DNA from: Chytridium lagenaria
Lineage: Eukaryota; Chytridiomycota; Chytridiomycetes; Chytridiales; Chytridiaceae
Assembly (NCBI GenBank): GCA_025449115.1
Contig: JAHLKC010000081.1
Span: 62,001-126,000, forward strand
Length of the DNA: 64,000 bases
Reading direction: 5' to 3'
Below the pieces are notes generated by a model, which saw nothing but the letters and a program-made list of their open reading frames with translations, had not been told where the DNA came from and searched no databases. The position numbers were made by a program, and so were the translations under genes. Below, piece after piece: positions 1 through 64,000 of this stretch (the first letter of the stretch is position 1; every line of letters begins with the position of its first letter).

Positions 1-3000
1 TTCCACCGAATATGTATAGACAGCCATCTGGGAACGGGTTCGATGGGGTGCCTCCACCAAAATATGTATCGACAGCCGTCTGGAAATGGGGTTTAGCGGT
101 CCCCCCAATATGTTTAGACAACCCTCAGGCAATGGATTCGATACGCCCCCGAATAGCTTTAGGCGACCATCTGGCAACGGATTCGACGCAATACCAAACA
201 CATACAGACCATCACCTGGAGCCGTGTTTGACGCACCTCCACCGCCGCCGAACATGTACACTCAACCCTCTGGAAACGGTGCACCCGCCGAATAATTACA
301 GACAACCTCCCTTTGACGCACCCAACACATACCGCCAACCTCCAGACCCAAACGCATACAGACATCCCGATGCTTTTGAGCGATACGATGCCCCGGATCA
401 TAGACGTCGAGCTGATCAACCCCCCGATGGATGGACGCTGCGGCAAGGTGGATACGGACAAGTGGATGGTTCGATTGTGGTTGAGGTTCCGAGGGAGGTT
501 TATCAACGTGTTGAAGAGGGGGGATCATTACCGCGATGGAGGAGTCAGCATGCATCGATTTATAGTGTGATGCCCAGTGATGGTGGATGGATGGATGAAG
601 AGGATGATGATGACGAGAAACGACGTGGATGATGGCGGATTGGGTGAGAGATTGAGGGAGGCGACGGTTAGAGGGAGAGTGGATGTGGTGAGAGAGGACT
701 CGAAACCTAAGGCGCCGATGAGAGTTGACAGTGTGTCAAAAAACACTTCACCAAAAGTGGGTGGTTTGCCCTCACCAACATTTACTGCGCCCCCACAGCC
801 TCCTATCGAGAGGATTCCTCAACATAACATTGACGCTTCTATAAGAACACATCAACAACAGCTTGACGTGAAAGAAGCCCCTCATGAGCCAAGACCCTCT
901 CCTCCAGGCTCATCCCTGCTCCGCGACACCCCTCCACAACAACAATCAAAAAATAAAAACCCTCCACCACAACCCGTCGTATCCGAAGACTACGTCAACG
1001 CCCTACTAGGTCAACTCGACCAAGCTCTCAATGTCGCCATGAAAAACACTCCAACCCCAAACCCCACCACCGACCAACCTCGCCAACCGCAGCAACCCGC
1101 CACCCGTCCCGTCCTCCAAGTCCGCGCTCCAAAACCTCTTCCCCCACGTCCCATCGACCCACCACCACACCTCCGTCCCGATGATAAGAAGAAACGCATC
1201 TCCTTTGCCGCCGACCCCAAAACGTCCTCCCTCCCTCGTGCTTCGTCCAAAGAACCGAAACTCATTGCTCCAGCGTCCACCATCCGTTCTCGCGCAAAGC
1301 CGGATACTGCATCCACGCGCCAAAGAAGGAGGAACGGTTGAGCTTTGATCCGAAAGCCTTGGAGGCCTTTGTGTTGGGGAAACCGATACCCGTTGTCGAG
1401 GAGTCGGAGAGTGACGAAGATAAGGAGGAGAAGAAGAGTGGGGATGTGGGTTTGCAGAGTGGCGTTGGGGAGGAAAGTGGGCAAGGTCTTGGCGCAACGA
1501 CTTGGGAGAAGCAACTTTCGGAGGTTGATGCTGCCATTGCCGCGGGGCCAAAACCCAGTGTAGGTGTTGCGGATTGGGAAAGACGACCATCCCAAGCTGC
1601 GGTTGCGGTTACCCCTGTAAAGTCTGTGGTGCCTGAAACCGCCGCCCCAAAATCAGCAGGACCTGGTACAGCGCCGTGGACGAGACGACCTTCTGAGGGT
1701 GTGATTGCATCTGGACCCAAGTCTGCGGGAGTTGGTGCAGCTCCATGGGAGCGGCGGCCATCTGAAACAGCGGTAGTGACGCCTCGGAGACCGTCTGAAG
1801 CTGGAGGTGCTGCGAGGATTCGGAGACCATCGGAGACAGCAGCGCCTCCGCGACTCGTTGATCAAAAGGACGATGAGAATGATGTTTGGGGTGGACGGTG
1901 AGATGCCACCTGGGTTTGTTCCGCCGCCTCGTGGGGAATCGGTGGTGCGGTCAGCCAGTCGTGGAAAACGGTTGTTGCCGTCTTTCCGGAATCGTGAGAA
2001 AACAGAGGTTGAAGCAAAGGAGGTGGAGGCAGTGGACGAGGAGGAGGAGTTGGTAGAATTGCCTAACCGCGGTGCACCAGTGGGTGGGCCAAGTCGAACA
2101 CGATCGATATTCCGACGGTTGGATGGAGTCCTTGCGCAGGTGATTGATATGGAGGCGAATTATTTTGGGGAAGATGATGATTTGGAGGAGGAGGAGAATG
2201 TTACGCCTCTCTCTGGGATACCTTCTTATTATGGTGCGGAAGGGATGTACGAGGGTGAAGATCCGGTCTTATGAGGATGATGATATGTGGGTGGATGAGG
2301 AGGAGGAGGTGCCACGGAAACCGTCTGTGAGGAGGAGACGGACCAAACAGAGGGGGTGGTCGAGCTCTTCGAGAATTTCGTCAAGACTCTCGTGGACTCA
2401 GGGGGGGAGAAGTGGTTCACCTGTATATATTGGGAGGAATGAGATGAATTTTGAGGAGGTAGATGAAGAGTTTGATGATGGGACGATTGGACGAAGGCCG
2501 CAGTTTGAAAACGTGACATTGGATCGACGGCCTGCTTTTGACGAGACGCTTGAACGAAGACCGCAGTTTGAGGATGTGACGTTAGACCGACGACCAACTT
2601 TCGACGAGACGCTCGACCGTCGCCCCCAGTTTGATGTAACCCTTGATCGCCGTCCCCAATACGAAGACGTGACGCTCGATCGTGAGGGTCGTTATCAAGC
2701 CATGCCCAATCACGAGCGCTCATACTACCGCCAGGATCAATACAACGATCAAGCCTCTTTCACCGACGCGTCCTCTGTTTCCGATGCGGGTGATTGGGGG
2801 TCCCATCGTGTCCTTGACACGTTTGTAGCGGAATGGAACGCACCCCCTGATGACACGACGCATGACGCGCCACCTCTGGAAGGGAAGCGACGGTCCATTC
2901 GGTTGTCGATTGTGCTTGTGCCTGCGCCTGAGGAGGGGAATTCAAAGCCTGTGCAGAGGATGGAGACGAAGGGTGGCAGGTGGGGAGGCAAAAGAGGGTT

Positions 3001-3043
3001 TGGGAAGTTGGGGGGAGGGGGTGGGGGGAGGTTGGAGGAATGA
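1..3043 (+). CDS. Repeat-rich disordered protein, 5'-truncated, frame-broken
   Basis: Not recognised as a known family. Coding signal runs continuously along the plus strand from the window edge but hops between all three frames, near positions 85, 295, 600, 1340, 1880 and 2275, so one gene with several indels is likelier than six small genes. Three tandem-repeat blocks are visible: an N-terminal block built on RQPSGNGFD (about 15-290), a block of WERRPSE-like units separated by Ala/Pro/Lys linkers (about 1570-1860), and a block alternating LDRRPQFE and LDRRPxFDET (about 2490-2690). Between them are acidic stretches and Pro-rich linkers. No globular domain, signal peptide or clear membrane segment is seen. 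The start lies outside the window. It could be a scaffold or cytoskeleton-associated protein, but nothing in the sequence proves that. Confidence 0.6.
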
Positions 3044-3656
3044 TTAAGGCGGTGGTGAATGTAGCGAGGTCGAAATCGTTTGGGAGGAGGAAGCACGGTT
3101 TTAGGCGTACCCTGAGCTTCTTTTTTCATTTCGCTTCCATGCTTATTTTTTTCAATCGATTCGGCGATTATTATTTTTTTTTCCTTGCATATATCTTCCT
3201 GACTTTTTTTTCTTATTTTTATTGTTTTGAATGATCATCTTATATGCTGTTCTTGATGGGACGCGGTTTTGCGCCTTTCTTTGTCTTCATAAAATCATTT
3301 TATTCTTCTAACATGTTTTAAATTCTCTATGCACACTGTTTTTATTTTGGATTATTAGATTACCAATAGACTTTTTCTTTTTGGGACGCGCAATTAAAAA
3401 ACCACAAAAATCGCCTAATAATTAATCTTGTATTTTGGAGTAAGTACTATGTTCATGCGATATGCAGCACAAGAGAGGTAGGTGATTCCTGATAGTTGCG
3501 GTTATTTTTTGGAGCCGTGATTGTTTAAGAGGAATATATTACAGGGGTTTGGCTTCAAATCCTTATTTATAATCTCTACCAAACTAGATTTATATTTACA
3601 TCAGAACATTAATGCTAAAAACTGTATCCAACGGTCGTCGCAAATACTCTAATTTA
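3044..3656. other. Intergenic, T-rich 3' flank of convergent genes
   Basis: The first 190 bases (3044-3234) stay open in one frame, giving a Lys/Arg-rich then Phe-rich tail (SKSFGRRKHGFRRT). This could be the true C-terminus of the preceding gene after another indel. The rest is AT-rich and holds no supported gene. Confidence 0.4.
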
Positions 3657-4086
3657 TTAAATTACATACAATCCCTTATCAATAACATACTCAGCAACAC
3701 TATCGTTCATCAACCACGATAATTCCCTCTTCCTCTCAACTAGTTCACTTTTCCACGCCCCCCAAACCCCACACATAAATCCCATCCCCTTACCACCCTT
3801 CGCAACCAAATCAGCATCCATCGGCAACCCCTCAAGAACTCCCAAAATGACCCCATTTTGACAACGCTTCATCGCCCTTCCTACCTCCAATCTCGCCATC
3901 GTACTTGAAAGCTCGCAAACCTTCACAACCTCACTCCTCGCTCCATCACCACTGCATTATCAATAACATCATACCCATACACGACATCCGTTATTTCGGC
4001 CTCATCCTGCACATGCCAAACCATCTTTGCACCGCCTGGAAGCTCGTCAAGACGCGGACGTGCCCACAACCTTACAGTGATCTTTT
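3657..4086 (-). CDS. Unrecognised coding tail downstream of the POF1-like gene
   Basis: On the minus strand, directly after the stop of the nucleotidyltransferase gene, coding-like sequence continues in another frame (ITVRLWARPRLDELPGG, about 4075-4025), passes one frame break near 3925 and ends at 3657 after ELSWLMNDSVAEYVIDKG. No convincing start codon begins it, so it may be a C-terminal extension of the upstream gene cut off by an indel near 4090, or a separate gene with an unseen first exon. I do not recognise a domain. Total length would be about 140 residues. Confidence 0.4.
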
Positions 4087-5214
4087 TCACACCATCCCAC
4101 TACTGATCACAACTCCAACCTCTGACTTCCAGCCCTGTTTCCAAACATCATTGTCAGGATTCCCAATAAAGGACGGCACTTCACACTTTTGAAACGCCTC
4201 GATTACGCGTTTACTAAGCTCAGAGCCCTCATCAGCCAATGAACGTAAAGCTGCCTCACGCCCGCCCTCCAAAAGTGTCGCATCCACCTCCGCAACCTCA
4301 CATTTTAATACAACATCAACCTCTCCACCCTTTTCTATAAGCAAATTCGTCCATCCTTCCACAACTTTCACCCGCCCCATCTCCACAAGTTTTGCTGCAG
4401 TAGGATCCGTAGCAAGATAATGATCCAAAGTATCGCCAGCTCCAATTCCACCAGCCGGGACGATCCGATCAAACAACACGAGAACGCCATTGGCCCCGGT
4501 TTCAGGATCAAACATGGGTGCAAGTGCGGAAAGAACTGTATCCTCACGAGTCGAAGGAGTTGTTGGTGTGGTGTAATACTTTGGATGGAGAAGACGAGTG
4601 ACGGTATCATAGCCCATGACCCAATGAAGTCTAGGCATTTCAAAGGATGTGGCAGTTGAGAAGAGGACGTCACGAAGAGATTTAGCTTTATCGATGAACC
4701 GAGCAGCAGTCGTAAGACCCACTATTACGGAGACGTTGGACTTCAGATCCGATGCCATACGAAACATCATATTGACTCGATGTAGAAGATCCATCGGATC
4801 GGTTTCGGGTTTATCGGCGTTGGAAACAGCGTGAAGAATGATTAGGGAGGAGAAAGAAGGAGAGGTGGCGTGGAGGCTCTTAAGGGCTAGATGGAAGTGA
4901 GCGAGAGTTGGAGGGTTAAAGGAGCTGTCGAGGATAAGGATGGGATTCTGTGGCGTTAGGGAGGTTGAAGGCCATGGTTTGTTCTCGAGCGTACGGAGAG
5001 ATATCACATGGGTGGATAGAGGACTTGTGGGTAGACGGGGATTGGTGGTCGTGGTAGTGGTGGTGGCTGATGCGACAGCGACAGCTCTTTGAAAAGCTTT
5101 GATTAGGGCGTCGGCTGCCTGGATCCTCATTTTCAGGTTTTGAGGTTTGACAAAACCTCGGCTGGTTGTTTTGCGGTTGACTGCAAGCCGTGAGCTATTT
5201 TCTAATAATATCAT
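4087..5214 (-). CDS. POF1-like nicotinamide mononucleotide adenylyltransferase
   Basis: Nucleotidyltransferase (HIGH-type) fold. The nucleotide-binding motif is DSSFNPPTLAH at residues 93-103, following a hydrophobic strand ILIL. Further on is the strand-plus-substrate segment HWVMGYDTVTRLLHPKYY (about residue 197), which closely matches the GxDTxxRxxxPKYY stretch of fungal Pof1 proteins. Family members transfer AMP from ATP to nicotinamide mononucleotide in NAD+ synthesis, or are close relatives of such enzymes. The usual C-terminal ISSTxxR signature is not clearly present; the nearest stretch is around GREAALRSLADEG. The open frame starts at 5214 (375 aa). An internal Met at 5130 (MRIQAADALIKAF) is an equally good start, and the first 28 residues look like 5' leader or a targeting peptide. 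A second coding block of unknown nature follows immediately downstream. Confidence 0.8.
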   Translation of the reverse strand: MILLENSSRLAVNRKTTSRGFVKPQNLKMRIQAADALIKAFQRAVAVASATTTTTTTNPRLPTSPLSTHVISLRTLENKPWPSTSLTPQNPILILDSSFNPPTLAHFHLALKSLHATSPSFSSLIILHAVSNADKPETDPMDLLHRVNMMFRMASDLKSNVSVIVGLTTAARFIDKAKSLRDVLFSTATSFEMPRLHWVMGYDTVTRLLHPKYYTTPTTPSTREDTVLSALAPMFDPETGANGVLVLFDRIVPAGGIGAGDTLDHYLATDPTAAKLVEMGRVKVVEGWTNLLIEKGGEVDVVLKCEVAEVDATLLEGGREAALRSLADEGSELSKRVIEAFQKCEVPSFIGNPDNDVWKQGWKSEVGVVISSGMV

Positions 5215-5612
5215 TCTGTTGAGGGTCTGGGAATAGAAAGAGGGCTTGAGGACATTGGAGGCGTCATTTTAAAAAAACAGCAGCATCAACTTTGTAGGAG
5301 ATTACGTCTCTACACCAGACGATGCCGATAACCAATGAGTTAAATTCCACGCACCCACCACTCACGGCTCACCAGCCAGCGCACCCAGCACACCCAGCAA
5401 TAATGCTTTTTTTCTCTCCAAAAACCACAGAGCTGAGTTTTACTTTAAAAGTTGCTGAGGTGCTGTTTTTTTTGACGGGCGAAAGCTGAACGTCCGAAAG
5501 TCCACAATGGCGCAAAATTGTCAAGATGCTTCCCCACCCCTTGTCGTTCTAATGGCAGCAAGATTGAATTGCTGGCTCGGAGAATAGAAAGAGGCTGGGG
5601 AGAGAGCCTCGC
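5215..5612. other. Divergent intergenic region
   Basis: This lies between the minus-strand POF1-like gene and the plus-strand TATA-driven small ORF. It contains CCAAT-type sequence (ACCAATGAG near 5332) and T-rich runs. No gene is supported. Confidence 0.4.
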
Positions 5613-5616
5613 CAGG

Positions 5617-5627
5617 ACTATAAAAGG
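5617..5627 (+). promoter_or_regulatory. TATA box of small Cys-rich ORF
   Basis: The sequence ACTATAAAAGG is a textbook TATA box. It is followed about 30 bases later by a C/T-rich stretch (CATTCCCTCTG and on) typical of a fungal transcription start. The first ATG downstream is at 5713. Confidence 0.6.
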
Positions 5628-5712
5628 AGGCCTCCATTCCCTCTGTTTTTTCTCTCATTCCATTCGACTCCTTCATCTTCTCATCCATTGCCCTTCGTCC
5701 TTCTTCTCATCC

Positions 5713-5916
5713 ATGCATCCATCGACTTGTTCTCCGTTTTGTACCAACTGTTCACAGCCATCACTCTGTACTTGCAAGGCAACCAACCGTCCATGCACCC
5801 ATATGTCTAGTAATCCTATCCAAGGCATCTCCATTCATATATACAAATGCCAACTCTTACATACCATCCATCACTCACCTACAAGCGACACAGGGACTCA
5901 TTCACCTTTTTCATAG
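5713..5916 (+). CDS. Small Cys-rich protein, possible metallothionein-like peptide
   Basis: A 67-residue ORF begins at the first ATG after a strong TATA box (about 90 bases upstream) and a pyrimidine-rich leader without other ATGs. An AATAAA-type signal lies at about 6048. The N-terminal half is packed with cysteines in the pattern C-x3-C-x2-C-x5-C-x-C-x6-C (CSPFCTNCSQPSLCTCK), as in metal-thiolate peptides; the C-terminal half is His/Ser/Thr-rich with a seventh Cys. No signal peptide is evident. Metallothionein families diverge too fast for a sequence-only call, and an intron in the 3' half cannot be excluded, so the function is a hypothesis resting on Cys spacing and promoter architecture. 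Confidence 0.4.
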   Translation: MHPSTCSPFCTNCSQPSLCTCKATNRPCTHMSSNPIQGISIHIYKCQLLHTIHHSPTSDTGTHSPFS

Positions 5917-6681
5917 AAACCACCATTTGATTAGCCTCTACGAGTACTTTTTTTAACTCATAGAACGCTTCGAATGAGCGGTTCTCTATCGAAAAGTGCA
6001 TCTGCATTTTATCCTGCCTCGCTTTCTTCTATGTTCAAGGATTTCTCAATAAACACATTCATAATCGCTACCTTTTTAAACTTGAGTCATAATGATCCGT
6101 GAGGAAAAACGCGTGCAGAATTTATCGAGAGTCAAAACTTCAGGATAGCAGCAACGACTATAAAGAATAGTAGTAGCTTTGGCATAACATCATATTTTGC
6201 CATAATTCAACACTTTGTGCCTAAGTGCAGTTTGAATTCCGTAACGTGAACATTTACAAACTACAAACTAACGTCAGCTAATGATATAAAGCACAATGTG
6301 AATCTTTTTAAATGTTTTTATTTTTTTCGTTTCGTAAATAAAAAAGGTGAGTGGAACGAGCAAAAACAATACAATGATCAGATAACGATAAGAAGAAGAA
6401 AAAAAAGAGCGGCCGCGGTGAAGAAAGAAGAACATAAAACACAATGATAAGCAACTAATTTTTTTTTCTGGTCGGAAACATGAAGCTTTAAAAGAAGAGA
6501 GAAAGGGATGCGATGAAAAGGAAAAAAAAGAATAATAAAAATAAAATAAAAAAATAAACATGGAGAAAAAAATAAGGTGAAAAGTGCGGCGAAATGTCGA
6601 TTGTGCGAATAAGGGAGATAAATGCTAGACGTCATTAAGAAAAATAAAGAAAAGCAGGGCCGCCGTTGAGTGATTGGCGCC
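5917..6681. other. Convergent 3' flanks
   Basis: This holds the AATAAA at about 6048 for the small plus-strand ORF, then A-rich sequence downstream of the PP2C gene. Open frames here are low-complexity (Phe/Ser from A/T runs) and are not supported as genes. Confidence 0.5.
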
Positions 6682-9195
6682 TATACCAAAGCAGCCGCAG
6701 CAACCCCCTCCTTCTCCTCCCTCCTCCCTCCGGTCGGCTCCAAATACACCACAAGCGCCGTTGCATCATCATACCTAATCTGTCCCTCAAGAACACATCT
6801 CTCGCCGCCCCCCTTACAAATGACGGCAATGTGACATCCACATCGGTCTCCCTCAACACAAGCGCCTTGGCCGCACCTTCCAGTCTGTCTGTCAACACAT
6901 CGGCAGGCATGTAGGAGGAGCTAGGGAGGATGGATTCCACCGCTGATGCAATAACATCCACTGCAACATGGTTTTGGTCGTCGTGGGAGGATTGGACGCG
7001 GAGATGGTCCCAGACACCGTCGGTGGCGAGGAGGATCACGTATTCACGATCGGCGGCGAGAGAGATGAAGCGGATGTCGGGGATGGGGGAAAGGATGGAG
7101 GGCTCGATCTTAAAGAGGAGATCTCCCATGGTAGCGGTGAGGTTTAGGGTACGTTTGTGGGAGACACCAACAGCGCGAACAGCATCAGTAGGGTGTCTGT
7201 AAATCCTGGCTCCGTTGAGCTCATCATAAGGACGGTACCTCCGCTGCTCAGGCGGGCTCACAACGACATGTTTAAGCGTGCCGTTAGGGTTGATAAAGTG
7301 TCCACCCGAGCTGTGGATATCCCACACCTTCCCAGGGTGGGCCATGTTGTGATCTTCAGTGGAGAAAACAGGAATCCATCTTGACGCGGCGGGACGACCA
7401 TCCTCCTCCATGGCGTTAGTGGTTTGCTCACGGGTGACAAGCACGGCACGAGAGTCTCCAACGTTAAGGGAGACGGCGTGGTCACCGTGGACGACAACGA
7501 CAACCATAGTGCAACCATCGTCGGCGGGACGCTGGCCGTGAATAGCACCAGCATCCACCCAGCGGCGGTAGGCGGCAACCTGCATAGCGCAATACTCGGT
7601 GTCAAGAATCTTGAAAAGGCTGCCAGCCTCTTGGGTGAACTTGTGGCGGTCCTCTTCGATGCTGAAATCCCATGAGTGAGATGACATCAACTCGAGAGAG
7701 AGCGTCGCGAATCCGAGGAACGAAGAAGCGCGCAGCCTGTCATGCGTAATGTTAGAGCTAATATGTCATTTAAAGAAAGTTTGGTTGACACTCACACAAA
7801 CTCCACCGTGACCGTCAGCAAGAACAAATAGTCTGGTCGTACCAGAGAGCGACTGTACCATCGACTTGACCACATTTCCCTTGGTCTCCTCAATACCAGC
7901 AGCACCTTCAGGCATAACCCTGAAGGTAGAAGACGTAGCGCCAGACGTGGAAGAATCAGACCTCAACCTCACCCTCCTCAACTCCTCATCAGCGTCGACA
8001 GTATTAGAGTCAGCAGACGAAGCAAGGGAAACGGTAGAAGCCGTCATGGAATCCATGGACTCAGCTGCCGCAAGAGCATCCGCAGACGAAGTGAGCGTAG
8101 ACCATGATGATAAAAGATCACCAGCATCGGAGACAGCAGGGGCCAATGCACATCCTCGAGGTCGGGATGAATAGATTGTCTAGGATACCCGCTGAGAGTC
8201 GTAGGCGAGCGGTTACCTGGGGTCTGCACGACACCCAGGTTGTGCATGCGACGGTAACCCTTCTCCGAAGCGACAGACCACGTGAGGCGGTGGGAAAGAC
8301 GGAGAGGTCTCGCGGTATCCTCCACAGCGACGACGGCAGCAGCAAGAGCGACAGCGGCAGCAACAGTTTCCTTGGGCGAGAGAGCGTCGGGAGACATTGG
8401 TGAAGATGCATCTTTCTCAAGAGGGGAGATAGTTGAGACATCCAACTTCTCTCCATCCGCCTCCTCCTCGTCAGGCTCGCTCATTAAAGACTTGCCAACA
8501 ACAGGCTGGGCATCAGTCATCTCAGAATCAGCTTGAGCAGTAACATCAGGTTCAGGCACAATTAAAACAGAGAGGTTTCTGACGAGAGTCGAATTGTTTT
8601 CAAGACCGCTTCCGGCAAGTGTCTCTAAATCGTCGCGGGCATACACTCTGCCATCGGATGCAGACGAACTGGTCAAGATGTTGAAACGAGCGGTCATGGT
8701 GTTAGGGGAAAGAGGGGCAGGAGAATTTGAAAGCGGTGCAGGACCAGCGGGACGGACAATGGGGGACACGATGGTTGAGAGATCTGAGGAGGGAGCGGTG
8801 AGATGGGTGGACAAGAAGGGGTTGGACAGCCTTTTTGGTGATGGTGACGAAGCTTTCGGTGAAGGGCTGACGGTTTGAGTCTGGTGAACGGGGCTGGGAG
8901 ATGATTTAGGTGTTGTAGATGAAGCTACGGCGGGTTTCTGAGGGGTGAGGGGTATCGTGGTGTCCGAGGACAATGCCGACTTGGCGGAAGATGAAGGGCT
9001 TGACGTAGAGGGACCCATGGGGACATCAGCGGCAGGAGTTGACGATGAAGATGATGAAAGAATGATTTCTTCGGAGGCGGCAGAAACAGCCATGGCGGTA
9101 CTTCCTGAAAATGTGCTTGATCGGGTCATGTTTTGAGGAACGAGATGGTCAAGGGGCATTGTATTCACTGGAGGATGACGGGTAATAACAGACAT
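6682..9195 (-). CDS. PP2C-family Ser/Thr protein phosphatase
   Basis: Metal-dependent PPM/PP2C phosphatase. The N-terminal 350 or so residues are Ser/Pro/Ala-rich and disordered. The catalytic domain then shows, in order: LFVLADGHGG (Mg/Mn-binding Asp and Gly), DDGCTMVVVVVHG with LNVGDSRAVL, DHNMAHP, and EYVILLATDGVWDHL carrying the DGxWD metal-binding motif. An intron at 7737-7795 (GTGAGT...CAG) splits the domain just after DGHGGVC and joins it to AARFFVPRIRDAL, restoring the normal family spacing. Frame breaks occur near 8140 (before APAVSDAGD) and near 6810; after the latter the alternative frame gives the canonical PP2C ending YDDATALVVYLEP and a stop at 6682. The start at 9195 (MSVITRHPP) is the first ATG of the frame. 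It removes phosphate from Ser/Thr; the substrate is unknown. Confidence 0.9.
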
Positions 9196-10505
9196 GATCT
9201 CGGGGGAAGTTGGCGCGGTTATGGCGGATGAATACAGAAGATTTGTTGAACGATAGAGTCTTGACCAACAACTGCGATGGCTCAAGACTTTAAGTGAGGC
9301 CTGTTTTGTTAAAAGAAAGGCATGTTAAGATCGTAAGACCAGAAAATGCTCGTAAAGTTCCGATCCATGCATCGCATAGAGATGAATCTCAATCCTTTAG
9401 CTCTGTAACGTCACCCCTTTTCCAAAACAGCCTTCATCCCCTTGGTCGTTCGATCATCAACAATCCCCATAACCCTGGGCCACCCCCGTCCAATTCCACA
9501 TCAAAATCCCAATGACAAGACGAAGCAACCACAGAGCAACACACCACGAGTGAAGGCGAACAGGATAGGATGAGATTTGTGGATGAATTTCCCTTGAGCT
9601 ATTCTCAATCTCGCTGATAAGAATAGTCAAAGGACTCTTTGGAGACGGACAACGAATGGTGAAACGGAAACCGAAAAATAATAGCGAAATTGACCGTTTC
9701 GATTCAAATTTTTCCATATTCACAACACACATCAATGATGAGGCCACAGCGATCAGCAGCCCTCACTGCCTTCAGGACTTCTCACTAGCCTCCAGCAGGT
9801 GAAAATGACTGTATTTTGTAGACATCTATCGAAAAATGTCCCGCCCCATCCCTTCCCTAGGCTAAATAGCAGCGGCACTTTCCAATCTCCTCGAGCTCTT
9901 TATGGATTGAACAGGAGAGAGACTTACTTTTCAATCAGTGATCGAAACGAAAGTTGGTTCTTTCCTTCTCTATGTTATATGTACTCTATGAATCGAATGA
10001 GGGTCTTCAAATCCCTTATCCCTTGCACCGAGTCGCTTAAGGTGAAGGAGGCCTGAAGGATGGGTATGAAAATTATGCAGAGCAAATAAAGGTATGATAA
10101 AGGCTGTTTTACTTGATAAGAGCTTTGTACGTCGACGAACCTGCCGTAGTGTTGTCGAGGCGCCTCAAAATGTGTGAGCTATTTTTGGGACACGGGATAT
10201 ATTGAAAGTTCTGGTTGGTTGTAATTGTAATGGCCGCGTGAAATAAATGATCCGCAAAGAGAAAGATAACTGCCCAATAAATGGAGGGTAACAGCGGGTG
10301 GACGTATTCTGAAACGAAGTCGACCCCCTTTGATTCTTATGTTAGAAGTAACTGTGAAAGTTAAAATCTCATTCGTGGCACCTCTTTGGCGTTAATGACA
10401 AAACGTCAATTCTGAACGGGTATCATACGACCGTTTTGTTTTGCAAGTTTTTTGGTATTAAAGTCACGTATGAAGGCGCGCTCCCATTCAATTTCATCTT
10501 TATTT
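9196..10505. other. Long intergenic region
   Basis: This contains the PP2C promoter side and about 1.1 kb of moderately AT-rich sequence. Short open frames on both strands here lack family similarity, introns or start context. No gene is supported. Confidence 0.4.
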
Positions 10506-10700
10506 TCTGTAAGAGTATAAATACCTCATGGCCCTAACCCATCTAAATTTTTGTTCATTCGTTCGTTCATTCATTTCAACGGATGCCATTCCAACGCATG
10601 CCATTCCAAAACTGTATATATACCTCAAGTATTAATTCATTCAACTTTTTGTTTGTTGTGTTAATTTTGAAAAATCAAGTAATGAGGTTTATTAGAGTCA
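10480..10700 (+). repeat. Dispersed TATA-containing repeat, copy 1
   Basis: The core GAGTATAAATACCTCATGG followed by CCCTAACCCATCTAAA (about 10509-10545) recurs at about 17981-18015 as GAGTATAAAAACCTCATGG plus CCCTATCCATCTAAA, with weaker similarity before and after. It could be a shared promoter module (it lies about 420 bases upstream of the TMEM14 start) or a decayed dispersed element. Confidence 0.45.
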
Positions 10701-10937
10701 GAAGCCTCGTCCACCCTCACAGACATCTCCATGAAGATATAAAAGACAGAGAATATCGAATAACGATCAGCCTTTTCCCTTTATCTATCGGCGTGCCGAT
10801 GAGTCCTTCTAATTCTATTCTCGCGCAAACCCTTCGTCGTCGTCGTCGTCGCCGTCCGTTCGTTGTTGTCGATAGTCCATCAAAAGTACAAAAATTTTAA
10901 AGACGGAAAAAGACTTTTCAGAAATCATCTTCTCAAA

Positions 10938-11669
10938 ATGAGCCATCAGTGAGTGACTGACGTCCATCTTACTGCTACCGATTTAATTTCTTTTTCCTTA
11001 AAATACACATTTGACGGTGGTAATGCGGGCGAATACGCGTGTAGTGCATCCTCCCTTGGAAATTTCTTTGTTTCATACTAAAACATTGCAAACTTGTTAC
11101 TTCATGCATGCAGCACTGCAAACACACTCGCTGGAGTCTGTGCTGTTGGAGGCATCATGGGATATGTCAAAGCTAAATCCCTTCCCTCGCTTATCGCCGG
11201 ACTCACCTTTGCCAGTCTTTACGCATATTCTGGGTAAGTATCCATGAGCCTCGCATCGGTGTTGACTGTTTGACGCCGTAAATTCCCTATCCCGTTATCT
11301 GAAGAAGCTTATAAACCCTGTGCTCGTAATGTTGATCCATTCGTTCCGTCCCCACCTATCTTTTAGATACCTAATTCAATCGAATGCGGATTACGGTGTT
11401 GAACTTGCCACTGGTATATAACTTTCCTTCGTTCTATGCTTTTGGTCCCGTCTGGCGTTACTAGTTCTTCTGACACTCTTTCTCTTTCCTATCCTTTCTC
11501 GCGACCCTGATTGCTTTGCAACAAAGCCACTTCGGTCGTTCTCCTCGGCGCCATGGGCCCGAAGGCTTTACGCACCCGAAAGCCCGTCCCTCTCATTATG
11601 AGCGCCATCGGAACTCTCGGAACATCGTATTACGGTCTTAAGGTCTACCAGAACTACAACGGCGTCTGA
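10938..11669 (+). CDS. TMEM14-family small membrane protein
   Basis: Four exons assemble cleanly: 10938-10948, 11114-11233, 11367-11413 and 11527-11669, each intron with GT...AG. The spliced product is about 107 residues, starting MSHHTANTLAGVCAVGG and ending LKVYQNYNGV. It has the TMEM14/UPF0136 signature: GGIMGYVKAKSLPSLIAGL in helix 1-2, a middle helix with SVVLLGAMGPKALRTRKPVP, and a last helix with PLIMSAIGTLGTSYYG. Length and four hydrophobic segments match the family. In animals TMEM14C sits in the mitochondrial inner membrane and helps heme-precursor transport; the fungal role is less certain. No frame breaks are needed. Start choice is supported by the 11-base first exon in frame with the rest. 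Confidence 0.93.
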
Positions 11670-12433
11670 GATATTGTATCGCCCAACTTGAATACATATT
11701 ATTGCAAAGCCCTTTTTTTTTGGTTCGTATTATCTGTACCTAAGAACCTGGCGTTTTGGGCACATTAAGTTTGGTGCAGGACTATTTACTGCCAGATCTT
11801 CAGTGTATTCTTTAATAACACCCTTCGCCCGAGGAACGGGCTGGAGTTCCTTTATTATTACCGTCAATCTCTCCTCATAGTAGAATGAATGCGCAGAAAA
11901 AGATTGCCGACGGATTTTCTTACTGTGTTGGCCGGTTCTCCGAGCTCATCGATGTTTCTTTGGTTTAGAAGCTGGAGACTTGACTATCCTGTCTGAAGCC
12001 CGCATCACCTGCCGGATCTTATTTCGTCCGCAGCAAGGGCATATCGGTTTGAAGTGCATCTTGGCGGCCTGCACCACTCGACACAGCCAGTGGATCCAGT
12101 CAGCGCAAGTTGTTGCAGCAGCGAGCTCATATTTACCAAGCCTATCCGCCTAGGCGCTGGCGGTAAGTTTATGTGCGAGTATCAACCTGCCTTGTACTTA
12201 TACGATTGGCTTTAATTGAAAGGATTCACGCGAGTTTATACAAAAGTGGACAACTGGCAGATGAGGTCGAAAGGACCACAGTCTACGGGACACATCCGGG
12301 TAGATGTTGACGAGGCTCACATCGATAAAATACAAATAGAAGTACCGCCACCTGAGCATGTGATTGGGGAGGCGACCGCGAACACCGATGACGCCCACAT
12401 CGATATTCCTGCACCCACTTCGTTAGATATACC
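11670..12433. other. Intergenic, promoter side of cyclase-like gene A
   Basis: No RNA gene or ORF is supported. A plus-strand frame from 12216 is open but its reading is unrelated to the cyclase reading frame that begins at 12434. Confidence 0.4.
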
Positions 12434-14566
12434 ATGTCTCCTTCGACCGCCGGCCGATCTGTCCCTTACAGCGGCCACCACGGTGGTGTCAACGAGAGCG
12501 TCATCGACGGTAGCATTGGGAGGAAGAACACGAGCGCGAGGTCGTCCAGACTTGAAAGGCAATATCTGCTGGCTTTATGTCTGGGAATTTTGAGAGCATG
12601 AAGAGCAATACAGTGCCGATGCCTTCGCTTTCAGATTCGTGGTTGTCCGAAGACCTCGTTGTTGCTGCGCGGAGATTGAGATTTCCAAAGAAGCTGGAGG
12701 ATATATATATATTGGAGGTGCCTAGTTTATATCCGTTTTATCCGTCTTTTTATTTAAAACCCGAAACCATGCAAAAAAGTACACGCTTAACACCATCTCA
12801 TTTTATTAATACAGAACATGGGCACTGAGGATGCCCGATACTTAGCGATGGGTCTTGCGATAACAGCCATTCTTTACATTGCTGTGGCACTATCCCGAGA
12901 AATCTCTGAGATTACAACACTTAGCACTTCAGACTCTAGTATTCACTTATATGCGTTTGGACACATCAGTCTTTGCATCATACCGGCGTCCGCCACCTTA
13001 GTGTTGTCGTTATTTCGATCATCATGGAGACAGAGATTTAAGAATGCGGGGGGCCTATGGAGGTTGCCCTTGCCCGTATGGCTTATATACCTCACGTGTG
13101 CATTCTTAGTGACAAGGTATTTTAGTATACTTGAAAAAGAGGCTTACAAAATTAGGCATGAGCTCCTTATCGAGTTTCTGGGTATAGTTTATTTCAATCA
13201 ACCCGGAGAACCCGATGAATTCTGTCAAGTTTCAACATCTTTTATATTCTTTTTGAAAATTGCCGCTATGGTGGCCATTTGCCACAGGGTAAGGGAAGTC
13301 CTTCAAAACAGGTTCTAATACGTGACGTAGTTTTATGAAGCTTTTATCATTCAGATTTTTTTTATGCTCGTTATTTTTCTTCGATCTATGATATCTCCCT
13401 GTGGATCATTTCGGGCTGCAATGTGGATTCCATCAATGATGGTGTTAGGTGGGGGAAACCGGTCCTCATCTATTTCTTCAACTCAATCCGCTATATTTAG
13501 CCATGATCCCAGAGTGACTGACAAAAGCCTTTTCTAATTTAATCAGGTATATGCATTTTGGAAATGTATCATTACGAACGCTCGAGCAGGCTCCGCTTTG
13601 TCAAGTTTAAAAAGTTGCAATATAACGTGGAGTGTATTGCTAGGGAGTCACAAAACGTTTACAAAATTCTTTCCGTCATGCTTCCAAAGGTCAGATTGAT
13701 TATTTGGCTTCTTAACTAAACTATGTTGACATGCTGATTATAGTCTATAATCAATCGCCTTGTCTCTTCCGAATTCCAATTCTCAACTGTGACGGATCGC
13801 TTTGACCCAGCCTATTGCATTTTCATTGAGTTTTTTGGAAAAGATTTGCAATCCTTCGATGTTGAGTTGGCCGCTTTCCTCGTCAACGAGACATTTAGGA
13901 CGCTAGATAGATTTTTGAGACGGTACAAAGAGTTTGAGAAAATCAAGGTACAGGAACATGGTTAAAAAAACGCCAGCTTGACGATACCTATAGACTATAT
14001 GCAGCAAAGTTATGCTGTTAGCAAAGCCCGACTTGGAGGGTACCGACATCATTCCGTCACGGATGACCAAAATGTTTCTCCAGCTGTTTGAAAAATTCTC
14101 TTCACTTACCCATAAGGAGGTGCGGTCACTTCATGCGTTTGGACAACATATGCAAGAAACGTCGGATAATGGGACGTCTTGGGAGAAGGACTGGACAACA
14201 TTAAAAAGAAGAATAAGGATTGGCGTAGACAGGGGACCAGTGGTTGCGGGAATTGTAGGCGAGGAAAAGGTTGGTAGTCTAATATTTTGTTAGAAAAAAA
14301 CATTGACCGACATTTTACGTAAAATTAGTTTTGTTATGATTTATATGGGGATACTGTAAATACTTGTAAGAGTATTTTTTCTTTGCTTCATTCATGTTCA
14401 TTTGATTTCTGTTATCCGTCTATGGCTTTTTTTTCCCTAACATTTTGCCACAATTGCTCAACCAGCTAGCCGAATGCAATGTTTTGCGAACAATAATTCG
14501 TGTCACTGTACAAAGGCAGTATATAACTGCTTGAGTGATTCTGAAAGTACGCTCTCTCATACTTAG
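12434..14566 (+). CDS. 6-TM class III cyclase homologue A (C2-like half)
   Basis: Start at 12434 (MSPSTAGRSVPYSG), one probable indel near 12590, then exons ending or starting at 12717/12815, 13288/13355, 13448/13547, 13689/13744, 13960/14010, 14269/14329 and 14365/14466, with stop at 14566. The product has about six hydrophobic segments (for example GLAITAILYIAVAL, HISLCIIPASATLVLSLF, FRAAMWIPSMMVLGICIL), then a linker SVMLPKSIINRLV and a class III catalytic fold. Substrate-side residues are intact: EKIK (adenine Lys), RIGVDRGPVVAGIVGEEK, YDLYGDTVN (adenine Asp, ribose Asn) and SSRM (transition-state Arg). Both metal aspartates are absent: the first site reads FIEFFG, the second EKIKVQEHV. 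This is the residue set of a mammalian C2 domain. Alone it should be inactive; it is probably a partner of the next gene. Confidence 0.85.
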
Positions 14567-14690
14567 CCTGTTATTCTTCTTCCATTTTCCACAAGTCTAC
14601 TCTCAATAGTTTGTCTCACCCAACATTCACCATTCAACAGAAACCTTTTGGCTTCAAGTACCCAACGCTGAAGTAAAAGGAAAGGGTAAA

Positions 14691-17600
14691 ATGGAAATCT
14701 ACCAACTTAATCTTCCAAGTCCCCGTTCCGATCTAAAAAAACCTAACGGAATCATTGAATGCGAAGTCAAGCCTAAAAAGTCGGAAAGCGCTATACCCGC
14801 CAATGACACCAGCACTAAGCGGCGTGAACGTCGTCGGCGTGCGCCTACAGAAGCTTCCGCAGTTGACATGGAGACTCTCGTAAATCTTCTCCTCCGTTCC
14901 AATACTACCCAAGCAAACACTTATCTTGCAGAAGATCATGATAGAGGAGCAGGACAACGGTCTGCAGCCGAGTTGTTACAGGAATCGAAAGCAGATACAC
15001 CCCCGCAAGAAATCACGTCTTTATTTATCAAACGACAGTTGACGCGTTTCGCTGCTGTTGCGAGGGGGGCGGGGAGGGCGGGGAGGGCGCCGGTGGTTTC
15101 AGGCAACGTTGCTGAGAGTGTGGATGAGGATGGATTGAGTGGACTTTCACCGAGCTCAAGGCGGCAACTTGCGAAAGTTCGTGATAAAAGTGTGGATCGG
15201 GTTACAGCATTTCTTGAAAGTTGTAAAAATGTCGAGGCACAGACCGCCGAGAATCTGAGGGAGTCGGTCGTCTACGGCTCAAGGAATGTGCTGCTTTCTA
15301 ATAAGACGGCAGAGGAGGATTTAGGGGTCGTAGATGACGCATACTCTCTACCTTCTTCTGATAAGGACTACAATGGAAATTCACGAATGGAAACAAACCT
15401 GAAGCAGCTACCCTCTTCGTCTATCTTACAACAACACTCAAGATTGGGAAGAAAAGTCGATCCAAACATATCGTTCCATAGTAGTGCTTCGTCTATCCCA
15501 CGTATTTCTACCGTCCCACTATAGCCTCTCGGCGTGCTCCAACCCATGGAGTCATAAAAGTGGAACCAGTCCTGGATGCCCCAAACAGACCTTCCACCGT
15601 GTCGTTCACGGACGACCTGTAACGCGTGACCCGCCATGTCATAGCAGTGCAAATAGAAACTCAGCTACCGTTTTAAGTCTCACCACCACCATGGAAGATG
15701 CCTCTCGCCGCTCTTCCAATACAACCACATTTCCGCAAGATTCAAGAATCGTCCATCACTATGCCTATAGTCGATGAGGCCGAAATCTCTAGTCCTTTGG
15801 CGCATCGCGCATCAAAGTGGCTCAGATCTTCCGTCTCCCTCAAACACTCGAAATCAACAAACTCCTCTAGAAAAATCATTCTCAAAAATGATACAGATCA
15901 ACCGTCATTTGATGGGAGCAAAGCTATTCAGGATGCTTTGTGGACGTTGTTGGGAAGGTTGACGCGGTTTCAAGATTTGTTTCGCGATGGCATACGAAAG
16001 GAAGATGTTGAGAGACTTACTAGTGAGACTATGAGGGGGATCCGGGATGAATTGAATAAGCACATAGACACGTGGCACTTACTCTATCGCGACCGACGGA
16101 TAGAGAAAGAATTCTCTAGTGTATATTTCTACGCATCAATCGTGAGGAGTTGGGGTTTCGTGTTTGGCGAATTTCTCTTTTCGGCGCTATTTTTGATGTC
16201 AATGGCGGTCCTTGTTGTCGACGTGGACAGCGATGATCGGATTAACTCAAGTAAAGTGGCTGCAATTGCAATAATAAGCGCGGCGGGGTTGCTTGTGTTT
16301 TTATTTGGGGCATTTGTTATAATGGTCGCGAAGTCTCAAAGTGTTGCGTCAATTCCTGAGAGTAGTCCCCAGCGCTCTTCATTGGCTTCGAAAGGAAGTA
16401 AAAAACTGAGCACGAAAGCTTGTCATGCCTCTATGGATCTGCGAAGAGTTTTGATGAGCGATTCTTGGCGTTTTGGTATCTTTCTTGTGCAAAGATTCGC
16501 AATATCAGTAGCCATTTTGAGATATCTATATAGTGGAACGATCAGAGACGTAAAGTTGGCAGATACGAAGGCGGGGACAGGCATTGGTTTAGCGTTTGTG
16601 TTGACTTCGAGTATATTCGAAACGCATTCTGTGTCGTTTGTAGCGAAATCTGTGGTTATCTTTGTCTTGAGCGCTATTTTGAGTTACATGGACCTTACAG
16701 AGATGAAGGAGATGGACGTGCTGGCCTTGCTGGACGCGCTTGTTGTTTTTGCTATTGGAATGCTTGTTTCGTACAGAAGGGGTTTGCTTTCAAAGACAGA
16801 TTTTCTTCTTGATCAGGTCCTCGTCCTAAACCAGATGAAAAAGGATCAAGGTATGTTTCTTTTCAAATACATGGTATTCAATAAGAGTATGTTACTAAGT
16901 AAAATAACACTTGATTAGAAATGAATTTAACAGCGGGACTGTTGAAAGCGCTTCTTCCTGCCCGCATTATTCGGCATTTGATGCGGAACGATGTGTCACG
17001 GGTGATTGTTGTTGAAAAGTTTAGCAACCTTTCCGTAATTCATTTGGACGTCAAGAACTTTACCATACTCTCGAGCGCCACCGCACCTGATACAATTATC
17101 TCTATTTTGGTGAGAAAATCAATCTCCTGTTTCCAATCTCTGTATTTTTTCTATTCGATATTCATTTACTGATCATACCAAAACAAACCAAACTGAATAG
17201 AACACGGTCTACACTGAATTCGACATCCTCTGCAGGCAGAATGAAGTCGAGAAGGTCAGATTACTTTAATTACTAGCTGCTTTTTAAATCATTTGTCCCT
17301 ATTTTTATGTTTTGCGAAGGCTAATTGCTTGTTGGCAGATCTTAACGGTTGGAGATGCTTATATTGCATCTGGGATTGACACCCACGCTGACGGATTGAC
17401 TGGAGAACGCGGCGCAATGTCTTGCTGCAGAGTGGCTCTTTTAATGCAGGCGAGCATGAATCATTTTGATTCTGCTGGATTCTTCCGTAAACTCCCCGGA
17501 GGTACCATGAAAGTCCGTATTGGAATTTACAGCGGTACTGCGTTCGGTTTTGTCACTGGTAAGAAGAGAGCCTTGAAGATTTGATTTTAAGAATTCCGAT

Positions 17601-17896
17601 GGTTGACCGATGACCATGTAGGTGGACTCACGATGTTGAAGTACGAGCTTCTTGGTGAAGCTGTGGACAATGCAGAAAAAGTTCAGGAGTTGGCATGCCC
17701 TGGAACTGTAGTGGTGTCGCTAGCGACAGTGAGGTTGCTTGAGACTGGACTCATGCAGCAGAAGCAGCAAGCATTAGGATCCTCAGCATCCATTGGAGTC
17801 AGGCGGGGTGACTTTGTGTGGACAGAGATGGAGGGTGTTGTTCTTTCAAGTGATGAAACACCTGTTTTTCTGCTCGACCATTGTGCATCTTCGTAG
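14691..17896 (+). CDS. 6-TM class III cyclase homologue B (C1-like half)
   Basis: Tandem neighbour of gene A, starting 124 bases after its stop. Exons: 14691-16850 (two frame breaks between about 15520 and 15775), 16919-17109, 17201-17254, 17339-17558, 17622-17896. A cytosolic basic/Ser-rich N-terminus of about 350 residues precedes six hydrophobic segments (for example FVFGEFLFSALFLMSMAVLV, IIFVLSAILSY-like, LLDALVVFAIGMLVS). The catalytic domain starts LLKALLPARIIRHLM and holds both metal aspartates: VIHLDVKNFT and ILTVGDAYIASG. Substrate residues are replaced: EKIL for EKIK, YELLGEAVD for YDxxGDTVN, and NAEK where xASR is expected. RIGIYSGTAFGFVTG is retained. This is the mirror image of gene A and the pattern of mammalian C1 domains. 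It probably acts in the plasma membrane as half of an adenylyl cyclase. Confidence 0.88.
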
Positions 17897-18636
17897 CGTC
17901 TGGGTTGGTGGTCAGAGCAGCTCATACCCCAGTGAATTGATCCGGCGAAGGTATAAAAAGTTTATCTTTATTTCTTTTGGGAGTATAAAAACCTCATGGC
18001 CCTATCCATCTAAATATTCCGTTTCATTCCAACGATATCCTCTTACACTGTACACTGCATGTATTTATTTATTGGACGATTTTTGCTTTTATTGTTGTCT
18101 GGTGTTAAGAATCTGAAAAATACAGTAAAAAGTTTGTCAGATCGCAAAACGATGCTTTCCGTTCCAAAACAGCGGGTACTACTCACTGGCTTCAGCCGAG
18201 AGCCAATTATGGGCAATGGGGGCCGCGAGAAAAGGGTCTCGGACTCTGAAAAGGAAAAAAAAAAAAAGAAGTGCGGAACGGGCATGGGGAAGAAGGAGAG
18301 GAGAGGAAGAAGGAAGGAAAGGAGAGGTAGGTCACGGAAGAAGGGAGAAAACCTTCCCTTCAACAAGTAAAACACAATCGTGTAAAGATTAAAAAAAAAG
18401 TTAACAACATATATCCACACTATAATCAAAAGTAAACATTAATTTATATCTGTCTCGTTTTTTAGCAAAGAAAAACACCTTCTAGAAAACAACTGCGATT
18501 CACCTTTCATCTTGTTATACCTTCTATCCTCACATTCGTAAACAGCGACTAGCACCTCACCCACGCACTCCCTTCCTTCATTCATAGCTGCAAGGACAAC
18601 AACGTTAGTTGCCGCATCCGACGGGGAGGAGCTTCA
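17897..18636. other. Intergenic with purine tract
   Basis: This holds copy 2 of a TATA-containing repeat, a purine-rich tract (about 18240-18345, AAGGAAGGAAAGGAGAGG-like) and the presumed leader of zinc-finger gene 1. No gene is supported. Confidence 0.5.
17940..18130 (+). repeat. Dispersed TATA-containing repeat, copy 2
   Basis: GAGTATAAAAACCTCATGG and the following CCCTATCCATCTAAA match copy 1 near 10509. Similarity weakens downstream but both copies share a later GTGTTAA...TGAAAAAT stretch. It begins less than 100 bases after the cyclase B stop and about 650 bases before zinc-finger gene 1. Confidence 0.45.
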
Positions 18637-20234
18637 ATGATAATGAGGAGCCAATTAGGTGCAACACCAGACATTCGCGATATCACGGCCCAGGATAGAG
18701 AGAGGTTGGATGGACTGGAAGAGCAATATCAGTCAATACAGCAGCAACAGAAAACACCTCTCACCTTACTAGCACCATCTGACGTAGCAATACCCACGTC
18801 GCCCGCGCCCATCCTTTTTGATTCCTTCCTTTCCGACTGGCATCCTCTCACCAATTCCTTTTCCGACATGCTCTCTGGAGAGACTGATACATCAACATCC
18901 TTTATGATCGATCCCCTAAGCTCAAGCCCTACATTTGCCAAAGACTGGGACCCGCAAGAAGTGTCCGAGCATCAGAAACGCCAAGTGCAGTCCTTTCCAC
19001 CCAGTCAGCTTATGATAACATTCGCCGACGACTTCCAAACCCATGATACAGCAATCTTTCTCCCTAAAACTATTTCTGGTACCGGTGGAGACCATGTGGG
19101 AAGGTCCGGCATCATTGACTTTCTCCACCCTCACATTCGCCAAGACTCTGGGCTGGCCATGGATGATACCTTTTTGAACCTTCATTTGTTAAAAGATGCT
19201 GCCGACAAGCTGCTCACCAAACCCTTCACCCGTCATCGCCATATTTCCTCTTGTCTCAGTGGGGATGGCTTTGAAAGTCGCGCAGCAGCGTCAAAAAGCC
19301 TTCCCTCGCCAGGACCTTCTCCATCACCATCTATCATTCCAGAAGCTTTTCAATGGGATTCCGGCTTCATGACTCGCAACCTATCAAGCCGAGCTCAGTT
19401 TGGAAGGGACGGCAGAGGCAAGGCATCATTAGAGAGCCCGTCGACGCCTTTTGAACTGCCAAAGTTTGACAACGGCATCGAAGGCTTTGAGAAAGCGCCA
19501 TCATCGCGTTCTACAAGCTCTAAAATATGTCTGGTAGAGACGTCGTCCGGACGTAAAAGATGCTCCGACCGACGCTCCATTAGTACAACGCCATACCAGG
19601 AAATTGAGTCGTTTGATGATCACCAGTACGGAGAAAGTTCTCGTGCTCACATTGCACCATTTGACGTCTTGTTTTGGAGATAAGGCGAACAGAATGCAAC
19701 CGTCCGCATCCAACGCCTCTGTCCCTGGCGCCCATGTACATGACCTTCATCCCCCTTTAACAAAAAATATTTCTTCTGGGATCCAACCCCTCGCCGTCCT
19801 TGCCAAAACTCACTGCCCCTACCCGTTCCCAAAACTCTTAGTCGCCGCCGTCCCCGGTCCAAACCCAAACCCATGGACGTGACTTGTGACCATCCCGGAT
19901 GTCACCGTCTCTTCCCAAACCGTGACCTGCTGAGAAGTCATCGTCGAATTCATTTGAGGAAGCGCGATTTCCCGTGCACATGGATAGGTCCTGATGGGGA
20001 AATATGTGACCGTATTATGTATCGAAGCAGGATCTTGAGAGACACGTTTTGACGCATTTGCCGTTTAAAGCTTTTGAATGCTCAGAGTGTGGGAATTCTT
20101 TTACCAGAAGGGATGGGTTAGTCAGACATATTAATCGGAGAAGGTGTTCTGTGGGGAGAGAGGGTGAAGTTGGTGGTGGGGATGATGAGGAGGAGGAGAA
20201 TGAGGATGATGGTGAGCGGATTTTGGATGAGTAA
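18637..20234 (+). CDS. Three-zinc-finger transcription factor, copy 1 (frame-broken)
   Basis: The N-terminal 350 residues are Ser/Pro-rich and acidic; the C-terminus carries zinc fingers and an acidic tail. Finger 1 is CDHPGCHRLFPNRDLLRSH. Finger 2 starts CTWIGPDGEICDRIMYR, with nine residues between the cysteines instead of two to four. Finger 3 is CSECGNSFTRRDGLVRH, closed by Cys rather than a second His (RRRC). It is a close paralogue of the gene at 21171-22773, which supplies the correct frame. Against that copy this one shows breaks near 19680, 19815, 19840 and 20030, the last being loss of one A in CGAAGCAGG versus CGAAAGCAA. It is probably a DNA-binding regulator in the nucleus. Whether the breaks are decay or sequence error cannot be settled here. 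Confidence 0.8.
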
Positions 20235-21170
20235 AAAGAAGAGAAACAAAATTTGATTACTACACTATTACTTAAATGTACGCATCTCGGTGAATATTAT
20301 TTTGTTAATCGACGCCATTAGTTTGATGGCCTTCTATATGTTTTACACAAAAAGATTTCCCCTATTTTAAAGGTTTCTTATGAAAGCCTTTAAATACATA
20401 TGAAGCAGAGGGAGATTGGGAAGATTCAAAAAATATCTTATTAGCGCATCATCTGAATCCTATTTATTTTTAACTTTAAGAACACTCCAGATTGCTCTGT
20501 TAGGACAGCCAAACAAACTAAAAAACAGACTTCTCTCACAGCGATGCTACACAAAAAGGAAATCGTTATATCTCAACGCTGTTGAGCGCGATACTTCGGC
20601 GAAAAAATTACTGATATACAGTCCGTTCGACTGAGTCCAAGAAATGACACCAACGACAACGAGATCACCTTTGGTTTACAGCTAGCAATCGGGCGTACCG
20701 TTCTAATACCCAAGGCCCCATCTGCATCACGATCGCTTGCCTAAGGAAGAATAATAAGTTCGAAATAAACTATAATTTTTTTTCTTTGCACACGCAAAAT
20801 AGTGGAAAACGATAGGTGCTTTAAACTTAAGATCAAAGCATCGTTGCGATGGATAAGACAGTGAGTAGATGGCAAATAAAAAAAAAATCTCGAAGGGGTA
20901 TAACGCGACGGTCTTTTTTTCTAGAAAAAACGCTCGTACGCACCAAGATGTTGCTTACCTCGAGCTTCAACAGGGCACCCGGCAGCCGGAGGAAAGAGAA
21001 GGTGACGTTGGAGTGCAACAGAAGAAAGTTAAAAATGTTTCAACTCAACCAAAGAAGACCATCGAATATGATGTGAACTTTAAACCGTTCCGAAAATCAA
21101 TTTTTAATTACAAATCCTTACCCTTATTACAACGCAAACTGACAAATAACTTCTGAAGACTGTATAAACA
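20235..21170. other. Intergenic between tandem zinc-finger paralogues
   Basis: AT-rich. An open plus-strand frame at 20869-21156 is Lys/Gln-rich without a recognisable domain and lies in the presumed promoter and leader of the next gene. Nothing is firmly supported. Confidence 0.4.
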
Positions 21171-22773
21171 TGGACGATCCTATCCCAGCGTCGCTAAGCA
21201 GGTCCATAGCATCAGCAATTCTAAAGGAGAGACTTGAAAGAGACCATCTTATTCAGACTAGAGAATCAAACGTTGTTGATTATATCACCACCACTTGACC
21301 GTACCGAACCTATGGCAAGGCCTTTCCTCTTTGAGAACCTCTTGCCTAAGTGGAACCCTGTCACGAATTGCTTTGAGGATGTTTTGACACCAGAGGTGTC
21401 GCAACCGTCTGCGTCCCCTGTCATAGATGATCCTCTTAGGCCTTCGCCTTATAAAGATTTGGGCCGGGAGTTTCGGAATGGAGCGTCCGAGAAACAGATA
21501 GGTAGCCACCACGATTATATTCCTTCTACTCACCTTGTGTTGACATTAGATGACGATTTTCAAGTCCAGCAGGCAGGGGCTTTGCAGTCCCAATCCAACT
21601 TTCTATCCACCCTGAATTTTGGATCCGTTTCGACTTTGGATTTGCATTTATTACAGGATCCTGCAGACGCGCTTTCTCACAAAGCCCTCAAACCTCGATC
21701 GTGGTGCTTCCTTTCGTCCGCCAGGCAATGAGCTTATGAACCACCCTGCGCTTAACGGTCGTCCCTCACCAGGATCTTCTCTATCGCAAGCCTGTACACC
21801 AGAACCTTTCAATTGGAACTCCGTTTTCGAAGCTCGCACAATGCCCACCTCCATTCAATCTACATACACCCCCATAAAAGGGGCTACCGCGTTGACAACT
21901 ATTGAGTCTCCAATATTCGATGAAGCAGTCGAAGATATTGACGAAGCGTCAGCATCGAAGCCTTCCCGTTCTGTGGAGCCACTGACTTTTGCTTCGACAG
22001 AGCGAGATCTAGGTTCACCTCAACGTTTCAGTAGGACGTCATCAAACAGTGCTCAGATATCTGATAAATTTCAGCATCAGAAGGCCTTTGAATCAATTAA
22101 ACCGCTTGACGAACTGTTTAAATTGGATCTGAATACTATACAACCGCTGGCCTCCGCTTCTTTCACTCACATTGCCCACGACCTTGGCCTTAACTCCTCA
22201 AGTTTTTCTTCTTCCGCGTCATCCGACATATCCCAAGTCTCTCCCGTCATCAGTCCCGTCTCTGTCCTAGCTAAACTCAGTACGCCGCCCGTCTCAAAAC
22301 CCTCATCTCGTCGCCGTCTTCGTCCCAAACCTAAACCGGTGGACGTGACATGCGACCATCCTGGTTGTAATCGGCAATTTCCAAACCGTGACTTGCTACG
22401 AAGTCATCGTCGAATTCATTTGAGGAAGCGTGACTACCCGTGCACATGGATAGGACCTGATGGGGAAACATGTGACCGTATCATGTATCGAAAGCAAGAC
22501 CTTGAGAGACACGTCTTGACGCATTTACCGTTCAAGGTTTTTGGATGTTCAGGATGTGGGAAGTCCTTTACCCGAAGGGATGGGCTGGTTAGACATAAAA
22601 ATCGGGGAAGGTGTGCGGCGGGGAAGACGCGTGGAGATGATGGGGACGATGATGTTGATGATGGTAGTGAGAGGGTTGGGGATGACGGGGATGATGGTGA
22701 TGAAGATAAAGAGGATGGAGATGAAGATGGTGATGGTGAGAAGGAGACGTTGGGTAGTTATATGTCTGAATGA
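21171..22773 (+). CDS. Three-zinc-finger transcription factor, copy 2
   Basis: Start at 21171 (MDDPIPASLSRSIAS), with breaks near 21290 and 21690. The second is an extra T in GCGCTTTCTCAC, where the paralogue reads AAGCTGCTCACC. Shared landmarks with copy 1 include FLFENLLPKWNPVTN/ILFDSFLSDWHPLTN and DLHLLQDPAD/NLHLLKDAAD. Fingers: CDHPGCNRQFPNRDLLRSH with HRRIH; CTWIGPDGETCDRIMYRKQD with ERHVLTH (long nine-residue Cys-Cys loop); CSGCGKSFTRRDGLVRH with a terminal RGRC (CCHC type). An Asp/Glu/Gly-rich tail follows. It is probably a sequence-specific nuclear regulator; targets are unknown. Linkers between fingers are short and conserved, suggesting one DNA-binding module. Confidence 0.88.
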
Positions 22774-22975
22774 ATGTATACTTACTGCTTTCTTTCTTGT
22801 AATCATAATCATACACTTTCTTGTAAACCTAATCATCATTATTGTTGATTTATTCTATCCAAACATATATTCTTATTACTGTGCGTAACGACAGAATACA
22901 TGGCTTTCAAGTTTAGCATCGCGGCTGACACCAATCCTCCATCCATCATCGACCCGCCTTAAACCATTACCCGTC

Positions 22976-23080
22976 ATGCAGAGCAGCCTTCACTGCTCAC
23001 ACTCCCGCCAGAGCTCCTCCGTCCTATCCTTTCTCACCTTCACCCACACAGATTAGGCTTAAAAATTGTGGAAGACACTT
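22976..23080 (+). pseudogene. F-box-like fragment
   Basis: The plus strand encodes LLTLPPELLRPILSHLHPHR, a good match to the start of an F-box (LPPELLxxIxSHL), then runs into a stop after about 35 codons with no continuation. It looks like a decayed gene end or a small duplicated scrap between two zinc-finger genes. Confidence 0.4.
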
Positions 23081-23455
23081 AAATAAACTCCCAATATCAG
23101 ACACAAAAAAATCTTATTGCCAACGGAACAAGACAACTAGGAAAAAAATAAAATACACATGAACCAAACAACAAGCTTAGAAAACCATCAAGAGCTACCC
23201 AAAAAGGAGTCAAAAACAGGTGAAATAAGAAATTAAATAATCGGGTAGCGTCATCTAGATGAGGCTCTTTATCAAGGCCCCAAATTGAAAAGTACGAATA
23301 AAAGAATTAAGGAGATTGCGGGTGTAAGGAAAGACGATGAATCAAGAACAAATATCACAAAATGGTGGATAAGGGGGGACGAGAAAAGGGGTATTCTGGA
23401 GAGAGAGCCACGTAATTGTGAAGGGAATATATTCTTTGTCCCTGCCTAAAATTCA
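23081..23455. other. Convergent 3' flanks
   Basis: A-rich sequence between the F-box scrap and the stop of the minus-strand zinc-finger gene. No gene is supported. Confidence 0.4.
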
Positions 23456-26400
23456 TCAAGTATTCCACGTTTGACTACTACCAGCCCCCGCCTCCCCTTC
23501 ACCCACCCCTTCGCGTTCCCTTGTCTCCTCTTCACTTCCCCCAAGGGCACCACCCAATCCCTCTTTATTACTCGTCTGAACTTCAAATCCGCTAACCCCT
23601 ATTTCACCCAAAGACCCACCACACTTTGTCCTCCTCACATGGCGAGATAGCCCGTCCCTCCTCGAGAACTTGACCCCACACCCAGCACAGGCAAACATCT
23701 TGAACGGCAAATGCGTTAACTCATGTCTCTCCAAATCCTGTCTTCGAAACAATACCATCGTACATCCTTCAACAGGACACGGGTATTCTCTCCGTTTTTT
23801 ATGCTGTCGCCAATGCGAACGAAGCTTTTGACGGTTAGGAAAGAGACGCGTGCATCCTTCATAGGGACATGGGACGGAGAGTTCCGTTGAGGAAGTGGCG
23901 AGGTGAGGCGTGCTGCGTCGCGATGTGAGTGGAGGAGTGTGAATGGATATGGAGGAGGCGGCGGTAGGGTCGTGACGGATGGAAGAAGAAGATGCGGCAA
24001 AAGTGACAGTGGACGCTGATGCGGCGAATGTAACATTAGAGGTGGATGAGGACGATGAGGATGTGGATGTGGACAGCATAGGATCAATAATATGCGGAAC
24101 ATTAGGGAATGACGCTGTGGAATTTGCAGAGACCAGCGACGTAGATGCAACGCGTTTGGGTTGAGGCTCAAGAGTGTGAATGGTATGCGCCCTCTTCACT
24201 GATGAACTATGGAGAATTTGGGAAGCTGACATGGACGAAGAATATGACGGGTTGAATGAAGATGACGCCGCCATCGTCTCTTGTGTGTCCGCACGATCCA
24301 GATTTCCTGTGCGCGACATCTGCTCACTGAAAGAAGGGATATAAGGCTCCTCAGATTCTGTGCGTAGAAGATTAGGGCTGGGTTCAGCAATGGATGAAGT
24401 TGTTGTTGGAGTCCCTGCTGTTGTAGAAAAATCATCTTGAGCATCAAGATCACCTCCTGTTGCTCTGTGCAGCCCAGGAAACGGCGGTGGTGGTCCCGAT
24501 CTCGACACATCTGAGAAAGAAGATGCCGGGTGATTGTATGGATCGAAGTGCCTCATGACAGGGTATGGATTTGGGTATCGAAAGAAGGGCTCCATGCTAC
24601 CTCCACCATACGGCGCTGGAGGCGCAGCTTGTGGAAGTGGTGCATCGTATTGACGAGGAAACGAATAGTTGTAAGGGCTCGTGCTGTCGTAGCCACCTTC
24701 CATGCCTGGATGGCGTCCCGGTGGAAACGGTGGCGGTAGACCCCTCCTCGCTGGCATAGGTGCGGCAGATGGCCAAGATTCCAACCTTGATCCCATTCCA
24801 TCCAAACTCCATGAATGAAACATCCGATTAAGGGCGGCGGTGGTCACATTTGGGGACATCACTTGATGAGGCTGGTGCTGATGATACTGGTGCATGTAAG
24901 GGGGGAACGGAGGAGTCCCCCCACCCGCATCACCACCACGTACTAGGTCACCAGTCGAGAACCTAGCGGAAGGGGGTGATCCCACGGCCGGAAAACCTCC
25001 TCCTCCTCCAAGGAAAGGTCCGCGAAGATCACCAGTGGACCCTCTGGACCCTCCAACATCGGAGTCTAAAGGCCCCGCCTCCCAAGACCGTTGGTAAAAC
25101 GATGGATGGTATGGGTCAGGCGCAAAGGAAACCGTCGATCTGGGGTCAGGAAGGCGAGGTCTCAAATGGGGATCTTCGTGGATGGCGCCATCACTGGCCT
25201 CGCCATGGCGACGAGGTTGACCTAATCGGGTAAAGGCTGGGTGTTGTGGAAAATAGGTTGATCCCTGAGGTGGTTGGTGACGGTAGTCCCCCATGGTGAC
25301 TGAGAGAGATCTTTGCAGCGTGGAGGCGGTGAAAGAGCTTCTGATCTTTCCGGGTTCAATCCAGGGCGGAACTGATCAGACCCTACTGGCCGAAGTTGCT
25401 CAGATCCAGTAGGAGTTGCCAGCAACCATTCGAGGAAGGAAGCCTCGTCAAGTTGGTGCGGAAGTTGTGTGAGATAAGAGTCCGGCTGCGGGGGGATAGT
25501 GGTGACTCTGCTGCTGCTGCTGTTGTTGCTGCTGAGGATGCAGATCTGGGTTTGGGCTGGGTTGAGCGGGAGGCTCTGTGATTCGGCCAACATTGACCGA
25601 GTCCGTTGCGTGACCAATAATTGAACTTGATAAAAAGCTGGCGGTTGTATTGCGTCCAATCGACGGAAAATCCTTGGGCTGGTGAGTGCTGGTGCTGGAA
25701 GCGGCGTTGGAGCGGGAGCTGAGATGAGGAGGAGGAGGAGGATGATGATGATGATGATGATGAATGATGACGATGGGACCGAAGCTGAACTGTGGTTTGG
25801 ACGGATGGCATGTGCGTCGGGCATCCAAAAACGCAGAGATGCCCGTCTGTTCAATTCCAACCCGCCAACCTATTGAAGAAGGATTGAAAGGAATGATAGA
25901 GTCGGTTCCTCGGCGAACTTCATTGAATCCGGTGCTGGTGAGACCAAAGTCTTCAGGGATGACGATTGGATTAATGGAGTGCCAGGCGAAGGTGCAGGGA
26001 ACTCCTCCAAAGATCCCACATAGGCCGGTGCGGAATGATGAAGACGACTTTCTCGTCCAGGGTGCATGCAGCTGCTCATTTATGGCGACTTCGAGCCTTT
26101 CTGTCGCGTTTGTATTTAAACCAGAGGAAGACTGCAGGGTTGAAGATGTGCTGTCGTCTAGAGCAACACGGATGGACGCAGAGCTCAATGAATAAGCCCT
26201 CCTCTCCCTTCCACCTTCCATCTCAAAACTTCCCAAACGATTCATGTGGCTAGAGTTCATGGAACTAACTCGCTCATCTGCGAGGATCCTTTGGGCTGAA
26301 GCCGTTTCGGTGTTGCTCGCACCTAACCCTTTGGTGATCTGGATTGTCGCTGTAAGTGTACCAATCGCCTCCATTTGACCATCATATCCAAGGAATGTAT

Positions 26401-26548
26401 GCGATACCTCGTTATCGGTGGAGTCTTCCTCCAATATAGCCAACCGTCCAAATGACTTGGCTCCTCGTGTATGTCGCTCAGTGCTCACATCATCGTCACT
26501 GCATTCCACGGACGACGTCCCCCTCTTGGGCCTGCTCCCATCATCCAT
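23456..26548 (-). CDS. Large three-zinc-finger transcription factor with polyQ/polyH
   Basis: The C-terminal 612 residues are one open frame (from 25294). Upstream, coding continues in two other frames up to an ATG at 26548 (MDDGSRPKRGTSSVE), so a protein of about 1,000 residues with two indels (near 25300 and 25480) is likely. Order: Ser-rich N-terminus, poly-His run (about 25740-25765), polyQ (about 25505-25535), an acidic/hydrophobic segment DEASFLEWLLATPTG that could be an activation motif, a Pro/Tyr-rich middle, then fingers CPYEGCTRLFPNRQKLRSHW, CPVEGCTMVLFRRQDLERH and CAGCGVKFSRRDGLSRH with a terminal Cys. Finger order and the CCHC third finger match the tandem pair upstream, but finger 2 here has normal Cys spacing. 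It is convergent with copy 2. Confidence 0.85.
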
Positions 26549-28278
26549 CAATCTCTCCAGGCTCTATTCTGCCAGCCTCTCCAAGACCCAACTCGAAGAA
26601 AAAGGAATTCACAAATGCTTTCGTTGTGTCCCAGCTCAAGAACAACCCTTCGTTTTCCCTCTTAAGCATGAAAATGCGTTCGTCTGAATGCGTTGTCTAC
26701 TTCCATTCGCCCACCACCAACCAACAACCAAACCGCAACCAAACCGCCCCCGAGCAAGTGTTAAATTTTAAAACCTTTTTTGGCGTGTTTCTCGTTTCTT
26801 ATTGCCGTCGTTTCGATGTGTTGACAGAAGCCTTTTTCAACGCTGGGGCGGACTTTAACACTTCATGCCTCTCGAATTCTAAGTTGGTGAAGGGATGAAG
26901 GGTCGGAGATATGGTAAGTCATCTCATTGCAATATGGATCTTGAGGTGAAGGTAAAGGAAGATCGGACAATAAAGAAGTTTAGCTGTTTAAAGATGCTTT
27001 CGCCGACCCAAACCAGGTGAAAAATAGCGTTGGATCACAACTTCCATAAAATGGTATGGAGGGAAAGGGAGAGCATCAGAGGACTAGCAAGCTGGCGTAT
27101 ATTTTACAAGAACTGAACATGCGGACAAGAACCAATTACCTGCGGAATGTATGTGTACGAAATTCAATGTGGACGTACACTCAAGTGCAGTTGTTTCAAA
27201 TCCGTCAACAGAGTAACGGCACTCGACTAGAAAGAAGCAGGCAATTAGGCGGTAAGCGTTCTGGTGTTTTTCTTTCATTTTGCCCAAGCCCTGGTGCTCC
27301 TCCCCAAAATTTTCCATTCTAATTCCTTAATTTTGGTTTGAGGGATCAAGCAAATTCCCTGAAAATATGCAGAGAAGTACTCGATCACCTTCATAACCCA
27401 ATTTCTCACAGGCTCCTCAACTTTATGAAACTTGGAAACTGTGCTCAGACAGCTGAAAGACGTGTTGTCTAAACAAACGCGTGATAGAACGAGATACCGC
27501 ATTGAGGAGGTCCGTCCAACTTAGATTTACTGAATCATGGTCGATGTGAAATCTATAAGCGCGATAGCACAGAGACGGGCGAAGTCTCGTTCACAGTCAA
27601 ATGATAAATACTTGAGCTGTTCTATCAAATGAATAAGTATCCGGATCAGTGGCTTCAACACTCGCCTTAAGAAAAATTCAGCCCAAAGATTAAAAATAAA
27701 GAAAAAGAAAAAAATCAAAATAAAAAATAGATGGGACAATATTAGCTAGCACCCGTCGGGATTCCTCCTAAATTGTTCCGTCCCGCCGGTTGACGTCTAA
27801 AAAAAAAAAAAAGCCTTTTCTTTTGTTATCTTTTCTTCTTCTCACTGGAATAAGAAGAAATACCGATCCTAAGAATTGAGGTAATTGATCTAAGCCAACA
27901 CATGCTATCCACACTATATAAATACTACATGTATTTATTAATTTATTTATTTGATCGTGTTCAACTTCGTGTGTTAATGTTTTCTGGTGTGGAAAGATAC
28001 ATCATCGCACCTTCTTCATCAACATATTTTCAAAAGTGTTAAAGTTAAAACAGAAAAGGATAATAAATTATTCCTTATCATCCGTTTTAGATCCGTTTCA
28101 AATTACCTGGTTGTAAATAAACAAGAATTGATAACGGCTTTCCATAATAATATGGCGCATATTACAACGACAGAACTAGACACCAAATCCCTCAAAAACA
28201 GGCAAAAAGCGCCAAATCCTAATAAACTTTATATAAACGCAAAAACCAAACAACATCCGATAAGCGCCCTCTATCTCC
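26549..28278. other. Long intergenic region
   Basis: This is promoter sequence for the minus-strand zinc-finger gene, followed by about 1.2 kb with only short unsupported frames. A TATAAATAC motif at about 27918 and downstream ATTTATT/GTTAATG stretches weakly resemble the repeats at 10.5 and 18.0 kb. The last 250 bases are the 3' flank of POB3. Confidence 0.4.
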
Positions 28279-30870
28279 TTACTCATCATCCGAGTCCACA
28301 AACTCACTGCTTTTTACCTTCTCCTTAGAAGGCGACCCCTCCTTCTCCTTCTTCCTACTCGCCGCTGTCTTGGGTTTGGCCTCCCCATCCTCCTTCTTTA
28401 CCTTCTTTTTCGCAGGGCCGTCATCATCCCCAGCCGGCTTCTTCTTCTTTGATGAGACAGATTTATCATCCTTTTCTTTCTTAACGGCTGCTGGCTTCTT
28501 CTCCTTCTTCTCATCTTTGGGCTTGGCAGCTGCTTTGCCCTTGCCCTTCTTGGATTTATCTGTTTATTTGTAATAAGAATTCAATATGGTGTTCAAATTG
28601 CAGAAGCCAATGACGTACCATCTTCTTCATCAGAATCCGCATCGGAGTCTGATTTGGCATCAGAATCAAACTCAAGATCCGGATCACTATCGTCACTGCT
28701 CTTGTCAACGTAATCCTCGTCCTCTGCAAGTAAGGAACAAAGGTAAAAAACAACATTATTTAAGCACAATTACAACGAAACGATTTGGAATGACAGAGAA
28801 AAAAGACTTCAAATGCTGTATGCTAAACACTCAAAGAGGAAAAGACGAAATGAACTTGAAACAGTTACTTACACTTTCATCCTCATCTTCATCTCCAATT
28901 CCCCAATATTCTGAATAATAGTCCTCTTTCTCTCCGATCCTCTCGTCGGAAGCATCATCATCGTCATGTCATCCTCTGCATAGTTTGGTGCACCATCCCC
29001 AATATCTGTCGTCACCTTCAACTTCTTGGCCCGACAATAAGCATCCAAATTCTCATACTCCTCCTTTACATAAAGACAGAGCATTAGACAACTTAGAAGA
29101 GGAAGTTATCATATGTTTACCTAGGTATACTGCTATAAGTGAACTCAGTAGCCTGCGTCGCAATCCTCATCTCAAACGTCTTTGTCGAACTCGACGCCGA
29201 CGCATTGACTCTCCCAACGTCACCAAAGTGACATCAGCGTGCGAAATCAAAGTCGTGGGCTTGGGTAATGAGATAAACGATTTTCAAGCGGGAACAAGAA
29301 CGCCTCGTTGGCTTTAAGAGAACATTTAACCCGGCAAGGCTCTGCGCGCTTTGGAAGGAACCAGAAGGAACAATAACCTTGATGTTGGTAAGTGCTTTAA
29401 ACACCTCGCTCAACACGGAGAAACGGGTCCATCGTATTCTTTCTTAAGCGGCTTCGTATTGCTTTTCAAGCGTTTCCCTATAGAAGAATTAAGTACTCAT
29501 GCATATATTGCACCAAGATAAGAAACACTTTACAAGGCGTAAAACAATTCAAAAGTGTAGAAAATCGGAAAGCACTCACTCATCCAACTTGACCGTTGCC
29601 TCAACATCATCGTCCTATCAAACTGGAATACCAAGAACGGGTATCGCGTCTGTCCTTGCCGCAAAGGAGGATTCAGCTCAAATCACAAAGTTATATGCAA
29701 GTCGTCAGGCTTCGGCAAGCAGAATAACCGTTTAATTGAGCTGTACAAAATACGGTAATCGTGAGACTTGCCGGAAGACGGAAAAACGTAGCATAAAGGT
29801 CCACCTCGAATCGACCACTAGAAGTCACCAAATTGACGCATTAAATTCACAGATAAGCTAGGCATCAATATAACAGCTAATTGAGAGAAATTGACGTACC
29901 GAGGTGTAAGACACAGCAGATCGGCAAACCCAACAATAGAGTCTCCTTGGACACGCTAACATCAGCCCTGTTCTTCACCGTCTCACAGAATATCGACGCC
30001 CGCCGTAATTGCTCCCCATCATCTCCCAACACCAACTCCTCATCCTCCTCCTGAATCTCTCCCTCCTCCCTACTCTTCCCATTCGCCGTCGATGTCACCA
30101 AGGCCGAATCCCTATCTCTCAGCAGTTTCTTCCCATCCACCGCCTCGTCCACCTGCGACGCCGTCACCATTCCCGGAATATAAAATTGTATCTCCACAAG
30201 CATGTCTTCCTTAACCCTTTGTGGTTTCGACCCAGGTTCACGTGCTGGAATCGGGTTGACGAGCTCAAGAGAGACTCGTGCTTCCCGAAAGGGTTGCTCC
30301 TGCAACGTCGGCGAGGGAATTTCGAAAGCAGGCTTGTTGGTACGTTGAAGATCATGTGGTTGCCTTGGAATTCAGCTTTTCCCCAGTTGTAGCCGCGGTA
30401 AGAGAGATCTTTTGAGTCGAGTGTGATTCCGTAGACGCTTTTGGTGTGTGCTGCAATGAGGTCGTGGGCCTGGATGTTTTCAAACAAGACGATTAAATTA
30501 AAAACAGCGTCAGTATTGGGAGAGACATTAAACATAATAATGGCATTTGATGAGGAACAGGGAAAGTAGAGGAGAAAGGTCCTTACGTCTCTTTGAAATC
30601 CATCAAACTTATGCACGACACCATCTGAGCTCAAACTTTAGCTCGAAATCCCTGGCGCATCTCAACCATGTGATCTTCTGACCTCATTCGCGGGTATAGT
30701 CAAGAGGTTCTTGGTCCCAGCCTCCTGAAATCCGATACCTGGAGTCCATCTTGAGCTTCCAAGGCTCTGAAAGTGAAGGAAAACGCGGGGAAAAGAAACA
30801 GAGTGTGCGTTAGACCAGTATATTTCTTCTGCGTTAAATTTGGGGTCCCTGATAATCATCGGCCTTGATC
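28279..30870 (-). CDS. POB3: FACT complex subunit Pob3/SSRP1 (no HMG box)
   Basis: Many small exons and several frame breaks, but the family can be followed end to end: KLKM...[20 protein letters not shown] and [11 protein letters not shown] (N-terminal dimerisation domain), [55 protein letters not shown] sequence continuing to [16 protein letters not shown] and [20 protein letters not shown] (tandem PH region), [32 protein letters not shown], then a long acidic stretch and a Lys-rich tail ending [11 protein letters not shown]. There is no HMG box after the acidic region, as in yeast Pob3, where Nhp6 supplies it. FACT reorganises nucleosomes in transcription and replication. An intron of about 60 bases separates the acidic and Lys-rich blocks (about 28559-28618). 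The exact start codon is uncertain. Confidence 0.93.
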
Positions 30871-31620
30871 CTTTGGCTTACGGCACACACTCATGCCATC
30901 TCAGTTTGATTGTAAAAGCTTCCAGTCAAGCATCTCCATGCAATCGAATAAAAGCCACTTAACCTCTTTCCTACCCGAGCCCCGTCCACCAAAAGATCGC
31001 AAGCTCCTCCTCAATTACCTGTGGTCCATTCTTCCCACCAAGTAAATGTTGTCAAAGGCCTGCCCCGAGATTCCACCTCCACTCGACGTCATCTCGAGGT
31101 CGAGGTAGAAGAAGAGTCACCACCCAGCATCTTTGAAGTTCCAGTCTTGCTCATTCAGTTGAAGGGATATTAAGCTCTCGACCCCACTTCAAACAAGCAC
31201 TTATTCGACAAGAGAAGAAAATGAAAATTTGTGGTTCTGTATGGTTTGATTGTCCAGGACCGCGGACAAGAAACGAAAGTTGTTTCCTTGACCTTTCTCC
31301 TTGCGTAGCGAGACGTGTATAGACGTTGATACCAGACAATGGCAGCTTGATAAGTGGTCTGTCACTGTGGTGGGTGTTAAAGGTGGGAGGTTTTTTGTTT
31401 TTCTGCAAAATATAAAAAAAGGCTTTTCTAGTCTTCATCCTTGGATATGAGGCTGCGTGTACATCCGAATATACTTCCTTCCTGGAGCTGGATCTCTTGC
31501 GCCTGACGCGGCGATTATCTGACCAGTGAAATGGTATCAACAAACGGAATAAAACAACAACCGATGTTGATTCTGTAAGAGGTCAATCCGCATCCCAAAA
31601 AATTGATTATTGTTGGAGAT
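30871..31620. other. Divergent intergenic region
   Basis: This lies between POB3 (-) and the asparaginase gene (+). It contains a 93-base direct copy of the asparaginase 3' end, listed separately. No other gene is supported. Confidence 0.5.
31478..31570 (+). repeat. Duplicated fragment of asparaginase 3' coding region
   Basis: About 93 bases, from CTTCCTGGAGCTGGATCTC to AACAACCGATGTTG, match 32725-32819 inside the asparaginase gene. The only differences seen are a C/T change (GGCATC versus GGTATC) and two single-base gaps (GCGGCCGATT versus GCGGCGATT; GATTGTTG versus GATGTTG). The copy is in the same orientation, about 1.25 kb upstream. Confidence 0.9.
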
Positions 31621-32990
31621 GCATCATTTGACCGTGCTCGCTCTTGGAGCTACTCTTTTTCAAGCCTATGACAAGGGATCGGGATCCATGAAGATCATGT
31701 ATCTCCCACATCCCTCCTCTCAACCATCAAGAGCAGCATCCTGATCTCCTACCCCCAACCATGACCTCCCATTTGATCGATGTGGCTCCAGTTTCCGCAC
31801 AGGGGCAAACCTTACCTCGAAAAAGTCTTTCGCATAAAAAAGTACATACAAGACGAAGTCGCTCGCGTTCCATCTCTCTTCTCATCCTCCCAACATCCAC
31901 AGCAAAGCATGCAAACGGCATCGGCATCCTCATTATTGCAGGAACAGATACACTCGATGAGCTTGCTTTCCTTCTCGACCTTATCATGGACCCCATTGGT
32001 CGCCCAGCTATCGCCATCACCGGCTCAATGAAACCTTCTGACATAATCGGGTTTGATGGTCCGTCTAATGTCATGACGCCCTCCGAGTCCTCCATGCCAT
32101 CGCAAGGGCCCAACGGCGCATCTGTCACAATGCCATCAGCAACGCTTACTCCCCCATTCTTCTCGTCATGAATGGCGAAGCTCATCAGCATGGAAGTGTG
32201 TAAGATGGATGCACGGGCTGTCAATGCGTTCCGTTCTGTGGCTCATGGTTTTGAGGTTGGGGCGTGTGGACGCGTTGATAGGGGGTTCGTGAGGTGGTTG
32301 AGGTTTGGGAGGGAATGGTTTGGGGGACACTCTTACATAGCCGCTGCTACTGATGAAATGCGCAGATCAAGGCAGCTCACCAAACTGGCTTTGGATGAAG
32401 GACAAGGTAAAGATGGAATGATAATATCGACGGCGTTTGCTCGTCTCGTACTGTCGGATTTTAAGCGTACCAAGGTTCTGATTATGACCCTTGGTATGAG
32501 CATGTCGCTGGAAGTTAACCCCAGTGCCCTCACCCGCCTGTGAAGTTTGGAGGACGGCATATTGGAGGAGATGCGCCTACGGCCAGCAGCCTTGTTGCAG
32601 CATTGAAGTTCTTGACGGCAGCACATCCCCGAAAAGACACTTTTGAGGAAAGTGTCCCATTGATCGACCCCACCCATCAGATCCCTCGTGCGTGCTAGAG
32701 GCGGTGGATGGGGTCATTTTTGCACTTCCTGGAGCTGGATCTCTTGCGCCTGACGCGGCCGATTATCTGACCAGTGAAATGGCATCAACAAACGGAATAA
32801 AACAACAACCGATTGTTGTAACGACACGGTGTGCATTTGGCCCTAACAGTGACGATGATTTTTACCGAGGAAGCGTTGGGTCGTATGAGAGAAGGGATTT
32901 GAGGTCTCTTCGTTTGATGGACTGTCAGCAGTCAAGGCACGTCTTGTGCTTGTACTGAGGATGGCAGTTGAGGACACCCCATCATTACTA
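31621..32990 (+). CDS. L-asparaginase (type II-like)
   Basis: The N-terminal nucleophile region reads LTVLALGATLFQAYDKGSGS (start at 31621). The second catalytic motif is GILIIAGTDTLDELAFLLDL with the GTDT and acidic residues. Next come AIAITGSMKPSDIIGFDGPSN, VMNGEAHQHGSV, DARAVNAFRSVAHG and, near the C-terminus, VDGVIFALPGAGSLAPDAAD with VVTTRCAFGP. Order and spacing fit bacterial-type asparaginases, which hydrolyse asparagine to aspartate and ammonia. Frame breaks near 31740, 32085, 32170, 32510 and 32690 interrupt the gene; introns could explain some. No clear signal peptide is seen, so the location is undecided. The upstream 93-base duplicate suggests a past tandem duplication of at least the 3' end. 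Confidence 0.85.
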
Positions 32991-33393
32991 CTTTCATCAG
33001 AATCTTAACCTCCTCCATAGCAACAGCGCTAGGCACCAATGCATTATCGTCATCAACTGCTGCTATTGCTACACCTGCTACAGCAGAAGCTTTTAATCAC
33101 AACGGCGTGGAGTCTAATCATTCCACAATCCCACGCCGATTTGACGGTATCGCTAAGGCCAAATGTAGAGTAAATAAAAGACAGACGGCTTGATACTTTA
33201 GCATGCATGGGATCGGGGTCAAAAAAAAAAAAGTTGTACTTATTAATAATTTTCAAAAAACCCTCTTTGGGTTCTGGCTCTTGCTGGTCGTTTGATGCTG
33301 TCGAAGTACGCTGCGTCGAATACTAAGCTTGCTAATAGAAGATACTAGAATCGAGATCAAAACTTATACAACTATAATAAAGATGTTACTCTC
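32991..33393. other. Intergenic
   Basis: 3' flank of the asparaginase gene, with a run of 11 A at about 33222. No gene is supported. Confidence 0.4.
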
Positions 33394-33963
33394 ATGCAAG
33401 GAAGGATCAATAGCAACGGTCTACCCGTGCATTCCACTGCTCCATCGTATTATTCATCATCATCGTCACCATTACAACAGCAACACCATTCTTACGCAAA
33501 AAGCAATTCAATAATATACATTCGGCCTCTGTCCTCAAATCCATCCATACCTCTTCATCCTCACCTCCCCAAAGGCCCAGCACCATCAATAACCTCGGAA
33601 ACGTCAAAGACACCAGTAACAAGAAAAGCCCTCCCAGCACTCACCATTTCTCCTCCATCCAACTGCCCTACCACTCCCTCTCTATCTCCATTAACTCCAC
33701 ACTATCCCACTCATCCCTCCCGTCGACTCCCGCAACATCCCCAAACACACTCTGGTCTGCAAAGTATTTTCAGGATCTTGCACAAAACAGGATGCTGGGC
33801 TACAGAGAAAGCACAGGCTTCGCAAACAGATATTCGTAAGGCGCTGCAACATAAAAGGGAGCAGAGATGGTTGCGGAAAGGATTTATTGTGATCCCGTTC
33901 TCACCAGTTGTCTCCAAATCGTACTCGCATCTCTTGGAAAAAGTTTGTTTCAATATCCTTTAA
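33394..33963 (+). CDS. Unrecognised Ser/Pro-rich coding region
   Basis: The open frame begins QGRINSNGLPVHSTAPSYY and is Ser/Pro/Thr-rich. In the last third the more protein-like reading switches frame (TLWSAKYFQDLAQNRMLGY), then switches back to KALQHKREQRWLRKG. This suggests one gene with indels near 33740 and 33835. No known domain is seen. It may be a small disordered regulator or an artefact of C/T-rich sequence. Confidence 0.3.
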   Translation: MQGRINSNGLPVHSTAPSYYSSSSSPLQQQHHSYAKSNSIIYIRPLSSNPSIPLHPHLPKGPAPSITSETSKTPVTRKALPALTISPPSNCPTTPSLSPLTPHYPTHPSRRLPQHPQTHSGLQSIFRILHKTGCWATEKAQASQTDIRKALQHKREQRWLRKGFIVIPFSPVVSKSYSHLLEKVCFNIL

Positions 33964-34189
33964 CTTCCTATTTGTTTTAGTAAATCGCGTTCTCAATTTC
34001 CATTTCCTTTCATATGGATTTCAATCCTTTTTTTATTTTTTTTGGTTTATGCACGTTTTAACAGGCAACTATATTCATCATTTTTGCTATCATTTTGCGT
34101 TGCCTTGCCTACAATTCTTTTTTTCCCCCCCTTTACGTCGTTACGTGCACAAATCATTTCCTACATTTAATTCTCAATTAAAACAGGTT

Positions 34190-35186
34190 ATGCCATCCCG
34201 CTCCTGGTCGCTCTCCCCCCCCCTCCCCAAACCCCGCCCCTCTATCATAATTCCCCCCGGGCTCCGCTGGCTCCCAACGATACCACCGACGCCATTTCCA
34301 GCGCGTGAATCCCTCGCCACCCGGCCAACCCGGAGACTGGGCAGCCATTGTTACTCGATGACCCCGAGATTTCCACAGTCGCTGATGCGAACGCCATGTG
34401 AGGATTGGTTTATCATGCTTGGGGACGATTGTCGGAGTTGCCTGTGCCGTTGAGGGTAGATGAGGACAAGATTTGCGCTCCCGGCGGTTGTCGGGAGCGT
34501 GCGATGAGTCTATGAGTGAGGTGGGAAGGTGAAACGCCGAAAAGGGGGATCGTCGAGTACATCGACATATTTTCGACCGTACTTGTGCTTGGTTTAGAAA
34601 GGCGGCGTTGCTTGATAACAGGGAGGCTATGGTCGCTTTAGGCCGTCTACTTATTGCTCCGGAGATGACCCTGGACTAGGGATCACCTGGCTCATCAAAG
34701 GTAAACCCCTTTGCCCCTCGATTTTACCACATATGTATCAAACTAAACCGTTTTGTTTTCCTCTTTTACATATAGCTTGGGGTTGGTTCCCCAGCCCAGC
34801 CCCATTCTCCGAGACCTCAACCTACAATCCAGTATCCTACCCTCCTCGCTGTGCCCTGGCTCCACCTCCCGTCTCCGCCATCTGCCTCCCTCCCTGTTTC
34901 CTCGCCGAATGTTACGGTTGGGGTATCGGCATCCACACCGCGACCTCCCCAAAGTTTCCAATGGTATCGCGAAACCTACGAAGTCACGCGGGATCCGACG
35001 TTGCGCTTGTTCTCGCGGAAATGCTGGAATTTGGACGTGTGCCGAAACCTTATTACCTTTGGGGTGGGAGGAGGTGCCGGTTGTCGCGTTGGCGCCTACG
35101 AAGAGAGGTTTGTGGAGGAGTTGAGGAGAAGGGTTGATGGGAGGCGGATGTTGGGATTGTGGACGAGCGGAGAGGTTTGTGGATAA
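34190..35186 (+). CDS. Unrecognised gene with one visible intron, frame-broken
   Basis: Pro-rich coding-like sequence starts at about 34190 (MPSRSWSLSPPLPKPRPS). A well-formed intron, GTAAACCC...CATATAG, sits at about 34701-34776. Downstream reading frames alternate; the most protein-like stretch is FQWYRETYEVTRDPTLRLFS, followed by YEERFVEELRRRVDGRRMLG, ending at 35186. No family is recognised. Confidence 0.35.
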
Positions 35187-35520
35187 GATATGGCTTGGCA
35201 CTGTATAGACGGGCGCAGAAGGAGGGAATGCTGTGGCGGTGGAGAGGATTATGAGAATGATACCACCGTTAGATCAGATGTAGAATCAACCTGTTGACGT
35301 GAGGCGGATTTTCTCTCTTTTTTATTGCTTTTGGCGACACCAATTTTCGTTTCCTGCCTTTTTTTTATATATGCACTTCTAATACCTCACTTTCATCCCC
35401 ATTTTTATCTTATAAATTTTTTTGGGAAACCTCCTACAGTTAGAATGGCGAAATTTACCTAGTCAGTTTTTGCTGTACGGTTCGTCCGCCACGGAATAAA
35501 AATCCGTTACATTTCACGCG
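35187..35520. other. AT-rich flank before satellite
   Basis: Presumed 3' flank of the preceding gene, with T-rich runs. The satellite signal becomes detectable from about 35520 in diverged form. Confidence 0.5.
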
Positions 35521-38500
35521 TCCATATCTTAATCACTTCACAACGTCGTATTAAATGTATATCCACGTTTGCTTTTTTTCAAAGCGTTTATCAACATATC
35601 TCGTATTCCAATTAGCATTTTTTGGCGGTATGTTATGCTTGAGTCTAGTACGTCACGGGTAACGTGTTAAACTCCCACTGTTATTTCCAATCCGTTCGAT
35701 TTGTAGTATCCCAATGTTTCAAAGCTTCTATCCGTTTTGCATCCGATTTTGCCGTTTTCCGCGTACCACGTCTTCGTCCATTCACAACGTCCATTATGCA
35801 TACCACGTTTTTTTAAAGCGTTTATCAACGTATCCTCTTACTCCAATTCGCATTTTTTGGCGATATGTTATGCGCGATCTAGGTCGTCACGGGTAACGTG
35901 TTAAACTCCACCTTAATATTTAATCCGTTCGATTTCCCAATGTTTTCAAAAGCTTCTATCCCGTTTTGAGTCGGTTTTGCGTTTTCACGGTACACGTCTT
36001 CATCCTTCCAACGTCGCATTAAATGCATACCACGTTTTTTTAAAAGGTTTATCAAGTATCTCTTACTCCATTACATTCTTTGGCGATTGTTCTGCGTGAG
36101 TCTAGTGCGTCACGGGTAACGTGTTTAACTCCACTTTTATTCCAATCCGTTCGATTTTCCCAATGTTTTCAAAAGCTTCTATCCGTTTTGAGTCCAATTT
36201 TGCGTTGGCACGCGTACGACTCTCATTTCTTCACAACGTCGCATAAAATGTATCTCACGTTTTTTTAAAAGCGTTTATCAAAGTATCCTCTTACTCCAAT
36301 TCGCATTCTTTGGATATGTTATGCGTGATCTAGATACGTCAGGGTAATGCGTTAAACTCCACTTTATTTCCAATCCGTTCGATTTGTATTCCAATGTTGT
36401 CAAAGCTTCTATCCCGTTTGAGTCCGATTTTGCGTTGGCACGCGGGACGTCTTCATCCCTTCACAAACGTCGCATTAAATGCATACCACGTTTTTTTAAA
36501 AGCGTTTATCAACGTATCCTCTTACTCCAATGCGCGAGTCTAGGCACGTGACAGGTAACGTGTTAAACTCCACTTTTATTTCCAACCGTTCGACTTTACT
36601 TCCCAATGTTTTCAAAGCTTCTATCCCGTTATCCGTCCGATTTTGCGTTTTCACGCGTACCACGTCTTCATCCCTTCACAACGTCGCATTAATTGCATAC
36701 CACGTTTTTTTAAAGCGTTGTATCAAAGTATTTCATCCAATTCGCATTTTTTGGCGGTATGTTTCGCGTGGTCTCGGTACGTCACAGGTAACGTGTTAAA
36801 TTCCACTCTTATTTCCGTTCCGATTTGTAGTTTCCCAATGTTTTCAACGGCTTCTATCCGTTTTGAGTCCGATTTTGCGTTGGCACGCGTACGACGTCTT
36901 CATCCCTTCACAATGTCGCATAAAAAGTATCTCCACGTTTTGTTTTATAAAGCGTTTATCAACGAATTCTCATTCAAATCGCATTCTTTTGCGGTATGTT
37001 ATGCGCGAGTCTAGGTGCGTCACGGGTAACGTGTTAAATTCCACTGTTATCTCCAACCCGTTCGATTTGTATTTTCCCAATGTTTTCAAAAGCTTCTATC
37101 CCATTTTGAGTCCGGTTTTGCGTTGGCACGCGGACCACGTCTTCGTCCATTCACAACGTCGCATTAAATGTATTCTCGTATTCCAATTCGGATTCTTTTG
37201 CGGTATGTTATGCGCGAGTCTAGGTGCGTCACAGGTAACGTGTGAAACTTCACTGTTTTCCAATCCGTTCGATTTGTAGTTTCCCAATGTTTTCAAAAGC
37301 TTCTATCCCGTTTTTGACTCCGATTTTGCGTTGGCACGCGTACGACGTCTTCATCCCTTCACAACGTCGCATTAAATGCATATCCACGTTTTTTTATAAA
37401 GCGTTGTATCAAAGTATTCTCATTCCAATTCGGATTCTTTGGCGATATGTTATGCTTTAGTCTAGGTGCGTCACAGGTAACGTGTTAAACTCCATTGTTA
37501 TTTCCAACCGTTCGACTTGTAGTTTCCCAATGTTTTCAAAAGCTTCTATCCCGTTTTGAGTCCGATTTTGCGTTCACGCGGACGACGTCTTCATCCCTTC
37601 ACAACGTCGCATTAAATGCATATCCACGTTTTTTTAAAAAGCGTTTATCAAAGTATCCTCGTATTCCAATTCGCATTTTTTGGCGGTATGTTGTGCGTGA
37701 GTCTAGGTACGTCACAGGTAACGTGTTGAAACTCCACGGTTATTCCAACCCGTTCGACTTGTTTATCCCAATGTTTTCAAAAAGCTTCTATCCCGTTTGA
37801 GTCCGGTTTTTGCGTTGGCACACGCGGACGACGTCTTCGTCCCTTCACAACGTCGCATTAATGCATATCCACGTTTTTTTAAAGCATTTATCAAAGTATC
37901 CTCATCCAATTCGTATTTTTTGGCGATATGTTATGCGTGAGTCTAGGTACGTCACAGGTAACGTGTTAAACTCCACTGTTATTTCCAATCCGTTCGACTT
38001 GTATTTCCCAATGTTTTCAAAAAGCTTCTATCCCGTTTTGAGTCCGGTTTTGCGTTGGCACGCGTACGACGTCTTCATCCCTTCACAACGTCGCATTAAA
38101 TGCATATCCACGTGTTTTTAAAGCGTTTATCAACGTATCCTCTTACTCCAATTCGCATTCTTTGGCGGTATGTTTAGCGCGAGTCTAGGTGCGTCACAGA
38201 TAACGTGTTAAATTCCACTCTTATTTCCGTTCGATTTGTAGTTTCCCAATGTTTCAAATGCTTCTATCCCGTTTTGAGTCCGGTTTTGCGTTTGGCACGC
38301 GTAGCACGTCTTCATCCCTTCACAACGTCGCATTAAATGCATACCACGTTTTTTAAAAGCGTTTATCAAAGTATCGTCTTACTCCAATTCGCATTTTTTG
38401 GCGATATGTTATGCGTGAGTCTAGGTACGTCACGGGTAACGTGTTAAATTCCACTGTTATCTCCAACCCGTTCCACTTGTATTTTGCCAATGTTTTCAAA

Positions 38501-40490
38501 AGCTTCTATAACGTTTTGAGTCCGATTTTGCTTGGCACGCGGACGACGTCTTCATCCCTTCACAACGTCGCATTATGCATATCCACGTTTTTTTATAAAG
38601 CGTTTATCAACGTTTCCTCTTACTCCAATTCGCATTTTTTGGAGATATGTTATGCGCGAGTCTAGGTACGTCACAGATAACGTATTAAATTCCACTGTTA
38701 TCTCCAACCCGTTCGATTTGTACCTTCCCAATGTTTCAAAAGCTTCTATCCATTTTGAGTCCGATTTTGCGTTGGCACGCGTACCACGTCTTCATCCCTT
38801 CACAAACGTCGCATTAAATGCATACCACGTTTTTTTTAAAGCGTTTATCAAAGTATTCTCATCCAATTCGGATTCTTTGGCGGTATGTTTTAGCGTGAGT
38901 CTAGGTACGTCACGGGTAACGTGTTAAATTCCACTATTATTTCCGTTCGATTTGTAGTTTCCCAATGTTTTCAAAAGCTTCTATCCCGTTTTGAGTCCGG
39001 TTTTGCGTTGGCACGCGTACCACGTCTTCATCCCTTCACAACGTCGCATTAAATGCATACCACGTTTTTTTAAAAGCGTTTATCAAAGTATCCTCTTACT
39101 CCAATTCGCATTCTTTGGCGGTATGTTTAGCGCGAGTCTAGGTGCGTCACAGATAACGTGTTAAATTCCACTCTTATTTCCGTTCGATTTGTAGTTTCCC
39201 AATGTTTTCAAAAGCTTCTATCCCGTTTTGAGTCCGATTTTGCGTTTTCACGCGTACCACGTCTTCATCCCTTCACAACGTCGCATTAAATGCATACCAC
39301 GTTTTTTTTAAAGCGTTTATCAAAGTATCGTCTTACTCCAATTCGCATTTTTTGGCGATATGTTATGCGCGAGTCTAGGTACGTCACAGGTAACGTGTTA
39401 AACTCCACTTTTATTTCCAACCCGTTCGACTTGTACCTTTCCCAATGTTTTCAAAAGCTTCTATCCCGCTTTGAGTCCGATTTTGCGTTAGCACGCGTAC
39501 CACGTCTTCATCCCTTCACAACGTCGCATTAAATGCATATCCACGTTTTTTTAAAAGCGTTTATCAAAGTAGCGTCTTACTCCAATTCACATTTTTTTGG
39601 CGGTATGTTATGCGCGAGTCTAGGTACGTCACAGATAACGTGTTAAACTCCACTGTTATCTCCAACCCGTTCGACTTGTACTTCCCAATGTTTTCAACGT
39701 CTTCTATCCGGTTTTGTATCGATTTTGCAATGGCACGCGGACGACGTCTTCATCCCTTCACAACGTCGCATAAAATGTATATCCACGTTTTTTTAAAAGC
39801 GTTTATCAAAGTATCCTCTTACTCCAATTCGGATTCTTTTGCGGTATGTTATGCGTGAGTCTAGGTGCGTCACAGGTAACGTGTTAAACTCCACTGTTAT
39901 CTCCAACCCGTTCGACTTGATCCCAATGTTTTCAACGGCTTCTATCCCGTTTGAGTCCGATTTTGCGTTTTCACGCGGACGACGTCTTCATTTCTTCACA
40001 ACGTCGCATTAAATGCATACCACGTTTTTTTTAAAAAGCGTTTATCAACGTATCCTCTTACTCCAATTCGCATTTTTTGGCGATATGTTATGCGTGAGTC
40101 TAGGTACGTCACAGGTAACGTGTTAAACTCCACTGTTATCTCCAACCCGTTCGATTTGTACCTTTCCCAATGTTTTCAAAAGCTTCTATCCGTTTTGAGT
40201 CCGATTTTGCAATGGCACGCGTACGACGTCTTCGTCCATTCACAACGTCGCATAAAATGTATCTCCACGTTTGTTTTATAAAGCGTTTATCAACGTATCC
40301 TCTTACTCCAATTCGGATTCTTTGGCGATATGTTATGCGCACGTCTAGGTGCGTCACAGGTAACGTATTAAATTCCACTTTAATATCCAATCCGTTCGAT
40401 TTTCCCAATGTTTTCAAAAAGCTTCTATCCCGTTTTGTATCGATTTTACACGCGTACCAGGTCTTCACCCCTTCATAACCTCACATTGCA
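35520..40490. repeat. Satellite array, ~240-bp unit, about 21 copies
   Basis: A head-to-tail array. The motif GTCTAGGTRCGTCAC recurs at about 37701, 37941, 38183, 38419, 38660, 38899, 39136, 39373 and 39618, spacing 236-245 bases, and can be followed from about 35646 to 40340. Landmarks of each unit in order: GTCTAGGTACGTCACAGG, TAACGTGTTAAACTCCACTG, CCCAATGTTTTCAAAAGCTT, GAGTCCGATTTTGCG, CACAACGTCGCATTAAATGC, CACGTTTTTTTAAAAGCG, CTCTTACTCCAATTCGCATT. Units in the left third are shorter (about 205-235) and more diverged; the right two thirds are more regular. Single-base variants are shuffled between units, indicating unequal exchange or gene conversion. Frames of 60-140 residues across the array are by-products of the repeat. 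Confidence 0.97.
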
Positions 40491-40961
40491 CCTCCACATG
40501 TAATCTCCAAATCGTTCATCTTGTTTCCATTCAACGTTTGTGTATGCCTGATACTTTTCATTGCATACTGAACCGTTACCATGTTGTAACAAGTCTTCCA
40601 TGTTGGCATACTCACCTAACACCGTTACCATGTTGAACAAGTTTTCAACGGTTGGAGATACAGATTCAATGAAGCTAAAGAAACTGTATGTGTAGAGAAA
40701 AGAAAGGACGGGCGGGACAAGCCCAAAAAACGGGATGAAACATAAAAACAGGATGACGATTCATTAGATAAAAGTGCGGGAAACAACAAAAAAACAAACA
40801 GGTAAGCGAAAAAACAAGTAAGCAAAAACGCAGCAAACGAGGAAGCAAAAAACAACCGAAAAACAAAACAAAAAGGAAACAAAAAAAACCAAAAAACAAC
40901 AAAAAACACTAGGCCCTTCTACAAAAAAAAACACGAAAAAATATATAGATATTCAACTCAT
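40491..40961. other. Satellite edge and A-rich 3' flank
   Basis: Two imperfect copies of ACCGTTACCATGTTGAACAAG (about 40570 and 40622) follow the array. A-rich sequence then forms the 3' flank of the minus-strand F-box gene. The Phe-rich open frame on the minus strand is low-complexity and not supported. Confidence 0.5.
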
Positions 40962-43619
40962 TCAAGAATCATCCACCTTAAATTTAATCACAACAGGTCC
41001 ATCCTCCACAAACTCCTCCACGCTCTGAATCCACCCCCCCTCAATCCCCTCCACCTCCTCCTTCCTCATCCAAAGCGTAACCCACATCCTCCTCCCCCCA
41101 CCCCCCCCTTCCCCAAAACACTTCCATCCGGCGCAAACCTAACCCCCGTCGAAGTCGTTTCACTTCATCCCCATCCAACAACGTCTGAAGGTCCATCGCA
41201 AAATTCACCATGGTCGTCGTGAACTGCGGTGGGGGCGTGAACGAGAGGTCGGCTTCGATCAGCGCGGGGAGACGGGGGAGGAGGTGGAGGAGGTGCGGGA
41301 GCGTGAGGGGGGCGTGGTGCGCGCCCAGAGGTGTTTTTAGCGTGGGGAAGGTTGGGGGTGGGAGGGAGGGGGGAGGGGGTTGTGGGGTGGGGACGCGGGG
41401 TTGTGCGGGAAGGGGAGGTGGAGGTGGGTGCTGGGGTAAGGTGATTTGGGGTATGCGGTGGAGATGTGTTAGGGTAAAGAGGTGCATCTGCTCATGAATG
41501 AAAATAAAAAATCGCGAGTTAGATATACACGTGTTGACCGCGAATCCCAACAGATATTGAAAGGGGAAAAGAGGATTCTCACCTCTTTGTGATGACGTTG
41601 ACAATGTCAACAATGCAGTGTCCACCATCTCCTCAACCCCCTCCTCTATTCCTGAACCCGTCATCCCAACATCCATCCCCACGTCCTCCTCACTCGCGTT
41701 CGACGTCTGGAAATCCGTCAACGTCTCTAACCCCACCTCGACAGCATGACCCCCAGAAAACGCCACCCCCTCAATACTCACCACCGTCTGCCTCTGCACC
41801 TCATTCGGCGCCCACGGCTCCTCCGCCCCCAACTCCACCTCCACCTCCACCTCCTCCTCCTCTTCTTCATTCTCCTCCCATCCTCCCCATCCTCTGCATC
41901 CTCCTCCTCCTCCTCCTCCTCCTTCAACACTCAACGCCTCAAACGCATTCCTCGCAACAACCCCTTCAACCCTCCACCCAAACACCTCTAAAAAAGGACC
42001 CCTCCCACAAGCCGCCACCGCCAAACTCTTCAAACCTCATCACAGGCACCCCGCTAAAAGTCCTCCAACCCCCTTTTCAACCTGAACCCACGACTCTGCA
42101 GCCCCCAACATCCCCCTCCCTTCCCCACCATACCCAGCAAACCTGCCCCCCCTCCAAGTCCCAACGCCCATAGACACCTCCTCCAACTCCTGAAACCCTC
42201 GCAAAGACCTACAGTTCTCGTGGGGTCACCAAGATGCAGCACCTTTAACCGTGGACACAGCGCAGCAACAAGACTCAAATCCGTATGTCCACACTCTATC
42301 CTCAGCACCGTCAGTGCCGGGCTTGCCGCAATCAACGGCACAACAGGATGGAGGATCGATGGATGGATGGATGGATCAATGTGATGAATGTCTAGCGTGG
42401 TGTTGGTGGCGTGAAAGGGGGTGATGGTGCCTGGTTTGGTATAGGACCAGACTCGAGGTGGATTCCCTGGTGTCCCCATCCTATCCCCATCAAGAAACTG
42501 TCCATCAATTCGTTGCATCCATTGTTGGAACGGCGTCACATTCGTCACTTTGATCATGTCATCATCACGTTCCATCTCCATCTCCATGGCCTCATCCACA
42601 ATAACATGATCATGCTCCATCGTCAAACCCTCATCTTTTATCCCATCCTCTTTACCACCACCACCACCACCAGTACCACCACCACTCGTCCCCCCAAAAC
42701 TCCTGCACACAACACGCTCTGGCCACCCCGTCCACGCTCTTGGTCCATTGACTCTTATGCTCAAAGCCTTCAACCCACCCTCCTTAAGTCCCTCGGCGAT
42801 CCCAGAACCATCCATCGCAAACCTCCCATCAGGCTTCACCCCCATCCGTCCATGCACACAATGCATTGTCCCATCCATTCTCGGTAGAGTCCGTCCAAGG
42901 ACATAGATTCTCAACCCTTGAACACCTCTCAAAAGTCGAGTCAACACGTCCATGACTCCATGGACGACATTTGCATCGTAGAAATCCTCCCCTCCAGTCT
43001 CCTCATAATAGTCTTCATGCCTTAGATCAGTGCGATGGTCCCATTCTTTCAATCGGATATTCAGGCTGATTGATTCAAGGCGTGGCGTGGAAAGGGGGGT
43101 TGGAAAGAGTTGACACAGGGTAGACGCTGACGTCCCTGGAATGTAAATTTCAAGTCCTTTGAGTTTCTCTATACGATCCCTGCATGCAAACACCTTCAGG
43201 CCTCTATCCAGTCCGCTGTTGGACATGCCCATCTGAATGAGTTTTGGGAGAGTCAGAAAGGAAGGAATGTTGAGAGAAGCACTGTGTGGGAGTTGCAGGG
43301 CCACGTTGCGCCATGTTTTGCAGACGGAAGAGAGATGGATTTCGTATGGGACGGTGCGTTTGGGTTGAGGTCTGGGGCGCGTAGAGTATGGGGATTTGAT
43401 GAATGCGGGGCCTGGAGTTGGAGTTCTTGCAGCGAGTTGTTGGTAGACGAGCCTCTCGCAAGGTGGGGGTTGAGAGGCAGTGATGCAAGATGGAGAGGGG
43501 AAGCAAGTGAGGATGGAGAAGATGGACAAGAGAAGGGATTCAGGCAGAGCGTTGATGTGGATGATGATGGTGCCATTATTATTCTGTCGTCCTTTATAAA
43601 GGTGGTCATCATCATTCAT
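40962..43619 (-). CDS. F-box protein
   Basis: Start at 43619 (MNDDDHLYKGRQ). The F-box begins NALPESLLLSIFSIL (about residue 23) and its last helix, SVCKTWRNVALQLP, is displaced by a 60-residue insert. Leucine-rich segments follow: LKVFACRDRIEKLKGLEIYI, LRIYVLGRTLPRMDG and LTVLRIECGHTDLSLVAALC, the usual LRR-like substrate arm. Breaks near 42040-42060 separate the 521-residue frame from LKSLAVAACGRGPFLEVFGW. An intron at about 41481-41581 (GTGAGAATC...CATGAG) and an indel near 41045 lead to the C-terminus EEFVEDGPVVIKFKVDDS with stop at 40962. Such proteins pick targets for an SCF ubiquitin ligase through Skp1; the target is unknown. Gly/Glu-rich inserts are encoded by GGA/GAG repeats. Confidence 0.75.
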
Positions 43620-44272
43620 CTTTATATATTTATGTTGTAATATGTAATTAATTATTAATAGTTAAATGAATTGAGCTGTTCTCTTTTTCAATATTATTAA
43701 TTATTTAATAATAGTTAATTAAATAGTTCAGATGTAGGTAATAATATGTGTGTAACAATAAGCAAAATAAACACATTCATCATCATCAGTATATATATAT
43801 AATAATATAATATAAATATATATTAAATAGAAACCATCATCATTCATTCATTCATTCATTATATAATATATAGGTATGGATATATATTGGATATATCATA
43901 GAATAGAATGGATATAGTAGAGGATAGAATAGAATATAGATATAGAATATAGAATATAGACATTATAGTCATCTGACTCATGGATCATTCCCCTATTCAG
44001 ATTCTTCTTTTATATATCCAATACATCTTTTACTCTCTCTCCTCTCTTATGTCTATATCATGTATCATATCTATCATATATATCATATCATATCATATTG
44101 TTACTCACACTCTTCTTCTTCTTTATTCTTCTTCTTTTATTCTTCTTCCATGATGATCTATATCTACTATTTACCATATTCATATCATCATCATCATCTC
44201 AAATTATGTTATTTACTGCATATATATATACTAATTATTTACTTACCATGTACTATGTACTCTTAGTCAGCA
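43620..44272. repeat. AT-rich region with simple repeats
   Basis: Microsatellite-rich spacer between divergent genes: (TA)n and TAATATAA runs near 43795-43830, CATT repeats near 43840-43860, and TAGAATATAGAA repeats near 43920-43960. It probably contains both promoters. No gene is seen. Confidence 0.8.
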
Positions 44273-45442
44273 ATGTCTCTGAAACCAAAGGGTCTCTTGC
44301 ACATTACATTCCTCAGGGGAAAGCATATCAAAAAGGGTTTTCTTCAAAGTGAGTTTATTATTATTTATATTAGTATTATATTAGTATTATATTACATGGT
44401 GTTATATTCTTTTATTGTATATATTATATTATTATTATATTGTTTATTATGTATTACTATATACATATTATTACTATGACTATGACTATCACTGATTTAT
44501 TACTAATTCATTACTAATTTATTTATTTAATTAATTATTATAATTTATAGCCTTGGCTGACTTTGGGGTCATTGACCCTTACATCATCTGCAGTCTCAAC
44601 AAGAGACCCGTAAGTCATTTCATTGTATATTCATATATTCATTCATTTCATAGACATCATCATATAATTATATAATTATTAACCAACAAGAATAAATAGG
44701 AAAAACCTGAACTCATCCAACCCTCGGATTCGGACCTTGCTGATCAAAACTCTATCCACAACCAAGACGAAGAAGTCCAACGCACCCATGCGGCAAGAGG
44801 CACTGAACCCATCTGGAACGAAAGGCTCACCTTTGTCATCATGCAGGTACTCACCAAAAAAAAAGAAAAAGAAAAACACACAAACACACCCGTCCTTTTT
44901 CATTACTCACTCACATATCTTTATTAAAAGCATATGGACACCATCTTTGTCGACGTCTTTGAAAAAGAACTCGGATCCGCTGATCACATGGGGAAAACTA
45001 CTCTCGATCTCAGCAAAGACAGTCTTAAAGACGAATGGATGAAAGGTAAAAAAAACCCTTCTACCACCTCTCTCTCTCTCTCTTCTTACACTTCTCTTTT
45101 ACTCATTCTTTTTCAAATAAATAGACATCTGGATCCCTCTCTACAACGACAAGAATGAAAAGCTTGAAGCCGAGCTCCAAATCGTCATTCACTTTGTCCC
45201 AACCGTACGTATTCATACCTTTTTTTATTTCTTTCTATTTTCTTATCATGTAACCACGTGTAAAAAAAATCACAACTCTAGACCACCATCGCGTACCTTG
45301 AACGCGAAGCGTCCGTCCTTTACGCTAAATTCAAGGCAAACATTCAGGCTCGCGTTCAAAAGGCGGCTCTGGACATTATCGATCAAACCGGAAAAAGTGC
45401 TGCCGACGCGAAGTCAAGAAAGCTTCATTGTTCCGTAAATAA
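44273..45442 (+). CDS. Small C2-domain protein
   Basis: Six exons with canonical sites: 44273-44348, 44551-44609, 44700-44845, 44931-45045, 45125-45204, 45282-45442. The C2 sandwich is clear: GLLHITFLRGKHIKKG, FGVIDPYIICSLNK (first Ca-loop Asp), TEPIWNERLTFVI, and DTIFVDVFEKELGSADHMG (DxxD-type loop), then DIWIPLYNDKNEKLEAELQI. A helical tail follows, EREASVLYAKFKANIQARV, ending KKASLFRK after a one-base break near 45410. Length is about 210 residues. C2 domains bind phospholipids, often with calcium. Loop 1 has Asp, and loop 3 holds only part of the five-acid set, so calcium dependence is uncertain. No membrane anchor is visible. Confidence 0.88.
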
Positions 45443-45853
45443 GCAAACTCCTTTTTCTTTTCCTTCCCTTTTTATTAAAGGATCAAGGATAGAAAAAAAA
45501 AGACTCGTTTTGGATCTTTCCTTTTTTCGGTTTTCTCACTGTTTTCCCCAATATTTTTTGTTCATTATGTTCCTCTCTTTATTTGCGTGTGTGTGTGAAG
45601 CCGATAAAACGTTGCGGCCTTTTTACGTATCTGCCATTTCAATTCTGTGATATCTTCAATATCTTGTCCTGCTTTTCAACATTACCAGTCCCCTCCTTCC
45701 CTTTCTGTTCTTATCGACCTCTTTCCCTCAAATAAATCTTTCCATCACCCCCCAAAAAAAACCCAAGTTTTTCATTCCCCCTCCTTCCACAAGCCCCACC
45801 AAATAAAGACGTTCAAACAAAAGCAACCACTCAAAGCTCCTCACTCCTCATCA
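45443..45853. other. Convergent 3' flanks
   Basis: T-rich then C/A-rich sequence between the C2-domain gene and the small minus-strand gene. No gene is supported. Confidence 0.4.
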
Positions 45854-46206
45854 TCACCCCATCTCCAACTCCTTCAACCGTCCTTCTGCCTTCCCCACCA
45901 CCCCAACGTTCCACATATCCCCATCCACAATCTGACAGTACTTGACCCATCTTGTTCCACGGCCTTTATCATGCAACTGGATGTACCATTCGCCATGTCG
46001 AAAGGCGACGGGACGGGTGAGGATGGAACGGGGAGGTGTTGTAGGGTCTGTGCAGAAGGATCTGTCGGTGTGGACAGCTAAGGGGAAAGGAGGTGAGTGG
46101 CGCGGGGAGGTTGACAAGTTGATGACCATGACTTACCTGTGAGGAAGGTGAGGATGATCAGGAAGAGTGTTGATGAAAAGAAACGTCGTTGTGTACGTGT
46201 ATCCAT
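45854..46206 (-). CDS. Small secreted protein
   Basis: Two exons: 46206-46137 and 46077-45854. The intron is GTAAGTCATGG...CCCCTTAG, 59 bases, phase 1. Exon 1 encodes a signal peptide MDTRTQRRFFSSTLFLIILT. The mature part (about 75 residues) begins near AVHTDRSFCTDP and contains FRHGEWYIQLHDKGRGTRWV with two cysteines. No family is recognised. Signal peptide plus clean splicing makes a real gene likely; it may be an extracellular or vacuolar peptide. Confidence 0.6.
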
Positions 46207-46835
46207 CGTACTTGGTATCGTTGTGGTAGATGGTTCAAGGGTTACTTTTTTTTGGGATTCTAATGTGAAAAGTTCTTATTTTTGGAGGAGGCAGCTATGC
46301 GAAACCTAACCAAAAAATAAATAAAATCACCTCTAATTAAAGTCACATCAAAACACCCCTTCATTATCATCTCATCATTGTGTTGACATTGGCGCGTTTG
46401 CGGGCGTTGCGGGACTAAATCCATCACACGACGTTACCGGCGCTCTTGGGAAGAGGTTAAAGAATATACAGGATACGCCATAACTGAATACAAAGATTCG
46501 GGTTGGCTAAATGTATTTGATTCATGTCGTTGATGATGCGTCAGTCTGCTGCACCGGTTTCAGGACAAGGCTTCAGTATTGCGGGCTTCACTCATGATTT
46601 CAAGTATTTTCATTACTGTAAACATGCCTTGCGATAACGGGTCCCACTAAGATTAATGACGATCGCGGATGAAGAGGCCATTATTTTTATTTTTCGATTG
46701 CGAGAGTTGAACGGGCAAGCTGTGAAGCATTCAAAAAGATGGAAAGGGGGTGATTTCAAAAGAAAAGTTTTGGCATTCAAGAAACCAAATTTTCTCATTG
46801 TCTTTTAATTAAACCCATCAACCAAAACTAAAGTC
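46207..46835. other. Divergent intergenic region
   Basis: Promoter region shared by the small secreted protein (-) and the SRA1-domain gene (+). No gene is supported. Confidence 0.4.
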
Positions 46836-47776
46836 ATGCAATCGCCCTTTGGAGGTCCTCCGATCTACAACGCCGCCGCCGGTGGTACTGCTCAACCCGC
46901 AACAACTCCAAGCTTCAGTCAACCATCTCTCCCTGTAAATACCTCCCCCCTGTTTCCAACGCCATTCATTTCCCACATTAACAATTAACCTCTTCTTCAC
47001 AGTACGGATCAGGCACCCTCCTCCCACATCCCCCTACGCATCCCCATACGCCTCCAACTCCCCCAAAACCCCGGTACACCTCCCCAACACCCCTCCTTCC
47101 CCCCCCCATCAACCCTCAACGGTCCCCCGCTTTCCAACAGCACCTCCCCCTACGCAAGCCCCAGCTTTCATCAAGACCCCCACAAGGACCCCACAAGGCC
47201 CGTCAGGCGGTATCCACTTTCAAGGCGCCGTTCGTGGAATCCACGGATGGAATGATCCACCCAACCTTATTGGCGTTGTGAGTAAAAAGGCGGCTGCAAC
47301 GCAACCGAATCCACCTGTCGCGTATGAGGGAGGGGCTGATCCTGGTTGATTGGATCAGCTATGGTCACCGCTATGACGGTTATCAAGCAAGCGGCAGTCG
47401 TTGATGTACGTTTTCATAACCTGTTTTTTTTTTGACATTCATTGACTCCCCCCCGTTTCTGTAGCCCTCTCAACGCCGCGTCGTGGAAGACACGGATAAA
47501 CGTCTTGAAGAACTTCTCGAACGTCTCGGTACCCAATCTGTCGCAGGTCCTGTTATGGCGCAACTCACAAAAGTGGCTCAAGGTAGATTCCCTCTTTCAT
47601 TAACTTTACTGATAGGGTTTTTTTTGCACGTAGCTATCAACAGTAGAGACGTTCCGGGAGCTTCTGCTGCTGCTGTGCAATTATCACTCCTCGCTACCGC
47701 TCATTCTGCAGAGAGTCGATGGATTTTGGGCGTCAAGAGACTTGTCGAATTGTATGCCAAGTTTGGAGGGAATTGA
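46836..47776 (+). CDS. Stand-alone Sec31-tail / SRA1-domain protein
   Basis: Exons: 46836-46934, 47003-47405, 47465-47582 and 47634-47776. The N-terminal half is Pro-rich (MQSPFGGPPIYNAAAGG), then HGWNDPPNLIGVVSKK, a motif typical of the Sec31 proline-rich region. The C-terminus is an SRA1/Sec31 helical domain: RRVVEDTDKRLEELLERLG, MAQLTKVAQAINSRDVPGAS and ESRWILGVKRLVELYAKFG. Breaks near 47205 and 47345 interrupt exon 2. Sec31 forms the outer COPII coat; the SRA1 fold also occurs alone in animals, where SRAP acts in nuclear regulation. There are no WD40 repeats upstream (the flanking gene is on the other strand), so this is a separate protein of about 255 residues rather than a Sec31 gene cut by the window. 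Confidence 0.82.
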
Positions 47777-48403
47777 GTGTTTTTTTCTTTGGTTTATAAC
47801 GCGATTCCTAATTTTTTTTTGATTATATCTTGATACCGATATGAGTTTATAAAACTCTTTTTGTGTTTTGGTTCCATCTTGCTGCTCTGTTTTTTTGGGC
47901 AAATGAAAGATTATGCTTTTTTTCTTTGTGTACTCGGACGTCGTTCCTCGGTTCTCTTTTTGTTCTTGGTTTGGTTTGTGTTGATTTTATAATCCTTTCA
48001 TTTCGGTTCCTGAGTTGCCTTGTTTTCGTAGATTGAAATAAAGAAACTGATAGACTACATCTTAGATTTTGTTCGTGTTCTCGATAGGACAGCCCAAATT
48101 TTATAAAGTATATCCATTTTATAAAAAAAAACTGCTACGAAAATTAGCAGATATCAGATGCCTCTTCTTATTTTCTTATGTTTTTTTCCCTCCCCAAACA
48201 AAACTCTCAAAAACCACCCTCAATCTTCTCACCAACACATAAACATGAAAAACCAACCACATCGCCGAAACAACGTCAAAGGCGTGAACTTGAAACAAAA
48301 TCAGAAAAAAAAGAAAAAGTGTGGTATGGGGGGGGGGGGGGGGGGATTGGGGATTGGGGGGAAGATTTTATGTGGAATTCAAATAAAAAAAAAAAAACAA
48401 CCG
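47777..48403. repeat. Convergent 3' flank with long G run
   Basis: T-rich, then Lys/Asn-coding A-rich sequence, then a run of about 17 G at 48330-48347 followed by GATTGGGGATTGGGGGG. The run lies just past the stop of the endosulfine gene. Open frames here are low-complexity. Confidence 0.7.
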
Positions 48404-48874
48404 CCTAATTCGCCTCCACATCCACCGCTTCCACCGCGCTTGATTCATTACTCAAATGAGATTCTTTCTGCGGGGAACTCGCGGCGCCATGTTTCGCATT
48501 CGGAACGGAATGCGGGATCCGCTCAGGAGAGGGATGTTGAGACCCAACATCCTTTGGGGAAGATTTACCCGCTTTAGATAAAGCGTAATCACCGGAATCA
48601 AAGTAAGTTCGTTTTCCCTGTATCCGGGGGTGTTAAAACAGCAGCAATGAAAGCACCATGGTTTTTTTTTTGTTTGTACCTGCAATTGCTTTCCGAGAAT
48701 ATCTTTCTTGGCGGGGGGGAGACGGTTGTACTTTTTGTAAAAGGCGCTTCCTCCGGGGTGAGGCTCTGGGGGAAGTGTTAGATGGGGATGTCAATACACG
48801 GGGGGGGGGATCTAAAACCCTCTTCACCACAACAAATCACATACGTTAAGATCCACAGGAGGTTTCGCGGCCAT
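48404..48874 (-). CDS. Alpha-endosulfine/ARPP-19 family protein (Igo-like)
   Basis: Exon 1 is 48874-48845 (MAAKPPVDLN). After the first intron comes SLTPEE, a missing base, then AFYKKYNRLPPAKKDILGKQ. A second intron (GTACAAAC...GATACAG) precedes GKRTYFDSGDYALSKAGKSS, and the protein ends SNESSAVEAVDVEAN. FDSGDY is the invariant endosulfine core: its Ser is phosphorylated by Greatwall/Rim15-type kinases, after which the protein inhibits PP2A-B55 and permits mitotic entry or quiescence. The upstream YxKYxxLPP...LGKxLQ helix is also typical. Length is about 115 residues, normal for the family. The one-base break just before AFYKKY lies in a conserved core, so sequence error is likelier than loss. 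Confidence 0.92.
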
Positions 48875-49431
48875 CGTTTCTAGATGTGACAGACCACGCC
48901 GTCAATAAATCGCAGGGATGGGAGGGAGGAAGAAAAGGGGGGGGTGGGAGCTATCTAATCGTTAGAGGTCATTCATCTCCAGTTTTATGTGTGAGGTCTT
49001 TTTCCGTCTTCGCCACACTCGATAAAAAAAAACACGGCATCCATGACCCCCCCTCAACCAACGTATGCGGCCTAAAAAAAAGGATGCGCCCGCCCTCACC
49101 GGAAAAAGAAAAGGCCCCTTCGAGATGACGGTTGTGTTGATGACGGGATGGGAGGTTGATCCTGTGAAATGGGAACTCGTCGATGGAGGGAAAGGAGGGG
49201 AGTGGCAAGCAAGCAATTCAAGAAGTTCCGCAAATGCAAATTCGATACGCCGCGTGACAATTCGTCGCAAATTTTTTCTTCCTTTGCTTCCAGCAAGGGG
49301 GGGCTATAAATAGAATCATGATGAATATAATGGGAACTCGGGTTTGCTTTGGTGGTTTTTTTTATAAAAAAAAAAGGGTCACTTTTAAAAGAGTAAGATC
49401 CAGAGTCTATATTAATAATAATACAAGGCGA
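48875..49431. other. Intergenic
   Basis: Promoter of the endosulfine gene and 3' flank of the WD40 gene. Several frames of 60-100 residues overlap here on both strands; none shows a domain. G runs at about 48938 and 49299 and A runs make indels likely. Confidence 0.4.
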
Positions 49432-52400
49432 TTATGAATTCGCGGCTGGTTGTGGAGGTTTCGCGACTTTGGCTAGCTTATCCACGACAGAAAAGACTTC
49501 CTCCATAAACGAATTACCAGACGCGCTGTCTCTAACACTTGCACCTGTTGCTGCAGACAATCCTGCAGAGAACGCCCGCGTCTTCCCTTCAGTGGGTCGC
49601 TGGAAACCACGACACGATTGACGAATATCCTCAATGCTTAAAGACGCAGCATCCCTAAAAACAAGTCATAGTGAATGTTAGAACGACACCTCTGTTATTT
49701 TTATGTCTTAAAGGAAGATAAGATTTTTTTTTACCTTGCATAAGCGCCAGCCGTCCCAGTTTTGCCAAGCATGCGTTCCATCGCCTCCAAAATCTTAAAC
49801 ATGGACGCGCTCAATTGCCTAAACCAATATAAATCGCAAGCCTCTAAAACCCAAGCCCTCCATTCTCAAAACCAACCCCCCCAATAAAAAAAAACAAAAA
49901 AAAAAACCAACTTACCCTAAAAGCGAATTCAAAATCCCTATACACCTCGCAATCCCTTCAACCCCTCCTTATCCACCGCACCCTTCATCTCCAAAGTCTG
50001 CGCCATAATCGTTCCAATCTTGGCCACAATCGCCAATCCATCCTCAACGCCTTTGTTCCACCCGTCATCGTCAGTCCCACCACCGAGGTACTCGCCGCCT
50101 CAGTCTGTTTCGTCGCCAACGCAATGGCATCAGCAAGATGAGATGAGGCTGTGACGTAAAGATTGTCAACGTGCATTTTCAATCGGGGCATCCCGTCCTT
50201 TTCAGCATGGTGGAGAGCGCTACGCGAGAAATCGAAATTGACGTATGTCTGCCATTGTGTTAGAATGATATGGTGAAAGATGGGGATACTTACGACAATG
50301 AAATCGAAACACATTTGAAAGTATTCCTCGTAGCGTTTTGTAAGGAGAAGAGCGTCAAGGTAAAGTCGATTTGAGGTTGCCGATATCGTCTGCTTATAAT
50401 GTGATTTTTACCCGTCGAAAGATGCTGAGTGGGAGCCGGTTGCTCTGACCCTTCCAATTCTTCCCCAGTAATAATCTTGATGACACTTTCAGCAATACTC
50501 TCATTATCAGTACTCTTTTGCAAGCACTTTAACAAAGCCCTAAAACATGAATATCAGCAAAAAGGACTCACTCCCAAGTTCCCTTACAATTCCGTCCTCG
50601 CCATCCCGATAATCGCCTTCGAGTTCATCACTTGCTCCTCTAAAGCCTCCTTTAACTTTTCACCCTTATCCACCTCCATCACCGTCGGCGACGAATGAAT
50701 CGACACCGACAGCTTCCCCGTTCTCACAAACTTGCCACCAACAACCGACGGCGATCGATTCCTCTCCCCCGTCATTGAGCTCCTTCCCCACGACACAGAA
50801 GGTCGCGGTCGGCCGCCTACAAGAAGCGGCGCAGGCGGCGCTTCCGTCGGTGACAACAACCCTTGCGGTGTCATCGCCTCAGCCTTTATGAGTAAGATAA
50901 TCCAAGTACTCTCGTAACCAAGCCTGTCTTTGGGACGGTCCTCGGCCGTCCTTCCATGTTTTTTCGATATTGGAAGGTTCGACCAGCCATGAGGATGAAT
51001 CGAAGACGCTGGGAAAGAGGAGGAGATGGAAGAGACCAGAGAGTTCGGAGAATTTAGATTGGGAGGATGGGAGGTCTTCCATGACTTCTGCAAAGTGGAT
51101 TCCCATCGCGAGGCCTTTAATGTAGTCGTTCGGCAGGACGGCTTCAATGAGGAGCTGGGAGGAATGTTTAGACAACATGCTGGGCAAAAAAAAAGACCTT
51201 TAGGGTATCGGGCTCCATAAAGGTTGGATCGTTCCATTCCTTTGCAAATCATCCTTGATAAGGTTAGGTTTTTGGACGATAACAAAATATAATTTTACTT
51301 TTCTGCTTTTGTGATCGTCTCCCAGTTTCCTTTCAACACATCCACGAGGATATTAAACCGGAGCACAACCATCTCGAACTCAAGTCTGCTCTGTGCCGGA
51401 ATCTATAGATTACAATAAATAAAAAATAAAAAAAGTACGTATTTAGTAAAAAAAACGCAACAAATTAAGTTTTTTTAAACACACCCCGCTCCACTTACCA
51501 TATCATACCACTGCCTAAGCGACCCAAAGTTGGGTGGTAAGAAATACGAAAATGTATCCACCTCCAACCTAAACTTCGCCAACCCCTCCATCGCGCTCCG
51601 TTCCGCGTCCTCCCTATTTCCCATAACCGCATCCCCCATCTTATTCACCTTTAGCACCGGCATCACCCATCCCTCTACAGGTTGTTTTGCCGTACACAAC
51701 TCAATCATCAATCGTTCGGTACGGCCGACGGTGCGATTGGCGGCGAGGGAGGCGCGGGAGAGTTGGACGACAGACGTAAAGGCTTGTTTGAGGTTGCGCG
51801 AGTGCACCGAGGATTCGATGGAGGATTCTTGGGGGTATTGATCGGGGAGGTAGCTGGGATGCGGGGTTAGACGAGGTTTTCTCTGTATATATACCGTTGT
51901 GGGGCGACGTGTTTGAACACGGTGTCGGTGAATGTATGGAAAGAGACTTCGCCGGATGCGGAAAGACTGTAGAAAGAGTTGATGTGGGAAGGGGATGCCA
52001 TGCCTTTCATCAATGTCAGTTCATGCTTTGAATACCACAAAAAACTCACAGCTGACAATAGGAGCCTGAAGAGGGGATTTGTGTTCCGCAATAATCTTCC
52101 CACCAACACAGACACCACTCTTGGCAGCCTTTGCGCCGACCATTCCAAACCCCATTGACATTTTTGCCGGATCTCCCCATTCTGTTCCAGGGCATCCGAT
52201 AAACATATCCAGGGCAGGGATGCGAGGAACAGATATGGTAGAATCAATAGCCCAAGCTCTCCATAAATTATCATCAGACCCCGTGGAGATAACATTGGCG
52301 TGGGTATTTGACCATGAAAGCTACGCAGCAATGTATTAGATCTTGCATAAAAACGCAAATTTCTTACAGAACGTATCCCTCGATAATGCCCATCAATTCG

Positions 52401-53855
52401 ACACATTGGGACTTGAAGGTACCTCAAATCCCAAATCTTGACTACAGAATCCTCCCCTTAAATGTCATCAGCAAAACTTTCACGCTATTTTTTTTTTTAC
52501 CTGCGCTTGCAAGCCAATAAGGAACAAAAGGACTGAACTGGACAGATGTGATGGCCGGGTGGTTTTGTCCGCTATGTGCTTTTAATTGCATCCATACCTA
52601 TATGGTTTTAATAAATTGCGGCGGGTGTACACTGGGGGACTCACTGCCGATTTGTTCGTGTCCATGCCTATTAAACGCGAGTCAAGGACGTAGAGATCAC
52701 GGTCTACACCTCCTGTTGCTAGCAATGAACCAGGGTGTGGACTCCATGATGCCGACGTAAGTTGGTCTTTGGATATCTGTTTAAAAGTGTTGAGAAAAAC
52801 AAAGGAGCGAGACATATTAACAACAATAACACAACGTACGGTCTCTTTTCCAACCACTTTGTTACCCTCCAAATCCCAGATAAACAACGCCTTCTCCTCT
52901 ACCGCCAAAAACTTTGTAGGATTCGCCGTCTTTCCCCCATTTGCCGGCATAAACTCCACATGATGCACCCTCACAGAAGCATTCCGCATCCCAGGTGGTG
53001 CAAGCTTGACTTCCTCCTATGTAAAAGACGCTGTCAAAACCCACAACATTCTTTCTTTTCCCGTCTCTTACAAGTTTTCCGGATCCAAAAGCACAATCCC
53101 CAATCTGCTCGACTCCTTTTCCTCTTTGACTGAGATCACGCGGGGAGATATTAAAAATTTGGACACGGGAGTTTGGGCCTGCTGTTATTAATCGGTTGCC
53201 CATTGCGGAGAGAGAGTAGACGGGGTGTTGGGAGGAGAAGACAGAACGGAGCTGGAGACGCGTTTGTGTTAAAATTAGATTTTAGGGAGGAATGGATTAC
53301 CTGAAGTTGGTGGTTGGTTGAGTCGGATGTGTTTTCGAGGATGGTTAGACTGCCTCCACTTGATGCTGAACCAACAGCGACATATGGGGTTCCCTTTTTG
53401 AGTGAATTCGGTGAGGGGTTGGATGGCAGAAAAAAGCATTACCTCGATAGCTTCCATTGATGTTGACCATTTTGTGGAATCTGAGATGTTGAGTGAAGTT
53501 GTTTGAATGGTTTTTTTTGCCTTCTCTGCGAACAGCACAAAAAAAGGGACTTTTATCAACACCTTTCACATACAAAGATTTCAAGTACAAACCGTTTCGA
53601 TAAGGTCTTGATTGTTTCTCTCCAAGAGTCTGAAGGTGGGGGGATGGCGACAGGTGCGGGTTTGATGAATTCAGTTGAAGCAATGTTTCGAATATTAAGT
53701 TGTTCCAGTGACAATGTCAGAGATGGGTCGATGACGAATGAAGGACGTTTTGGGAGGGATGTGTCGACTTTTAAAAGAGGTTTTAGGGAGACCTCTTCTT
53801 GATCGCCTGTCGGCGAAGTCGCCGGCTCAATGATAACGACGGGAGGGTTCATCAT
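49432..53855 (-). CDS. WD40-repeat protein with helical C-terminal half
   Basis: Probably one long gene of many exons. After a Ser/Pro-rich leader starting near 53855 (MMNPPVVIIEPATSP) come WD-type blades: MGNRLITAGPNSRVQIFNIS, PTKFLAVEEKALFIWDLEG, WSPHPGSLLATGGVDRDLYV, FSPFVPYWLASAGE with VVKIWDLRYLQVPM, and SNTHANVISTGSDDNLWRAW. The frame then continues into sequence rich in helices: SRNLKQAFTSVVQLSRASLA, LPPNFGSLRQWYDM, MLSKHSSQLLIEAVLPNDYI, LLLTKRYEEYFQMCFDFI and MFKILEAMERMLGKTG, ending KLAKVAKPPQPAANS. Several introns have clear GT...AG ends (for example just after CFDFIV). I cannot name the family. It could be two adjacent genes, but no stop-plus-start boundary is evident near 51870. 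A scaffold role in trafficking or signalling is possible. Confidence 0.65.
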
Positions 53856-53914
53856 CGCATCGTTTCCAATCTTCGGAGTTGTTTCTTTCTGAGCCTTTAT
53901 TATATCTTTGAATG

Positions 53915-55370
53915 TTACACTAACAGGACTAAGAGGGCTAGAAGGATGGGGAGCATGAGGGCTGGACGCGCTGCATTGGCGCTGTTGCATCCAATGCAGG
54001 CGTATGTGGCATCAGTGGGGAATAAGTTAGATGCTGCGCTTCTACCGCTTGCGCCACTTGCACCGGCAGAGGCGGTGGTGGGTCTCGCTGTCGTCACGAC
54101 GGCAGTTGGTGTGGGTGAAGGTAGACATGCGTTTGCTGCTGATGTTCTATTCCCAATTTGATCTGCTGGGAGCGTGAGTTGCTGTGACAATACGTCCGAG
54201 TATCGTCTGTTAGATTGAACTGTCTGGTTGGTGAAACACGGAAAGTTGAGTGAATCAAAGGACGCCTCTTGAATTGCGAAACCTCGGAACGCGGGTGTTG
54301 AGGAACGGAATCGTGGCACCAGATCCCGTGTCATGAAATGCTGGGCTGGGATGTAATCTCCGAGAGCTGCTTGCGCCCATGGCTCTACGGGCCACCCAAC
54401 GATACCCACAGCAAGTGGTAAAGGGGGCGAAGTTGTGCTGCTCCAACTTGACCATTGCTGCAAAGATGTCCAAAAGGAGTCTGGATTGTTGCCATTGTAT
54501 CCGCACACATTAGAGCTTTGAACAAAGAATGGAACAATATAGTCATAGAGCCCGAGACTTGTCGTAGATGGACCGAAGACGTAATCTGGGAACATGCATC
54601 TTGGCGACACTTTCCGAAAATCTTATAAGAGACGAGTTTATTTCACTGCAACTCACCTGCCAAGAGGTATTTATCACCCATCAAGTTTCTTAATGTCCTT
54701 ACGAACAAGTCTACGCCGACTTTGTCATTGTTCCAGATATGAAGGTCAATGCCGTCCAGAACGGCTGATCCAAATGGTCTCACTGATGATGAGCCCCCCA
54801 AGAATACATTCCACACATTTGTAGCTACCGTGACAGCGTACCGCGGAGAATTTACGTCATTCTCTACCAAACCGTCTTTTGGATCTGAAATAAGAAAAAA
54901 GGAGGACTTAAAACAGACTGAGGTAGATAAAATTAATCTTTACCTATAGTCAAGAGGACTTTTTTCCCAAGACTTTGACACAACGTAATATCTCTCCCAA
55001 TTGCCGGACAATTTAGCAACGAGAATCCAGAAACGCTCGTCTTTGGCCACCCCGCAAAAGTATCAGTTGGGAACGCGCAATGCTTTGAAAAGTCGATTGC
55101 AGGCATATTGTTGACACTAGCGTAGGTTGCCATCCCGGAAATGTGAAAGACATTGTACTGACGAGAGTTACAGAGAGTTCCAAGAGATGCTTCTTGTTGA
55201 GCAACAGGGAATTGTGTTTTTGCGAGGTTTTGACCCCAGTACGATATGAGGAGAGGGTTTGGGAGAGTTGCTGCCTGTGCGGAGACTGTTGATGATAAGC
55301 AAAGCAGGAACCCTGATGCTGTTAAGGCGATCGCACTGGATGTTCGTCGTGTGTAGTAGGTCGAAGACAT
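53915..55370 (-). CDS. GPI-type GH18 (class III chitinase-like) protein, catalytic Glu lost
   Basis: Three exons. Signal peptide MSSTYYTRRTSSAIALTASG...SAQA (start 55370; an upstream in-frame ATG at 55397 is less likely). The GH18 fold is clear: LLISYWGQN, NMPAIDFSKHC, LLNCPAIGRDITLCQSLGKK with VLLTIG, WNVFLGGSSSVRPFG and SPRCMFPDYVFG. The catalytic DxxDxDxE signature reads LDGIDLHIWNND, so the second-last Asp is His and the acid/base Glu is Trp; splice sites flank but do not touch it. A Ser/Thr/Ala-rich stalk and a hydrophobic tail (PALMLPILLALLVLLV) indicate GPI anchoring. Introns start GTAAAG and GTGAGT. It should bind but not cleave chitin, as chi-lectins do. A TATTTAAATA element lies about 45 bases upstream of the start. 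Confidence 0.88.
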
Positions 55371-56219
55371 GGTTTTTTTAGATATTCCTATATACATGAA
55401 GCTGCATGAGAGTATTTAAATAAGATGACCGGTGAAGCTGTTTAATGTTGTATGTCTTTGCTATAAAACTTTATTATCTGCAGTGTTTATCCATATTTCC
55501 CATTGTTTCTTTAATGTGGCTACTCATGGGGCATAAGGGTACAAAGCAACGATTCCAATCACGCGCGCGTAGTTTAGTCCATAACTTCAATTCAACAATA
55601 ATTACGCGTCCACATTAACTTGAAGTACGGGGATGTGTTTGTATTCGGACAAGGTCATAGTTAGTAGTTTATCTCACTTGTACTTAGTTTATCACAAGTT
55701 GCCAGATGCTGACTATATATTTTTGTTGTGCCAAGTCCGAATTAAATGAAAAAGAATTGTCATTCGTGAAAATGTGTCTCTGTCTGCAACATGCAATTTC
55801 AATTAATAAAAAAACCAGGGATGGAGGCAGGTGGAAAGGATTTTGTGAAAAAAAGACACTTCGTGGTGGTTGGGTCATTACCTAATAATATAGGTGAATT
55901 CCCCGTTTTTCCTTTCCCCTTTCACTTGCCTATAAACCATTCCATACCAACAACCATCGCTACTTACCTACCTACAACCTCTCCATCCTCCATTTCTAAT
56001 CACCGTCTACTCTACCTACCTTCTTGCCTGCCTACGTCGAGTGAAGTCACTGCATTCCATTGATCTTTGCTGTAAAACTATCACCAAAGAAGAGAGTCGA
56101 GTGGAGAAAACTCCTTTCTTGCATCTTCCAAAAGACTGCTCTTTCTTGGATTCCCAATATCGATTGATTGAAGACGGAGAGAGCATCCTATCCTCACTCT
56201 TTACTTGGAGCAAAGCACC
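55371..56219. other. Divergent intergenic region
   Basis: Promoters of the GH18-like gene (-) and the MGNVC gene (+). The last 300 bases are C/T-rich (CCTACCTACAACCTCTCC and similar), as in fungal leaders. No gene is supported. Confidence 0.5.
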
Positions 56220-58654
56220 ATGGGCAACGTTTGCCTCCAAGGCGCGCATGGGCGGATTCGAGTGAGGCGAGGAGACCCTAATGGAAAAGGCCCCATCACA
56301 ACCCAGGTCGTCAGCATCTCAACAGTCTGGGAGAAGGAAAAGATGATGGATTCCGATTTCCTCTATAACGACAGTGCATTTGACGATGAAGATTTTCTTG
56401 GGAACGATGAAGAGGATCAAATGGTTGTCGACTTGGAAGTTCCGGCTGCCTCTAAAATTGGCTTCACAAGGTCGGCGGACCCTACCATGTCCAGTCGAAG
56501 AGACTTCCATACACTTAGCTCCTCCTTTCAATTGCCCTCATTTGAAGGAGGTTGGCCAAAAAGCGACCGGAAACGTTCAAAGTCAAAGAGTGGTCATCAT
56601 CGTCAAGGATCGGGATCCATCACCCCAAACCTTACTGACGGTTCTGAACCCTCTGTCATTCTTCAAATGATGGATGTGGACTCTGCCCTTATGTTTGACG
56701 GCAGGGTTATCGCTCCTCCTCCTCGTCGTGAGCATGCGTCACTTCGTTACGCTGCACAGGATATCGCATTAAAGGCTGCAGATTCTGGTGAGGACATTGA
56801 CCTTGCTGTCTTCAAACCCACCGCATCCGCCTACTCCAATGTCAAGAAGAACGGAAAGAACTCCCCATTCGCACCGAAGCCTCGTCAATCCTCCCTCACA
56901 GTCCTCGCCCTAGACATGCCCAAAATCATTGCTGGCGTCCTTAAGCACTTTTCTTATGCCCACACTCAAAGGCTCTCTCGAGTCAACCACAAGTGGAGGG
57001 ACGCTGCTGCAAGTATCTTGAACAGACAACATGTCGTTGTTACACTCTGCTGGGACTGGGGAGGGGGAGGAGTATCGCCGCTTTCCCTGTTGAAGAGTAC
57101 GTTTTGGATGATATTGCATCGGATTCTTCCGCTAAGAAGTCTTCAAACAATCGTCGTATTATGGGATCATCTCATATGTCTCAATATCAACGTCGTGCCG
57201 AAGCCTCAGATAATGAGGACGAAGATGACGGCTTTGCTGAGCGTAGGCCCATTTTTGACGGTCCCATAGCAACTCTTGCTGTAAGCGTCCCACTCTTTGA
57301 CTTCCCAGCACGAAATACAATCAACTAACCTTTCTAAAAAAAAAAAGTCCCAACACCCGTCACCGTCTACCGCCCCGTCACCTTCAACATGGAAGATAAC
57401 TCGCCTGGTCCCCTTCCCATCCGTATCACCGAAGTTACCCAAATCCGCGTCACCCCTCTCTCCACCGGTCCCGCCCGCTCCTTCCGAGCAAACTGGGGCA
57501 CTGCCCCCGAAAAACCCTCCTCCTCCGACATGGACTCCACTCCCCCTCATCGTCGTCGCTATGAACGTACCGACAGCGCCTTTTGCGCAAGCGACGATGA
57601 CGACGATTCCACCACCCGTGGACTCGCTGCCTCCGCCACCTCCACCATCTCTCTCGCTGATGAAGGTCTCCTCGGTCAAACCTGTGTCAAGGGCCGTCTT
57701 CAATCCCGTCGTGACCGTCAAGTCTTTAGTGATTGCATTTTCGGAACCGACTTTGGGCTAATGCTCACTCCGTCCGGGTCTGGTATTGAACGTCTGTACA
57801 TTGTCGGAAATGTTGGTCCTGCACCTGTCATCCGGAAAGCCCCCACCCACTCCCGTTAAAACCCCACCCACCTCTTCGCTCACCATGAAATCCCCAATGG
57901 ACACCTCTAACCTCTGGACCGCATCCACTAGTGATGGCATGGACATGTTTGAAGACATTAGTGTCTCTACGGTCTGGAACGGTCACAGCGAGTGTCCGAC
58001 GATCCATGTGTTTGCACCGGAAGATGAAGGGGCACTATCTGACTCCACGTCCATTCGACTTGGATCTGAGCCTGAGTTTAAAGGGGAGCCGTCGAAACAA
58101 ATCGTCGCGAGGACGAGATGGGAGAGATTGGTTTGGGCGCAGAAGAGTATTGGGGGATCGTTGGAACAAATTGCGGAGATTAAGGATACGGTTGCCGTGA
58201 GGTTTTACTTGGCTTGCTCGGATTCAGATCAGTTATGGGGTATGTAGAAGTCCCCTTTTCAACACATCTCCTACCCCCCATATCATCCTTAATCTTATCA
58301 CCACGGCGTTTTTCCTTTTTTCTAACTTCTCTTAAAGCATTCCGTCAAGTCGTCGAAACCCTCATCGACACCCTTGACCCCGAACGCGGCCACGTGGAGC
58401 TCAGCGAATGCATGTCGAAACTTGATCGCATCTCGTACCGTGTCGACATTCTCTCCCAGCTTGGCATCCATGGTTCTCAAAAGGCTGAACGGTTGAGGTC
58501 TTACTATAAAGAAGGGTGTCGTCTTTGGAGGGGGATTCGGGGAGGAGATTTGAGTTTAAGAGTATCGGGGTATGGGGGGGATGTGGGACGTGAGGAACAT
58601 GTGTATAGACATTTGGCAAATGTGGTTGTGCCGAGTTTCTCGGGGGATGCGTGA
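56220..58654 (+). CDS. F-box-like protein with N-terminal acylation motif
   Basis: The ATG at 56220 in good context (CACCATGG) gives MGNVCLQGAHGRIRVRRGD: Gly2 suits N-myristoylation and Cys5 palmitoylation, with basic residues behind. Next come an acidic segment, a Ser/Lys-rich linker, and an F-box-like helix bundle LDMPKIIAGVLKHFSYAHTQ with RLSRVNHKWRDAAASIL. After frame breaks near 57045 and 57850 and an intron at about 57283-57350, a middle part reads PIRITEVTQIRVTPLSTGPA and FGTDFGLMLTPSGSGIERLY. The C-terminus after an intron at about 58240-58337 is helical: FRQVVETLIDTLDPERGHVE, MSKLDRISYRVDILSQLGIH. Beyond the F-box-like part I recognise no family. It may tether an SCF-type adaptor to membranes. 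Confidence 0.65.
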
Positions 58655-59411
58655 TAAGGGGGTATTGCTGTGGGTCAAATTTTATTTATTGTTTTGTTTC
58701 TTTGTTGTCCTTTTTTGCTTTTGCTGTTGTTTTTTAAGTCCACCCATTTGTTTCATTTTTTTTGTTTGTTTTTTTTTTTGTAAACCTTACATTCTAAATC
58801 TGATCATCATGCTCTTCTGTTTTTTTTTTGTTTTTTTTGCACTGGATATGGAACCAAGTGGATTATTGATAAAAAAAGAAGATGTTAATCTCTCATTTAC
58901 ATCTTCCTTTGTATTGAATTTGTTTTGCCTTTCTATTACTTTCAACTTTTTGTTTTCGTTTGCTTTATCGGAAATCCCTTTTAAATTCCATATATCATTT
59001 TGTCAATACATCAACTTTAAACCCCAACAAAAGAACAATCGTGTTGTACCTCTTTTCGGTAACCAGCTCTAATACCAAAGCATGTCGAACAGTCGAACAA
59101 AAAGGGGGGCTTTCTTTGGTTGTTGAGTTCAACCCACTCTCATAGATAATAAATATTAAATAAACATATGATCTAGCTATACAACAAAAGAAAATGATAC
59201 AAGAAACAATCGACTCCATAAAACCGAAAGCGAAACAAAAAGGAAGCGAAACAAAAAGAAAGCGAAACGAAAAATAAACCATACAATAAAGGTCCAACCG
59301 AGAAAAACTCCCAAAAAAACCCGTCTCGAAAACGGTATCTCATGCAAAAACGCCCGCCAAAGAAGAAAACGCCGTGCATTCTCTATTTAGCCTTGATTCA
59401 CACAACCCCTC
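58655..59411. other. Convergent 3' flanks with short tandem repeat
   Basis: Very T-rich 3' flank of the plus-strand gene, then AAAGCGAAACAAA repeated about four times (59226-59277) before the stop of the minus-strand FAS1 gene. Open frames are Phe-rich low complexity. Confidence 0.6.
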
Positions 59412-60806
59412 CTACACCACCATCACAACTCCAACCACCCACGCAACCCCAATCGAAACCCACAAACCCCTCAATCTCCACCCTCCCGACTTTCTCGTCG
59501 AATCCACCGTCACCGTGCCCTCGGTCGCAACCGGTTCCACCCTCGTCGTCACCGCAACCTCAACTCCACTCGTCATCTGCGTCAACTCTGGCACCCCCAT
59601 AATATCGGGTAACAACACGCCATCAATCACATGCATGACACCAGACTCCATGACGATATCGGTAGCGCTGGAAAAACATCATTAATAAAAAAAAAACAAG
59701 GGGGTTGACTCTTACGTTATAACTGCACCTCCTGAATTCCGTTTTCCTTGAACATACGCTCCCCCACCACCCCTTGATAGCGATATGTTTTGGTTGAGAT
59801 ACGTGGGGAGCGTCATGGTCCCATTCACTTCAAACGCTCTCAACAGATCCGTCGCAAACCAAATCCCGGGTACCTATTTTCCCATTCAGCAACACCGAAA
59901 AGACGGTATGAAACTTACGATATGATACGCTAGCAAGCTCTTCATGCTGTCGTTTGCGAAAATACCGGTTACGCCTGCGAGAGCGCGGTTGGATGGAATG
60001 AAGACGGTGATGCCTTGTAAGGCGTCGAGAGAGTTGGTGAGGTTGGAAAGAGTTGCGGAGGTGACAAAGGTGGTGAGGTTGTTGGTGGATGCGGTGCGGA
60101 GGAATGAGAGTGGTGGGGTGAGGACTTTATCAACGAAATGGATCTAGAGCTCGTTGTTTAGCTTTATCATCTTCAGACTTCGGGGGTTATAGAGAAACAA
60201 ACTCACAACTGTGTCTCCGTTGTTAAAGGTGATAGTTCGGAGAACACGAGAGTTGGAGTTGAACGTGAATGAGACGTCGGAGGTGTTTGTGGGGTTTGTG
60301 CTGGAGAGAAAGGGGGGAGACGTGAGACTTATATCCTTTTTTGGGGCTGGAAGGAGGGGCGGGCGCTTACACTATGTATGAGACGAGGGTGCTGGGATTC
60401 CCGAAATTCCTTGTAGAGTTTCGTAGCGTATCAGAGTAGTAGGCTCGATTTGCCGTCAAATCCGGGTTGAAGGTGGAAGGGATCACATGGTACCTTTTCT
60501 ATACGTCAAAACTTATTTGCGTGGAAGGGGGGTGTTGCATTATTACATTAAAGCGTCTCTGGCGGTTTCGTCGTTATTGACGGGTAACGCTCCTGGAAGT
60601 GTAAAGGCGGAGTCGATTGGGGCTATGAGGGTGATTTTTGTGGTGTTGAGGAGGAGTTGGAGGGTGGGTTGACGGGAGATGAGGGTTGTGAGGGTGGTAA
60701 TATTGGGGAGGGTTTGAAGGGTGTAGAGGAGGGTGGAGTCGTCTTGGGCGGAGATGGGGCGGGCAAGGAGTGCCCATGCTAAAAAGAGGGTGATGGGAAG
60801 GAGCAT
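59412..60806 (-). CDS. Fasciclin (FAS1) domain protein, GPI-type, copy 1
   Basis: Start at 60806: MLLPITLFLAWALLARPISA is a signal peptide. Two FAS1 domains follow over several exons. Domain 1 has TLISRQPTLQLLLNTTKITL and LIAPIDSAFTLPGALPVNND. Domain 2 has SLDALQGITVFIPSNRALAG (the FAS1 H1-type box), KSLLAYHIVPGIWFATDL and MHVIDGVLLPDIM (the H2-type box). A Thr/Val-rich stalk and a hydrophobic end (WVSIGVAWVVGVVMVV) predict a GPI anchor. FAS1 proteins mediate adhesion or matrix organisation at the cell surface. It shares intron positions and domain order with the neighbour at 61157-62797, so they are tandem duplicates. Stop at 59412. Confidence 0.88.
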
Positions 60807-61156
60807 CGTCAAAGGTTACGTACGGTGTAGGTCTATGTGATGATGCTGTTTGTCTATGGATGGGTGCAGGAATGAGGCTTGTGAGTCCAGGTTGTGAGTT
60901 TGTTGGTTCCATTATAAAGAAATTTGAGGCGGACCAATGATAAGGGGTTTGAGGGAACGAACGAATCCTAGTTGTCCGACAATTTAATACAATATTTAAT
61001 TATTTCTCTAATTAGTAAAATAAATAAATCCCATCATCTTCTCTACTGCACATAAAGTATAAAAAATAAAGAGAAAGAACATTTTCAATGTCCCTTTTAT
61101 TATCTCATTTCACAAAGTCACATAAACCCATATTCAAAAAACAACAACATATTCAC
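60807..61156. promoter_or_regulatory. Spacer between FAS1 copies
   Basis: This contains the copy 1 promoter (minus-strand TTTATAAT at about 60909-60916, roughly 100 bases before the ATG) and the AT-rich 3' flank of copy 2. Confidence 0.4.
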
Positions 61157-62797
61157 TTAAACCATAATCCCAGCAACCATAGACCCAACAGCCATGGCCA
61201 TCACCAAAGACATCAAAGACCCACTCTTCTCGTCTCCGGAAGTCCTGGTCGTATTAGCCGCAGTCGAAGTGGGAAGCGAGGTCGCGCTTGACGTCGTCGC
61301 AGGCGCCGTATTAGCAGACGGCGTGATCTGAGTAAGACTTGGCGCTGTGGTGATCTGGGAGACTGTGGGGAGGAGCACAGCGTCGATAAGGTGAATCTGT
61401 TTGGATGTATTCGGGTTAGTGGGTGCATATCATTGGAACCATGAATCAGAGGGGGGTAGGGGTTGTTACTTACCACTCCGGAGTCAATAAGGATGTCGGT
61501 CGAACTGAGGATACACGGGTGTTAATGGGTGAAATGAATGGGGAAGAAGCGCTTACGTGATGTTGGCACCAGGAGGGGTGTTGGCGGGTCCTGAAACCGT
61601 AGGTCCGAAACTCCTCAACACAATGGAAAGGTTCTGTCCAGGCAAATAAGTCCCAACATTATTAAGCGAGTTTCCCGACGCCCCCGTCAACAACCTCGTG
61701 AGCTCTCCAGCGTAAATAACACCAGGGACCTGAGATATATATATATAAGTAAATATGCTTAACATCAGAGAGAAAGAAAAGAGAGTGGGGGGGGGGAGTT
61801 GAGGACTCACCACGTGGAATGCGAGAGCACCCTGGAGTTGAGTTGGGGTCAGAGTGACGCCTTGGATGGCTTGGAAAGCAGCGTTGCTAGGGACAAAGAC
61901 GGTGATGCCTTGAAGAGCGTTTAAAGGGGCGAGGATGTTAGCGGCGGTGAGGGCACCGGCTATTCCGGTGAGACCAGCCGCGGTGGCAGTTTCGGAGACG
62001 GAGACGGGGGGGATGAGGACGTTGCTGATAAAGTGACTGTTGTGGATATATGTGAGTTTGATGGGAGGATGATGGAAGGAGGTTTGTGGTAAATGAGAGC
62101 AGCAATGTGCGGTGTAACTATTGATGGAAGGAGGGATGTGTAGGGTGTGCGTGTGATGAGGGTGAAAAGCAAAGAATAGTTTGTTGACTCACACAACACC
62201 AGCTCCGCCATTAAAAGTCTCACTACGAATCACTCGGACCGTAGCTCCGTTAATGGTCACAGTCGTGGTCCCAGTAGTGCTACGAAACCGAAAAGCATCA
62301 GTTTTCAAATGTCCGAAAAGAACCAAACACCTCAAAGATCTTACTTGACACGAGCAACAAGCACGGAAGGCAACCCAAAGTTCTTTGTCGAGTTCCGAAG
62401 CGTGTTCAAGTAATAAGTCCCCGCGGTCGTCGGAATAAAAGTGGAAGCAAGACCATGGTATCTAATGCCCAAAATCAGCACACAGCACAACGGAAAAGTG
62501 GAGGGGCGGAGGTTCTCAACTTACAACAACACATTCGACACCACCGTGTTATTCTCAACAGGGAAACCAGCTGGCAACGCCGCAAAAGCCGAGTTCACAG
62601 GCGCAAACAATGTCACATTCCGGTAACGTTGTCAATGAGCCTAACACAGCCACTTGTTCAGGTCGGGACGCTAGACCTATCAATGTGGAGACGTTTGTCT
62701 CGCCTGTCGCGGACGAGAGAACCGTCACTATCGCCATATTGGCTTGTGCGGCTACGACGCCTGCAACTGCGAGGATGGAGAGGAAGGTAGTGTACAT
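61157..62797 (-). CDS. Fasciclin (FAS1) domain protein, GPI-type, copy 2
   Basis: Start at 62797: signal peptide MYTTFLSILAVAGVVAAQA. Domain 1: TLIGLASRPEQVAVLGSL, then one break near 62640, NVTLFAPVNSAFAALPAG, STTGTTTVTINGATVRVI. Domain 2: LNALQGITVFVPSNAAFQAI, LQGALAFHVVPGVIYAGEL and IHLIDAVLLPTV. Many exons with short introns, for example just after FHVV and around STDILIDSGV. A Thr/Ser/Pro stalk and hydrophobic tail (LMSLVMAMAVGSMVAGIMV) indicate a GPI anchor. A minus-strand TATAAAAA lies at 62860-62853, about 60 bases before the ATG. Domain order equals copy 1 but sequence is well diverged, so the duplication is old. Confidence 0.9.
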
Positions 62798-62852
62798 TGA
62801 TGATGAAGAAAAATGTTACGATGCTGGTGCTGTGCAGAGGGGGGATGGTTGA

Positions 62853-62860
62853 TTTTTATA
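62853..62860 (-). promoter_or_regulatory. TATA box of FAS1 copy 2
   Basis: TATAAAAA on the minus strand, about 60 bases upstream of the ATG at 62797. Confidence 0.5.
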
Positions 62861-63968
62861 TTAGACCCTGGGGGTTAAAGATACATCATATGCCTATGGC
62901 AACAATCAAACAAATTGGCGACATCAGCCGATATGGTTTTGTATCAACAAACAATGATATGCTTACCCACTCTTAGTCATAGTTTAAACTCCGCTTTCAG
63001 GATGTTGAGTGCCCGATCGATCCGTTGTCAAGTTGGGGGCTGAAAGACGTGACGTGTGCGTGGGCAAAACCATATTGAAGGATCGGCGACAAGGCTTCCG
63101 AGGCACCCGGGGATGCGGTGGCTACGGTGCAGGTAACTGTAAAGTAAATAGATGCTCTCCGCCATGGTAGACGAGTCATATTTAATGTGGAGTTTCCTGC
63201 ATCCATGCTTCCACAATGACCCGCACGCGCCGTTGTATATCATGAACGCGCAGCTCCCTCGCAACTTGCGACGTATGGAGTTTAGCGACCAATTTTTACA
63301 TAAAAGTTTACTCTCTGTATATATGCTGAATCTTCTGCATCGTATTTCTTATGGTGACTTTGGTAGCTAAGTAACCAATCTTCCATATCTATGTAAATAA
63401 TTGCCACGAAGTTGTGGATATGATTCGATTATAGTTCTTATTAATGTATATAACGACATACCACAATAGAAATTGAATATATGCATATCCAATAAATATC
63501 TAATCAATTGGTGAAGCACAGCCGCCACAAATTTCTACTCAAATATCTTGCTTACAATTTATATTATGCCTATCAGAGGTAACGAACTACTTTGCAAAGA
63601 TTCTACTCGTGGAGAATGAGGCAAATGAAATGTTCCTGAGCAGATTTGACCAATAATTGTCATCATAAAACTAAATATAACTGTGACAAGTCTTGGCAGC
63701 AATAATTGTTATAAAAAAGAATTCAATTTCATTCTTTATTCTAACTAAAGACATTAAGAGGCGTCACGCTTCTCTAAAAGAAAAAAACGTAAAAGGCTGT
63801 AAAAGGTGTAAACGAGAATTGACAAATATCGTAATAGAAAAGACCGCAAAGAAAATGAGACACTAATAGGCGACTATCGACTGAGATAAAAAACAAGACC
63901 AAGATAGATGCTCTATTTTAGATTCCTAATCACAGGGATATTGAGGGACTTTTGGGGGGTGAAGGAGC
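62861..63968. other. AT-rich intergenic region
   Basis: About 1.1 kb with no supported gene. The frame on both strands at 63000-63370 has no domain. The distal part is A/T-rich, as expected for a 3' flank of a minus-strand gene at the window edge. Confidence 0.4.
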
Positions 63969-64000
63969 TTAGTAGGCGAAGACGGCGGCGAGGACGGCAA
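63969..64000 (-). CDS. Possible C-terminus of a gene entering the window edge
   Basis: The minus strand reads AVLAAVFAY then TAA. This short hydrophobic end, preceded outside the window by unknown sequence, resembles the tail of a GPI-anchored or membrane protein. Ten codons are too few to be sure. Confidence 0.25.
   Translation of the reverse strand, partial: AVLAAVFAY

What the first reader, a model, noticed from the sequence alone, without database searches (positions are those of the whole stretch)
12434..17896. Adenylyl cyclase apparently split into two complementary, tandem 6-TM genes
Seen: gene A has EKIK, YDLYGDTVN and SSRM (adenine Lys and Asp, ribose Asn, transition-state Arg) but FIEFFG and VQEHV where the two metal-binding Asp should be. 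Gene B has VIHLDVKNFT and TVGDAYIA (both metal Asp) but EKIL, YELLGEAVD and NAEK at the four substrate positions. Each carries about six hydrophobic segments before its cyclase domain. Known: in mammalian 12-TM cyclases the C1 domain supplies the two metal Asp and C2 supplies Lys, Asp, Asn and Arg, giving one active site. Inference: A and B are the C2-type and C1-type halves of one enzyme encoded as adjacent genes, active only as an obligate heterodimer, in a kingdom whose textbook cyclase is the unrelated-architecture Cyr1.
Basis: partly seen in the sequence, partly recalled or inferred. Interest (0 to 1): 0.88.

Follow-up and report, generated by a model that had tools for sequence, protein, structure and literature searches.

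The report
Inverted twelve-pass adenylyl cyclase in chytrids
The two "tandem genes" are most likely the two halves of one chytrid-fungus enzyme predicted to make cyclic AMP, built like the animal membrane enzyme but with its two catalytic halves in the opposite order.

Summary
The complementary halves are real; the split into two genes probably is not. Spliced half A carries the substrate set (Lys, Asp, Asn, Arg), half B both metal Asp. One cited motif, VQEHV, is intron: the residue at the second metal position is Ser, as in animal AC5/AC8 C2. Of 10 A domains tabulated, 10 keep Lys and Asp and none has the second metal Asp; of 12 B domains, 12 keep both metal Asp and none has the Lys or Asn. 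Five other chytrid proteins and one from Opistho-1 carry both halves in one chain, A then B. At the seven loci found in this genome A precedes B on the same strand; in two, one open frame crosses the linker. A and B co-diverge (r = 0.87). Best reading: one single-chain pseudo-heterodimeric adenylyl cyclase, C2-type half first, inverted relative to animals. That order is published for an alveolate guanylate cyclase (PMC6592433); ten paper searches gave no description in fungi. How the window's frame crosses 15502-15697, and where the gene starts, are unsettled.

The parts
12619..13560 (+). Half A: N-terminal segment and first hydrophobic block, about six helices at 12839-12895, 12956-13012, 13076-13132, 13229-13285, 13340-13396, 13406-13560 (the last across an intron). 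The true start of the gene is not settled (12434, 12577, 12598 or 12619).
   Evidence: Spliced alignment to P0121/P0122 begins at 12619; hydropathy; coordinates. The segment with helix 3 is skipped as intron in the P0121-based path and partly in the P0122-based path.
13789..14708 (+). Half A: C2-type cyclase domain. FIEFFG 13822-13839, EKIKTICS 13936-14005 (across an intron), YDLYGDTVN 14335-14361, TSSRM 14362-14476 (across an intron), VKGKGKMEIYQL 14673-14708.
   Evidence: PF00211 94.3 bits; site table; coordinates.
14709..15898 (+). Linker between the halves. The reading frame of half A meets a stop at 15522-15524; the frame of half B opens at 15677.
   Evidence: ORF list. Two homology paths cross it with introns 15502-15677 or 15513-15697, but 34 one-intron and 418 two-intron crossings are possible, so the crossing alone proves nothing. 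Composition of 15525-15697 is exon-like.
16052..16768 (+). Half B: pre-membrane segment (16052-16114) and second hydrophobic block (16160-16768).
   Evidence: Alignment to P0121/P0122; hydropathy finds 5 segments.
17005..17740 (+). Half B: C1-type cyclase domain. IHLDVKNF 17038-17061, EKILTVGDAY 17249-17362 (across an intron), YELLGEAVD 17642-17668, NAEK 17669-17680. The stop codon ends at 17896.
   Evidence: PF00211 94.5 bits; site table; coordinates.
13948..13993 (+).
   Evidence: 46 nt, GT-AG; both homology paths remove it.

Best explanation
One gene encodes one membrane class III adenylyl cyclase: a block of about six helices, a C2-type domain (A), a long linker, a second helix block and a C1-type domain (B). 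The two domains pair head-to-tail within the chain. B supplies the two metal-binding Asp; A supplies the adenine-reading Lys and Asp and the catalytic Asn and Arg, so one ATP site is active. The mirror site (Glu/Ser of A with Leu/Glu/Asp/Lys of B) is degenerate, at the place where animal enzymes bind forskolin. Shown: sequence anatomy, conservation of the complementary residues, fixed order of the halves, co-divergence. Inferred: pairing within the chain, ATP as substrate, cAMP formation, twelve helices, any regulation.
For: Site table: A (10 rows) Lys 10, base Asp 10, Asn 9 (1 unreadable), Arg 9 (1 exon missing), second metal Asp 0; B (12 rows) metal Asp 12 and 12, Lys 0, Asn 0, base Asp 1, Arg 2. 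One-chain relatives P0121, P0122, P0126, P0127, P0128 and P0132, all A then B. Same order and strand at the 7 loci found in this genome. Linker crossed by open frames of 291 and 292 codons in C8-2 and C8-3, chance about 1e-6 for the linker part under a simple base-frequency model. A/B distance correlation 0.869, 1 of 20000 permutations as high. A and B each one clade, Opistho-1 domains joining A (97/84) and B (98/90). B's nearest solved relatives include AC8 and soluble GC alpha; A's include AC5 C2 and a soluble GC beta.
Against: In the window no single frame joins A to B, and no intron border there is backed by homology. The five chytrid proteins are probably automatic gene models; P0122 is merged with the TMEM14 neighbour. 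C8-1, C8-3 and C59 need 3, 8 and 6 frameshifts over both halves, and the C39 and C9 fused models covered half B only. The frameshift-free C8-2 model puts an intron at L030 3130-3204 where helix 1 of half B seems to read in another frame. Hydropathy finds 6+5 helices in the window, 5+3 in P0126 and 5+5 in P0132. Partial A domain of C9, left out of the table, has Glu at the base-Asp place. No pocket model, RNA or activity.
Confidence: 0.78

Rival explanations
1. One reading: two separate adjacent genes whose 6-TM proteins form an obligate heterodimer. Given the one-chain relatives, this would mean that the fused gene was split in the linker in this species.
For: Frame A ends in a stop at 15522-15524 and frame B has its own ATG at 15698. 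Obligate two-gene cyclase heterodimers with one active site exist in chytrids (NeoR/RGC1; PMC12264004, passages).
Against: Orthologs with 97% and 96% coverage carry both halves in one chain; open frames cross the linker in C8-2 and C8-3; only 173 bases lie between stop and ATG, with exon-like composition (GC 0.54, T 0.20, against GC 0.36, T 0.35 in introns).
Confidence: 0.12
2. A two-domain membrane protein without cyclase activity, kept as a receptor or regulatory partner of another cyclase.
For: Both domains are diverged: 22% identity between A and B in the window. No activity has been shown.
Against: The residues of one composite site are kept while those of the mirror site vary, over 10 A and 12 B domains.
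Confidence: 0.06
3. A decaying copy: the window gene is a recent pseudogene of the fused family, broken in the linker.
For: Frame interruption in the linker; frameshifts in several paralog models of this genome, which may equally be assembly errors.
Against: Apart from the linker, both homology paths run through 12619-17893 without stop or frameshift; active-site residues are intact; 70% and 77% identity to the Dinochytrium A and B domains.
Confidence: 0.04

Closest known systems
Animal 12-TM membrane adenylyl cyclases (for example AC5, AC8)
   Same: Two helix blocks each followed by a class III domain; one composite active site; adenine-type Lys and Asp; Ser at the second metal position of the C2-type half.
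   Different: Order of the halves is reversed; Pfam PF16214 and PF06327, listed for many animal hits, were not found in the window halves or the six relatives.
Alveolate P4-ATPase guanylate cyclases (TgATPaseP-GC; PMC6592433, passages)
   Same: Two six-helix blocks with two cyclase domains, order inverted: the first supplies nucleotide and transition-state residues, the second the two metal Asp.
   Different: Guanylate type, and fused to a P-type ATPase that the chytrid proteins lack.
Dictyostelium GCA (PMC1435932, passages)
   Same: 12 helices and two cyclase domains in one chain.
   Different: Guanylyl cyclase of an amoebozoan; its domain order was not checked here.
Chytrid rhodopsin guanylyl cyclases NeoR/RGC1 (PMC12264004, passages)
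   Same: Chytrid membrane cyclase pair with one active site; one subunit lacks the catalytic Asn/Arg.
   Different: Two genes, rhodopsin membrane part, GTP as substrate.
Fungal LRR adenylate cyclase, Cyr1 type (PMC2939053, passages)
   Same: Class III adenylyl cyclase of fungi.
   Different: LRR protein without membrane helices. The paper reports that the chytrid B. dendrobatidis lacks it and has six other PF00211 proteins that group with animal and amoebozoan ones.

Membership tests
Class III nucleotide cyclases | PF00211 domain in both halves | tested here: met
   94.3 and 94.5 bits against a cut-off of 21.9.
Class III nucleotide cyclases | A full set of two metal Asp, base pair, Asn and Arg | tested here: met
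   Complete only when A and B are taken together.
Class III nucleotide cyclases | Makes cAMP from ATP | not testable with these tools
   No assay; Lys/Asp type is inference.
Animal-type 12-TM membrane adenylyl cyclases | Two six-helix blocks, each followed by a cyclase domain | tested here: inconclusive
   Architecture is present; hydropathy counts 6+5 in the window, 5+3 in P0126, 5+5 in P0132.
Animal-type 12-TM membrane adenylyl cyclases | Metal half (C1) first, substrate half (C2) second | tested here: not met
   Order is substrate half then metal half in the window and in six relatives.
Animal-type 12-TM membrane adenylyl cyclases | Pfam PF16214 / PF06327 | tested here: not met
   Not found in six relatives at E 0.01 nor in the window halves at E 0.1.
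Animal-type 12-TM membrane adenylyl cyclases | A grouping with C2 and B with C1 | tested here: inconclusive
   Neither shown nor rejected: A+C2 unstarred in the first tree, B+C1 p 0.302; with Opistho-1 p 0.311 and 0.216.
Alveolate P4-ATPase guanylate cyclases | P-type ATPase domain | tested here: not met
   Only PF00211 (plus TMEM14 in P0122) in six relatives.
Alveolate P4-ATPase guanylate cyclases | Inverted order of the halves | tested here: met
   order in Toxoplasma from PMC6592433.
Cyr1-type fungal adenylyl cyclase | LRR domain, no membrane helices | tested here: not met
   No LRR family; helix blocks present.
Two-gene cyclase heterodimers (NeoR/RGC type) | Halves encoded as separate genes | tested here: inconclusive
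   Against: one-chain relatives and paralogs. The frame break in the window leaves it open.

The most novel reading that the evidence does not exclude
An inverted lineage of 12-TM adenylyl cyclases, substrate half first, already existed in the common ancestor of fungi and animals. It survives, duplicated, in chytrids and in at least one unicellular relative of animals, while animals use the metal-half-first order; the single-active-site membrane cyclase was thus made, or rearranged, more than once.
Probability: 0.33. Interest if true: 0.7.

Novelty: new variant of a known kind. Interest (0 to 1): 0.52.

Why it matters
Fungal cAMP signalling is taught through Cyr1. A chytrid family with the animal layout but reversed halves would give flagellated fungi an animal-like membrane cAMP generator, and offers a natural comparison for whether the order of the halves, and which half degenerates, matters for control through the membrane block, whose function is still debated. 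The finding as first stated, a split enzyme, would have been more surprising than what the evidence supports.

Tried and rejected
Two-gene reading: weakened by relatives and paralogs. VQEHV as a motif: rejected, intron. A second frame after YDLYGDTVN that also looks cyclase-like: rejected because P0122 continues TASRMQSYGGGNTCHCTRAVYDGL, which matches the frame used. My first border of exon 4 (13355) was wrong; orthologs place it at 13331, so the half-A models typed for lack eight residues. My first exon (12434-12578) and its intron have no homology support. A stop-free splice path through the linker as evidence for one gene: given little weight, since one search lists 34 one-intron and 418 two-intron crossings. 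Common origin of A with animal C2, B with C1, A with C1, or A with B: none rejected; B with soluble GC alpha rejected at p 0.031. PF08509 (Cyr1 G-alpha domain) gave nothing here nor in the control genomes, so it says nothing. Pocket model of P0126: not obtained.

Rows dropped or edited: C39_A and C9_A are not in the 10-row A table. C39_A was mis-modelled in the middle; its readable parts show Lys, Asp, Asn, Arg and Asp at the first metal place. C9_A is 74 residues, with Glu (YEVYGD) at the base Asp, Asn and Arg kept. C39_A, with its bad stretch cut, was in the trees and left out. A long insertion of P0126_B was cut. P0129 (2406 aa, many unrelated domains listed) was not read. P0121 lacks the Arg exon, P0126 the end of domain A, P0128 the first helix block, P0132 the end of domain B.
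Full report
What is there. The window is G000:C81:62001-126000, from a 41.9-Mb genome in 356 contigs; its best named relatives are chytrids. Two class III cyclase halves follow each other on the + strand. I spliced them by eye and then with a small spliced-alignment program against two chytrid proteins. The model has 14 introns. Twelve occur in at least one of the two homology paths; the first one (12579-12634) lies outside the homology, and the linker intron differs between the paths. Apart from the linker intron they are 42-100 nt long. Both homology paths also propose to skip part of 13076-13208, absent from the ortholog models; I kept it because it is open and hydrophobic. The start of the gene is not settled: homology begins at 12619.

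The motifs. I aligned the domains with animal AC5 and AC8 and read six classical positions (the residue numbers of mammalian enzymes are recalled). Window A reads Glu, Ser, Lys, Asp, Asn, Arg for metal 1, metal 2, base Lys, base Asp, Asn, Arg. Window B reads Asp, Asp, Leu, Glu, Asp, Lys. Over 10 A domains: Lys 10, base Asp 10, Asn 9 (1 unreadable), Arg 9 (1 exon missing in P0121), metal-2 Asp 0 (Ser 9, Thr 1), metal-1 Asp 7 (Glu 3). Over 12 B domains: metal Asp 12 at both places, Lys 0 (Leu 9, Ile 2, Thr 1), base Asp 1 (Glu 11), Asn 0, Arg 2 (Lys 7). Complementarity holds; loss of the first metal Asp in A is not general.

One gene or two. The concatenated window protein found two chytrid proteins covering 97% and 96% of it: P0121 (Dinochytrium kinnereticum, 1360 aa, 42% identity) and P0122 (Phlyctochytrium planicorne, 1393 aa, 40%). 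A profile search (419 hits, best 120 listed) added P0126 (Phlyctochytrium bullatum), P0127 (Irineochytrium annulatum), P0128 (Chytridiales sp. JEL 0842) and P0132 of the EukProt entry Opistho-1. All six carry both domains in the order A, B. Automatic gene models can merge neighbours, and P0122 does include the TMEM14 gene that lies just upstream in the window, so I also looked at DNA. At the seven loci found in this genome (window, three on C8, one each on C39, C59, C9) A lies upstream of B on the same strand (the searches score only the best candidates). In C8-2 and C8-3 open frames of 291 and 292 codons run from the end of domain A through the linker to the pre-membrane helix of B; the chance of the linker part being open is about 1e-6 under a base-frequency model, judged after the fact. 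C8-2 gives a model over both domains without stop or frameshift, but one of its introns may hide a frame break before helix 1 of B. C8-1, C8-3 and C59 need 3, 8 and 6 frameshifts; the C39 and C9 fused models covered only half B. In the window stop-free splice paths exist, but so many are possible that this alone shows nothing; the stretch 15525-15697 has exon-like composition. One gene remains most likely; the passage through 15502-15697 is open.

Kinship. In a tree of 51 domains A (10 rows) and B (12 rows) are each one clade (100/99 and 99/89), and the two Opistho-1 domains join A (97/84) and B (98/90) respectively. A and B distances of ten proteins correlate at 0.869, reached by 1 of 20000 permutations: the halves have travelled together. 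Whether A shares origin with animal C2 and B with C1, or A with B, is not resolved.

How it most likely works. By analogy with animal enzymes, the domains pair head-to-tail; B holds two metal ions, A reads adenine and stabilises the transition state, one ATP site is active and the mirror site is degenerate. Lys with Asp is the ATP-type pair: a fungal GC was turned into an AC by changing its Glu and Cys to Lys and Asp (cited in PMC12264004). Of eight other cyclase domains of this genome in the table, seven have Glu at the Lys place (one unreadable), with Cys (6) or Ser (2) at the Asp place; C44 and C14, read apart, are of another, bacterial-like sort. Structure prediction could not be run, so the shared pocket is inferred.

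What is known. The inverted order is published for the Toxoplasma P4-ATPase guanylate cyclase (PMC6592433, passages). A 12-helix two-domain guanylyl cyclase is known in Dictyostelium (PMC1435932, passages). NeoR/RGC1 are two-gene chytrid heterodimers with one active site (PMC12264004, passages). A 2010 survey found that B. dendrobatidis lacks the LRR cyclase and has six PF00211 proteins grouping with animal and amoebozoan ones (PMC2939053, passages). A 2022 review of eukaryotic membrane ACs has no hit for fungi, chytrid or inverted (PMC9552081, term search). PMC8778642, PMC12414865, PMC9433096 and PMC12716839, seen as passages or term counts, do not describe such an enzyme in them. Ten searches, seen as listings, turned up no title or abstract on an inverted 12-TM adenylyl cyclase in fungi; the library lacks most subscription journals.

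Verdict. Real and conserved, but not a split enzyme: an inverted single-chain one, a new variant of a known kind. Cautions: no RNA, no activity, shallow sampling, helix counts short of twelve by hydropathy, possible prey contamination in Opistho-1 (that it is a transcriptome of a unicellular relative of animals is recalled), and frame breaks in several paralogs.

Noticed in passing
11157-11669 (+): TMEM14-family gene (PF03647 in P0122) directly upstream of the cyclase; in Phlyctochytrium planicorne the same gene is merged into the cyclase model P0122, which points to conserved gene order.
   Followed up: partly
G000: C246:3791-4608, C82:9809-10339, C20:321198-321443 (all -): Microbial-rhodopsin matches (PF01036) directly beside cyclase matches: probable rhodopsin-guanylyl cyclases; the C82 domain has Glu and Cys at the base positions.
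   Followed up: partly
L038 (G000:C19:5000-14999) and L039 (G000:C19:102500-112499): Two arrays of GC-type cyclase domains about 90 kb apart: one set keeps the metal Asp but lacks Asn/Arg, the other keeps all; possibly another two-part cyclase.
   Followed up: no
L025, L030, L031 (G000:C8:407500-424500): Three tandem copies of the A-B gene, some with frame interruptions that may be assembly errors or decay.
   Followed up: partly
P0123 (1069 aa) and P0227 (1949 aa, with P-type ATPase families): Two-domain cyclases from unnamed sources with the same inverted order but guanylyl-type residues (Glu at the Lys place of the first domain).
   Followed up: no
6635-7765 (-), 21616-22773 (+), 23456-25375 (-): Neighbouring reading frames with a PP2C phosphatase and two C2H2 zinc-finger matches.
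   Followed up: no
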